A DNA stretch of 64,000 nt from Ochotona curzoniae (Eukaryota > Chordata > Mammalia > Lagomorpha > Ochotonidae): positions 24,303,501 to 24,367,500 of the forward strand of contig NW_024465369.1 in NCBI RefSeq assembly GCF_017591425.1. Direction: 5' to 3'. This document shows positions 1 to 64,000 of the stretch, piece after piece. The stretch's first letter is position 1, and each line of letters begins with the position of its first letter. Under the pieces are notes generated by a model, which ran no database searches, had not been told where the DNA came from, and worked only from the letters and a program-made list of their open reading frames with translations. Both the position numbers and the translations under genes were made by a program.

Positions 1-236
1 TCCAGCTCCTTGCTTGTGGCTTGGGAAAGCAGTTGAGGACGGTGCAAGCCTTGGGACCCTGCACCCAAGAGAGAGACCCGGAGGAGGCTCCTGGCTCCTA
101 GCTTTGGATCAGCTCAGTTTCAACTGTTATGGCCATTTGAGGAGTGAATCAACAGATGGAAGCTCTTCCTCTATGTCTCTCTTCCTCTCTGTATATCTGA
201 TTTTGCAACAGAAATAAATAAATATTTTTTAAAAAT
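1..236 (+). mobile_element. C-SINE, cut by the window start
   Basis: The body (CCAGCTCCTTGCTTGTGGC, then CTTTGGATCAGCTCAG) and A-rich tail of a lagomorph C-SINE. Its head lies outside the window. Confidence 0.85.
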
Positions 237-446
237 AAGTCTTATTTTGTCTTAGCACACAAGAACCCACAGTATTTTACAATTTGCCATAACAGTTATA
301 AAGCACATAATGCTAAAGAAAAAAATTAAACACTTCATTATATGTTAGATAAATATATGTAATGTTTTAATTGTAAGTTTATTCAATACTTTAGATACAT
401 TCAAAATTATTTTTGTAGAACAATTTCATAAGAAACAATATTTCAG

Positions 447-773
447 GGGGCCCGGCGCAGTGGCACAAGTGGTTAAGTCCTCGCCTTGCACGCCCGGGAT
501 CCCATATGGGCGCCGGTTCTATCCCAGCAGCCCCGCTTCCCTTCCAGCTCCCTGCCTGTGACCCGGGAAAGCAGAAGAGGATGGCCCAAAGCTTTGGGAC
601 CCTGCACCCGCGTGGGAGACCCAGAGAAGGCTCCTGGCTTCGGCTTGGCATAGTATCTGCCGTTGCACTCACTTGGGGAGTGATTCATCGGACGGAAGAT
701 CTTCCTCTCTGTCTCTCCTCTCTGTATATCTGCCTTTCCAATGAAAAAATAATAAAAATAAATCTTTAAAAAA
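447..773 (+). mobile_element. C-SINE, full length and young
   Basis: A complete element starting GGGGCCCGGCGCAGTGGC, with a B-box-like GGTTCTATCCC and an A-rich tail. It is flanked by a perfect 17-bp duplication AAGAAACAATATTTCAG (430-446 and 774-790), so it is a recent insertion. Its sequence is the best pointer to a pika. Confidence 0.93.
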
Positions 774-859
774 AAGAAACAATATTTCAGATTTATTTAA
801 CATGCAAGTTTAAGAGAGGGTAGTGTTTTAAAAATAGAAGAGTTGATAAGAAACTAAGA

Positions 860-1175
860 GTCAGAAAAGTCTGAATTATCTTTTACTAATTGTGAGACTT
901 TGGGCATAGCTTCAAGCTCATCTATAAAAATGTAGGAGCGGAACAAGGAGATAGCTCATTTTGCTACAGTCTACTTCAGTTTAGTAATTTGATATCCAAG
1001 AGAATATTGCAGGAAAGAAATGAAAAAAGGGAGGAAAGATAAGCAAAATAAGACACACTTGGACTCCAAAGACTCAGGTTTCAATCTGAATCTACTTCTA
1101 ACTTCCTTTGTGACGCTGAGTATTTATCCTCTCCTGTTTTCTCATCTGTAATAAAAAGGAAATGGAACAGATGGT
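860..1175 (+). repeat. MIR relics
   Basis: Two pieces with MIR core features: TTGTGAGACTTTGGGCA with CTCATCTATAAAAATG (about 870-935), and GGACTCCAAAGACTCAGG with TTTTCTCATCTGTAATAAAA (about 1055-1165). Ancient and diverged. Confidence 0.55.
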
Positions 1176-1200
1176 GTCGAAGGACATTTCCAGCTCTAAA

Positions 1201-3838
1201 ATTTTATAACAAAGAAAAGTGTCTGTGGTGCATATGTTGCCTTCCATTTGCCCATAAAACTTGTTTTGCTCCAAATAGCCAGAGAGTAGTGCAGGTGTTT
1301 AAGACTTCTCCAGTATGCCATATTACACACTCATCAATACAAACAGCACACCCTTTTTCTCCAAGCAGAGGAGCTGTTGCAACAGCCTTGCTCATTTATC
1401 CCTCTTCTGAGTATCTGGGGTCAGAATCTATAATATTAACCAAATATCATTATCAAACTAGTCTTCATCTTAATCTGCAGCCCTGAAGCAGACCTCTATG
1501 CTCAAATTACATCTTTGCCTGCTATTTATAACTAGACTGCTTAGGTTCAAAAGGTGACTTCTTAAAGTCCATTAAGTCATTTATCAAATAAGCTTCCTTT
1601 CAGATTTCCTTCCATGAAAATATGCTTACTCTGACACTTTTGTTTTTATAATTTCTGACTTTTAAAAATAGTTAAAATGCCTTAACTATTCAAGTAAAAT
1701 ATTCTTGTTTCAAAAGGAAGTTGGAGCTACAGTCACGGGTGGTTTACAGAATATTTTCTGGTAGTCTTTGCTTCATTTCAATGTCTTGCCATGATTGGCT
1801 GCTGGTAGCTACAAATAAGGAAGTCTTCAAGTCAGGGGATTTCTCAGTGGAAGTTCCCAGCTCAACACAAGGGAGAGCTCAGGACACTTTGGGTGGTACT
1901 GGTAGAACCTGAGGAAAAAGCTTCTAGTCTTGCCTACATCTTTACAAAGGAATAGTCTCTAAAGGAAGATTGTAACCTGGAGAAGAGGTAATCAAATTTT
2001 AGTAGTTCTTAAGATACTTAGGCTAGCAAGACGGCCTGAATGTCTTTAACTGTACTATTGCAGATTTGTTGTTCCACTGCTGCCTTGTGTGAGTGCTTTA
2101 TGATGTGACTCATTAATATCTTTGTATTCATAGTCATGTTAAAAACTGGCCTTTTAAATAAGGGATCCCCTAGTCAGGATCCAAGGAAAATTAAAAATAT
2201 TTTAATCTTTGTAGTTCTTAAATTTTTAAGTTATACTTTATGCTTCTTCAAAAACATTCATTTAGATTTATATCTGGAATATAAGGCTTATACACTGAAT
2301 GATTTTTATTATATAATATAAGACTGAGAGATATGGCGCCTAATTTAAATTGTACATGACTTAGGAGGTTGTAAATTAATGTTGTATGTAGTCATACTTC
2401 TTTATTACATTTTAAAAATCAATTCCAGCCAAATCCAGTATGTCTCTTCATTTAGTTACATTTACTATTTTTTGTCTCCTTAGAAATCCACTATAACAAG
2501 CACTTCATTACACCAAAGTAATTAGTCTTTCCTATGTTACAATGCTTAAGCTAACACAGTTACAGTAATCTACTTTGATTTTGTTACCAATTGGCCTTTT
2601 TATTTTCCTGATCAAAAATGAATATTAAAGATGTCATATTTTTTAAAGGAAAAATTGACAGAACAGACGGATGAAACATCAAGAACTATTATCACCATTG
2701 CTACATTAATAGCTGTCAAACTGAGCACCCACTGAAGGAAGACGATCACAGGTTAAATATATACTCAGAACACTTCTTTTTCCATCTTTATTTTTACTTT
2801 ATTACCACTACCCTGCCTTCTTTAAACACTAAAACAGTATTTTAAGGGTTGTCCTACCTGACTACAGTAAGATGGACAAAAAAAGGACAATGATTTTGCC
2901 GAGTTCACAGAGCAGCCACATCAACCCCATGACAATAGGCCACCCCATCTCTACATTCCCTCAAAGGCACACTTCAGCACCACGTGGTAGACACACTGGA
3001 CTGCCTCCATACAACAGCCTTCAGAATCAGGGCAGGACTAGGGCCTAGATACCTGGTACAATCTGCCTGAGTTACTTGTCTATCTGCCTTCTGAGGCCAC
3101 AGAACCAAGTGCAGTTATTTCTCTTAAATATCTGTGACCATGATAGCATCGATGGCTGATGAGATAGTTCAAAATAAATCTGGTAAATACCCTTGAAAAA
3201 AGTTCTGGTTAGAATTTATGGAACTCATACGCTAATTTCTTCCTCCCAGTATAGAACCGTTCTGACTGTGGACTACTGTCTCTGAATACATTCACACCTC
3301 AAATGAACTAAGGTTCTTGGTTGCAAAATGGATTCCAATGTATCTGATTTTGGCTTCTTCTTTATATTATTTGTATATATATGCACACACATATATATAT
3401 ATACTATATATATAGTATTTTCTATATGTTTCTAATTATGTTCTAAATTATTTTAGGTAATTCACATTTAAAAGCTAATTGGAAAAAAACATGTCTCCTT
3501 TCTTTTTCCTTGTTAGCACATCAGCCAGAACTTCTGAAACACAGTTTAATAACAGAGGAGAGAACATTGAATCTTGTCTTCTTCCTGATCTCAGTGGGAA
3601 TTTCCCTAGTGGTTAATACTGAAAATGACGTTGGCTGTTGGTCCGAGACAAATACATTTATCATAAATATCAAATGACTACCAGATGTCATAGTTTACTA
3701 TAGACATATTTAAGAAAGAAGTCAATACTTCTTCTTAAAGCATGTCTAACATCTTCTTAGTTTCATCAGAGAGAACCATACAAATTTTTCTACTACATAG
3801 GATTATGCTGTTATGCAATATAGCAGTTATATTTTTTT
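1201..3838. other. 5' flank, no gene recognised
   Basis: AT-rich, apparently unique sequence with stops in all frames. The only simple feature is a TA/CA-rich microsatellite at about 3373-3420. Confidence 0.6.
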
Positions 3839-3851
3839 AAAAAATTATATG

Positions 3852-3888
3852 TCCTCCTCTCTGTATATCTTTCCAATAAAAAAACTCT
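3852..3888 (+). mobile_element. 37-bp C-SINE 3' end with its own target duplication
   Basis: Only the last SINE segment (TCCTCCTCTCTGTATATC, CCAATAAAA) was inserted. It lies between perfect copies of AAAAAATTATATG (3839-3851 and 3889-3901), showing that this tiny fragment is a full retrotransposition event truncated during synthesis, not an eroded SINE. Confidence 0.8.
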
Positions 3889-3901
3889 AAAAAATTATAT
3901 G

Positions 3902-5190
3902 ATCAAAAATCATACAATTAATCTGATACTTCAGTAGTAAGGATAAGTTTATAGTCAAAGCACATGATGTCTCTGTTAAGATTAAAATGATAAATTGGTT
4001 GATTAAAATAAAAATCAACTAAATTTACAGATTTCCACTTTTTCTCTCCAGACTATATTCTTACACACCTCTCCACTATTATTCTGGCTTCACTATTCAG
4101 CTTACAATTCAAACTAGCAGAAAAGAACAAACATAATGTGGCATAAGCCAGGAACCAGAATAGAGGCAGAGCAGCCAAACACTCAAAGCAAACTGGTTAA
4201 TCTTGTATTTAACCCATAGCAAGTAAATGCACATTAAAAAACAAAGATCTGTAATTTACCATGGATTTTTACATTTTCATTCATAAGTGATATTTTCTGT
4301 ATTTTTATTATGCTAGAAACTACCATTAATAACTTTTTAGTATTGACATTTCAGGCTAGTTTCATACAATGAAATAATAAAATAACACAATGTTTCATAG
4401 CCTGAGAAAGTTCAATACGAGTTATCTGCACTCTGAAATGTTTAAAAACAAATTGATAAGTAACTCCTTTAAAGCTCTGCTAATATCTTCTACTATTATT
4501 GATCTATTCTGGTCTATTTTTTTTTTTTTGCTTAAAATTATTCTTCCAATCAAAATCTTCAAGTTTTTGAAATGCCTAATATTCTCTCTTTAAATTAACT
4601 CTGAAACTTTATGGATATTTCTTTTTCATTGCTGGTTTTGTCCATTTATGCTCCTTTTATTTTTCCCTGATTATACATGTCACAGAGTTCACCTTTTGGA
4701 TGTATCAATTTTACAGTAGACTCTTTCAAAAAATGTCATTAGTTTTGGCTTCTGTTTCAATAATATTTTTAATGCCCTATTTGGACTATTTCATTGTTTT
4801 GGGTTTTTTAACTCAATACCTAGTTCATTTGCTTTTTTAAAGTTTATTTTTGTTTTATAATGAAAATATTTAAGGCTAGGAATTTTTAATACCATTTTTG
4901 CTGTATTTTACAAAACATGATACATTACTTTTACATTAGCATTAGCATTTTTTTTACAGTTTTACTTCTTTAACCAAGGAGTCATTTTGGGTAAAAAAAG
5001 GTTTTTGAAATCAATTTTTTAAAAATCAGAATACACAATATAGAGAGTTCCCCTTTACCACTCAACATGCCCCTCCTCACCATGGAAGAGTGGCTGCTAT
5101 TATTAACATAACCATGGTGCATTTGTCATAACTATTGCACTGATACTGGTAAATTACTACATTCTAATCATCCCAAAAGGAAACAGTGTA
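3902..5190. other. AT-rich flank, possible L1 3' UTR in its right part
   Basis: No gene. From about 4.6 kb the sequence is T-rich and probably belongs to the 3' end of the antisense L1 that is clear from 5.2 kb onward. Confidence 0.4.
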
Positions 5191-6470
5191 CCGTTAAACA
5201 GTTGCTGTTCATTTCCACTCCCATCAAACCTTGGCAGTCATCAACATGCATTCTATCTTTATAAGAATATATATATTTTGGATATTTCATTTAAATGAAG
5301 TCATACAGTGTGTGGTTCTGTCTGATTTCTTACCATGATTATGAAGTTTATCTACGTTGTTGAATTTATTGCTTAACAATCTCCTCTTAAATGTGTATTT
5401 GTCAATTTAATTCATTCATCTGCTGATGAATGGAGTATTCAACGTCAATTTTTACTTTTTGGCAATTACATACAGTACTACTAAATACGGTTATATAAAT
5501 CTGTTTGAGTACCTATTTTTATTACTTTTAGGTATATGCCTAATAGTGGCATTGTGAGGTCATTCTAAATTATGTGTAATGTTTTTAAAGGATCACAAAT
5601 TGATTTCCATAGTGCCTAAACCATTTTGCATTGCCACAAGTATTGAATAAGGTTTACAACTTCCACACATTCTTGTTAACACTTGTCATTTTCCATCTGT
5701 TTTTTATTATATACTCATCCTAGTGAATGTGAAATAGTACCTCGCTCTGGTTTAAATTTATATTTTCCTAACAACTAATGATGTCAAACATCTTTTCATG
5801 TGCTTATAAATCATGTATATATCCTCTTTAGATAAATGTCTGTTTAAATCCCTTACCCATGTTTTAATTGAGTAATGTTTTGGTTGTTGTATTGTCAGAG
5901 TTCTTTATATATTCTGGGTATTATATCTTTATCAGCTACATGGTTTACAGACATTTTTCTGCCATTCTGTAGGTTGACTTTTCAGTTTCTTGATAATGTC
6001 TTTAATTTTATAAGTTTTTAATTTTATTATGTTCATTTCTTTTTCTTTTTTTTTTTGTTACCCTGGTATCATATTGAAATATCAGTATCTTATGCCTTCC
6101 CCTGAATGTCTTTCCATTAGGTTTTCTGAAAATTTTTTAACAATGTTTTAAGATTTCAGTGTACATCTCTTCTTAACTCCTTAAATTTATTCTGAGGCAT
6201 TTTATTTCTTTGAATGTTAATGTAAATCAAACTTTTTTCTTGTCTTCATTTTGGGAGATTTCATTGCTGGCTGAATATTTGAGTGTTTATTTGGTACACT
6301 ACAGCTTTGATAATTTCTTATCATCTCTTAGTAGTATTTTTGTGGATTCCTTGGGATTTTCTGTGTGTAGGATAAGCTCATTTGAGAACAGCAATAGTTT
6401 TACTTCTTACTTCCCAATTTGAGGTTTTTTATTTCTTATTTTTTTTTTTTATCCAATTACTCTGGATAGA
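5191..6470 (-). mobile_element. Old L1 ORF2 3' part, antisense
   Basis: Reads as the reverse complement of the C-terminal half of L1 ORF2: CATTTAAATGAAGTCATACAG, AATGATGTCAAACATCTTTTC, GAGTTCTTTATATATTCTGG and CTGTAGGTTGACTTTTCAG in the expected order. It is full of stops and indels. It continues beyond the LTR at 6536-6924. Confidence 0.8.
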
Positions 6471-6535
6471 ACTTCTTAGAAAATGTAGAACATCAGTTGC
6501 AGGAAACAGTCTTTGTCTTGCACCTGATCTTAGGC

Positions 6536-6924
6536 TGCTATGGTTTGGATGTGGTTTGTCCTGCAAGAATTTATGTGTTGCAGGCTTGATTCTCAGCATG
6601 GAGATGATGTGAAACTCAGAGGTGGAGTCTAGAGAGAAGTCTTTCTTCTGGAGTAAGTGCTCACCAGAGTGAATTGTTAAGAGAATCCAGGGTGTGATTC
6701 CTGACTTGTCTTCTGACTTCCTGTTGAGTGATACAATTGCATGCCCCTGCATGTTCTCCCAGCAGCGCAATCTACCATAAGGTGACACAGCTAAGGGAGA
6801 CCCTCACCAGAGTTTGTGCCATGCTGTTCTGACTTCTGCCATCCAAGCCAAATAAACCCCTCCTCCTTATAAAGTTTGACTGCTTTAAATATTTCAATAC
6901 AGTGATGAAAAACGCACTAATACA
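6536..6924 (+). mobile_element. Solo LTR of ERVL-MaLR (MST/THE1-like) type
   Basis: Starts TGCTATGGTTTGGATGTGG and ends with CCAAATAAACCCCTCCTCC (polyadenylation signal region) and GCACTAATACA, the layout of a mammalian apparent LTR retrotransposon LTR of about 390 bases. It splits the antisense L1, which resumes on its right side. No internal retroviral genes are present. Confidence 0.7.
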
Positions 6925-7160
6925 TAGGAAGAAAGCTTTCCATCTCTCAATACTCAGTATAGTGTTCAGTATAATACTCATTATCATGATGAGGAAACTC
7001 TCTTCCATTTCTAGGTTTCTAATTTTGTTTCTTCAAGTAATGACGTTAAATATTACCAAATGCCTTTTTACAACAGTGAAGATGATTTATGTGGGGCTAT
7101 AATGTGATAGGTATATTGTACCAAATGATTTTCTTATGTTTACTCAGTCTTGTATTCTAC
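6925..7160 (-). mobile_element. L1 ORF2 antisense, continuation after the LTR
   Basis: ATTATCATGATGAGGAAACT, CAAATGCCTTTTTACAACAG and GAAGATGATTTATGTGG line up with the reverse complement of the L1 reverse transcriptase region next to that left of the LTR. Confidence 0.65.
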
Positions 7161-7174
7161 AGGTAAATCATACT

Positions 7175-7383
7175 TTAAAGAACTGTATTGAATCTAAAGA
7201 TCAATTTAAGGAATATCAGTATCTTAGCAAAAGCTAATCTTTCAATTGATGCACATGGCAAGTCGTTTCACTTGGGTTTTCTGAACTTTCTTCAACAATG
7301 CTTCATAATTCTCAGTGTTAGAAGAGGAGGAAATAATGTTTCCAAACTCATCCTGTGAACCTCATCACTACCTTGAAAGAGCC
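7175..7383 (-). mobile_element. Further L1 ORF2 fragments
   Basis: TTGAATCTAAAGATCAATTT through TTCTTCAACAATGCTTCATA is antisense L1 from a part that overlaps the segment already present at about 6.1 kb, so it is a second L1 copy or a duplication. The last 60 bases (AAACTCATCCTGTGAACC) look like sense L1. Confidence 0.5.
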
Positions 7384-7660
7384 AGGATCCCATATGGGTG
7401 CTGGTTCTAAACCCAGCAACCCCATTTCCCTGCCTGTGGCCTTGGAAAGCAGATGAGGATGGCCCAGGGCCTTAGGACCCTGTACCCCTGTGGCAGACCT
7501 TGAAGAAGCTCCTGGTCCAGGCTTTGGATCAGCTCAGCTCAGCTCTGGCCATGGCAGTCACTTGGGGAGTGAATCAGCAGAAGGAAGATCTTCCTCTCTG
7601 TTGCTCCTCCTCTCTATATATCTGGCTTTCCAATAAAATAAAATAAATCTTTTTTAAAAT
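7384..7660 (+). mobile_element. C-SINE, 5' truncated
   Basis: Begins at the GGATCCCATATGGG stretch and keeps the body and tail. It is inserted among the L1 fragments. Confidence 0.85.
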
Positions 7661-7738
7661 TCTGTGCAAAATACTAGTAAATCAAATCTACTAGCATATT
7701 AAGTGAATAATGCACAATGGCTTAGTTTAGTAGTAATA

Positions 7739-8070
7739 GGATCAGTGTTGTGGTATAGCAAGTGAAGTTATCACTACAATGCCAAAAACCCAATCGGGCA
7801 TTAGTTTGAGCCCTAGCTATTCCACTTCTGATCCAGTTCCTTTCCAGCTGGGAAAACAATGGGATGGGAGATGGTCCAGGTACTTGAACCCCTGCTGCTC
7901 ATTTAGCAGACCAGGACAGAGCTCTGGGCTACTGGCTTTGGCCTGACACAGCCCTGATCATTCAGGCCGCAAAGAGAGTGAACCAGTGGATGGAAGAGTC
8001 ATTCTGTCTGTATTGATTTCTCTATCTCTCCCTCTCTAAGTTCATTAAATAAATCTTAAAAATAAAAAGT
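7739..8070 (+). mobile_element. C-SINE, older subfamily
   Basis: Diverged head (CAGTGTTGTGGTATAGCAAG), C-SINE body and a tail with AAATAAATCTTAAAAATAAA. Confidence 0.75.
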
Positions 8071-8084
8071 TTACCTTAGTTCAA

Positions 8085-9056
8085 GATCTTCCAGTATTCT
8101 GCTTACTTCTACTAACAGTTATGCTAGCAGGTATTTAGGAAATTACTGTTATTAATTTTCCTATAAGTATTGCTTTCACTATATTCCACACATTCTATTA
8201 TGTTGTGATTTTATTTTCATCCATCTGTAAGTCTAACTTAATTTGTGGTTTCTTATTTGATTCACTGATTGTTTAAGAATATGTGACATAATATGCACAT
8301 ACTTATGAATTTCTCTGTTTTCCCTGTGTCATAGTTTAACTTTCATTCCATTTTGGCTTGGAGAAGATATTTTGTATGATTTAAATCTTTTTAAATATAT
8401 TGATCTTGTTGACGACGATGATGATTAGGCACTGGATCTATCCTGAACAATACTCTGTGTCCAATTTAAAAGAAAATATTTTGATTTTGTTGAGGAAAGT
8501 ATCCTATAAATGCCTGTTAGGTCTAGTCAGTTATAGTATTACTTCAGTTGTTTATTCCTGCTTTGGTCTTGATTTTCTATTTATTATTAAAAATGATATA
8601 ATGAAGTCTCCAATGATTATTGTATAATGTCTACTTCTCCCTTTAGTTCAATGAATGTTTACATATTTTAGGGATTAATAGTTTTGGCAGGTATACGTGT
8701 AAAACTGTTACATCTTCCTGATGAATAACTATTTTGTCTATATATAATGACTTTCTTTGCATCCCGTAACAGTTTTTTGTCTTAAAGTCTAATTTGTTTT
8801 TAATTTGTCTGTAACCATCCAACTGCCTTCTAGTTATTATTTTCCTGAAAAACAATTTTTCATCCTGTCACTTTCATCAACTTGTGTATTTCCATCCAAA
8901 GTAAGCTGTTTGTACACAGCATATAATCTGATTATCTGATCACACATAATTCATTCTGCCAAGTGTTGCCTTTTGATTGAAAAGGTTACTTTACATTTAA
9001 GGAGATTACTAATAAGGATTCACTTCAACTATCTTGCTATTTATTTTCTCCACGTC
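8085..9056 (-). mobile_element. L1 ORF2 antisense, more 5' part
   Basis: Antisense L1 recognisable by TTTCATTCCATTTTGGCTTG, TTTGTATGATTTAAATC, GATATAATGAAGTCTCC and TTGTCTTAAAGTCTAATTTG. With the preceding pieces it forms a fragmented L1 spread over about 5 kb. Confidence 0.75.
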
Positions 9057-9389
9057 ATTTTTTTAAGATTTATTTATTTGCATTGGAAAATCAGATATAC
9101 AGAGGGGAGGAGACACAGACAGGAAGAGCTTCTGTCCATTGATTAACTTCCTAAAGGGCCATAACAGCCAGAACTGCACTAATCCAAAGCCAGGAGCCAG
9201 GAACCTCTTCTGAGTCTCCCATGCAGGTGCAGAGTCTCAAGGCCGTGGACAGTCCACTACTGCTTTCCAAGACCACAAGCAGGGAGCTGGATGGAAAGTG
9301 GGGCTAATGGGACATGAACCGGTACCCATACAAGATCCCAGCACATGCAAGGTGAGGATCTTAGCTACTAGGCTACCATGCCGAGCCCC
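9057..9389 (-). mobile_element. C-SINE
   Basis: T-rich tail at the left, head at the right ending GCCGAGCCCC. ATTTTCTCCA occurs on both sides, the likely remnant of its target duplication. Inserted in the antisense L1. Confidence 0.88.
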
Positions 9390-9800
9390 ATTTTCTCCAT
9401 ATCTTTTTCCATTTGTCTATTCTTAATTCCTCCATTACTGCATAATTTTGTGTATAACTGTTTCTTTCAATACTTAAGTATTTAATTTTTATCTATTTTT
9501 CTCAGCAGTTACCATTGATATTACAATTATCATTTTAAATTTATGATAACCTAATTTGAATTGATAGTTTCAGTAACATACAATACCTATACACTCATAT
9601 GTAGTTTAATCCCCTTATATGCTATCACAAATTATCTTTATACATGGGTACTCATTAACATGGATTTATGAGTATAATTGTTTTAAGCATTTTTAGACTA
9701 GATAGGAAATAAGTTTCAGACCAAAAATTCATGCTTAGTTTTTTTCATAAAATACACTTTCCATTAACTTTTTAAATTACCACATACACCATTTTCCTGA
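9390..9800 (-). mobile_element. L1 remnant, antisense
   Basis: Continues the L1 after the SINE (TTTTCCATTTGTCTATTC onward) and fades into AT-rich DNA. The right end is approximate. Confidence 0.45.
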
Positions 9801-10238
9801 ATTAAAGTGGCTATTTTCCACAGGTATATTTAATACAACTGACTGAAAGCCCTTCGAAAAAGTACATATCCGGACTTTCTCATTGTGAACACTTTAAGTA
9901 ATAATTATAACTACTTATGTAAATTTAAAAGTGTCTACATGTAGATCCATGCACTGAGTTGCAGGAATTTTATTTATTAGCCAGTACTAATTGATTCCAC
10001 CTGTAGGCCAAACATGGTTTACATATTATTCCACTGTAAAAACAGAGGTAATCTTTGAGGCAAGCATAATTATTATCTACATGTGACAGATGAAAAAAAA
10101 CAAAGTTTGGTTATGGTTAATAAATATTAACATATTAATGAGGCAATTTTAATACACAACTTTCAATCATACCAGCTTGCTTTAGTCTCTATTAAATTGA
10201 GCTTGTGAGGTCAATGAAAACATAGCCAGCCCTTCGAA
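9801..10238. other. Flank with one MIR relic
   Basis: No gene. ATTATTATCTACATGTGACAG at about 10068-10090 is the typical end of an antisense MIR. Confidence 0.4.
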
Positions 10239-10526
10239 GGGGCTGGCACTGTGACACAGCAGGTGAAGCTGTAGTTTCTGACAGCAGCATTCTTTATGAG
10301 AATGTAGGTTTGGGTCCTTCCTGCTAATTCAACTGGAAATACAGCAGAAGTTGGTGCAAGTACTTCTGCCCTTGCCTACCCTGTGGGAGAGCAGGGCAGC
10401 TTCAGTGTGGTTCAGACCCAGTATTTGGGGAGTGAACCTGGGGATGGCAGAGCAATCTCTATATATATCTTTCTTTTTGTAATGCTCTGCCTTTGAAATA
10501 CATAAAGAATTATTTTAAATAATAAA
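10239..10526 (+). mobile_element. C-SINE, older subfamily
   Basis: Starts GGGGCTGGCACTGTGACACAG and ends in an AT-rich tail. About as diverged as the copy at 7.7 kb. Confidence 0.75.
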
Positions 10527-10730
10527 ACATAGGACTTTTTCTGATGAATACAAGTCTGTTTAACATCAGCTGTAATAATCATTCTAACTTCAAAAACATC
10601 GAAAGGTATCTAGGAATTTCAAACAGGATTCCTGTCATAAAGGGGAAAGGACAGGATAAATGGTAGTAACCTGAGAGAGGAATCATATAAGTCTTGCTTT
10701 ACAATCAGTTGTGTGTTTTTTTCCCCCCAG

Positions 10731-11036
10731 AGACTTATTTTACCTGAAAGTCAGAAAGGAAGAAACAGAAAGAGCAATATTCCATCCACTGGTTCACTTC
10801 CCAGACAAGCACAATAAACAGAGCTGGGCAGGTCCAAAGCTGGGCACCAAAACCTTCTTCCAGACCTTGCACATAGGTGCACAGGCTCAAGGCTTTGGGC
10901 CATCCTCTGCTCCTTTCCCAGGCCACAAGCAAGGAGCTGAATCAAGAGTGCAGCAGATGGGACATAGACCACACCTATATGGGATGTTGGTGCCCCAGGC
11001 TGAGGACTAGCTTGCTATACCACAGCATCAGCCCCA
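10731..11036 (-). mobile_element. C-SINE
   Basis: Minus-strand copy with its head at the right (CACAGCATCAGCCCC). The open frames across it are SINE-derived. Confidence 0.85.
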
Positions 11037-11696
11037 CAGAGGCAGATCTTTCAACAGATATGAACAAGACAACATGTTCTAATCTGAGGAGTCCTCATTA
11101 GCAAACATAAGGAAACTACAGAGGGAACATGTAAAATGTAGAAGCCCAGAAGACAGAGAACATTACTTTGGAAAGGGTAAGAAAACGCCTCATTCCAGGA
11201 TTATCATGCCAATTTGAAGGGTGATAAATGGCACTGCGTGAGTTTAAGTGATTAGGGAACACAAAAACATTTAGAAATTGACGAGAGAGAAGGTAGGAAG
11301 AACAGTTCAGAAGGTACTATAGTAATTATGAACCAGCAGTGGCTTGAATAAGGAGTAGGAAAGGAGTAAGGGAAGGGCAGTGGGCACAGGAACAATAAGG
11401 ACACAGCATACACATGCAAGAAAGAGCGCAGAGGAGCACTCACATGAGTATTTGATGTGGTGACTAACAAAATGTTGGGAACTATGATTTCTATATTTCT
11501 TCCACAGGGCAATGTTTTATTTCTTTATCAACACAAAAAGTTCCACACAAATTTTTCTATTTACAGTTATTTATCCGCATATATTAAAATCTGAAATAAT
11601 ATGTCTATCTTGATTATCTTAGAATGAGAACTTGCCATTTCTTTTTTCCACATATAGAAGATGAGAAAAAATAGTAAATTAGAATATTCTTTTACC
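11037..11696. other. Flank, nothing recognised
   Basis: Unique sequence with purine-rich stretches around 11.3-11.4 kb. No gene or repeat identified. Confidence 0.5.
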
Positions 11697-12000
11697 TTTT
11701 TTAATTTTTAAATTATTTTTTATTTGAGAGACAGAAGGTTAGAAAGAGAAACAGACCGAGCCACCATCCACTCACTAGTTCACTCCCCAAATGCCTGAAA
11801 AACTGGAGTTGGGCTGGGGCTGGAGCCAGGAGCTAGGAACACAATACAGATATCCCACATGGCTGACAGAAACTCAATCACCGAAGCTGTCACTGCTGCC
11901 TTTCACGGTTTGTACTGGCAGGAGAAGGAGTCAGGAGCTTAAAGCAGGCATAAAATACAGGCACCCCAACACAGGATATGAAGGCTAGACTATATGATCG
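11697..12000 (-). mobile_element. C-SINE-like, old
   Basis: Left T-rich tail, then GAGAGACAGAAGG and TTCACTCCCCAAATGCC. The head is eroded. Confidence 0.6.
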
Positions 12001-13069
12001 CTTCTTTAGCAGAACATTTTTATTGCCTACCACCTCTTTCCCAGCCTTTTAAGTTTTTGTTGCTAAAATCACTAAGTTTACAACACATACTTAAATTACT
12101 TATTAAACAAGTATAGCTTTTGGGTCAAGAAGTTCACATTGTTCTATACCTATTACTGAAAGAATTATTTCAAATGTTTTCTAGTATTTATTTTATATCA
12201 GGATTTCTTCATGACTTTTAAATTTGATTTCTTCTTGACTAGCCAAAATACATCTTTAATTGTTTCCAGGAAATGGGTGGTATGATTTCTGAACTGTGAG
12301 GTATTTTAAAATGTCTTTGTTTTCCTTTGATATGTGAATGGTAACTTGGGTGGGTATAAATTTTTTTAGGTCAAATCTTTCCCAGGAGACTAAAAATATT
12401 ATTCTACTCAAGTTCTATAGTTTAATACTGAAGACAATTCTATTTTTATTCCCTTGCAAGTCAATCACTTTATTTCACCTGGATTCTTACTGAGCTTTTT
12501 CACATTTTATACACCACAGTCTCCCTTCCATTTCACATCCAGACATACGCCTTTCCAGTGTGCTTTCAGATTATCCTATACTTATCACCATTATAAGATA
12601 GTTAACCCACACTGTGTAGTAACTGCCTGCCTTTTGTGTGTGTGTGTGTGTCATCCACAACAAACTAATTTCTTGTAACATAGGTCTGCGTCTTTTTCTT
12701 CTTTCTGTCCCTTTTAGCAATCATTCATATAATAGTTAGTGAATAAATGAATGAACTAATACAACATTTAATATTGAAATTTTTATCCACCTAGGCCAAG
12801 ATGTTTGGTCTCTTTTCAATTAGTATATTTCAAAACTCACACATCCACTTAATCTCTATAGAGAAGTTATTACAGTGGATCGAACCATTACAAATACCTT
12901 CCAACACATCTTTGGTTGATATTTCTGTTCCGTTTATGCCGATCTCCTTCATGAAGAAGCTCATGGAACAATCTTTGCATTGTTATCATCTGCTTGTTCT
13001 TTTCATTCACAGTTTTTTTTCTATATTTTACTTTGTTATTCTGCAGATCTTCTGCTTATGTATTGACTG
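12001..13069. other. Flank, T-rich, possible old L1 3' UTR; (GT)n
   Basis: No gene. About 12.2-12.45 kb reads like antisense L1 3' UTR sequence, with low certainty. A GT microsatellite lies at 12634-12651. Confidence 0.4.
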
Positions 13070-13405
13070 ATGAAAGGCAAAGTGACAGAAAAAGAGGCAG
13101 AGGGAAAGAGAAACAGAGAGAGGAACAGAGAGACTGAATGATTCTCTTTTCTAGTTCATTCCCTAAGTGTTCCCAACAGCTGGACCTAGTACAAGCTGAA
13201 GCCAAGAGCCAGGAACTCCTTCTATGTCTTCCACATGGGTAACAGGTACCAAGGCATTTGAGCTATTTTCTCTTGCCTCCCAGAACGTGCATTAACAAGA
13301 AGCTGGATTGGAAATGGAGGTTGGAGCCTCAATCTCATGAACAGCATGACACAGGACACTGGTGTCTTGGGCAGCAGCTTAAGTGTGCTATCCCCAGTGC
13401 CCGCC
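13070..13405 (-). mobile_element. C-SINE, old
   Basis: The purine-rich tail side (CAGAGAGAGGAACAGAGAGA) at the left, the head at the right (ATCCCCAGTGCCCGCC). Confidence 0.7.
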
Positions 13406-13565
13406 TAAATATTCTTCACTATTGATTGCATCCTTGATTATCTGGAAATAATAGTTTTACCATTCTATTTTCACAGCGTTAACTTATCCAACCTTGTTTT
13501 TACTTCTTTCTGCCTCCATGCCCCTCATTATTACAATTATTCTAATTTTTTTTGTCTTTGGTAAC

Positions 13566-13740
13566 ATTTTTTTTAATTATTTTGAATTTTTGAATCATGT
13601 GGTACAATTTTGTATAGACTGGGATTCCCCTCTCAACTACCACCCCCCGACAGATTTTTCCCCATTTTACTACAATGGTATAGTCCTTCATAAGGAATCA
13701 CAATTCCATCAGAATCTTATTTAAGTGTACCCCGACATTG
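13566..13740 (-). mobile_element. Lagomorph L1 3' end, antisense
   Basis: The reverse complement has the pattern GGGGAATCCCAGTCTATACA followed by an AT-rich tail. It is similar to the sense copy at 54.8 kb (GGGAAATCCAAGAGCCTATG). Confidence 0.5.
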
Positions 13741-15570
13741 TTGGTACAATGTCAGACAGTTTAGCATCCCACTGTCTACACATTTCCAGCAGTTTCACTG
13801 GGAATCCATTTTCAATGGGAATCCATTGGAATTATTCTAATATCTTATATTTAAAGCAGATTGTTTCCATTAATCTCAGGTAAACCATTTTCCAAAGTGT
13901 TTGCTTTCTCTCCTTTTTGGACGTTCTCCTTTATGTAGCACAACCTGTCCTAAATGCCTAATTGCTGTTAAGTCCTCAATACACAAGCTGAGCTGGAAGA
14001 CAAACATACTCAGTCCACAGCTACCTTTTTACTTGAAACTAGCATTTATCAACTTTGTCACTGTGGGTAGCTGTAGTAAGGTCCTTATCCTTATCACCTG
14101 TCATGTTACTATAAAGAAGAGAATTCCTGGTTCATCAGAAGCAATAATTAGTTCTTTCCTTGCTAGGAATAATATATGACAAATGAAGTCTCAAAAAAAT
14201 CCATTTCTGCTCAGAGATCATCACATTCATCCACTTCCATTGGGTTTTGTTGGTATTCTCCAAATCATAATTCTAAATTGGGTAATAGAGTTACTAATTG
14301 GGGACTTTGGGGGAAAAGGGTTACAAAACACGGATTACATATGGGACTAACGTAACCGTTAGTTCACTGGGAGGCACCATGAGGTAGCTTCCTCACTATC
14401 CCTCAAACAGGCAGATTCACTTGCTTTCAAAACACAAAATACAAGTTCATTTCAAAACAACAGTTCTTGTAGCTAATGTAAAATCCTACCACATTATGAC
14501 ACTGAGCTGTCCTCCAGTAGTTTACAACTATCCCACATACAACGTATTTATACAGAATGCAAATATAATAATTTAAAGCTATAATTAGGTCACAAAATCT
14601 AGACTTTTTGATTATGGGTCCCTACTAAAGAGCTACTTTTCTACTAAGCATGTGCTCTACGTATCCCAAGGTTACAGCTACTCTGAAGTTAGCTTTGTGC
14701 AAATTAGGAAAAAGTACCTTTCTGAGAAGGTTCACGCTGAGCAGGACTCAGTGAATGAGCACAGCCTCAAATACACGATAGTCATGATTAGCAGGTGCCT
14801 CAAAAGGCTACTATGAGTTCTCGTATTTTTCAGATTTTTCATTGATATTTTACCTGGAGACTATAAGACAAAGAAAGCCAGTACAGCTACTATTTTAAAT
14901 AAGATAAACAGATTCCATTAATCATGATATTTCAAAGATTTGCCTGAGATCACACATGATGCTCTAATTTGAAATGTTTATGCTGGTAAGTTTCCTGGTT
15001 TCTAGAATTATATTCAGAACTCACTGAAATACTGAGCAGTTATAAAAAGACCCCCAAAATTTTTAATAAGCTTGCAGTTCTCCATTTTTTATCCCATTCT
15101 ACCCCAACATCAATGCTTGTTAGCTGAGATATTTAATAACCTAAATGAAGGAATATTAGGGAGAAATTACACAATTGTATCAAGGAATTATTCCTCAAAT
15201 AAATGCCTCAGATCAATCCGCCAACCTCCACTAATCATGTTGTATATCAATGTAAAACATCTGATCACATTATAAGAAAAAGAAAATATTTGACACCATA
15301 TTAATACAAAACTATTCTAAAATAATTCCACCAGTACTCATACATAATGCAGCCAGTTCTCTGCACTGTCACAATACCATGGAGGTGGAGAGAAAAATAC
15401 ATATTTAAGAACTATGTAAAAGTCATTTTTTGCCTCATTCAAAGTTTTCAGCACCTCAATATTTAAAAATGCCTATGCGTTCATTCAATTTTACATGTTG
15501 AGTGTATCATTACATTAGATCCTTCTAATCACATAAATACAAAGCAGCTCCTTCAGTCGGCATAAAATCA
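13741..15570. other. Flank, no gene recognised
   Basis: Apparently unique. A weak antisense MIR signature lies at about 14890-14955 (CAAAGATTTGCCTGAGATCAC). Confidence 0.45.
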
Positions 15571-16106
15571 GTTATGGATAAATCGGACTTTACCAAAATT
15601 TAAAATTTTTGTTCGGCAAAAGACAGGAGAATAAAAGACACACCACCGACTCTGACAGAATTCTTGCAAAAGATACATCTGATAGAGCACCATTATCTAA
15701 ATGACACAAATATCTCTAAAAACTCAACAATAACAAGCATCCCAATTGAAAAATCAGCAAAGGCCTTCCCTAAGAAGACACAGATGGCAAATAAGCAATG
15801 AAAAAAGTTCCACAACACGTGTCATCAGAAAAACACCAACTTCAACCACCATGAGATACCACTGCACATGTATGACAATGGCCACAATCCCGAGTATCGA
15901 AAACACCAAATGCTGGTGAAAATACCAAACAACAGGAATGCTCATTCATTGCTGCTGCTATAATCCAACAGTAAACTCATTAGGAAGGGAGTTTGGCAAT
16001 TTCTTATCAAACTAAACCTATCATCCCAGCAATCACTCTCCTTGGTATTTATTCAAGGGAATTGAAAATATGTCCACGCAAAAACTTACACACCGCTGTT
16101 TATAGA
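15571..16106 (+). mobile_element. Old L1 ORF2 C-terminal region, sense
   Basis: GATAAATCGGACTTTACC, GAAAAATCAGCAAAGGCC, CCACCATGAGATACCACTG and ATTTATTCAAGGGAATTGAA appear in the order of L1 ORF2. Broken by stops and frameshifts. Confidence 0.8.
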
Positions 16107-17159
16107 GTGTTTTTTCATCACCTTCTGAGGAGGAATGCTGACCTCAGGGAAATCTGTGCAATGTTGGGGCAGAGGGATTGTGTGACAAACAGCTGGACTG
16201 TCCTTTTTCTCTCACCCCCTTTTTTTTCCCTTTGGTCAATCTGAAACTCTAGAATTGCTCTAAGGAGTGATACATTGTCATGCATAACTCATTACTTGTT
16301 AAAAAGCAAACTGCTCAAAATATTACGAGAAATATCTGTTAAAATTTTAACTACATGTTGGCTTTGTTTTTTTTAAAGTATCCTCAATACCCAAGGTAAC
16401 TAGATAGAATCTACTGCTATTTGGCAAGTTTTTAAATCCTCTATCTGTTCTAAAGGAATGAGAAAATAAATGTCTACAGTTCATTAGTGAAGAGAATGGG
16501 TCAGCATTGTGGCACAGTGATTAAGCTGCTGCCTGCAGTGCCGGCATCCAATATGGGCACATGTTCAAGGGGAGTCTCAAACCTCAACTGTTGTGGTTAT
16601 GAGAAACTGGGGCAGCCAGAACCTGGTCCTTTTGCTGTTAACAGAGAAAAGGTAGTTTTCTTTCAGCATCTACCCAAAATTTTTTACCTTGGAGAATGTC
16701 CAAGCATCGACAGGAAATGGGATAACTTGAAATACTTAATTCTTGGGAAGTTTTCTAAGTTCTACTCTCATTTGCCAATCACTGAACTTCAGAAAATACA
16801 TTTTGTGAAAAGTATTACCAGCTGGGGGGTGGGGGGTGGGGGGAGTTTGCATGTGTGTATTTGTGTACACACAAGGGCGCTCGTCCCTGGGGTGTCTCTC
16901 AAGTCTACTGGAGTTTTATCACGGTAACGACGTTCACGAGAAGATGTATTGAAAATGTAGGTTCCTGGGCTTACCTCGGGTGTTCTGAGCGGGATTCTCT
17001 AGATTTGGTGGGTCACAGTACAGCGTAAAGCACTCCACGTGATTCTTGGGTACTCTAAGCTCACAGGGTGATGTGTTCCGTCTGATAATTGACTGCTTGG
17101 CATAAAATTCTAGCCAAGGCTCTCGAGTGACCTCTACAAAACGTGTCACTGCACTCGCA
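16107..17159. other. Flank upstream of the CpG island
   Basis: Holds a 5' C-SINE fragment (+, about 16496-16632) and a G-rich run at 16824-16843 (three G6 tracts separated by single T) that could form non-B structure. No coding region. Confidence 0.5.
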
Positions 17160-17790
17160 CTCCGCCCCTCAGAGTTTTATTTTCTCCGCGTGAGGCGAGG
17201 CAAGCAGGCCGAGGCGGGGTTGCTCCGAGCCGGGCGGGGTTGGGCGGGGCTGGGCCAGCGGGCCGGCCTGGCCGGGGTGGAGGGGGAAGAGTTAATGGCT
17301 CCGCCAGCCGTCGCCGCCCTCTGAACTGGAACGGAAACCAACTTCCGGTAGGAGTCCCTCGGCCGGGCGCCGGCAGCCTGAGGCGTGAGCGAGCGTCGTG
17401 GACTCCCCGAACTGTAAGAAATTTTCGAGAACGAGTTGGTGTGTCCGAGTGCGTCAGGCGCGGCGAGCGTAGAAGTTCCCTGTGTGAGAGCCAGAGGGTC
17501 GCGCAGGCGCCGTGGCGGGGAGGGGGCCGGCGAGCGGCGTGGGGAGGCGGGCAGGCACGAGGGAGCCGCGGCCCGGAGCTCGCCCCGCTCGGCGGCGTCC
17601 GTGTCCCCCAGACAGCCCCCGTTCCCCGACGGCCGCGGGACCGCCCTCCTCGCCGAGCTCCTCCGGGGTCCCGGGAGAGCGGGGCCTGCGGGGTGAAGGG
17701 GAGGGGAGGACGCCGTTGGTGGCGCCCGGTGAAGGACCGGGGAAGGGGAGCGGGGCCGCCCCTCCCTCCCAGGACTAGTTAGTCTTTCGG
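17160..17790 (+). promoter_or_regulatory. TANK: CpG island, probable TANK promoter and non-coding first exon
   Basis: A sharply bounded GC- and CpG-rich block in otherwise AT-rich DNA, lying upstream of and on the same strand as the TANK coding exons. It holds two adjacent GC boxes (GGGCGGGG at 17232 and 17242), an ETS-type TTCCGG at 17343-17348 and an NRF1-like GCGCAGGCGC at 17501-17510. There is no TATA box. This is the usual makeup of a broad housekeeping-type promoter, and transcription probably starts around 17.33-17.40 kb. A plausible 5' splice site for the first exon is GTAAGA at 17414, but other GT sites nearby (for example GTGAGC near 17384) cannot be excluded. The assignment to TANK is inferred from position and orientation; the exact start and exon end are not shown by the sequence alone. 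Confidence 0.75.
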
Positions 17791-18744
17791 AAACTTGACA
17801 GAGGGTTCTTTCTGTCGGTTTTTTTTTACCCCCCCCCCCCGAAGGGGTTGCACAATCCCGCTCCCTGCCTTCCCGTGAGCCTGTCATCACAGCTGTGGCA
17901 GTGAGAAGTTGGTCAACTTCCCCGGGGGTCGCGGAGGACGCAGCCGCAGAGGCTGCTTGGGCTGCAGATGGAGTCCCCCGGCCGGGGAGGGGAAGGGGAG
18001 CACTGGGGACGGTGCTCCCAGCTTTCTGAGTGCAGTGCACATCCCAGTTGGTGCCTTTTGACAAGCGTGAGAAGTGGTAGTAAAGGAAGCCCAGGCCGAG
18101 AATCGAGCTCTGTTTCCTGTTGAAAAAGTATTTTGTTCCCTTCTTTTTGGGGGCAGCACACCTTCAAATGCTATAGTGCCATGTAAGAAGCCGAAAGTGA
18201 AATCCTTCTAAGCCCCCCGTTTAACCACACGTAATCCTGGGCATTTTACATCCCTTTTATATGCCTGTGGTCAGGGTTATTTCATTTTCTTAGGCAAATT
18301 ATGTGATCTGTATATCCAGTTCTGTGATCTGTGGGTTCGGATTTTAGATACTTATAGAATATATGTATATATATTCTATATATATATTCACATATATATG
18401 AAGTGTTGTCACATGTAGCTGTAGTTAATGTAGGTGTGGTGTACCCTTAGCTACATGTACCACTTTCATGTGCCTTATTCATGTATTGTTCAATTAAAAT
18501 GAAGGGAAAATCATTAGAACAGTTGAGGTGAGTGCAAATGCATGACCCAGAGCTGATTTCTAAGGAATACAAACCTTGTAGAAACCTGCAGTTTTGCTCA
18601 CGATAGCTTACGGTCAATGGCTTACCTAAATAAATTACCTAAATATTCAGTAATTTTTTCATTTCTCTTTAGTACACAGATACGTTCGTTATTTGTGAAG
18701 TGTGTGGCAAATATTTTCCAGAACTTTTGGTTTCAGCCTTTGGT
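17791..18744. other. TANK intron 1, 5' part
   Basis: GC content falls after the island. Contains a T-run next to a run of twelve C (17829-17840) and an AT microsatellite at about 18358-18400. No exon signature seen. Confidence 0.5.
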
Positions 18745-19084
18745 TTCTCCCCGTCTCTCCTTCTCTCTGTAAATCTACCTTTCCAAATAAAAACAAATAA
18801 ACAAACAAAAACTTCTGACAGTTACTTAACAAATTGAAGTTCGAAACCCTGAAAATATTGAAAACTGCTCTACTGAGCACCAGAATAGGCACCATCAGGA
18901 CATTTTGCCATAGGATGCGACTTGTGGGTCCTGTGCTACGGCTCAGTGGCTAATTCCTCACCTCGTTCGTGCCAGGATCCTGTGAGGGTATAAGTTCCAG
19001 CTGCCCTACTTCCCATCCAGCTCCCTTCTTTCCTTCTCTCTATAAATCTGCCTTTCCAATAAAAATAATAAATGTTTTTTTTAA
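18745..19084 (+). mobile_element. C-SINE pieces
   Basis: A 3' fragment at 18745-18812 and a separate copy at 18925-19084 that joins the head directly to the tail (CCATCCAGCTCCCTTC then TCTCTATAAATCTGCC), an internal deletion of about 150 bases. Confidence 0.75.
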
Positions 19085-19540
19085 AGTGACAGTAAGTAAA
19101 ACAAAAACAAAACAGTGACTTGCTGTAAGAATAGAAGATAGGAACTTAGGTTCCTTCAATTTAGACTTTATTGTTTTAAATTGCTTAAAGAAAATTTGTT
19201 GGAAACTACCAGCAAATCAAAATCAACTGTTATTGATTGTGAAATATTTATATGGCTTTACTGTTAAGTGGCTAGGTGCAACTATTAAATGGCATTTAAT
19301 ATAATATAATTTCATGACCTGTATTTGGTATCCCTGAACTACAAATGCCTTTCTCTTGGTACTTGATGATCTTCAAACATATATATTATTTTCTTTCAAA
19401 TAAACATTAAAGTTTCACAGAACCTGAGAGTTTGTAATATGTGTTCCTTCTTCTCATACAGATCCTCCCACTGCTCATTTTCTTTCCCTCTCTACTAAAT
19501 ATAGGAGGTTTTTCTCTTCTGGTACCCTCATCCATAAATA
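19085..19540. other. TANK intron 1, unique segment
   Basis: No gene or recognised repeat. Confidence 0.5.
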
Positions 19541-19857
19541 TTTCTTTTATTATTTATTTGTTTATTTGAAAAGCAGAATTAACAGAGAAAGGAACAGAGA
19601 TCTTCCACCTGCTAGTTTAGTTAACAAGAATCTGCAACAGCCAGGTCTAGGCAAGACCAAAGCCAGAAGCCTGGAAATAATGTCTGGGTCTCTCATGTGA
19701 GTGGCAGGGACACAAGTGTTTGCGTCAACTGCTGCTGCTTTCCCAGAACATTAGCAGTGAGTTGAATGGGAAGTGGAATTGCTGGGTCTCAAACTAGTGC
19801 TCATGTGGGATCTCCACATTACAAGAGATTTAACATGCTGAACTGTGTCACCAGTTT
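19541..19857 (-). mobile_element. C-SINE, old
   Basis: TTATTTGTTTATTTGAAAAGC tail side at the left, then TCTTCCACCTGCTAG, with the head at the right. Confidence 0.7.
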
Positions 19858-19920
19858 CTAAGTGTGTCTGCAGAGCCCACTTTGATTTGTAAAATTTATT
19901 TTAAATATTAACAATTTAAG

Positions 19921-20238
19921 GGGTTTTTCATTTATATTTTATGTGAAAAGCAGAGAGACAAAAAAAAGATCTTCCATATACTTGTTGGCTTAGGAGGCCA
20001 AAACCAGCTGGGACTGGGCCAGGCCAGAGCCAAAAGGCTGGAACTTAATCAGGGTCTTCTACGTTGGTGGCAGGGACCCAAGTGCTAACCCATCATCTGC
20101 TGCCTTACCGAAATGTGTATTAGCAGGAAACTGAATCCAAAGTAAAACTGCAACTCGAACCAGGCACTGTGATATGGAATGTGGATGGAATCTGGTCATC
20201 CCAAGTATTGTGTTACCACTGTGTGGAATACCTGCCCT
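19921..20238 (-). mobile_element. C-SINE, old
   Basis: Second minus-strand copy 60 bases after the previous one. GAAAAGCAGAGAGAC at the left, head CCTGCCC at the right. Confidence 0.7.
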
Positions 20239-22558
20239 TTAGCCATCTTTAACTTGTGCACCTTTATCTCCAGATTATAACATGGGCCCTACTTAGAGGA
20301 TATCTCTTAAAGATCGTTCATGTATCTGAGCCCATGTACCTGAATAATGCTATGTCTGTGTTTACCTCAAGGAATAGAATGTCACATGCCCATTTTCCTT
20401 TATGGTGTCATGCTGTTTAATTACAAACTTGAACCCATAGCAGGTGCTGAACAGTCTGAAGGAAAGAAGTCTAAAATGCACACAGTGTTTCAGAGTGATG
20501 AATTGCATACATCATGGTGGCTATGCCATAAGGCCTAGGTGTATAGTAGATATGTAGGTAGAAATGTGATACCTAGAACGTTTTTGTAAGTATATCCAGT
20601 TTTACACAGTGACCGAATCATCTGACAATACATTTCATTAAACATGTTTCTGTTGAATGTATATACTAGAGAAAAAAAAAGAAGTGGGAACAAAACAGAC
20701 TCTTATGGGTGTGGTCTTTCACAGAGAAGTCTTCAAACTTTTCTTCTACGATAACAGTTTTACTACTTTCTAACATTCAAAATGGAGACTCAACTGAAGA
20801 GGCTTAGGATTAGTTAGTGGAGTTATCTCACTTTGTTTACCGTGATACAGTTGGCTAACAAACTTATGGAAGAAATATGAAATTGAAATTCCTATAAGAA
20901 TTTAGAAACAGGTACAGTAAAATGTGCTGTGGATACACCAATAGCTGAAGTTTACATCCTGGGAAATGAGACTAGAAACGGAAGAATTTGGCTTCTTGCA
21001 TTCCATAACTCTAAAAATAGAAAAGGATCATGGGTAAATATCAGGAATAACAGGTCTGTTCCATTTCCTTTTTTCAGGTAAGAAAAACACATATTTTTAG
21101 TGCCGTTAGAAGTAATCTTTAACCATCCACAAAGGATGTCTAGTCTGTGTCTAGATGCTGTTATGGACTGCTTGTCTTCCTTCTGCCCTTGAGGCTTTCT
21201 GTGAGTGAAGTGGTGAACAACTGAGCTGACTCAGAAAATAAAGGCTGTGTCTTTTTGGGAATAGGTAGAAGAGGATATTTAGAGAGTGCTGAGACTTTAT
21301 TTTGAATAATGGGAACAAAATACAATAAAACTGAAGATTGAATAGTGACGATATTACATATTATTTAGAGATACAAAGATACATACAAAGAAGACTCGGC
21401 CAAAAAAAGTTGTTGCCAGGTGAAACAGGAATTGGTGAGGGAAGAGTAGAGAACAGCTGTTTTTCTTAAGTCATATATTGCCATCTAATTTATTCAGATG
21501 GCAGCTTTGATAAAAATAAAATAGAAACTATATTAAAGGGAAAAAGCTAAAGATTGTCATTTAGCATCAGTGCTACCTGAATTCATCTGATTCTTCTAGA
21601 AATTTCTTAACTCTGTATACTTTGGTAATTTTACTGTTTTGTAGCTCAGTTTCCTCATCTCTAAAGGGAAGAAAACATGTTCTTGCAGAAGGAAGAGTTA
21701 AAATAAGATGGTTTGTGTAAGAATGCCTGAGAAGTAGGTGTCAGCTCTACCCTTGTCCCAGTGTTGCCCAGGAGGAAGTAGGAAGCACCTCCTTCGTTTC
21801 TGGGATACTTGCCATTCAAACAGAATACAGATTGTCCTTCTTGCCATTGGCTCTGTTGCCTCTGTGAATTACAGGCGTGTCATTCAGATTTGTGAACTCT
21901 GTGGATATTGAAAAGGTAAATAAAATTGGGATGAATATTGATAGAAACATGATCTTAAAAGGTCATTGCTGCTTGGTGGGAGAAGGTTTGTGGTCATATT
22001 TAAATTTTACAATAAGAATACCATTAGTAGAGAAAACATTTTCATAAATACAGAAGAGTTACAGGCATTTCATAGAATCAAGATCAATAAACTATTGTTT
22101 CTCTGGGCCATCTGCCAAAGTATCAAAATATCTTTTCCTCTTTTTTTTTTTTTTAAGAAGCAATCTTCTACCTTAGCAACTGCTATTTTTGTTTCTCAAC
22201 TCTATACAGTTCTTCTGGAAGCACTCAGAAGACAGCTCACTGTGGAGAATGCTACTTTATGAAAGCCTGTTTTCTTGCCTTGGTATATATTTGTTATGTT
22301 TCCAGTGCTTTCCCAGCAATACTTTGAACTCCTGTGGCAGTCATTTTTGAATGTCTTTCTGCAACACAATATGGACAGGGTTTGCTGATGTATTTTTTAA
22401 AAGCATCCCAGATTATTCTGGTGTACTGACATACTGAGAACTAATGTCCTGTAGCCTGACTAAAAACTTTAAACTGGGGCAGCTGAAGAAACAGATGCAT
22501 GGAAAGGTTAAATGACTTATTTAGTCTCACCCATCATCAAGAATGCCTACTGGAATTA
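20239..22558. other. TANK intron 1, unique segment with MIR relics
   Basis: No exon seen. MIR-like pieces at about 21570-21680 (CAGTTTCCTCATCTCTAAAG, sense) and 22478-22530 (antisense). Confidence 0.5.
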
Positions 22559-22735
22559 AGATGGTCCAAGTGCTTGGGCCCCTAGCACCAGTAAGAGACT
22601 CACATGAAGCTCCTGGCTTTGGTCTGACTCAGCTCTGGTCATTTTTGGCCATCCGGGGAATAAAGTAAAAGATTTCTGTCTTTCGCTTGCTCTCTCTGTA
22701 ACACTGACTCTTAAAATAAATAGATCTTTTATAAA
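22559..22735 (+). mobile_element. C-SINE, 5' truncated
   Basis: Starts within the body (GGTCCAAGTGCTTGGGCCCC) and runs to the tail AAATAAATAGATC. Confidence 0.75.
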
Positions 22736-22834
22736 ATGTAAATAAATTAGTTTAGAAGTTCTAAACACAAATTGTCCTTAATAGAAAAAAATAGTGAATT
22801 TGACACAAAATGTGGCCTACTTAATGTTAAGTTT

Positions 22835-23140
22835 GGGGCTAGCATAATGGTACAGTTAAGCTGCTGTTTGCTACACCAGCATTACATATCAGAATGCTGC
22901 TTTGAGTCTGGGGGCTCTACTTCTAATCCAGCTTCCTGCTAATGTACCTGGGAAAAAAGCCAAGCATGTCCCAAGTACTTCCACCCCTACAACCTACATG
23001 GGACACATGAGTTAAAGTTCCAGGTTCCTAGGTTCAATCTGGACTAACCCTGGCCGTTGTGGTCATTTGGAGAGTGATTAGTGGATGGAACATACTCTTT
23101 CTCTCCTTTCTTTCAAGTATATAAATGTTTAAAAAGACAT
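22835..23140 (+). mobile_element. C-SINE, older subfamily
   Basis: Starts GGGGCTAGCATAATGGTAC; body and tail present. Confidence 0.75.
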
Positions 23141-25199
23141 TAAAGGTTGGAATCTTTATTTTATAGCATCTTTTTGAAATCTCTCTAAAAAAAAGGTAAA
23201 TCAAAGTTTATAATCTGTGCTTGCTTTCCTGCAAGAGGTGGAACAACAAGTATTAGAATTTCCTAGATATGAATATTTATGTTTGAGAATGACTGGCATG
23301 ACCCATAAAAAGGTAAGCGAGTTGTATGATTTTGGCATAGTTTTAAAAAGTTTGGCTGGCTGCCTAGGGATTGTTGAGTTCTATCTCCAGAAATATTCAA
23401 CAGTTGGAATGAGAGAGTTTGTTGCATAATGCAAAAATATTGGATCCAGCTTTAAACTTATAAAGTCACACTGTAAACATTTTGAGAATGACTGGAAATG
23501 GAGATCTGTAAATCTCTGAAGCTTTATTTATTTTCTCATTGGAGTTCTCACAGTTACTTCTAATAAAGCAAGTTATGACATGCAAGTATTCTCCCAACAG
23601 CCTGTTGGTGTCCTCAGGGAAATTAAAAGCAGGGATATGAAGAGCTGTGGAGTCTTTGCAGTGATTAGGAACACAGAGTAAAGCTTTTATAATTATGTAG
23701 GCATTTGCCAGTTACTGTTTATTTTGGTGATAGTCTCAAGGCTAATGACTCCCAGCAATTTTAAATTGTGATCTAAAAGGAAAATAGGCCTCTTTCTGAA
23801 AAGGTCCTTGGTCACCTGAAATTTCACATGGGAAAGCTTGCTCTATCTGTATTGACTCAGGGATGCTGGAGGGGCAGCTAATCTGTACATGAGATTTAAC
23901 TAGTGTTCTAAAAACAGCTTGGCCCTTTCTGAGTCTTGTGTAGCCTGTGATATCTATTACATTATTGCTGTATATTTGGGAGAACCTTTTTAAGATTACT
24001 GAAAATATTTTTTCAGACTTTTCTGGTTGAGACTAGAAGAGGATATAAATTATCCTTTCCTTTGAAACATCACTGGATATACTGTTTTGCCATAAATTTA
24101 GTAATGAGAGACTTTAGAAAGAAGTTGTTTGTTCAGACATTCTGCCAGGGGCTTGTTTATTCCTTCTACTTAAACACAGTGTGTAAAGGTTAATAGACAA
24201 AACATTAGCCAACATTCCTGTTTAGTTAATAGTCTGTATGTATACAATTACAGGGTTTCACTGAAATACCATGGTAATTTATGCATTTCTTAGTTTTCCT
24301 TTTGATACCTGGGTAAACAATAAATGGTCATATCTCCATGTTGCCATATAATACATGGTAGAATGAGCTTTACTTTTCTTTTTTTTAAAATGTAAGGTTT
24401 TTCTCTGCTTTTTTTTTTTTAATGGTTTGACCTGATTGACTGTCCAGGGATGCCTGATTGACTCTGTATCAGCATAGGAGGACATTCCAAAAAGTACTTG
24501 AGGAATACAGTCAGGAAATCACATGTAGTTTTCATTTCTTCTTGTAGTTTACCACTTAGTTCTTTCTTTTTCCTTGTTATGAATTATATCTCTCATAGTT
24601 TTGTCCAAAACTGAATTTAATATTTTCAACTATCCCAAAATATTTTCTTACTTTCTTCTTATGTCTGAACAGTTGCTACTTTTTACCTAGTATTTTGAAA
24701 CAAATTTAGCTGGTCAATCATCTAGAGTAAAACTTTGCTAATCAATTCCTGATTCTGATACCCTTTTTCCAGTTAAGTCATCTAGACTTAGAGGTGCCTG
24801 AATGCTGCATTTTTGTCTTTTGTACAGATCCAACGGACCACAAAATTATATTATTTCTACCTTTGAATTGGCTCCTAAAACCACTCTTAGATTTCACCTG
24901 TAGCATCTAAAATTCTGAGCTTTCGCCCCGAATGCAGCAGTAATTTCCTGTGCAATACCCTCACACTGTCACCTTCACTAGTTTGTGAGGCTTCAAGTTT
25001 ATCTTTCTAAAATCATTTCCACATTCTTTATTTTCAACAGTTTAAAGTATACATTTCTTAGAGTGACATTCAAGATCTAATACAACCTGACTGTAACTGA
25101 GTTGGTTCTATGTAGCTTATGCAATTAGAATATTACAACTCTGGGAGTTTATCATCTTTAAAAAATTTGGAGGGGTGTTTTCCTGTTCTTTGTTTCTAA
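23141..25199. other. TANK intron 1, unique segment
   Basis: AT-rich intron without recognised genes. Conserved elements, if any, cannot be judged from one sequence. Confidence 0.5.
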
Positions 25200-25480
25200 G
25201 GTTTATATTATGTATTTGAAAGGAAGAACTACAGAGAGGTCTTCCATTCATTAGTTCACTCCCCAAATGATCACAATGGCCAGTGCTAGGGCAGGTTGAA
25301 AGCCAGGAGGCAGCAGGTTCTTCCATGTCCCCATGTGGTTATAGAAACCCAGGGTATGGGCCATCTTCTGCTGCTTTCCTAAGTGAATCACAGGGAGCTG
25401 GATCCGAAGTGGAGCAGCCAGGACATTAGCGGATGCCATTTGGGATGCCAGCACTTCAGGATGCCATAACACCAGCGCCA
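25200..25480 (-). mobile_element. C-SINE
   Basis: TATTTGAAAGGAAGAAC at the left, TAACACCAGCGCCAG (reversed head) at the right. Confidence 0.8.
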
Positions 25481-27382
25481 GTGATAATAATCTTTATGAA
25501 TAGTGTCGCCTAGCGTTTTTTGTACTGCAGCACAATCATACATGTTGACCCTTACGATAGCCGATAGCTTGTCTTTCTTTACCTTTCCATCCTATCAACA
25601 CACACACCAGACTTGAATAAATAGAGTACTCATTTCTATTAAGCCTGGGTCCTGCTTATAGCTTTTATTTAATAGTTCTTTTTTTTTCTCTGTTTTCGAG
25701 GTGCAGCTTGCAATGAATACACAAATCTTTAGTGCACCATTGGATACGTTCTTAGAAATGCTTGTTCCTAGTGATATAGTGCTTGTACATTTTTTTTAAC
25801 CTCCCACACTGGTTATTTTCAATCATGTCCATCCCACTAGATTATAAACTGTAATTGGAGAAAAAGGCAAAAATTATGACAGTCTCTTTCCCTGGGAAAA
25901 AAGAACACCAAATATGTGTTGATCATGGACTCATTCTTGAATATTGTACTGTTCGAGGCACATACAACACATCTCCTCTTTTAGAGGCCACAAGCAGTGA
26001 TTAGATAAGACAAACTATTTCTTTTACATGTAACAGTTCAAAGTATATGATTTCCAGAGCCTGTCAGCTCTACAGTGTCAAGGACTTCTTCATTCTTGTT
26101 CTATAAGGAGGCTTACCACTGCAACAGTTCATCCATCTGGGAAAGGGCAGAAAATGAAATGGGACCTTGTTTTGAAAGTTGCACCCATTTTCTAATGACT
26201 GAAATATATTTGCAAGGTCATATCTGTTAAAATTCACTAGGACTAGTACTTTAAGAGAAGGGAAAGATGGAGACTGAAGCACAGCTAACATACATGCTTC
26301 ACAGATGGTCTCAATCTTCACACTAACCCTATAGAGTAGGATGTGAAAAACTAATGCGCAGAGAAGCCAAGTGGCTCAAGATTTGGATTCTGAAGTTGAA
26401 GTCTTTACTGTTTTAGAAGGGACTGTGCAAATATTACTGAATGGATTAAACCACAATAAACATCACGGTATAATGGTCATATATTTTAGTGGCACATTAC
26501 AATATCAGTATCAGTGTACTCCATATAATATCTTGCTTCTCACCACTGTGAAATAAAATGCTGTGTCAACTGATTTGTTTCCAAAGCCTAGTTAGCAATA
26601 TAAACTAAATAACTATTCCTTTTAAATCTATTATATCATTAATGAGGAAAAATCAGTAGCTATATTTGCCAAGCAGATGCATCTATGTACTATATTAACT
26701 TACTAATGCTTCATGATCATAAAGTTTGTTCTGAACGCACAGAAACCTGTTTATAGGTATCACGGAAGAAACTGTAGCCTCCCACTAATTTCTGTAGTGA
26801 TCATTATTGTTGTACTTAAGAATTGATTCAGGCTGCCAGGGTTGTCTTGATCATCAAAATTAAAAGCATAACAAATACCTGCATTAGAGGAGAATGAATA
26901 TTATCTAACATTAAGCATATCTTCAGAGCAGTGGGAAACCTTTATCTAAAAGAATTGATCCTATTGATAATGTAAGAAGAAACAAAGGGTAAAGTGATTT
27001 AACCCATACTTAAAGACCCTATTAAATATATAAACAGGTTTGACCATTTCCTCCAAGCCCCCTCAACACTATAGCCTTTTAGATATTTTGTGATACTCTT
27101 ATAAATGCTTCATATTATGTTAACTTACCTTCGTGAAGTAACTTTCTTGTCTGCTTTGTTCTCACTGCATCAGTAGTGCCCAGAAAACCTTCACATGTAA
27201 TTGGCCTTCAGTAACTGCTTTATCTAATGAATAATATACAGCGCCCTGGGAGAATGTTTTTATAACTTACTGCAGCAACAGTTCTTAAATGAAGGATTTT
27301 GAAGATTTAATCCAATTTGTAATAGCTTTCTAATCGTAGATAAGTCCTTTTACTCTTCTGAACCTTCTGGGTAAAAAATCTT
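25481..27382. other. TANK intron 1 with MIR and L2-like relics
   Basis: An antisense MIR at about 26305-26385 (CACACTAACCCTATAGAG). At about 27130-27240, CTTGTCTGCTTTGTTCTCAC through TGAATAA resembles the 3' end of an L2 element. No gene. Confidence 0.45.
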
Positions 27383-27705
27383 AGGGGCCAATATTGTGGC
27401 TCTGCTTTAAGCTCCCATTTTATGCTGACATCCCCATTTGGAGCACCAGTTTGAGTCCCATCTACTCTGCTTCCACTCCCGCTTCCTGCTGGTGCATGTG
27501 GGAAGGCAACAGATGATGCCCCAATTGTTTGCACCACTGCCACCCATGTAGGAGACCTGCATGGTGTCCTGGCTCCAGCCTTTGAGTTGCCCAGTCCTGA
27601 CAGTTGCAACCATTTGGGGAGTGAACCTACAGATGGAAGATATTTTTCTCTGTCTATCCCTCTGTGTCTATAACTAATTTTCAAATAAGTAAATTTTTCT
27701 TAAAA
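27383..27705 (+). mobile_element. C-SINE, older subfamily
   Basis: Starts AGGGGCCAATATTGTGGC; full-length but diverged. Confidence 0.75.
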
Positions 27706-27710
27706 TATTA

Positions 27711-28017
27711 GACTGGCATGGTGGCCTAGTGGCTAAAGTCTTTGTCTTGCACGTGCCAGAATTCCATATGGGCCCATGCCGCCCTACTTCCCATCCAGCT
27801 CCCTGCTTGTGGCCTGGAAAAGCAGTTGAGGAAAACTCAAAGCCGTGGGACCTTGCACCCATTGGGAGAACTGAAACAGGCTCCTGGCTCCTGGCTTCAG
27901 ATCAGCTCAGCTCCAGCCATTGCAGCCACTTGGGGAGTGAATGAGTGGATGGAAGATCTTCCTCTCTGTCTTTCCTCTTCTCTGTATATTTGACTTTCCA
28001 ATAAAGAAAAATTCTAA
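27711..28017 (+). mobile_element. C-SINE, pika-type
   Basis: Starts GACTGGCATGGTGGCCTAGTG and is inserted directly after the tail of the previous SINE, as often seen because A-rich tails are preferred targets. Confidence 0.88.
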
Positions 28018-29456
28018 ATGAATGTTATTAAAAGGAAATTAGTGAAGATACTTTGTTAAACAAACATAACTAACGTAATACTAAATCTGAAGTCCTCTCT
28101 ACATTCCACATGTTGCATGGCCTGGAATAAGCAAGCAAAACTTTTTTCAATTGAATTGAATAGTAAGAGAGTATATTTCACTAAAATGAAATTTGACTAT
28201 ATTAAATCTGAGTAACTTAACCAATGGAAGGTCAGATCCTCCCCCTTGTTCAGGATGCCTCTCCTATCCCAAGGTCATTTCATTATTGAACCTGAAAATC
28301 AATGAAAGAGAAAGCAACCTGCTGCCCACGGATTTTCTTGGTGCCTTCTCCTAGATAAGTACTCACAGGGCTAAAAGTTAAGATGAGAACCGGTTATCCC
28401 CCTATTTTGCCTTCTCACTAAAATCAAGTGCTTCTGGGTGTAACCATTACTGCCAGAGGACCAAGATAGAGTTACAGGACAGTGTCCAGCATTCGGGAGG
28501 GGTACAGCCAGGGAATGGTAGGGTGTGCAGTTACTTGGCCCAGCTGTCTTCTGGGGCATCAGAGTGGCTTATGCTTTCTGTGTGTAGCAGAAAGAACCAA
28601 CAAATCAAATTAAGGCATAAAGTAAAATCCTAACTGAAATGTTTCCAAGGCAGAGGTTGCCCTAATTTCAACCTCATGGGCTTGGGGAACAAGATTGGCC
28701 ATGAGAGTTAAGTTTATGTATGTTTATTATAAATAAAAAGCATTCCCCCAGAGCCTAGCAGAATTTTGCAGAAGGCATATCAAAGTGTAATTGAAATGTA
28801 ACTGCCTCTTAAATTGTGAAATTAATTTTACACTTAATAAATACTGAAAAAAAGTGAACAATTGGCTTTAAAGTTCAGGGTGTTAATATTTGAAATCTGT
28901 CCAATTCAATTAGCTGGGTCCTAGAGACTTTCACTGATAAAACCTCTTTTTGCTTGAGAGACACAAACTAAATGTATCACGTGTTTATTTGTATGAATAT
29001 GAAACTTGTTTTCTCATCATACATTTTTATGTCAGGAAATAGTTTGCATCCATGTGGAATTTACTTGGTAGTTCCTCCAGTGACATTTGTGTGATCTAAT
29101 TCGAGGGCCTAAAGTAAAGGTTCTGCATGATTTACTTGCATATGATGAAGCTAAATTTAGTGCTGCATTTACATTTTTAAAAGCAAGAATACACCTTCTT
29201 GATGGCACAGACATGCATTTTTAACTTAAAAACTAAAAAACTGTAGAACAAGGAAGGTCCTTAGAAATAGAGTCCAATCATCTGTAAAGAAACTTGGTGA
29301 CATGAGGGTCAGTCACAGAATATTTAGTGACATGAGGGTCAGTCAGTGATGGGACACAGAAATTAGATGAATTCCCAGTTCCAGGTTCTTACCTGTTCCA
29401 GATTTTAACACACAAACAAGGTTTCCACTGACAGTTTATACTGCTGTACAGATTTT
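28018..29456. other. TANK intron 1, unique segment
   Basis: No gene. A small tandem duplication at 29297-29345 repeats GTGACATGAGGGTCAGTCA at a 30-base offset. Confidence 0.5.
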
Positions 29457-29788
29457 TTTTAAGATTTATTTATTTTTTTATTGCAACATCAGATATACAG
29501 AGAGAAGCAGAGACAGAGAGGAAGATCTTCCATCCAATGACTCACTCCCCAAATGAGTACGACGGCCGGTGCTGCACCAATCTGAAGCCGGGAACCAGGA
29601 ACCTCTTCCAGGTCTCCCACGCGGGTGCAGGCTCTCAAAGCTTTGGAACATCCTCAGCTAGCTTTCCCAGACCACAAGCAGGGAGCTGGATGGGAAGTAG
29701 AGCTGCCAGGATTAGAACCTGCACCCATATGGGATCCCGGGGCGTTCAAGGCGAGGACTTTAGCCACTAGGCCACGCCGTTGGGCCCT
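29457..29788 (-). mobile_element. C-SINE, full length and young
   Basis: Little diverged; head at the right (GCCACGCCGTTGGGCCC). Target duplication TGTACAGATT at 29445-29454 and 29791-29800. Confidence 0.92.
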
Positions 29789-30467
29789 GATGTACAGATT
29801 TTAAAGACAGTGATACATAACCTAGCCACATATTACAGTATATTTTATATTCTGGAACTGCCTATAGTAATTTGCATATTTTTAAAAATCTCATGTATTT
29901 TGTGATCTTAAATATTTGAATGAATGACATAAGTCTAAATGAATAAAATATTCAAAGTGACACTTTGCATTAATAATAGGAGCTTGTGTTTCCATAGTGT
30001 CTAAGGCAAGACAGAGATCCCAGAAATGTTAATTACTCTAACATAATTTCACATTTTTCATCTGTCAGAGAGGTCACAGTAGAAACTAAGTTCTTAAGTG
30101 AAACACCTAAATAATTGTCTTTCAGTTCTTCAGAAATAATGACACTTTAATCCCTGTAATGGAAACTTAGGAATTTCTTATCAAGACTGTTAAATGATTT
30201 AAGGGTATATTCAGTGTGTGAAATAAAATATTCTAGAAGGCCAGGAAATTATCATTTGTACCAGGATATTTAAAAATAATTGTGAAACACAAAAGCAGAC
30301 TGGTAAAAAAAAAAAAAAATCTGTGTGACCTTAGATTTGGCAAAGTTTTTTAGATATGGCATTCAAAGAACAAGCAGCAAAACAACCCCCCAACAAAAAG
30401 AGTTGACCATTTAGACTATACCGCAGTTTAAAATGTTGTACATCAAAGGATGCTCTCTGAAAGGTAA
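29789..30467. other. TANK intron 1, unique segment
   Basis: AT-rich; a 14-A run at about 30306. Nothing else recognised. Confidence 0.45.
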
Positions 30468-30827
30468 GGGGTGAATGTTGAACCTGGCAGTTAATCACTG
30501 GAGACACTCATGTCACTTTTTCGAGTGCCTGGGTTTCAGCTCCTGATTCCGATTTCCTACTAATACGCACCCTGGGAGGTACCACATAATGGTTCTTTTG
30601 TTGTCCAACCAAAAGGGACAAGGAGATCTAGATAGAATTCCTGGATGATAGTGTTACCCTGGTCCAGACCTAACTGATGCAAGTATTTGGAGGAGGGAAC
30701 TATTACATGAGAAATATCCTCTCCTTGATCTATCAGAAATGGGGCATCCAGGACTTGAACCAGTGCCCATGTGGGATGCTGGTGCCACAGATGGGGACCC
30801 TATCTGTTACATCACAGTTCCAGCCCA
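30468..30827. mobile_element. Rearranged old C-SINE sequences
   Basis: The left part (about 30468-30600) resembles a diverged sense copy. The right part (about 30745-30827) ends with a reversed head (ATCACAGTTCCAGCCC), so two copies in opposite orientation or an internal inversion. Confidence 0.5.
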
Positions 30828-31196
30828 GACTAACTTTTAATAGGCACAGAGATTCTTTTCTAGATAATCAGAATGTTCTGTGATTAGTGGCAATGTGATT
30901 GATGGTTGCACAGCACATGCGTGTATTTAAAAAGTCCTTGAAGTATAGCCTTTAAATAGTAGATATTACTATGTTTAAAATTATGTCTAAATTGGAAATA
31001 CTTTTAAAAATTCTACAAGGCACTGTTTGCTCAAATATAAAATTTTAAAATGAGTTTGAAGACCAAGTATATATAATTAACAGGAGGGAGGATTAAAGAC
31101 AGAGGAGAAATATGGCTATCTTCTTAGAATGGTGTCTGTGAAATATATGAAATCTGTTCTATTTATATTAATAATAAAGAATTCATAGCAAAATCA

Positions 31197-31312
31197 GAAG
31201 TATATTTGTGCAAAAATTTTGGAAAAAATGCCTGCAGGAGGTCTTCAAAAATGTCATGAAGAATTTATATTATGAAAAAAATTGTGAGACTCAATAAACT
31301 TACTTTTTTTTT
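31197..31312. mobile_element. Possible Tc1/mariner-type MITE fragment
   Basis: GTGCAAAAATTTTGG, TCTTCAAAAATGTCATGAAG and AATAAACTTA in this order resemble a palindromic mariner-derived short element seen in several mammals. The match is imperfect, and the right end is interrupted by the neighbouring retroposed sequence. Confidence 0.35.
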
Positions 31313-31548
31313 AAGTTTCTTTACAAGATATTGAGATCACAGACACATGTGGGGCATTTTTGGGGTAGAGTGGGTTGCGAGGGAAGGGTGAGAGAGAGGT
31401 AAATGTTTCTGCCGTCCATTCTGTGTCCCTGAGAAGAGAGAGTCCGCCCCTCCACACTGCCAGGGAAGGGGAGAGGCTCCGTGATAGGACCCCCAGGTCG
31501 CCAGTGAGGCAAAGAACATTCTAGGAGAGGAATCATTTGATTGATACT
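31304..31548 (-). mobile_element. Unidentified retroposed sequence
   Basis: About 245 bases flanked by the direct repeat AATAAACTTA (31293-31302 and 31549-31558), with a T-run at the left edge that is the poly(A) tail on the minus strand. It is GC-richer than its surroundings and does not match the C-SINEs of the window. Its longest open frame, on the minus strand, is 71 codons without recognisable relatives. It could be the 3' end of a retrocopied mRNA or a truncated unknown retroelement. It lies 8 bases from the left target repeat of the 15.7-kb insertion. Confidence 0.55.
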
Positions 31549-31582
31549 AATAAACTTAATTTTTTACAATTTAGATTTCTCG

Positions 31583-34500
31583 GGCGGGTCTCAGGACGGG
31601 GCGTCTCATGCCTGGATTCCGGACGGCCGCCATGGGCACATGGTGAGCCGTCCTCCCCGGGCCTGCTGGGTTCCAGAGGCTGCTTCCTTTGGGGTGAGTA
31701 GACCGAGGGGGGAGGCCTCTGGGACCCGGCAGGTCCGGCACCCAGCCACCGCCCTCATTGGGCGGTGAAGGGGATTTGGGAGGGGCGCGACCTTGGGCCT
31801 GGGAATTTTAAACCTCCAGCAGCCTCCCGGCGGCTGGCGGGTCTCAGGACGGGGCGTCTCATGCCTGGATTCCGGACGGCCGCCATGGGCACATGGTGAG
31901 CCGTCCTCCCCGGGCCTGCTGGGTTCCAGAGGCTGCTTCCTTTGGGGTGAGTAGACCGAGGGGGGAGGCCTCTGGGACCCGGCAGGTCCGGCACCCAGCC
32001 ACCGCCCTCATTGGGCGGTGAAGGGGATTTGGGAGGGGCGCGACCTTGGGCCTGGGAATTTTAAACCTCCAGCAGCCTCCCGGCGGCTGGCGGGTCTCAG
32101 GACGGGGCGTCTCATGCCTGGATTCCGGACGGCCGCCATGGGCACATGGTGAGCCGTCCTCCCCGGGCCTGCTGGGTTCCAGAGGCTGCTTCCTTTGGGG
32201 TGAGTAGACCGAGGGGGGAGGCCTCTGGGACCCGGCAGGTCCGGCACCCAGCCACCGCCCTCATTGGGCGGTGAAGGGGATTTGGGAGGGGCGCGACCTT
32301 GGGCCTGGGAATTTTAAACCTCCAGCAGCCTCCCGGCGGCTGGCGGGTCTCAGGACGGGGCGTCTCATGCCTGGATTCCGGACGGCCGCCATGGGCACAT
32401 GGTGAGCCGTCCTCCCCGGGCCTGCTGGGTTCCAGAGGCTGCTTCCTTTGGGGTGAGTAGACCGAGGGGGGAGGCCTCTGGGACCCGGCAGGTCCGGCAC
32501 CCAGCCACCGCCCTCATTGGGCGGTGAAGGGGATTTGGGAGGGGCGCGACCTTGGGCCTGGGAATTTTAAACCTCCAGCAGCCTCCCGGCGGCTGGCGGG
32601 TCTCAGGACGGGGCGTCTCATGCCTGGATTCCGGACGGCCGCCATGGGCACATGGTGAGCCGTCCTCCCCGGGCCTGCTGGGTTCCAGAGGCTGCTTCCT
32701 TTGGGGTGAGTAGACCGAGGGGGGAGGCCTCTGGGACCCGGCAGGTCCGGCACCCAGCCACCGCCCTCATTGGGCGGTGAAGGGGATTTGGGAGGGGCGC
32801 GACCTTGGGCCTGGGAATTTTAAACCTCCAGCAGCCTCCCGGCGGCTGGCGGGTCTCAGGACGGGGCGTCTCATGCCTGGATTCCGGACGGCCGCCATGG
32901 GCACATGGTGAGCCGTCCTCCCCGGGCCTGCTGGGTTCCAGAGGCTGCTTCCTTTGGGGTGAGTAGACCGAGGGGGGAGGCCTCTGGGACCCGGCAGGTC
33001 CGGCACCCAGCCACCGCCCTCATTGGGCGGTGAAGGGGATTTGGGAGGGGCGCGACCTTGGGCCTGGGAATTTTAAACCTCCAGCAGCCTCCCGGCGGCT
33101 GGCGGGTCTCAGGACGGGGCGTCTCATGCCTGGATTCCGGACGGCCGCCATGGGCACATGGTGAGCCGTCCTCCCCGGGCCTGCTGGGTTCCAGAGGCTG
33201 CTTCCTTTGGGGTGAGTAGACCGAGGGGGGAGGCCTCTGGGACCCGGCAGGTCCGGCACCCAGCCACCGCCCTCATTGGGCGGTGAAGGGGATTTGGGAG
33301 GGGCGCGACCTTGGGCCTGGGAATTTTAAACCTCCAGCAGCCTCCCGGCGGCTGGCGGGTCTCAGGACGGGGCGTCTCATGCCTGGATTCCGGACGGCCG
33401 CCATGGGCACATGGTGAGCCGTCCTCCCCGGGCCTGCTGGGTTCCAGAGGCTGCTTCCTTTGGGGTGAGTAGACCGAGGGGGGAGGCCTCTGGGACCCGG
33501 CAGGTCCGGCACCCAGCCACCGCCCTCATTGGGCGGTGAAGGGGATTTGGGAGGGGCGCGACCTTGGGCCTGGGAATTTTAAACCTCCAGCAGCCTCCCG
33601 GCGGCTGGCGGGTCTCAGGACGGGGCGTCTCATGCCTGGATTCCGGACGGCCGCCATGGGCACATGGTGAGCCGTCCTCCCCGGGCCTGCTGGGTTCCAG
33701 AGGCTGCTTCCTTTGGGGTGAGTAGACCGAGGGGGGAGGCCTCTGGGACCCGGCAGGTCCGGCACCCAGCCACCGCCCTCATTGGGCGGTGAAGGGGATT
33801 TGGGAGGGGCGCGACCTTGGGCCTGGGAATTTTAAACCTCCAGCAGCCTCCCGGCGGCTGGCGGGTCTCAGGACGGGGCGTCTCATGCCTGGATTCCGGA
33901 CGGCCGCCATGGGCACATGGTGAGCCGTCCTCCCCGGGCCTGCTGGGTTCCAGAGGCTGCTTCCTTTGGGGTGAGTAGACCGAGGGGGGAGGCCTCTGGG
34001 ACCCGGCAGGTCCGGCACCCAGCCACCGCCCTCATTGGGCGGTGAAGGGGATTTGGGAGGGGCGCGACCTTGGGCCTGGGAATTTTAAACCTCCAGCAGC
34101 CTCCCGGCGGCTGGCGGGTCTCAGGACGGGGCGTCTCATGCCTGGATTCCGGACGGCCGCCATGGGCACATGGTGAGCCGTCCTCCCCGGGCCTGCTGGG
34201 TTCCAGAGGCTGCTTCCTTTGGGGTGAGTAGACCGAGGGGGGAGGCCTCTGGGACCCGGCAGGTCCGGCACCCAGCCACCGCCCTCATTGGGCGGTGAAG
34301 GGGATTTGGGAGGGGCGCGACCTTGGGCCTGGGAATTTTAAACCTCCAGCAGCCTCCCGGCGGCTGGCGGGTCTCAGGACGGGGCGTCTCATGCCTGGAT
34401 TCCGGACGGCCGCCATGGGCACATGGTGAGCCGTCCTCCCCGGGCCTGCTGGGTTCCAGAGGCTGCTTCCTTTGGGGTGAGTAGACCGAGGGGGGAGGCC

Positions 34501-37500
34501 TCTGGGACCCGGCAGGTCCGGCACCCAGCCACCGCCCTCATTGGGCGGTGAAGGGGATTTGGGAGGGGCGCGACCTTGGGCCTGGGAATTTTAAACCTCC
34601 AGCAGCCTCCCGGCGGCTGGCGGGTCTCAGGACGGGGCGTCTCATGCCTGGATTCCGGACGGCCGCCATGGGCACATGGTGAGCCGTCCTCCCCGGGCCT
34701 GCTGGGTTCCAGAGGCTGCTTCCTTTGGGGTGAGTAGACCGAGGGGGGAGGCCTCTGGGACCCGGCAGGTCCGGCACCCAGCCACCGCCCTCATTGGGCG
34801 GTGAAGGGGATTTGGGAGGGGCGCGACCTTGGGCCTGGGAATTTTAAACCTCCAGCAGCCTCCCGGCGGCTGGCGGGTCTCAGGACGGGGCGTCTCATGC
34901 CTGGATTCCGGACGGCCGCCATGGGCACATGGTGAGCCGTCCTCCCCGGGCCTGCTGGGTTCCAGAGGCTGCTTCCTTTGGGGTGAGTAGACCGAGGGGG
35001 GAGGCCTCTGGGACCCGGCAGGTCCGGCACCCAGCCACCGCCCTCATTGGGCGGTGAAGGGGATTTGGGAGGGGCGCGACCTTGGGCCTGGGAATTTTAA
35101 ACCTCCAGCAGCCTCCCGGCGGCTGGCGGGTCTCAGGACGGGGCGTCTCATGCCTGGATTCCGGACGGCCGCCATGGGCACATGGTGAGCCGTCCTCCCC
35201 GGGCCTGCTGGGTTCCAGAGGCTGCTTCCTTTGGGGTGAGTAGACCGAGGGGGGAGGCCTCTGGGACCCGGCAGGTCCGGCACCCAGCCACCGCCCTCAT
35301 TGGGCGGTGAAGGGGATTTGGGAGGGGCGCGACCTTGGGCCTGGGAATTTTAAACCTCCAGCAGCCTCCCGGCGGCTGGCGGGTCTCAGGACGGGGCGTC
35401 TCATGCCTGGATTCCGGACGGCCGCCATGGGCACATGGTGAGCCGTCCTCCCCGGGCCTGCTGGGTTCCAGAGGCTGCTTCCTTTGGGGTGAGTAGACCG
35501 AGGGGGGAGGCCTCTGGGACCCGGCAGGTCCGGCACCCAGCCACCGCCCTCATTGGGCGGTGAAGGGGATTTGGGAGGGGCGCGACCTTGGGCCTGGGAA
35601 TTTTAAACCTCCAGCAGCCTCCCGGCGGCTGGCGGGTCTCAGGACGGGGCGTCTCATGCCTGGATTCCGGACGGCCGCCATGGGCACATGGTGAGCCGTC
35701 CTCCCCGGGCCTGCTGGGTTCCAGAGGCTGCTTCCTTTGGGGTGAGTAGACCGAGGGGGGAGGCCTCTGGGACCCGGCAGGTCCGGCACCCAGCCACCGC
35801 CCTCATTGGGCGGTGAAGGGGATTTGGGAGGGGCGCGACCTTGGGCCTGGGAATTTTAAACCTCCAGCAGCCTCCCGGCGGCTGGCGGGTCTCAGGACGG
35901 GGCGTCTCATGCCTGGATTCCGGACGGCCGCCATGGGCACATGGTGAGCCGTCCTCCCCGGGCCTGCTGGGTTCCAGAGGCTGCTTCCTTTGGGGTGAGT
36001 AGACCGAGGGGGGAGGCCTCTGGGACCCGGCAGGTCCGGCACCCAGCCACCGCCCTCATTGGGCGGTGAAGGGGATTTGGGAGGGGCGCGACCTTGGGCC
36101 TGGGAATTTTAAACCTCCAGCAGCCTCCCGGCGGCTGGCGGGTCTCAGGACGGGGCGTCTCATGCCTGGATTCCGGACGGCCGCCATGGGCACATGGTGA
36201 GCCGTCCTCCCCGGGCCTGCTGGGTTCCAGAGGCTGCTTCCTTTGGGGTGAGTAGACCGAGGGGGGAGGCCTCTGGGACCCGGCAGGTCCGGCACCCAGC
36301 CACCGCCCTCATTGGGCGGTGAAGGGGATTTGGGAGGGGCGCGACCTTGGGCCTGGGAATTTTAAACCTCCAGCAGCCTCCCGGCGGCTGGCGGGTCTCA
36401 GGACGGGGCGTCTCATGCCTGGATTCCGGACGGCCGCCATGGGCACATGGTGAGCCGTCCTCCCCGGGCCTGCTGGGTTCCAGAGGCTGCTTCCTTTGGG
36501 GTGAGTAGACCGAGGGGGGAGGCCTCTGGGACCCGGCAGGTCCGGCACCCAGCCACCGCCCTCATTGGGCGGTGAAGGGGATTTGGGAGGGGCGCGACCT
36601 TGGGCCTGGGAATTTTAAACCTCCAGCAGCCTCCCGGCGGCTGGCGGGTCTCAGGACGGGGCGTCTCATGCCTGGATTCCGGACGGCCGCCATGGGCACA
36701 TGGTGAGCCGTCCTCCCCGGGCCTGCTGGGTTCCAGAGGCTGCTTCCTTTGGGGTGAGTAGACCGAGGGGGGAGGCCTCTGGGACCCGGCAGGTCCGGCA
36801 CCCAGCCACCGCCCTCATTGGGCGGTGAAGGGGATTTGGGAGGGGCGCGACCTTGGGCCTGGGAATTTTAAACCTCCAGCAGCCTCCCGGCGGCTGGCGG
36901 GTCTCAGGACGGGGCGTCTCATGCCTGGATTCCGGACGGCCGCCATGGGCACATGGTGAGCCGTCCTCCCCGGGCCTGCTGGGTTCCAGAGGCTGCTTCC
37001 TTTGGGGTGAGTAGACCGAGGGGGGAGGCCTCTGGGACCCGGCAGGTCCGGCACCCAGCCACCGCCCTCATTGGGCGGTGAAGGGGATTTGGGAGGGGCG
37101 CGACCTTGGGCCTGGGAATTTTAAACCTCCAGCAGCCTCCCGGCGGCTGGCGGGTCTCAGGACGGGGCGTCTCATGCCTGGATTCCGGACGGCCGCCATG
37201 GGCACATGGTGAGCCGTCCTCCCCGGGCCTGCTGGGTTCCAGAGGCTGCTTCCTTTGGGGTGAGTAGACCGAGGGGGGAGGCCTCTGGGACCCGGCAGGT
37301 CCGGCACCCAGCCACCGCCCTCATTGGGCGGTGAAGGGGATTTGGGAGGGGCGCGACCTTGGGCCTGGGAATTTTAAACCTCCAGCAGCCTCCCGGCGGC
37401 TGGCGGGTCTCAGGACGGGGCGTCTCATGCCTGGATTCCGGACGGCCGCCATGGGCACATGGTGAGCCGTCCTCCCCGGGCCTGCTGGGTTCCAGAGGCT

Positions 37501-40500
37501 GCTTCCTTTGGGGTGAGTAGACCGAGGGGGGAGGCCTCTGGGACCCGGCAGGTCCGGCACCCAGCCACCGCCCTCATTGGGCGGTGAAGGGGATTTGGGA
37601 GGGGCGCGACCTTGGGCCTGGGAATTTTAAACCTCCAGCAGCCTCCCGGCGGCTGGCGGGTCTCAGGACGGGGCGTCTCATGCCTGGATTCCGGACGGCC
37701 GCCATGGGCACATGGTGAGCCGTCCTCCCCGGGCCTGCTGGGTTCCAGAGGCTGCTTCCTTTGGGGTGAGTAGACCGAGGGGGGAGGCCTCTGGGACCCG
37801 GCAGGTCCGGCACCCAGCCACCGCCCTCATTGGGCGGTGAAGGGGATTTGGGAGGGGCGCGACCTTGGGCCTGGGAATTTTAAACCTCCAGCAGCCTCCC
37901 GGCGGCTGGCGGGTCTCAGGACGGGGCGTCTCATGCCTGGATTCCGGACGGCCGCCATGGGCACATGGTGAGCCGTCCTCCCCGGGCCTGCTGGGTTCCA
38001 GAGGCTGCTTCCTTTGGGGTGAGTAGACCGAGGGGGGAGGCCTCTGGGACCCGGCAGGTCCGGCACCCAGCCACCGCCCTCATTGGGCGGTGAAGGGGAT
38101 TTGGGAGGGGCGCGACCTTGGGCCTGGGAATTTTAAACCTCCAGCAGCCTCCCGGCGGCTGGCGGGTCTCAGGACGGGGCGTCTCATGCCTGGATTCCGG
38201 ACGGCCGCCATGGGCACATGGTGAGCCGTCCTCCCCGGGCCTGCTGGGTTCCAGAGGCTGCTTCCTTTGGGGTGAGTAGACCGAGGGGGGAGGCCTCTGG
38301 GACCCGGCAGGTCCGGCACCCAGCCACCGCCCTCATTGGGCGGTGAAGGGGATTTGGGAGGGGCGCGACCTTGGGCCTGGGAATTTTAAACCTCCAGCAG
38401 CCTCCCGGCGGCTGGCGGGTCTCAGGACGGGGCGTCTCATGCCTGGATTCCGGACGGCCGCCATGGGCACATGGTGAGCCGTCCTCCCCGGGCCTGCTGG
38501 GTTCCAGAGGCTGCTTCCTTTGGGGTGAGTAGACCGAGGGGGGAGGCCTCTGGGACCCGGCAGGTCCGGCACCCAGCCACCGCCCTCATTGGGCGGTGAA
38601 GGGGATTTGGGAGGGGCGCGACCTTGGGCCTGGGAATTTTAAACCTCCAGCAGCCTCCCGGCGGCTGGCGGGTCTCAGGACGGGGCGTCTCATGCCTGGA
38701 TTCCGGACGGCCGCCATGGGCACATGGTGAGCCGTCCTCCCCGGGCCTGCTGGGTTCCAGAGGCTGCTTCCTTTGGGGTGAGTAGACCGAGGGGGGAGGC
38801 CTCTGGGACCCGGCAGGTCCGGCACCCAGCCACCGCCCTCATTGGGCGGTGAAGGGGATTTGGGAGGGGCGCGACCTTGGGCCTGGGAATTTTAAACCTC
38901 CAGCAGCCTCCCGGCGGCTGGCGGGTCTCAGGACGGGGCGTCTCATGCCTGGATTCCGGACGGCCGCCATGGGCACATGGTGAGCCGTCCTCCCCGGGCC
39001 TGCTGGGTTCCAGAGGCTGCTTCCTTTGGGGTGAGTAGACCGAGGGGGGAGGCCTCTGGGACCCGGCAGGTCCGGCACCCAGCCACCGCCCTCATTGGGC
39101 GGTGAAGGGGATTTGGGAGGGGCGCGACCTTGGGCCTGGGAATTTTAAACCTCCAGCAGCCTCCCGGCGGCTGGCGGGTCTCAGGACGGGGCGTCTCATG
39201 CCTGGATTCCGGACGGCCGCCATGGGCACATGGTGAGCCGTCCTCCCCGGGCCTGCTGGGTTCCAGAGGCTGCTTCCTTTGGGGTGAGTAGACCGAGGGG
39301 GGAGGCCTCTGGGACCCGGCAGGTCCGGCACCCAGCCACCGCCCTCATTGGGCGGTGAAGGGGATTTGGGAGGGGCGCGACCTTGGGCCTGGGAATTTTA
39401 AACCTCCAGCAGCCTCCCGGCGGCTGGCGGGTCTCAGGACGGGGCGTCTCATGCCTGGATTCCGGACGGCCGCCATGGGCACATGGTGAGCCGTCCTCCC
39501 CGGGCCTGCTGGGTTCCAGAGGCTGCTTCCTTTGGGGTGAGTAGACCGAGGGGGGAGGCCTCTGGGACCCGGCAGGTCCGGCACCCAGCCACCGCCCTCA
39601 TTGGGCGGTGAAGGGGATTTGGGAGGGGCGCGACCTTGGGCCTGGGAATTTTAAACCTCCAGCAGCCTCCCGGCGGCTGGCGGGTCTCAGGACGGGGCGT
39701 CTCATGCCTGGATTCCGGACGGCCGCCATGGGCACATGGTGAGCCGTCCTCCCCGGGCCTGCTGGGTTCCAGAGGCTGCTTCCTTTGGGGTGAGTAGACC
39801 GAGGGGGGAGGCCTCTGGGACCCGGCAGGTCCGGCACCCAGCCACCGCCCTCATTGGGCGGTGAAGGGGATTTGGGAGGGGCGCGACCTTGGGCCTGGGA
39901 ATTTTAAACCTCCAGCAGCCTCCCGGCGGCTGGCGGGTCTCAGGACGGGGCGTCTCATGCCTGGATTCCGGACGGCCGCCATGGGCACATGGTGAGCCGT
40001 CCTCCCCGGGCCTGCTGGGTTCCAGAGGCTGCTTCCTTTGGGGTGAGTAGACCGAGGGGGGAGGCCTCTGGGACCCGGCAGGTCCGGCACCCAGCCACCG
40101 CCCTCATTGGGCGGTGAAGGGGATTTGGGAGGGGCGCGACCTTGGGCCTGGGAATTTTAAACCTCCAGCAGCCTCCCGGCGGCTGGCGGGTCTCAGGACG
40201 GGGCGTCTCATGCCTGGATTCCGGACGGCCGCCATGGGCACATGGTGAGCCGTCCTCCCCGGGCCTGCTGGGTTCCAGAGGCTGCTTCCTTTGGGGTGAG
40301 TAGACCGAGGGGGGAGGCCTCTGGGACCCGGCAGGTCCGGCACCCAGCCACCGCCCTCATTGGGCGGTGAAGGGGATTTGGGAGGGGCGCGACCTTGGGC
40401 CTGGGAATTTTAAACCTCCAGCAGCCTCCCGGCGGCTGGCGGGTCTCAGGACGGGGCGTCTCATGCCTGGATTCCGGACGGCCGCCATGGGCACATGGTG

Positions 40501-43500
40501 AGCCGTCCTCCCCGGGCCTGCTGGGTTCCAGAGGCTGCTTCCTTTGGGGTGAGTAGACCGAGGGGGGAGGCCTCTGGGACCCGGCAGGTCCGGCACCCAG
40601 CCACCGCCCTCATTGGGCGGTGAAGGGGATTTGGGAGGGGCGCGACCTTGGGCCTGGGAATTTTAAACCTCCAGCAGCCTCCCGGCGGCTGGCGGGTCTC
40701 AGGACGGGGCGTCTCATGCCTGGATTCCGGACGGCCGCCATGGGCACATGGTGAGCCGTCCTCCCCGGGCCTGCTGGGTTCCAGAGGCTGCTTCCTTTGG
40801 GGTGAGTAGACCGAGGGGGGAGGCCTCTGGGACCCGGCAGGTCCGGCACCCAGCCACCGCCCTCATTGGGCGGTGAAGGGGATTTGGGAGGGGCGCGACC
40901 TTGGGCCTGGGAATTTTAAACCTCCAGCAGCCTCCCGGCGGCTGGCGGGTCTCAGGACGGGGCGTCTCATGCCTGGATTCCGGACGGCCGCCATGGGCAC
41001 ATGGTGAGCCGTCCTCCCCGGGCCTGCTGGGTTCCAGAGGCTGCTTCCTTTGGGGTGAGTAGACCGAGGGGGGAGGCCTCTGGGACCCGGCAGGTCCGGC
41101 ACCCAGCCACCGCCCTCATTGGGCGGTGAAGGGGATTTGGGAGGGGCGCGACCTTGGGCCTGGGAATTTTAAACCTCCAGCAGCCTCCCGGCGGCTGGCG
41201 GGTCTCAGGACGGGGCGTCTCATGCCTGGATTCCGGACGGCCGCCATGGGCACATGGTGAGCCGTCCTCCCCGGGCCTGCTGGGTTCCAGAGGCTGCTTC
41301 CTTTGGGGTGAGTAGACCGAGGGGGGAGGCCTCTGGGACCCGGCAGGTCCGGCACCCAGCCACCGCCCTCATTGGGCGGTGAAGGGGATTTGGGAGGGGC
41401 GCGACCTTGGGCCTGGGAATTTTAAACCTCCAGCAGCCTCCCGGCGGCTGGCGGGTCTCAGGACGGGGCGTCTCATGCCTGGATTCCGGACGGCCGCCAT
41501 GGGCACATGGTGAGCCGTCCTCCCCGGGCCTGCTGGGTTCCAGAGGCTGCTTCCTTTGGGGTGAGTAGACCGAGGGGGGAGGCCTCTGGGACCCGGCAGG
41601 TCCGGCACCCAGCCACCGCCCTCATTGGGCGGTGAAGGGGATTTGGGAGGGGCGCGACCTTGGGCCTGGGAATTTTAAACCTCCAGCAGCCTCCCGGCGG
41701 CTGGCGGGTCTCAGGACGGGGCGTCTCATGCCTGGATTCCGGACGGCCGCCATGGGCACATGGTGAGCCGTCCTCCCCGGGCCTGCTGGGTTCCAGAGGC
41801 TGCTTCCTTTGGGGTGAGTAGACCGAGGGGGGAGGCCTCTGGGACCCGGCAGGTCCGGCACCCAGCCACCGCCCTCATTGGGCGGTGAAGGGGATTTGGG
41901 AGGGGCGCGACCTTGGGCCTGGGAATTTTAAACCTCCAGCAGCCTCCCGGCGGCTGGCGGGTCTCAGGACGGGGCGTCTCATGCCTGGATTCCGGACGGC
42001 CGCCATGGGCACATGGTGAGCCGTCCTCCCCGGGCCTGCTGGGTTCCAGAGGCTGCTTCCTTTGGGGTGAGTAGACCGAGGGGGGAGGCCTCTGGGACCC
42101 GGCAGGTCCGGCACCCAGCCACCGCCCTCATTGGGCGGTGAAGGGGATTTGGGAGGGGCGCGACCTTGGGCCTGGGAATTTTAAACCTCCAGCAGCCTCC
42201 CGGCGGCTGGCGGGTCTCAGGACGGGGCGTCTCATGCCTGGATTCCGGACGGCCGCCATGGGCACATGGTGAGCCGTCCTCCCCGGGCCTGCTGGGTTCC
42301 AGAGGCTGCTTCCTTTGGGGTGAGTAGACCGAGGGGGGAGGCCTCTGGGACCCGGCAGGTCCGGCACCCAGCCACCGCCCTCATTGGGCGGTGAAGGGGA
42401 TTTGGGAGGGGCGCGACCTTGGGCCTGGGAATTTTAAACCTCCAGCAGCCTCCCGGCGGCTGGCGGGTCTCAGGACGGGGCGTCTCATGCCTGGATTCCG
42501 GACGGCCGCCATGGGCACATGGTGAGCCGTCCTCCCCGGGCCTGCTGGGTTCCAGAGGCTGCTTCCTTTGGGGTGAGTAGACCGAGGGGGGAGGCCTCTG
42601 GGACCCGGCAGGTCCGGCACCCAGCCACCGCCCTCATTGGGCGGTGAAGGGGATTTGGGAGGGGCGCGACCTTGGGCCTGGGAATTTTAAACCTCCAGCA
42701 GCCTCCCGGCGGCTGGCGGGTCTCAGGACGGGGCGTCTCATGCCTGGATTCCGGACGGCCGCCATGGGCACATGGTGAGCCGTCCTCCCCGGGCCTGCTG
42801 GGTTCCAGAGGCTGCTTCCTTTGGGGTGAGTAGACCGAGGGGGGAGGCCTCTGGGACCCGGCAGGTCCGGCACCCAGCCACCGCCCTCATTGGGCGGTGA
42901 AGGGGATTTGGGAGGGGCGCGACCTTGGGCCTGGGAATTTTAAACCTCCAGCAGCCTCCCGGCGGCTGGCGGGTCTCAGGACGGGGCGTCTCATGCCTGG
43001 ATTCCGGACGGCCGCCATGGGCACATGGTGAGCCGTCCTCCCCGGGCCTGCTGGGTTCCAGAGGCTGCTTCCTTTGGGGTGAGTAGACCGAGGGGGGAGG
43101 CCTCTGGGACCCGGCAGGTCCGGCACCCAGCCACCGCCCTCATTGGGCGGTGAAGGGGATTTGGGAGGGGCGCGACCTTGGGCCTGGGAATTTTAAACCT
43201 CCAGCAGCCTCCCGGCGGCTGGCGGGTCTCAGGACGGGGCGTCTCATGCCTGGATTCCGGACGGCCGCCATGGGCACATGGTGAGCCGTCCTCCCCGGGC
43301 CTGCTGGGTTCCAGAGGCTGCTTCCTTTGGGGTGAGTAGACCGAGGGGGGAGGCCTCTGGGACCCGGCAGGTCCGGCACCCAGCCACCGCCCTCATTGGG
43401 CGGTGAAGGGGATTTGGGAGGGGCGCGACCTTGGGCCTGGGAATTTTAAACCTCCAGCAGCCTCCCGGCGGCTGGCGGGTCTCAGGACGGGGCGTCTCAT

Positions 43501-45066
43501 GCCTGGATTCCGGACGGCCGCCATGGGCACATGGTGAGCCGTCCTCCCCGGGCCTGCTGGGTTCCAGAGGCTGCTTCCTTTGGGGTGAGTAGACCGAGGG
43601 GGGAGGCCTCTGGGACCCGGCAGGTCCGGCACCCAGCCACCGCCCTCATTGGGCGGTGAAGGGGATTTGGGAGGGGCGCGACCTTGGGCCTGGGAATTTT
43701 AAACCTCCAGCAGCCTCCCGGCGGCTGGCGGGTCTCAGGACGGGGCGTCTCATGCCTGGATTCCGGACGGCCGCCATGGGCACATGGTGAGCCGTCCTCC
43801 CCGGGCCTGCTGGGTTCCAGAGGCTGCTTCCTTTGGGGTGAGTAGACCGAGGGGGGAGGCCTCTGGGACCCGGCAGGTCCGGCACCCAGCCACCGCCCTC
43901 ATTGGGCGGTGAAGGGGATTTGGGAGGGGCGCGACCTTGGGCCTGGGAATTTTAAACCTCCAGCAGCCTCCCGGCGGCTGGCGGGTCTCAGGACGGGGCG
44001 TCTCATGCCTGGATTCCGGACGGCCGCCATGGGCACATGGTGAGCCGTCCTCCCCGGGCCTGCTGGGTTCCAGAGGCTGCTTCCTTTGGGGTGAGTAGAC
44101 CGAGGGGGGAGGCCTCTGGGACCCGGCAGGTCCGGCACCCAGCCACCGCCCTCATTGGGCGGTGAAGGGGATTTGGGAGGGGCGCGACCTTGGGCCTGGG
44201 AATTTTAAACCTCCAGCAGCCTCCCGGCGGCTGGCGGGTCTCAGGACGGGGCGTCTCATGCCTGGATTCCGGACGGCCGCCATGGGCACATGGTGAGCCG
44301 TCCTCCCCGGGCCTGCTGGGTTCCAGAGGCTGCTTCCTTTGGGGTGAGTAGACCGAGGGGGGAGGCCTCTGGGACCCGGCAGGTCCGGCACCCAGCCACC
44401 GCCCTCATTGGGCGGTGAAGGGGATTTGGGAGGGGCGCGACCTTGGGCCTGGGAATTTTAAACCTCCAGCAGCCTCCCGGCGGCTGGCGGGTCTCAGGAC
44501 GGGGCGTCTCATGCCTGGATTCCGGACGGCCGCCATGGGCACATGGTGAGCCGTCCTCCCCGGGCCTGCTGGGTTCCAGAGGCTGCTTCCTTTGGGGTGA
44601 GTAGACCGAGGGGGGAGGCCTCTGGGACCCGGCAGGTCCGGCACCCAGCCACCGCCCTCATTGGGCGGTGAAGGGGATTTGGGAGGGGCGCGACCTTGGG
44701 CCTGGGAATTTTAAACCTCCAGCAGCCTCCCGGCGGCTGGCGGGTCTCAGGACGGGGCGTCTCATGCCTGGATTCCGGACGGCCGCCATGGGCACATGGT
44801 GAGCCGTCCTCCCCGGGCCTGCTGGGTTCCAGAGGCTGCTTCCTTTGGGGTGAGTAGACCGAGGGGGGAGGCCTCTGGGACCCGGCAGGTCCGGCACCCA
44901 GCCACCGCCCTCATTGGGCGGTGAAGGGGATTTGGGAGGGGCGCGACCTTGGGCCTGGGAATTTTAAACCTCCAGCAGCCTCCCGGCGGCTGGCGGGTCT
45001 CAGGACGGGGCGTCTCATGCCTGGATTCCGGACGGCCGCCATGGGCACATGGTGAGCCGTCCTCCC
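31583..45066 (+). repeat. Tandem array of 253-bp CpG-rich units, 53 full copies plus 75 bp
   Basis: Unit starts (GGCGGGTCTCAGG) recur exactly every 253 bases from 31583 to 44992. The period never slips and by eye I see no base differences between copies. Each unit has about 17 CpGs, giving roughly 900 in 13.4 kb. Because 253 is not a multiple of 3, the 79-codon antisense frame that recurs in each unit cannot extend through the array and is a by-product of the repeat. A short inverted repeat (GGACGGC/GCCGTCC) lies at about unit positions 38-71. The last copy breaks off after CCTCCC at 45066. Confidence 0.98.
31757..31836 (+). promoter_or_regulatory. Core promoter carried by each 253-bp unit (first copy shown)
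   Basis: Taking the first base of a unit as +1 (the exact 5' end of the whole insertion), the preceding unit supplies an inverted CCAAT box ATTGG at -79 to -75 (31757-31761), an overlapping GC box GGGCGG (31760-31765), a second GC-rich GGGGCGCG near -54, and a TATA-like TTTTAAA at -30 to -24 (31806-31812). Downstream at about +44 is GCCGCCATGG, whose reverse strand matches the YY1 core ATGGCGGC. The spacing of CCAAT at about -75 and TATA at -30 is that of a textbook RNA polymerase II promoter, repeated 53 times. Function is inferred, not shown. Confidence 0.6.
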
Positions 45067-46990
45067 GGGCGGCCAGTGCGCCATTGGTGCCAGGCTCCGC
45101 CTGCTGGCCGCCCGGCTGGGGAGCTCTGGGGATTTGGTTCTTTGATTCGCTGCTTAATTAGCTCCAGGTTGAACCCATTGTGATTCTCGGACCTCAAACA
45201 GGCAGTAACTCTTTCCTTGTAAAAGTTGTAATCACTAATAATGCTGGGCACCAAATACCAGTCCATGCAGAAGCCTGGGCTTGGGGCTTGTCCTGCAAAA
45301 GTATCTCCAACGGCTGGCTAATGTGTCAACTGGTAGGGAACAGAGCAGATCTGGTACGAATGAGCAAACCTTAGCCCACAAGTAAAACTAGAAACCAGGA
45401 GGGAGCAAAGGTCATGCCAAGCTAGGCTCTTGTACCTACTGGTCTGCAGGAGCCAGGGACACGAAGCCACAGTGTCTAAGGCAGAGGTCGGGACAGGTGA
45501 GGAGCTGTGCCAAGCTGAGTCAGAGCAACCACTGGCATGCGAGTGATCTATGGCTGGGAACAGACTCGGTTGGGGAGCAAAGGGGACAACCCTAGCTGGG
45601 CTGAGGTTCCCACAAAGAGGTGCATGGCCTGGAAGGGGGGCTGCGTTCTGATCTGGATACAGTTGTAGTCTCCCTTGGCACAAGTGTGGACTGGGATTGG
45701 ATGCACCGAACCGGGCTGGACCCCGACTCCCCCTGGTGTTCTGGAGGACCAGGGCAGATGTGTGATAGACTAGGCAAGGTCTCAAACCCCTACTGAGCCA
45801 TGTGTGAGCCATACGTAGGTATGGACAAACGATGGCTGGGCCGAAACATCCAACAGCAAGAACCAGATTGGGTGGAAGGCCAGTCAGGAAAAGCCACAGT
45901 TCCTGCTATGACAGGAGGTGGACTGAGTAGGGTTGGCTCATGGACCCACTGGTAAGCGTGTAACCTGGCATTGGGAGAGGTTCTGATGGAGGAGCCTGGG
46001 CAACTCCTCTGGCAGGACACAGACCCGGCAGGTCAGCGCAAGAAACATGATAGGAAACAGCCCAGAAAAGGCCATGGAAAGCTACCCACTGGCATACACT
46101 TGGCAGACGTGGGGGCAAGACCAGGCTGAATCTGTCCACGTCATCCACTGGCAAATCCAGGCACCAGCGTGGGTTGACCCAGGTTCGGTCGCAACAAAGA
46201 CTAGTGCACAATATGGAATGCCGAGGTGAGGTTGCCTGTACCAGAGGGGACCGCAGCGCCCAACCAGCCTGAGAACAAGAAAGGAAGTAGGCAGAGCCAG
46301 CAGGGGAACAAGGGAGGGTTCCTTTGCAGGATAGCTACTTCCGCAGGAGAGCATGGGCTGGGATGGGGGCAGACCAGACTAGGCAGAGCTACCACATCTG
46401 CGTGCCTCATGTGGACTAGATCAGGGAAAAGCCGAGCTGGGCTGATTATTCCTACTGGTGCAAACAGAATTAAAGTGGGCGGGGTTTAGTTGGGCAGCAG
46501 TAACTGGAATCTGGGAGTGGGAGAGGCCTGGGAGGGAAATAGTGGGCTCATCCCTCTTGGGTTACCACTTCCACGGGAGGACATAAAACTAAACAGTGGC
46601 TGGGGTGGAATGGGGTGTGGGACAGACTGGATTACTGCTACACTTACTGGCAAACCAGGGTAGGGGCGGTCCTGGTGGGGGTTATTGTGGGTCGCTCCAA
46701 CTAGGCTGCAGCTCCCACTGGTTTAGGTGAGGACCAAATATGTGTGGGGCAGAACCAGGCTGGACCGCAACACCCATTGGTTCCAGTGGAAGTCGGGAGT
46801 GAAAACAGAACCAACCCAGCAATTACAACCACCAGCTGATTGGAGCGATGGACGGTGCCTGGCCCTGTACTTGTTAGCACATACAAGAAGTTTCTTTGGA
46901 GATCTTCCTAATCTAAATGCTGGACTCAGAACCCTAACGAAGAAAAGAGAGAAGACAGAACAGGTCAACCAACCATCTCAGCTATGATGG
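45067..46990 (+). repeat. Non-coding body of the composite element with a degenerate ~60-bp minisatellite
   Basis: A CCACTGG(C/T)-type core recurs at about 45438, 45531, 45674, 45732, 45948, 46008, 46088, 46147, 46454, 46646, 46717 and 46775. Many neighbouring cores are 58-60 bases apart, with GGCTGG(G/A) and CAGACCAGGCTGG motifs between them. This is a strongly diverged tandem repeat. At its 5' edge is a perfect 12-bp inverted repeat (45065-45076 and 45104-45115) with a 27-base loop. Open frames here are short and unlike known proteins. Confidence 0.6.
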
Positions 46991-47323
46991 ACTATGTCAA
47001 TCAGTGGATTTTTCAAAGACCTCATAGTGCTTGGAGTGGCAAGATTGACAGCGATTCATAACTGTTGCAATATCAAAACCACTCGAGGAAGAACCTCAGA
47101 GCATGCCCTACACCCGGGACTTGGGGAGGGTGGGAAATTGGGTGGGCCTTCTCCCTTAATACCCCCCTTTTTAACATGAAGGTAACAATATGGAAAACAT
47201 ACTAGTATTATCCACTTTCCTGTAGCCCTTGAACCTTCTTACTCTAACTAAGTATGTGAAGAATGTCAAAATTAATTTTATTAATAAAAAAAAAAAAGAA
47301 GTCAAAAAAAAAAAAAAAAAAAA
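46991..47323 (+). mobile_element. L1-like 3' end and poly(A) tail of the composite element
   Basis: The final segment contains CTTCCTGTAGCCCTTGA and a following stretch that lines up with the fragment at 61354-61515. It ends with AATAAA at 47283-47288 and an A-tail interrupted by GAAGTC. The shared 3' end suggests that L1 machinery recognised the RNA by a family-specific tail. Confidence 0.65.
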
Positions 47324-47339
47324 ACAATTTAGATTTCTC

Positions 47340-48231
47340 CAAGAGTGAATTATTTAGTACCCTATTAGTCAGCAGGTAAATTTTGTCTATTCTGTGGCTT
47401 TTAGAAGATTAAGAGAAAGGTCCTTAAAAGACATAGGTAGGTACTCTGGTTTCTCTTCAGATCATATAAATCTTTTGTCTTAAAAGAGATAGAAAGGTTC
47501 TGTGTTAGCGTTTATACAGTTAGACAGGAAGATTCAGTTATTAGGTCTCTGCTTAGAGACAAAAAATGTAGTTAGAGATATATAAACTGAGCTGGTAAAA
47601 TCTAATTACCTCCACTTTGCAAATTACCTGTAGTTTGAATACAGCAAGGAAGCTGGAAAACTACTAAGTGGTAGGGATAGGACTAAAAGGATGTGATATT
47701 TTTTTAATGTACAGTCCAACAGTAGCTCTCCCTAGATTTTGTGCTAAAATAAGAGCATTTTCACACATTTTAATTGCTCTCCAATAAGTGTGAACTCCAA
47801 CCACAAACATTTATTATCTATTTAATTTTGCTCTAATTTCAGTGTGGCAAGAATTCACAGTATAAGTGGGAGTAACTATCCTTTTAGCAAAAAGAATTCC
47901 TTTCTCATATTGCTAATCTTGTAATATATCTCTATAATAAAATATTAATAAAGTAACCTTTTCTATTTCTCCATTTTTAGACTATGTTTATTGATTACTG
48001 CATTCACAATAGCTCTTTATGATATGTAATGCTAGTAAAGATATTTAAGACTTAAAGAAGTTTCATAATATTTCAGCTCAGGATTTTAGATGAGAGACCT
48101 TTATGCCTTTATAAACATTCAAAGTTTTTGATACTATATCATTTGCAGAAAATCTTAAAGGATCATGTTTAAGGTGCATTTTTTAAATGAGATGAACATA
48201 ATTTAACTAAATTATTGTGATTATTTTCTAG
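47340..48231. other. TANK intron 1, last segment before exon 2
   Basis: Unique AT-rich intron ending in the exon 2 acceptor. No repeat recognised. Confidence 0.5.
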
Positions 48232-48280
48232 ACCTGTCATTTGCTCCATCCTTTATAGTGATGCTACGGGACACAGAGGA
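48232..48280 (+). other. TANK: TANK exon 2, 5' untranslated part
   Basis: Begins after the splice acceptor TTATTTTCTAG (AG at 48230-48231) and runs 49 bases to the start codon. It contains an upstream ATG at 48261 whose frame overlaps the start of the main reading frame and ends with TGA at 48360-48362. The upstream ATG has G at -3 but C at +4, a weaker context than the main start (G at -3, G at +4). The first exon that joins here should be the CpG island exon at about 17.4 kb. Confidence 0.75.
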
Positions 48281-48362
48281 ATGGATAAAAACATTGGTGA
48301 GCAACTCAATAAGGCATATGAAGCCTTCCGACAGGCATGCATGGATAGAGATAATGCAGTGA
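48261..48362 (+). other. Upstream open reading frame overlapping the TANK start codon
   Basis: An ATG 20 bases before the TANK start opens a 33-codon frame (begins MLRDTEEWIKTL) that ends with TGA at 48360-48362, inside TANK exon 2 and in another frame. Overlapping uORFs generally reduce initiation at the main ATG. Whether it is translated is unknown; its context (G at -3, C at +4) is moderate. Confidence 0.5.
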
Positions 48363-48379
48363 GAGAACTACAGCAAAAG
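48281..48379 (+). CDS. TANK: TANK, coding part of exon 2 (residues 1-33)
   Basis: First coding exon of TANK, the cytoplasmic adaptor that links TRAF2/TRAF3 to the kinases TBK1 and IKK-epsilon and tunes interferon and NF-kappa-B signalling. The 33 codons begin MDKNIGEQLNKAYEAF and end RELQQK, essentially the known mammalian TANK N terminus. The ATG has a good initiation context. The exon ends in phase 0 at AAG followed by the splice donor GTGTGTGG at 48380. The helix is charged and heptad-like, the start of the coiled-coil region that in the family contacts TBK1/IKK-epsilon. No frameshift or stop is present, so the gene looks intact here. It is preceded by a 30-kb intron carrying the large 253-bp repeat array and followed by an 8.8-kb intron. 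Confidence 0.95.
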
Positions 48380-49568
48380 GTGTGTGGTTCTGATTTTGAA
48401 CATCTTTCTGTGCAATTTGAGGGCCTTTTGTAACTGAACAATGTTACATTAGTAGAGACTGCCTTTAAGAACTATAATTACTGAAATACATGGATGGAAT
48501 TTGATCTTTTTCTTTTGAAAAAACATTTTGACCTTTGATAGAACAGATTTGATGATTTCGTGTTAAAGTGATTGTTTTAGGCAAATTAAAGAATATTGCT
48601 GTCTAAATTTTTAATATCAGTTATTACTTTGTATCTAAATGGGAATCAATGTTAAAAACAGTGTGATGACAAATTGAAAGCTAAAAGTATTGTTGTCTCA
48701 GCTACTTTGTATTTGTTTTAATGTGATATTTGGCTGGCAAAAAGTCTGAAAATATTGATATAGTTTTAAACTAAATTTTTATTTATAAAAACTCCAGTCT
48801 TTATGTTAGACTATTACAGTGAAATCCGACTTAATAAAAGTTTCAGCTTTTAAAAACTTTACATCTGAAGTTTCTATTTTGTACTTTCAATTTCAAATGA
48901 AAGTAGATTGGAAGAAAGATATATTCTATTCAGTCACAAATCAGCACAGTAATTTCTATGCATATATCTGTGATTCATCAGTAATAGAGTTTTCTTTGCT
49001 CTGCAGCAACATGAGAAACATACAATGAATAAACTTGTTGTGGTGGTAGATTTGTTCCATTTAAAATTTTTCCCTTAATCTTGTATTATGTTCCATATTT
49101 CTAAATATTGGGAATAAAGACGTAATTGTATCAGCATATACTTTTATGAAATATGATGATAGTTACTGGATTTCTTGTGTGATATCATTACTTGCTATTG
49201 TTTCAGAAGTCCTTAGTTCAATTTACATGTTCTTTAAATTCTCTAGTACCCATAGGATTCATTATACAGTCATACTCATAGCTAAGATATATTTCAACAA
49301 AGAGCAAAAATGCATAACCATGTTTTTAATATTAAATAGTATCAGAAAGAGTCTAAAGGAATCTGTTAAGACTAGCTATTCATTTTCCTTCCAATTTCAA
49401 AAATTATCACATTTATGCTGTGTGGAGGAAACCATGTTTGACATTCAAAATTCAGAGGGTTTTGTTTTTCACAGTAGGCTGCACAGAGGCATTCTCTGTT
49501 TTGGAAAGGTAAGAAACAGAATTGGGGAAGAATGCTGAGATAATCTTTTGTTAAAACAGAAATAGAAG
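48380..49568. other. TANK intron 2, 5' part
   Basis: No exon seen. The 130-codon open frame at 49146-49538 is AT-rich, without a recognisable domain or family signal. Confidence 0.5.
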
Positions 49569-49583
49569 TTTCCTTTAACTCTT

Positions 49584-49928
49584 TTTTTTTTTTAAGGTTA
49601 AATTTTATTTTTATTGCAAAGTCAGATACACAGAGAGGAGGAGAGACAGAGAGAAAGATCTTCTGTCTAATGATTCACTCCCCAACACTCCCCAAGCAGG
49701 GACAATGGCCAGAGCAGAGATGATCCGAAGCCAAGAGCCAGGAAATTCCTCCAGGTCTACCACACAGGTACAGGATCCCAAAACTTTGGGCTGTCCTCGA
49801 CTGCTTTCCCAGACCACAAGTAGGGAGCTGGGTGGGAAGTAGGGCCGTTGGGATTAGAACCAGGGCCCATATGGGATCCGGTCACGTTCAAGGCGAGTAC
49901 TTTAGCTGCTAGGTCACCACGCCAGGTC
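49584..49928 (-). mobile_element. C-SINE, full length
   Basis: Target duplication of 15 bases with one mismatch (TTTCCTTTAACTCTT at 49569-49583, TTTCCCTTAACTCTT at 49929-49943). A further minus-strand SINE head fragment lies at about 50030-50077. Confidence 0.9.
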
Positions 49929-50201
49929 TTTCCCTTAACTCTTGCTCTTTTACTGATCAATGGTAAACAACCACATCCTGCTGATTTACCCCTTTGTCTG
50001 CCATGGAAGAAGCCTTTACTCACATCCTGACATGTTCAAGGTGAGGACTTTAGCCACTAAGCTACTGCGCTAGGCCCAAATAAATAAATATTTATTGAAT
50101 ATGAATTAAGAAGTTTACTTTGAGCAGAGAACCTTTCTCCTATAGAACTGGAGGGAAAGAAGAAGGAAAAAAAATAACTACAAAAGAAAATAAGCTTATA
50201 A

Positions 50202-50518
50202 GGGCCGGTGATGTGGCGCAACAGGCTAATCCTCCACCTTCAAATGGTGGCATCCCGTATGGCCGCCAGTTTGTGTCCCAGTTGCTTCACTTTCCATCTA
50301 GCCTCTGCCAATGGCCTGGGAAGACAGCAGAGGATAGCACAAGTCCTTGATTCTATATACCCATATGGAAAACTCAAAGGAGCTCATGGCTTCTGATTCC
50401 TGGCTTCTGGTTACACATCAGCTCAGTGGCAGCCATTTGATGAGTGAACAGGTGAATGGAAGCTCCTCCACTCTTTCTCCTTCTCTCTCTGTAAATCCAC
50501 TTTGAATTTGAAAAAAAT
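50202..50518 (+). mobile_element. C-SINE
   Basis: Starts AGGGCCGGTGATGTGGCGC. It faces the SINE at 49.6-49.9 kb, forming an inverted pair in intron 2. Confidence 0.85.
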
Positions 50519-50727
50519 TGAAGTAGCAATTGTCTGCATAAATGCAGGGATCAGAGGAAAGGTGTAGGTTACATCAGGAAAGACGAGTCATCAGAACATG
50601 GCTGTATTTTGCCTGGAGGTGATTATGTATGAAGAAAGTACATAGCAAAATGAGGGCTTCGGGAGAGCAAAGATGGGCTTAACGTTTATGACATAGCAGT
50701 GATCTGTGCACCTGAGCTTCATGGTCA

Positions 50728-50870
50728 CATAAGCCAAGATCCAAGTCCTAGCTCTGCCACCTGCTAGGAAATGTGACCAGCTGATTTTACACCTCTTTGC
50801 CCTCAGTTTTCTATCTGTAAATTGTGTGAAATAGTCTCAGAAGATGGGCTTAAGAATTAAAAGAGATGAA
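50728..50870 (+). repeat. MIR relic
   Basis: TCCTAGCTCTGCCACCTGCT and CTCAGTTTTCTATCTGTAAA are the MIR core and 3' half. Confidence 0.7.
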
Positions 50871-51472
50871 GAAAAATAGATTTTCTAATTTTGATATGGA
50901 GTAGAATCACAAGTGGTATTATGTTGCTGAGTTGAAAATTTTGGTTGCAATGCAGTTCTCATCTTGTGAAGTGAGATACATATGCACATATACAGTAATT
51001 CTGAAAGTGCACATTACCCAATTGCCAATAGTTAACCCTGAGGAATGCAAAGCAAAGGGAAGAAATGCTCACTTTTATACTTTGTGCATATCTGTGTATA
51101 TTTGCAAATACATTGTGCTTATGCAGTGGTAGTAGTGGTTGGTTGGCTTTCATTTTCATTTTATCGACAAGCATGAAAGTTTAAAATTTTTTAAACAGCC
51201 TTTAATTCATAATGATTTTTAATCCATTGTGTTTCTTTGTAAAGTTTGAACAACTATGAAATAGGGATTTTTTTTATTCCTTGAGAATGTTTTTTGGCCC
51301 AGTGGAGATATCATCCTGGTTTTTCAAAAAGGCAACATCTGAATCCTAGGTTATAATGAACTAGAAAAAGAAAATAGAGAACAGGTTCAAAGCAAAGGAT
51401 AATTGTGTGATAAACATAACAATTCAGTGGTAATCAGAACTTTTTTTGATAGCTATATACATTACCTTATCT

Positions 51473-51605
51473 TTGTCCATTTATGCTATTATAACAAAAT
51501 ACCTTAGAGCAGGTAATTTATAAAAGAAATTTCTTTCTCACAGTTCTGAAGGCTGAGAAGACCAATATTAAGGTGTCATTTTGTATGCTGATAAATTGTT
51601 GGCAG
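51473..51605 (-). mobile_element. MaLR-type LTR fragment, antisense
   Basis: TATGCTATTATAACAAAATA, GGTAATTTATAA and CTCACAGTTCTGAAGGCTG are the reverse complement of the 3' part of a MaLR LTR. The 5' part to its right is eroded. Confidence 0.6.
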
Positions 51606-54052
51606 AACTGTTACCTAATAATGGGTAATCAGATTAATTGTCTGATCTGTCAAGTTTCTTATCTCCTATCTAAGTCATGACATCTCGGGGGGATTTATAA
51701 TCCAGTAGACAAAATGGTTAAAGAAAGCATTGTGCAAGGATCTGTGATCTACTTTTCTAACTTGAAATTGAAGTTGATGCTTAGTTAACCAAATTTTCAA
51801 GATGGACTTTTAATCAGATTGTGTCTAAATTAATTAGTTTGTGCCCAAAGTGTTATGTATTGAGATAATTAATATTTAATTATCTTCCTTCATGAACTGT
51901 AGAACTCGCTATTGAGAGCTTTTGTGGAAGCCAAGCAAATCCATCCATAAAAATTTCATTCTCTTAATCTTGAAACAGTTTGAAAGATTTTTAAATGAGA
52001 CTATTTTTTAAATCTATCTATCATTTATTAAATTCCTTAATAAATCATTAGAGGACAGAAGTGGTATTTTTCAGAATATTTTTAGTCCTCAAGGATGAGA
52101 AGAAATTACACTTGACGTATTTGGAGTATTATAGATGACTTCAGGACACTGTAACATTTTTTTTCCCCTATATATAGAAAATAGGTGCCTTGGCAAATAT
52201 GAAAAATGAGAATATTCAATGTCAGCAGAAGTAAAAAAATCAATTTATAGAAATCTATTTTAATATTTATGAAAATCTGAACAGCTGTATGTCCAAAATT
52301 ACAAGAAATATTGCTGCCTTCGTTTTGAAGTTAAAGAGTTGAAATTTTACCTTACTAAAAGGGAAATTCTGAAGATTAACTTTTTGTTTTATTTATCATG
52401 TTTCAGTATGTATGGGCACCATTCTAATAATTGAAAGAAAAGATATGTACTACTGTATGTTATCCCCATGTTTAAAGTTTGGTTTTGAACATAAAGATCA
52501 AATACGAAGGGCCTTATGACACAAGTATCCGAGTACCTGTTTACCTCTTCAGATGCTGGTGGACCATTTGTTTTGCTAGTCTTTGGAAATGGAAGGAGTG
52601 TCAGATACACAGAAGCCAGAGTCATCTTGGCCAGATGGTGTTTGATACAGATGGATGGTTAGTTGTCATGCAGATCTCCTAGTTGGTAACTTGTTGCTGC
52701 CATCTGACTCAAAGAATCATTCACACACACTGGCTGTCAAAAGCATCTTCTCTTCTGTCTGTTTTAGCTGTCATGTCTGTGCTCTGTACAGAAGTGTTGA
52801 CAAGACATTGCTGTTGTACATTTTCAATGTGGTTGTTAGTGATTTTTCTGTTTTATGGGGTCTCTGATAGTGCTGGAATGCACTTCGTAATTGTATTTTT
52901 TTTTTTTTACAAAACAAAATAGTGTGCTTTCAACAATTATCTTTTACAAGGATTTTTTCATGTTATCCAGATCCATTTACTGAATGAGCAGACGCTTTTA
53001 ATAAAAATAAAGAAAAAAGCTTATTTTGTAATGAATTTGCAAATATAGCGTGTACACTGAGTTCAACTGGTTATTTCTCAGTTTGATTAAATATTGTCTG
53101 GGCTTCCTTCTTATAGCCTGTGGCCAACATCTTTCTATTCTTTTCTGAGTATGTATTTTCTATTTTCATATTACTATATTTTTTCTCCTAACCTAATAAA
53201 TTTCCCCCCCCCCTTTTTTTCAGAAAACATGTTCAAATGTTTGTATCTTGTGAGTCTACTTTCTCTAATTTGATTTAGCTTTATCTCATTTACCTACTTT
53301 GTTTCCATTTTTCTCTTTTGTCCTATGGAAGTGTAAGCAGTCATTTTTCTGTCCCTTCAGGTTACTTCTGAAGGCATTTCTATTTCTGCTATTTCTTTAA
53401 CAACTTAATCAGCTTATTTACCCAGCTAATAATTACTGAGCACCTCCAAATGTGCCAGGCACTCTGTGATCCTCTGGAGCTCTCAGGGGGAAATGGTCTT
53501 GGCCTTAAGGAGGTCACAGTCTGGAGGGCAATTGCATACAGACTGCTATAATGTTCAGTTATGCAAAATCATGGATCATAGTTATTCTTGCCCCTGATAT
53601 GCTTCCAGGGTATCAGTTTTTTAAAATTACTACAGAATTTTCCTTAATTTTATATTAAGTGATTTGAGAAATAATACAAAAGTTCATCTTTAAATAGCCA
53701 TTGATTTATTCTCAGCTATTATGTAATTTTACATTATTCATTTATTATAATATACTATATATGCAGATGTGTTAACATGCATTTTTAAGCCAGAGAGTAG
53801 AAGATGAAAATTAACTGGCAGAGCTGTCTGCATTGGATCCAAAAGAAAATAAATGGCCATTTTGTTTCTTCGTTAAAGTGGATGGGAAAAAAATAAATCC
53901 CAAAGTAGGTGAAGGATGAAATGAGGCTTAACTATTTATGCACTTACTCTAGGCTTGGGCTAACTGGCTGTTATTTTTACTGGCTATATAATCTCCAGGC
54001 AGTGGAATATATGTACTTACCAATATACTGTGAGAAGAATAGGTAATTAGTA
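51606..54052. other. TANK intron 2, unique segment
   Basis: No gene. At about 53206-53223 a C-run and T-run end in CAG, a strong-looking but apparently unused 3' splice signal. Around 53420-53530 is an old interspersed-repeat motif (GAGCACCTCCAAATGTGCCA). Confidence 0.45.
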
Positions 54053-54350
54053 GGGTTGGTGTGGTGTTGTGACAGGCTAAATCCGCCACCTGCAGCACCA
54101 GCATCCCATATGGACAATAGTTTGTGTCTATGTTCCACTTCTGATCCAGCTCCCTGCTTATGTCCTGGAAAGCAATGGATAATGGCTCAAGACCTTGGGC
54201 CCCTGAACTAATGTTGAAGATCTGGAAGAAGTACTTGGCTTCAGATCAGCTCTGCTCTGGTGGTTGTGGCAATTTGGGGAGTGAGGCAGCAAATGAAAGA
54301 TCTCTCTGTCTCTTTTTCTCTTTAAATCTGCCTTTCAAATAAAAATAAAT
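54053..54350 (+). mobile_element. C-SINE
   Basis: Starts AGGGTTGGTGTGGTGTTGTG; tail CAAATAAAAATAAAT. First of a head-to-tail pair. Confidence 0.82.
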
Positions 54351-54682
54351 AGCAGCCAACAAAATGTCTCAATTGGCTAATCCTCTGCCTTGCAAGACAA
54401 GGCATCCCATATGGGCATCAGGTCCTATGCTAGGTGCTCCATTTCCCATCCAGCTCCCTGCTTGTGGCCTGGTAAAGCAGTAGAAGATGGCCCAAAGCCT
54501 TGGGACCCTGCACCCATGTGGGAGACCCAAAAGAAACCCCTGGCTCCTGGCTCCTGGCTTCAAATTGGCTCAGCTCTGGCTGTTGCAGCCATTTGGGGAG
54601 TGAATCAGTGGGTAGAAAATCTTTGTCTCTCATTCTCCTTGTAAATCTGCCTTCCCAATAAAAAATAAATCTTAAAAAAAAA
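54351..54682 (+). mobile_element. C-SINE, pika-type
   Basis: Inserted in the tail of the previous copy, same orientation. Tail AATAAATCTTAAAAAAAAAC. Confidence 0.85.
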
Positions 54683-54799
54683 CAGTTAATTAGTGGTTGA
54701 TGTTTGTGACTAACTTCTTTCAAGAAAGTTCTAACTACTTAGAACTAGATTGACAAGGCTAACATGCTTGCTAATTTTTCGATACTGGTTGCAGTGCAG

Positions 54800-54950
54800 C
54801 CCAAGTATGGATTTATGACTGTGAAGGACTATACTACTATAATGACATGGGAAAAATTAGTGGGGAGGATGGGAATTTGGGTAAGGGGGAAGGGAAATCC
54901 AAGAGCCTATGGAACTCTGTCAGAATAATAAAGTAATAAAAAACAAAGTG
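54800..54950 (+). mobile_element. Lagomorph L1 3' end
   Basis: GTGGGGAGGATGGGAATTTG, GGGAAATCCAAGAGCCTATG and AATAATAAAGTAATAAAAAA form a severely 5'-truncated L1 end with an A-rich tail. It lies 37 bases before the RPL23A pseudogene. Confidence 0.6.
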
Positions 54951-54986
54951 TTTTACATTGGCCAAAAAATTATGCTTTTTACAAGA

Positions 54987-55475
54987 ATGTGCCAAAAACA
55001 AAGGAAGCTACTGCCCCTCCCAAAGCCAAAACAGAAACTTTGAAGGCAAATAAGGTAATGCTGGAGGGAGTCCACAGCCCCAAAGCAAAGCTCCACACTC
55101 TACCCAGGTTGCAGCAGCTCAAAACACTGAGCCACTGGTGGCAGCCCAAATAACCTCAGTGGAACGAGCTGGAGAAACAGGCTTGACCACCATGCCATCA
55201 TCCAGTTCCCCCGATTGGTCAGTCTGCTAAACAATGTAGAAGACAACAACATGCTAGTGTTCAAGCACTAGATCAAACAAGCTGTGAAGAGTCTTGATGA
55301 CATCGATGTGGCCAAAGTCAACACCCTAATCACACCTCATGGGGAGAAGGCAGCATATGTTCAACTGGCTCCTTATTATCATGCTTTCAATGTCACCAAC
55401 AAAATTGAAATCATCTAAACTGAGATCAGCTGGCTAATTTTAAATACAGTCTTTTTTTCACCATTAAAGAAAACA
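54987..55475 (+). pseudogene. RPL23A: Processed pseudogene of ribosomal protein L23a
   Basis: An intronless copy of RPL23A mRNA in TANK intron 2. The start (ATG at 54987, then a region reading like PKAKKEAPAPPKA with a frameshift) and the C-terminal part are clear: [11 protein letters not shown], then P-G-EK-AYV-LAP, and NKI-II followed by TAA at 55416-55418. The 3' end after the stop also matches the RPL23A 3' UTR (CTGAG..CAGCTGGCTAATT), followed by an A-rich relic of the poly(A) tail. The middle of the coding region is damaged by substitutions, frameshifts and deletions (432 bases from ATG to stop, against about 471 expected). It is not functional as a ribosomal protein gene. It lies just downstream of an old L1 3' end, in the same orientation. 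Confidence 0.88.
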
Positions 55476-57150
55476 AAGAATTTACTCTCAGTGCTTAAAT
55501 CCTTAGGGTTTTTCATGTGAATTTAAATAGGAATAAGATATCTTGTCTGTAGCACAGACTTATAATCAGTTCTGAAACTCATAATTATTGGAGAAATGGT
55601 CCAGACAGGCTCACAAGATTCATTATTCTTTCCATAATTAATAAATTATATTTGGATTCTTCCCTTTTTTCAGTAAGCATGTACTCAACATCTGTGTTTA
55701 AGTTACTTTACAGAATTTTGTGGGATATGTCAAGTTATAAATGAGTGATCTCAAGCAGTGTGCAAAACCACACATGACTTGGGTTACTTAACAGCCTTGT
55801 TACTTGTTCATTCTGAAGCCTGTTATTCATAAAAACTCACCTTTTATTTGGATACATTTTTAAAGGTGAGTTTTATTTGAAAATCTAGTAATAGCTGGGT
55901 TTAAGAAAAAAGTTTAAAAGATTAGTTTTAAGAAATTTAAAGACTTTTAAAGATTTAAAGTCTAAGCTTACTAGTCTGAGAATAATAGCTTCACTAATTG
56001 TGAGCTTTTATTAAAAATCAATTTAATATCAGATAACCTGGTTTCTACGGAAGGACAATCTGAGATTATTCTGACTCCTTTCATACTTTAAAGCATTTAC
56101 AATCTGTCATTTGTTTATTTCTTCCTCTAGTAATAGGAATTAGTAGATAATTCTCAATTGTTTGGTGCTATATTTTTTGTACATGTTCAATTTTATTAAA
56201 AATACTTAACATTGTACAGATATTCCAGTACAGTTATGGTACATGAACACTGTACCAGAAGCATTTTTGTGAAACTCATGGTTAAATGGAAATGGTGTTG
56301 CAAATTCCCAATTTGTACTTCTCATGTTACTGTATGCATACCAGCAATCCAATTATAGGAACAGTCTTAAAGCATATTACTAAACACTCATACAAGTACA
56401 TTCTACCAGTGTTACTGAACAGGCTAGAGAAGTCCTTTTGTACAACTCTGGTATGTAAGACAGGAAGATAAGCAATGGTCATGGCATATATTTTTAAGAC
56501 CTTACTAGCTTGCTAAAATTGAGATACAGTATTTCCATTAACTTGAAGGTTTGCAACATCTGTATACCTTTACACAAGCTCATGTCTCCTCCATTGCTTA
56601 AGTGCCATAAAACAGAAAAATGAGTGATTAGAAATAAAAGTAAAATTAAAATCTTTAAGATATAACCAAAAGAAGAAAACTGTCATGTTTTCTTGACATA
56701 AACGTCCCATAGCTTGTCTCTTTCATTTTCCTAATGTCTTATTTATGACTGCTTCCTATGTGGCTTTAGTTATAAAGGGAAATTCAGAGTTATATTTATC
56801 TGAAAGATGTGATGTCTTAGTTTCTATAGTTAGTGTGAGTAATGATTTTGATACAATACCTATTTTATCAGTTAAAAATATTATTTTATTTAGGACTAAA
56901 TTGCAAATTAGAATTTTTATTCAAACTAAAGGACCAAGAAACCAATCTCAAAACTTGTAACTGTGTTTAAATAATGAAATCCTACTAAAGTTTTACAGTC
57001 CTTTAAGTAATTTTAACCACTAATGTCTATAATAATTACAAATGTGTTTCTGGAGTCAGTCAATATCTCATGAATAAATAATACTGTGAAATGGCGATGT
57101 AGGCAATGCTTGTGTCTGTCAGTCAGTATCGGGCTAACTGGTTTTTGTAT
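55476..57150. other. TANK intron 2, 3' part
   Basis: AT-rich, no exon recognised before the tandem acceptor at 57151-57156. Confidence 0.5.
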
Positions 57151-57156
57151 CAGCAG
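57151..57156 (+). promoter_or_regulatory. Tandem NAGNAG splice acceptor of TANK exon 3
   Basis: CAGCAG gives two 3' splice sites three bases apart. Because exon 2 ends in phase 0, the choice adds or omits exactly one glutamine without changing the frame. Confidence 0.75.
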
Positions 57157-57265
57157 ACTGAGAGCTACGAACAGAGGATACGTGAGCAACAGGAACAGCT
57201 ATCAGTTCAGCAAGCTATTATTGACAAGCTCCAATCACAGTTACTGCTTGTGAATTCTAATCGAG
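57157..57265 (+). CDS. TANK: TANK, exon 3 (residues 34-69, plus first base of codon 70)
   Basis: A 109-base exon continuing the TANK coiled coil: it starts TESYEQRIREQQEQL and contains IIDKLQSQLLLVNS. The polar, glutamine-rich helix with regularly spaced I/L residues is the N-terminal coiled coil used for self-association and TBK1/IKK-epsilon binding in the family. The acceptor is a tandem NAGNAG (CAGCAG, 57151-57156). Use of the first AG would add one glutamine before T34. A good branch-point sequence CTAAC (A at 57137) lies only 16 bases before the first AG and 19 before the second, which favours the second. The exon ends in phase 1 at the donor G|GTATGCTC. Exon 2 joins it in phase 0. Confidence 0.94.
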
Positions 57266-58606
57266 GTATGCTCATGTTAATTTTTTTCTAATAGTTTAAA
57301 CCTCTTGGAAGTTGATTTGTTTTATTCCTCTATTGTTTCTCAGAAGTTCTGATACTGTAATAGCAGTAGTACAGCTTACGTATTCATTCAAATGAATACA
57401 TGCAGAATATAGGAAAATGACTCTCACATATGAGTTAATGAAACTTGCTAGAAAGTAGTTTGCCAATAAACAGGAAGAGCTTTTAAAAATTTTGTGCCCT
57501 TTAAACAGAAAATTTAGGTCTATGTATCAGACCATGTAAGTTCACCAGATACATACGCAGGGATGTGTGTCACATAATAATTAAAGGCTAGAGACAAATA
57601 ATAACAGCTGAATGACAGTGAGCAATATGAAAAGCTATGTATCCAAGAAACATAATGATAATAGATGTTTACTTACTAAGAAATATATTCATGATACATA
57701 GCAGCCAATACGAGTTACAAAAATAAACTGTTTCATCAATGTAGGAAAAATTCTGATGTGAATGTATGTACTTAGGAAAAGAAAAACTTCAGGAATCTTG
57801 TACAGGTTATAAAAAGCATGGGTAATTTTACTTTTCATTTTTAATTTTTGTCATGTGTGCATTTTAATTTTTTAAGTGAGCATATAGTAGTTATATTAAA
57901 TAAGTAAGAAATGCATATTACCAAGAAATGTATAAGTGAAAATAAAACTTGCATAATAGTATAGTTTGTAAAGAGTACATGATGTTTTGCTGTTAAATTT
58001 GTAAAGGAAATAGACTATTATATGTACAGCTTTTGCCCAATGTCTGGAAATAAAATTCTGTTTGCTCTTGTAATTGCTGCAGGTAAAGTGTCTATATTTT
58101 GTGTAATGGAGTCCTTCTGTCAGGAAGTGCCAGGGACTAGAAATGTCAATCTTCTAGTAGTTTAATTGTTGCTGATAATAAGGTACCAACAAGCTTGTGC
58201 AGGTACTTCGAAAACATTGTCAAGAAATAAAATGGAAATAAAATGGAAAGATAAGTTTATTTTGGTGCAAAAAAATTTGAAATCTATATGTAAGTTTTCC
58301 TCAGTCACATTTTCAATGAACTTTTTGTGGTATTTCCATTTCTACTTTTGCAAATCCTATATCTCTTACACACCACTGACTTTGGGAAGAATAGGAGTTT
58401 TGCGTGTTTGGTGGAAAGGAGAAAAAATCTAAGTAAATAAGTTGTCAAGGTAACTATCTAAATTTTTTTTTAATTTATAGCTTAAAATCTATATTATTTT
58501 GAAATTATTGTTTTAGGTTTGTAGTATTTTTACTTTTCCATATGGTATCAAAAATTGATTTGCTGTTGAAGTCTATGAGTGTTTTTTTTTTTTTTTTCTC
58601 TCACAG
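57266..58606. other. TANK intron 3
   Basis: A 1.3-kb AT-rich intron; the only repeat seen is the mariner-like piece near 58.2 kb. Ends in a long T-tract and TCTCTCACAG. Confidence 0.6.
58203..58345. mobile_element. Possible Tc1/mariner-type MITE with degenerate terminal inverted repeats
   Basis: The left end reads GGTACTTCGAAAACATTGTC and the right end, reversed, TACCACAAAAAGTTCATTGA. Between them is AAGTTTATTTTGGTGCAAAA. This fits the same short mariner-like element as the fragment near 31.2 kb. It lies in TANK intron 3, 260 bases before exon 4. Confidence 0.4.
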
Positions 58607-58722
58607 ATGACAGTTATGGCTATCTTCCCCTGCCTGAAGACAGTGGAACAAAGAACAATCTGACTTTTGATCAACCACATGATAAAGTGAAATTAGGAGC
58701 AACGAGAGAAAAACAGTCCAAG
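58607..58722 (+). CDS. TANK: TANK, exon 4 (residues 70-108)
   Basis: A 116-base exon preceded by a long T-rich tract ending TCTCTCACAG. With the G carried from exon 3 it reads DDSYGYLPLPEDSGTKNNLT and continues through FDQPHDKVKLGATREKQSK, matching the segment of TANK after the coiled coil. Relative to the human protein as I remember it, one residue is missing in the EDS-G-T-K stretch. It ends in phase 0 before the donor GTAGACTGC at 58723. The next exon (beginning VRRQE in human TANK), the TRAF-binding motif and the C-terminal zinc finger are not found in the remaining 5.3 kb and must lie downstream of the window. Confidence 0.93.
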
Positions 58723-59169
58723 GTAGACTGCACTGTCAGGTTTACTTACTAAAAGAAGAATTAGGATCCAGAGACTTCTTGAGTTACTTAGTATTGTATC
58801 CAGATGTTGATGTGTGTAGGCAAGATTCTCTTCAAACCTAACAATAACTGGAGAGGCAGAGAGGAGTGTATTCAAATGTTGAGATGTAATATGTCTTCCA
58901 CATTTTACTTGCCTTGGTGATCTACAATTGGAATTCTAAACACAAGTTTTCTATAGACAAATAAATGAATTACATTTCTATATAATTCTATGTAGAACTC
59001 TTAAGTTTTAAATTTATTAGTTTTTTCCCCATTTCATGAGCATTTAGCAAAGACATAAAAGATTAAGCAAATAGATATAGCTGTCTAGTTTTTTCTTTAA
59101 AAATTGTGCTTAGTTGTTAACCAAAACAAAACAAAAAAAAGACCCACCCTGTTTTAAGCACAATCCTTT

Positions 59170-59485
59170 TAAGAATTATTTGTTTATTTATTTGTGTGAA
59201 AGACAAAGTGATAGTAAAGCAGAAGGAGAAGCAGAAAGATTTTCCATCCTCTCTGGTTTACTCCCCAAAATGACCACAATGGCTAGGACTGGGCCAGACC
59301 TAAAGCAGGAGCCAGGAGCTTCTTCCAGGTCTTCTACTTGGGTGGATAGGCCAAAGTACTTGGGCCATCTTCTGTTGCTTTCCCAGGGACATTAGCAGGG
59401 TGCTGAATGGAAGGTAGAGCAGCCAGGACTCAAACCTAGCTCTGTAGGTGGAAGTTTTACCCACTGTGTTGCAACAATGACCCCC
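59170..59485 (-). mobile_element. C-SINE, older subfamily
   Basis: TTATTTGTGTGAAAGACAAAG at the left; reversed head (CAACAATGACCCCC) at the right. Confidence 0.8.
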
Positions 59486-59496
59486 AAAGAAAAATC

Positions 59497-59768
59497 TTTT
59501 AAGATTTATTCATTTGAAAGGCAGAGTTACGCAGAGAGAAGGAGAAACAGATCTTCCATCCACTGATTTGGATCCCAAATGGCTGCAAATGGCCAGAGCT
59601 GGGCCAAACCAGAAAAAGGAGCCAGGAGCTTCCTCCACTTCTACCTTGTGAGTGCAATGGCCCATCCTATGCTGCCTCCCTAGGCACATTTGCAGAGAAC
59701 TGGATTGGAAGTGGAGCAGCATCCATGTGGGATGCCAGCAGCACAGGCAGAGGGTTAGCATGCTGCAT
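59497..59768 (-). mobile_element. C-SINE
   Basis: AAGATTTATTCATTTGAAAGG at the left. The head is shortened at the right. Confidence 0.8.
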
Positions 59769-59790
59769 GTATATATATGCAAGAAAGCAT

Positions 59791-60081
59791 AGGGCCTGGC
59801 AGCAATGACTCAATCGACTGATCCTCTGCTTCCAGTGCCAGGATCCCACATGGGCAGTAGCTCATGTCCTGGCTGCTCACTTCCCATCCAACTCCCTGCT
59901 TGTGTCCTGGGAAAGCTGTCCAAAGCCTTAGGAACCTGAATCCAGGAGAGACCTGGAAGTAGCTCCTGGCTCCTGGTTTCATATCAGCTCAGCTCTGGAT
60001 GTTGTTGCCATCTGGGGAATGAACCAGTGGAAAGAGGATCTTTCTCTCTGTAAGTCTGCCTTTTTAATAAAAAGCTTAAAA
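59791..60081 (+). mobile_element. C-SINE
   Basis: Starts AGGGCCTGGCAGCAATGAC. It faces the two preceding minus-strand copies. Confidence 0.85.
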
Positions 60082-61021
60082 AGGCATAATGCAGAAAGGT
60101 TATGCTTCATTGAGTAGAAATAGAAACAACCTAAACATTCATCATTAGCAGAATAGGACATCTTTAAAAACAGTTTAGAAAAATAAAATTTATGTATTAA
60201 ATATGCTTAGATTTCAAGTGACATGAATAAATAGTGAAAATTACAAAATTAAATTCACTTTTAGCTAATGCAGGTGAAATCTCTTCCTAAAGAATGTTGG
60301 AATATGGACCATAAAATTCAAAAATTCAAAATAAAAGAATTTATGTATCAAGAAAAAAAGGAATGTTAGAATATTTGGTTTTGTTAGATATTTTCCAAAA
60401 TGTAGAAACCATATTCCATTGGCTGGAATATTGTAAAAAGACACATCTACATGGTTGAGAACTAGAAAACATTGTAGAAATGTTAAGGTGATATGCTTTT
60501 CACTACTTGTAGTATATTTTAATATTATTAGTCCTCAGAAGAAAAAAACCTGTTTCTAGAAATAACATTCCTATTGGCCTAGCTACTGTAATGAATTAGT
60601 AAGTTAATAGAAGTGCTTTGACCCTGTAGCAGAAGGAAGCTGCTACTAGCCACCCACAGTCCTTTCCTCCTTCTGTTTGCTGAGTGGTTTGAGGATTTGT
60701 TTGCTTTGGTATACTTGCTTTATTTATGATCTTATTCAGATATTTGAGAGGGGAAAGACTGATGGACATTTTGGCAAATACCAACTGTGCCTGCCTTAGA
60801 ACATGATTGGAGTAAAGTGGCATATGTGAAGGGGACAGATACCCTTTTGAACACACAATTTTTAGTTCATTTTATGTTCATGCTAGTCTGCACAAAGAAA
60901 ATGTCAGAATCCTGTGATTTCTGAAAAGAATGAAAAGGTTCTAACAACACAGCCTGATCGTTAGATGACCCTTAGTACTCTGCTTATGGTTCGCACACAT
61001 CAGAAAAGAAGTACTCAGTAA
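60082..61021. other. TANK intron 4, unique segment
   Basis: No exon or repeat recognised. Confidence 0.5.
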
Positions 61022-61342
61022 ACAGCTTGGTGTGATGGTCCAATTGGGTATATCCTCACCTTGCAAGCTCTGGGATCCCTTATAGGTGTTGGTTCATGGC
61101 CTGGCTATTCTACTTCCCACTTAGCTCCCTGCTTGTGGCCTGGGAAAGCAGTAGTGGACGGCCCAAGGCCTTGGGACCCTTTACCCATGTGGAAGAAGCT
61201 GAAGAAGCTCCTGGCTCCTACCTTGGATTGACTCAGATCCAGCCACTGTGGGCCTTTGGGGAGTAAACAAGATCTTTTTCTCTCTCTCCTTTGCTCTGTG
61301 GATCTGATTTTCCAATAAAAATAAATAAACCTTTTTATAAAA
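61022..61342 (+). mobile_element. C-SINE
   Basis: Starts CAGCTTGGTGTGATGGTCC; complete, with tail AATAAAAATAAATAAACC. Confidence 0.85.
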
Positions 61343-61353
61343 ATTGTTTAACA

Positions 61354-61515
61354 CAGAGGCTTCTTCTCTCCTTGTCTTCCCCTTCACCCAGATATAGGAA
61401 GGAAAAAAAAAGAGAATGTGGAAATGGTGATCTCACCCACCTTCCTGTAGCCCTTGACCCTTATCACCTAATCAACTATGTAAAAATCATCAAAAATAAA
61501 AATAATAATTAATAA
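61354..61515 (+). mobile_element. L1-type 3' end fragment, same family as the tail of the 15.7-kb element
   Basis: CACCTTCCTGTAGCCCTTGA and CAACTATGTAAAAATCATC, then an AT-rich tail, line up with about 47.21-47.28 kb. It has no coding part. It is the only second trace of that 3' end in the window. Confidence 0.6.
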
Positions 61516-62060
61516 TCAAAAAATTTACTTAGTACAGTGAATAATCTGCATCTCATCTTTAGTACACCACAGTAGTTTGCATGGTCTTTTGTAAATACAT
61601 ATTGGCTTCATACAACAGTTACGCCAAACTGACCCTAAAATTTAGGAGCTCATGTAACAGTGTTTAGAAATTCCAGAGGAACTTAGTTGGGTAATTCTGG
61701 CCCAGTAACTCAGATGGTGTTGAAATCAGGATGTGGGCTGACTACAGTTGTTTGATAACTTGACTGTGTGATGGGTAGATCTGCTTCTAAGGTGGTTCAC
61801 TCAGTGTGACTGTTAGTAAAAGGGCAGTGGTCACCTACCTTCACTCTCATATTATTCTCTTCAGGATAAGTGAGTCAAAAATGCTCCCAGAGCAAAAGAT
61901 TATACTTTTCCCCTTAAAGGCTTTTGTAGATACATTCAGGCATGAATAGAGTAGTATATGAATAGTTCTTAGAGATCCAAGAAACACATGTTGCTGCTAA
62001 TTATTTTTGTAAAGTTTTAAAAATTAAGGGGTATAGATAAGAAATCAAGTAACAAAAAGT
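61516..62060. other. TANK intron 4, unique segment
   Basis: Nothing recognised. Confidence 0.45.
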
Positions 62061-62360
62061 ATATATTTATTTCTTTTTTAATGTCAACGTTCATCTACCT
62101 TGAGGTCTTCTATCCACTGTTTCACTCCCAAACGTTCACAACAGCTTACACTGGACCAGTCTGAAGCCAGCAGCCTGGAACCGTGTCTGGGTTTCCCATG
62201 TGGGTGGCAAGGACCCACAGACTTGCACCTGTATCTGCTGCTTCTTGGGATGAATTAACAAGATGCTGATTGGAAGGAGAGTAGAGGGCTCAAAGTGCCA
62301 TTACAGTATGAGATTGCAGGTGCTCCAAGTGCCAGTTTAACCCACTGTGCAACACGTACA
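62061..62360 (-). mobile_element. C-SINE, old
   Basis: Diverged minus-strand copy (TCTTCTATCCACTGTTTCAC; CCCATGTGGGTGGCAAGG). Confidence 0.65.
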
Positions 62361-63520
62361 TCCATGCACAAACTTGTTCTTGGCAAACACTAACTTACTC
62401 TTGTTTGCAGTGTCTCATTACATGATAGCAGTAATAATAAAAAAAATTGTATTATAATGTAACTATAAGTTGTGATTTTTTAAAATTTGCTTTAAAAAAC
62501 AGGATTATAATATACTGTATCACTTTTATAATATGAGAAATGAAACTTGTAATACACCCTTCTGAAAGTTAGTTCAGTTGTCAAGCTAAGCACTATCTTA
62601 GGTACCATAAGGGACTGAAATTGTTAGCCTTTTTCTTTTTAGTCTACTTTTTGTTTCTCTGGGAAGTTATACTAAATCCTAAAGTATTTTGATGTAAGAA
62701 AATACATAGAAAACATATCAAAGAATTTGGTAGTATCAGTTAATGGTTTTACCTTCACTTCATTCACTCAATGATTCTGAATTCCTTCTGTGTACCTAAC
62801 AGTACCAGCCACTGGAGCACAAAGGCACTGACCTGTCTTCTGGTGTAAAATCTTATCACCAAAACTAGCATAATTATTTCAGATTCTATGATTGGAAAAA
62901 TGAGGTAGACATGGTTTGAATTTTTTTTAACTTTTAGCCTTATACAGATAGGTCATTTGTTCTTGTGTTCAAATAGCCACTTTTTTGCTTTATTTCTAAT
63001 TCTCTATGAATGTTTCTGATTTATTCATTATATATCCATTTTTCTCTGAGTTAATCAAAAGCTCAAGAGATGACTATAGTTGCTCCTGAAAGATGCCAGT
63101 TCAAAGGCTTGCCAATTTCTACTGTAGCTATCATTGTAATTAATTGACAAATATGGCAGCTTTGAGAAGCAAAGATTTAGAATAGTGAAAGAATGATCCA
63201 ACTGTGGAGCTCTCATCAGTGCTTATGTTAAGGAAATAAGATGTGCCGTACCTGGCAGTTGCAAGTAAGTACAGAAGTTGTGACATGTTTGAAGAAAGCT
63301 CATTTCTGCAAATTCACTTCTCAGTCATGAGACAAGAAATATCAGTCTACTTTAAGCAATCGTCAGCTGGTTGTGGAAACAAAGATCTGGAAACCTAAAG
63401 CAATTAGTGAGAATTATGAAGCAACATGAAATCCTACTTATATGACAAAATGAAATCCTAATTATAATATTATGGTACAGATTGAACATATAGGACCTTG
63501 ATTTTAAAATGCAAATTCCC
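62361..63520. other. TANK intron 4, unique segment
   Basis: No exon seen. In particular, no match to the TANK exon that should begin VRRQE. Confidence 0.5.
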
Positions 63521-63812
63521 AGGGCCAGTGCTGTGGGATAGCATGTTAAGCCTCAGTCTGAAGCATCAGCATCCCATATGGGTCTGTCTCAGCTGTACCA
63601 CTTCCAACCCAGATCAGTGCTATTATGCCTTAGAAAGCAGCAGAAATGGACCAAGTGTTTGTGCCACATGGAAGACCTAGAGGAAGCTCATGACTTCTGC
63701 CCAGTTCTGATCATTGCGGTTATCCAGGGAGCGAACCTAGATAGAAGAGCTCTCTGTCTTGACTTCTCTCTCTGAAACTCTGACTTTCAAGTAAATGAAT
63801 AAATGTTTTAAA
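63521..63812 (+). mobile_element. C-SINE, older subfamily
   Basis: Starts AGGGCCAGTGCTGTGGGATAG; body and tail present. Confidence 0.82.
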
Positions 63813-63814
63813 TG

Positions 63815-64000
63815 GCTAAAGGCCTTGCCATGCCTTGAGTCGCATGCCCCAGGATCCCATATGGGTGCTACTTCATGTCCAGCTGTTCTACTTCCCTTCC
63901 AGCTTTGTGTTTATGGCCTGGGAAAGCAGTAGAGGACGGCTCAAAACCTCTGACAAAGAGAGAGATATTCCATCTACTGATTCACTGTCAGAATGCAAGA
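63815..64000. mobile_element. C-SINE head joined to a minus-strand SINE piece, cut by the window end
   Basis: A sense copy (GGATCCCATATGGGTGC, GGGAAAGCAGTAGAGGACGG) stops at about 63951, where an antisense tail-side segment (GACAAAGAGAGAGATATTCC) begins. Confidence 0.65.

Follow-up and report, generated by a model that had tools for sequence, protein, structure and literature searches.

We found that an element of ~15.7 kb (31582..47323) in a 64,000-nucleotide stretch of the genome of the pika Ochotona curzoniae (hereafter, the window) is very likely a young member of a multicopy, LINE-1-dependent family without open reading frames (ORFs), in which the 5' tandem units would function as promoters and the array would be rebuilt at the DNA level. 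The published literature, including work on lagomorph LINE-1 promoters, yielded no description of this family; Dfam and Repbase lay outside the comparison. PMC7140322 presents, in its supplement, a dataset of 14 mammals, rabbit among them.

Structure of the element

The element is bounded by an exact 16-bp target duplication, ACAATTTAGATTTCTC, which is absent from the rest of the window apart from the two flanking copies (Table 1). Both this duplication and the AATAAA with a poly(A) tail had been pointed out in the initial annotation, and both were confirmed in the sequence; the final A of the tail (47324) is common to the A-run and the target duplication. The 5' tandem array was likewise found as annotated, with zero substitutions along its entire length and with the same unit present at other loci. 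Because the unit ends in T, the extra G in front of the first unit is not templated by the array, and it is possibly cap-derived.

Table 1. Features of the element and its flanks (window coordinates)
Feature	Position	Strand	Remark
Target-site duplication, 5' copy, ACAATTTAGATTTCTC	31566..31581	.	Identical over all 16 bp to the copy at 47324-47339
One additional G separating the target duplication from the array	31582	+	
Array of promoter-like units in tandem (53 identical copies of 253 bp and a further 75 bp)	31583..45066	+	Uninterrupted periodicity, 13,484 bp
Unique tether linking array to minisatellite	45067..45290	+	Near-identical copies at other loci
Very degenerate minisatellite, units of ~60-70 bp	45278..46804	+	Self-trained profile and off-diagonal matches
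3' terminal region with G-quadruplex motif at 47116-47146	46883..47290	+	Near-identical copies at other loci
AATAAA (47283-47288) overlapping A-run (47286-47297), then GAAGTC, then A-run (47304-47324)	47283..47324	+	
Target-site duplication, 3' copy, ACAATTTAGATTTCTC	47324..47339	.	Exact

The body (45067-47282, ~2.2 kb) lies directly 3' of the array. The minisatellite described there in the initial annotation is present, although very diverged: a self-trained profile recruited 17 stretches, compared with 6 to 8 in 15 shuffled bodies, and 16 off-diagonal matches scored at least 12, whereas 60 shuffles gave 2.8 such matches on average and never more than 7. Since the summed profile scores differ little from those of shuffled bodies (337 bits versus 144 to 323), the profile control is only moderate; neither TRF nor self-BLAST at an E value of 0.01 detected an array in this region. 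All 21 copies have the G-quadruplex motif close to the 3' end, and when the terminal 400 bp were shuffled 500 times, it arose once. A related 3' end has also left an old relic in the window (61362..61498, plus strand; nhmmer E value of 1.8e-5 to 47147-47274).

In accordance with the noncoding nature assigned to it earlier, the window body has a longest plus-strand frame of 94 amino acids (91 to 152 across 21 bodies), and 10 plus-strand pieces of it gave no Pfam match. A protein encoded by the array was rejected in one search with one array frame, in which none of 37 candidates was retained at an E value of ≤10, as was a known RNA, with no Rfam match at gathering scores. Pattern searches of viral and bacterial DNA collections returned a single match (L001), whose 19 shared bp are attributable to chance.

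A multicopy family with retrotransposition signatures

We searched the pika genome itself (2.08 Gb) and obtained 322 matches to the unit. Among the matches listed, 28 loci carried units, and all 20 of those examined in sequence had the same body 3' of the units (90.7 to 99.3% identity). The junctions were shared except at C60, where unit position 92 is fused to body position 33, and at C393, which ends 76 bp early. For the tether, 40 of 2,451 first-look candidates were scored (window included) and were 97 to 100% identical; for the 3' terminal region, 40 of 2,125 (window included) were 98 to 100% identical. The spacing between the two was 2,220 to 2,224 bp in all 17 loci that were among the 40 scored for both. 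Besides, older family copies, ~67 to 88% alike, were seen in the flanks of the examined loci. No ORF1 or ORF2 was found between the units and the 3' end at any of the 20 examined loci, in line with the noncoding composite that had been proposed, and a private deletion of a LINE-1 at the window was rejected on this result.

Exact target duplications of 12 to 17 bp were detected by script at 15 of the 20 examined loci, the window being additional. Shared junctions, varying unit numbers, and duplicated targets are what the initial annotation had named as support. At C41 and C353b, a duplication with one mismatch was recognized by eye, and the script found no convincing one at C431, C60, and C1380b (3/20), although C431 shows a low-complexity duplication by eye. 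Aligned, 17 target sites, that of the window element among them, gave a TT/AAAA cut motif, with T at -1 in 14, A at +1 in 14, and A at +4 in 15; at the target of the window element, the nick would read TTGT/AA on the other strand. TT/AAAA is the LINE-1 endonuclease motif. Family copies have A-tails, and two (L034 and L035) start within the body, i.e., they are 5'-truncated.

The unit as a putative promoter

TTTTAAA at unit position 224 is the only A/T run of at least 5 within the unit and corresponds to -30 relative to the next unit; in all 20 loci it stands exactly 30 bp ahead of the point where the following unit begins. The unit further contains an inverted CCAAT (173-179), GGGCGG at 167 (minus strand) and 178 (plus strand), and a YY1-like GCCGCCAT at position 44, all as motif matches only. 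Of 21 copies, 13 have their 5' end between unit positions 251 and 4 (P = 9e-16), a 7-bp interval chosen after the ends had been seen and based on BLAST edges that may be a few bases off; the ends of the other 8 copies lie outside it. When the window copy, which set the unit numbering, is left out, the count is 12 of 20. Since clustered 5' ends coincide with TTTTAAA 30 bp upstream, each unit has the appearance of a complete promoter and, judging from the ends and the position of the box, appears to hold the transcription start site.

We propose that each 253-bp unit may be a self-contained RNA polymerase II promoter, with CCAAT and GC boxes and TTTTAAA at -30, and that transcription would begin within the first bases of the unit that follows. 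The resulting RNA would read through the rest of the array, then the tether and the minisatellite body, and would be cleaved after AATAAA and then polyadenylated. LINE-1 ORF2p, used in trans, would insert a copy of the RNA by target-primed reverse transcription at TT/AAAA. Because any unit would serve as a promoter and could also form the 5' end, copies starting inside the array would keep promoters. Unequal exchange, slippage, or conversion would then rebuild and lengthen the arrays at the DNA level, which would have produced the 53 identical units here.

Possible growth of the array

Tandem growth at the DNA level would explain the length and uniformity of the array no less well than a single giant insertion would. 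It is possible, but rather unlikely, that the entire 15.7 kb arrived in one LINE-1 event, all 53 units having been present in a source of the same length. The 5' end at the start-site cluster and the exact target duplication would suit such an event, and units at some other loci are 100% identical to the window unit, which leaves room for a uniform source array. However, the window copy is the longest, and the other copies compared have 1 to 25 units among those listed. Unit length is mostly locus specific (250, 253, or 254 bp), which argues for local homogenization, and the window body (2.2 kb) has 6 substitutions that are private with respect to the other 20 copies, whereas the six-fold longer array (13.5 kb) has none. 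The array may have grown later at this locus, although the private substitutions may stem from an unsampled source and identical units occur elsewhere.

That the length and perfect uniformity are an assembly artifact atop a real, shorter element seems improbable. Assembly could partly account for the identity of 53 units without any difference, but both junctions are clean, and the same assembly presents mixed units in one array (C906) and other unit lengths at other loci. Furthermore, megablast of the remaining window revealed no further near-identical repeat, only pairs ~79% alike.

Relation to LINE-1

LINE-1 is abundant in the genome, with 11,351 first-look candidates for ORF1, and many of the 150 scored are without stops; a fully intact LINE-1 was not found, only ORF1 frames and ORF2 fragments. 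Neither unit nor body was present within ~1.5 kb on either side of ORF1 at eight examined loci, picked from the 150 by profile score and not by youth or completeness, or in the 2.9 kb 5' of ORF1 in a decayed LINE-1 (L021). The 3' end of the body aligned with the one complete LINE-1 3' untranslated region that we found in the genome (UTR; L064) no better than shuffles did (60/300 reached the score), and its alignment with the stretch behind an ORF2 end at L014, which had no A-tail in the part examined, was not significant. No ORF2 end was seen at L065 and L066, which have open ORF1 frames. On the two ORF2 3' sides, the 3' end showed no sign of descent from LINE-1, and within these and the eight ORF1 neighborhoods, LINE-1 descent in general is not supported. 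Thus, the L1-like 3' end of the initial annotation holds for general features (G-quadruplex motif, AATAAA, and A-tail) and not for sequence; in the same way, its noncoding, nonautonomous, SVA-like composite family of LINE-1 type stands, and its derivation of the promoter and 3' end from L1 is not supported.

These results also make it quite unlikely that the family is an internally deleted or spliced LINE-1, with the array and tether as 5' UTR, the rest as 3' UTR, and the ORFs lost before spread, even though the array and tether match the mouse L1Md 5' UTR layout, as given in PMC9022269, and a G-quadruplex motif lies close to the 3' end both here and in the one complete LINE-1 3' UTR. A host-gene long noncoding RNA, retrocopied once or a few times without a mobile family, would likewise be noncoding and polyadenylated, but it is hardly credible given 39 further near-identical tethers and 39 further 3' ends, each from >2,000 candidates, and the older, ~67 to 88% alike copies.

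Comparison with known elements

SVA has the domain order hexamer, Alu-like, VNTR, and SINE-R, and gibbon LAVA is a relative of like kind, i.e., composite, noncoding, and LINE-1 mobilized. According to PMC13174262, SVA is a composite, noncoding element with GC-rich tandem repeats that is mobilized by LINE-1 in trans. The pika element resembles both in being composite, noncoding, and of LINE-1 type, with GC-rich tandem repeats. Unlike SVA, it has its tandem part at the very 5' end, with each unit promoter-like, and follows the order array, tether, minisatellite, and 3' end; no SVA part was recognized in it by reading alone.

Mouse L1Md A, Tf, and Gf carry a 5' array of ~200-bp promoter monomers and a nonmonomeric tether, with 5' ends clustering near the start site, and the longest monomer array consists of 50 type A monomers (PMC6454616 and PMC9022269 for the former and PMC6454616 for the latter). 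The pika element shares the 5' unit array, the tether, and the clustering of 5' ends within the unit, but it is set apart, by description, by its 253-bp unit, its TATA-like box at -30, and the lack of ORF1 and ORF2 behind the tether. Human SpIREs, as presented in PMC5860796, are LINE-1-type insertions without internal parts, with splicing either inside the 5' UTR or into ORF1, and are generally dead ends. The pika family is similar as a LINE-1-type insertion without internal parts, but it spreads and has no coding part. HAL1 (half-LINE-1) elements are nonautonomous and LINE-1 dependent and have kept ORF1; the pika family shares the first two properties but is without ORF1.

There is about an even chance that the family is a lagomorph counterpart of SVA, namely, a long-lived, ORF-less, LINE-1-dependent lineage that is not LINE-1 derived and is headed by a self-renewing chain of complete TATA-type promoters able to grow at the DNA level. 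If so, growth of this chain to dozens of identical units would regenerate the promoter between copying rounds and seed very long GC-rich arrays genome-wide. For monomer gain in mouse LINE-1, second-strand priming of the cDNA or unequal crossing-over is proposed in PMC6454616. The pika arrays make this question testable, and their high uniformity, together with a unit length that mostly goes with the locus, favors DNA-level growth. Among large composite noncoding LINE-1-dependent families, SVA and its relatives are the most familiar. A second case, outside primates, would allow us to examine which properties suit an RNA for mobilization by LINE-1; the candidate traits here are a fixed start base, the G-richness of the body, the G-quadruplex motif close to the 3' end, and the A-tail.

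Structure of the insertion

The initial annotation described a non-coding composite retrotransposon in this window, and its placement proved correct, bounded by an exact target duplication (see the table). A single extra G separates the 5' duplication from the first base of the array of promoter-like tandem units. The degenerate minisatellite annotated in the body is present and very diverged: self-comparison gave 16 off-diagonal matches versus a shuffle mean of 2.8, and a minisatellite profile had 17 matches versus 6 to 8 in shuffles, with summed scores near those of shuffles (337 versus 144 to 323 bits). The annotated absence of coding capacity also held, the longest plus-strand frame of the body being 94 aa, and a Pfam search with 10 plus-strand pieces of the window's body gave no match.

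Features of the insertion and of the surrounding window
Feature	Position	Remarks
CpG-island-like stretch	17001-18000	GC 0.665; probably a host gene promoter
Target duplication	31566-31581, 47324-47339	16 bp, exact; no third occurrence within the window
Array	31583-45066	period 253; 13,484 bp = 53 units + 75 bp; zero substitutions
Tether	45067-45290	unique stretch between array and minisatellite
Body	45067-47282	array end to AATAAA
Antisense open frame	45318-45905 (-)	195 aa, retained in 15/21 copies; up to 338 aa in copies C2a and C1380b; possibly a chance product of G-rich sequence
G-quadruplex motif	47116-47146	
AATAAA	47283-47288	overlaps A-run ending at 47297
Tail after A-run	47298-47303	GAAGTC, then 21 A
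Relic of related 3' end	61362-61498 (+)	family match starts at 47147, one base past the G-quadruplex motif; this edge may mark a reverse transcription stop

A family of copies in the pika genome

A unit search of the window's own genome (2.08 Gb, 1,389 contigs) returned 322 matches. Among the matches listed, at least 28 loci besides the window carried units, mostly 250, 253 or 254 bp long and largely uniform per locus, and the copies held 1 to 25 listed units, a variation in number that the initial annotation had named as support for a family. The 3' side was retrieved for 20 of the 28 listed loci, and the body followed the units at all 20 with 90.7 to 99.3% identity; no ORF1 or ORF2 intervened between array and 3' end, plus-strand frames of the body reaching at most 152 aa. 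Two copies were imperfect: in C60, unit position 92 is fused to body position 33, and C393 is 76 bp short at the 3' end, with an A-tail at that point. Directly behind C1380b, which is probably a rearranged copy, lies an inverted partial unit (L028:2369-2414).

In searches with the tether and the 3' end, the best 40 of 2,451 and of 2,125 first-look candidates, respectively, were scored, and all those listed were near-identical; at the 17 loci common to both lists (window included), tether start and 3' end lie 2,220 to 2,224 bp apart. Because a first-look candidate is not yet a confirmed copy, these figures set only a lower bound on copy number. Older body copies, about 67 to 88% alike, occur in six fetched stretches (L017:5919-8113, L010, L012, L016, L027, and L014). 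The array-body layout is old, since the copy in L017 has a unit-like piece a little upstream of its body. A literature search by titles and abstract openings yielded no description of such a lagomorph family.

Mode of insertion and relation to LINE-1

Target duplications were sought by script on short 5' flanks at 20 loci (the flank of C1364 from L009). Exact duplications of 12 to 17 bp were found at 15 of them; by eye, C41 and C353b have a duplication with one mismatch and C431 a low-complexity one, and neither script nor eye found a convincing duplication at C60 or C1380b. Over 17 cut sites (the window and 16 others), the commonest bases read T T / A A A A, given as the LINE-1 endonuclease motif in a passage of PMC13174262. 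In C1364, C2b, and the window, the tail has extra letters between two A-runs, perhaps brought along from the source locus by short 3' transduction. Copies starting inside the body (L034 and L035) are as expected for 5' truncation.

The family thus appears to work like a LINE-1 passenger, in line with the non-autonomous family first proposed; descent from LINE-1 is not supported by the few LINE-1 copies compared, though it may still apply. Of 11,351 first-look candidates for LINE-1 ORF1 in the same genome, the best 150 were scored, and neither unit nor body was found around ORF1 at the 8 loci examined. Two ORF2 ends were found in the fetched sequence (L014 and L064). That in L064 is followed by a complete LINE-1 3' UTR (~440 bp), which carries an A-tail as well as a G-quadruplex motif, and the score of its alignment with the body's 3' end was reached by 60 of 300 shuffles. 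Mammalian LINE-1s usually have G-quadruplex motifs at their 3' ends, and one lies near the family's own 3' end in 21/21 copies.

Family member C841 has a decayed LINE-1 beside it (L021, about 5760-7160, minus strand), in which an ORF1 frame and the start of ORF2 are present. Several loci of the genome (G000) have open 343-aa ORF1 frames and are possibly ORF1-only elements; L065 and L066, ~4.1 to 6.3 kb downstream of the ORF1 domain, contained no ORF2 end.

Age and possible growth of the array

Divergence from the majority sequence was 0.2 to 1.0% in 12 copies of the window's group, 1.0 to 3.2% in 8 others, and 10% in C1366. The window's body has six substitutions absent from the other 20 copies, a rate that by arithmetic predicts ~36 in the array, where 0 were observed. 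Amplification or homogenisation of the array once it had inserted would account for this; alternatively, the six substitutions came from an unsampled source copy, which is possible since units identical to the window's occur at other loci. Mouse monomer arrays are a parallel to the 53 units here: a section of PMC6454616 gives 50 units as the longest and discusses two models of array extension, and part of a second study (PMC9022269) counts seven mouse loci with >10 monomers.

Promoter-like unit and putative start sites

The unit has 69% G+C and 17 CpG, and exactly one A/T run of at least 5 bp (AATTTTAAA). Motif matches comprise an inverted CCAAT at -81 to -75 with adjoining GGGCGG boxes and a YY1-like motif (GCCGCCAT) at unit position 44. 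TTTTAAA starts 30 bp upstream of the next unit's first base, at 20/20 loci and in both unit-length groups; given this spacing, the 5' end of the window's insertion is where a TATA-type promoter would initiate transcription.

With unit position 1 taken from the window's copy, 13 of 21 copies have 5' ends at positions 251 to 4 (binomial p 9e-16; chance expectation 7 in 253), a 7-bp window chosen post hoc on BLAST edges. The fraction is 12/20 without the window and 12/18 leaving out C431, C60, and C1380b; the remaining eight 5' ends fall at positions 11, 34, 144, 180, 219, 224, 227, and 242. The 5' ends of complete mouse L1Md insertions are likewise taken as the start sites of the parent in a passage of PMC6454616. 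Together, the clustered 5' ends, the TTTTAAA at 30 bp, and the mouse L1Md parallel support, at the level of sequence, a role of the units as promoters.
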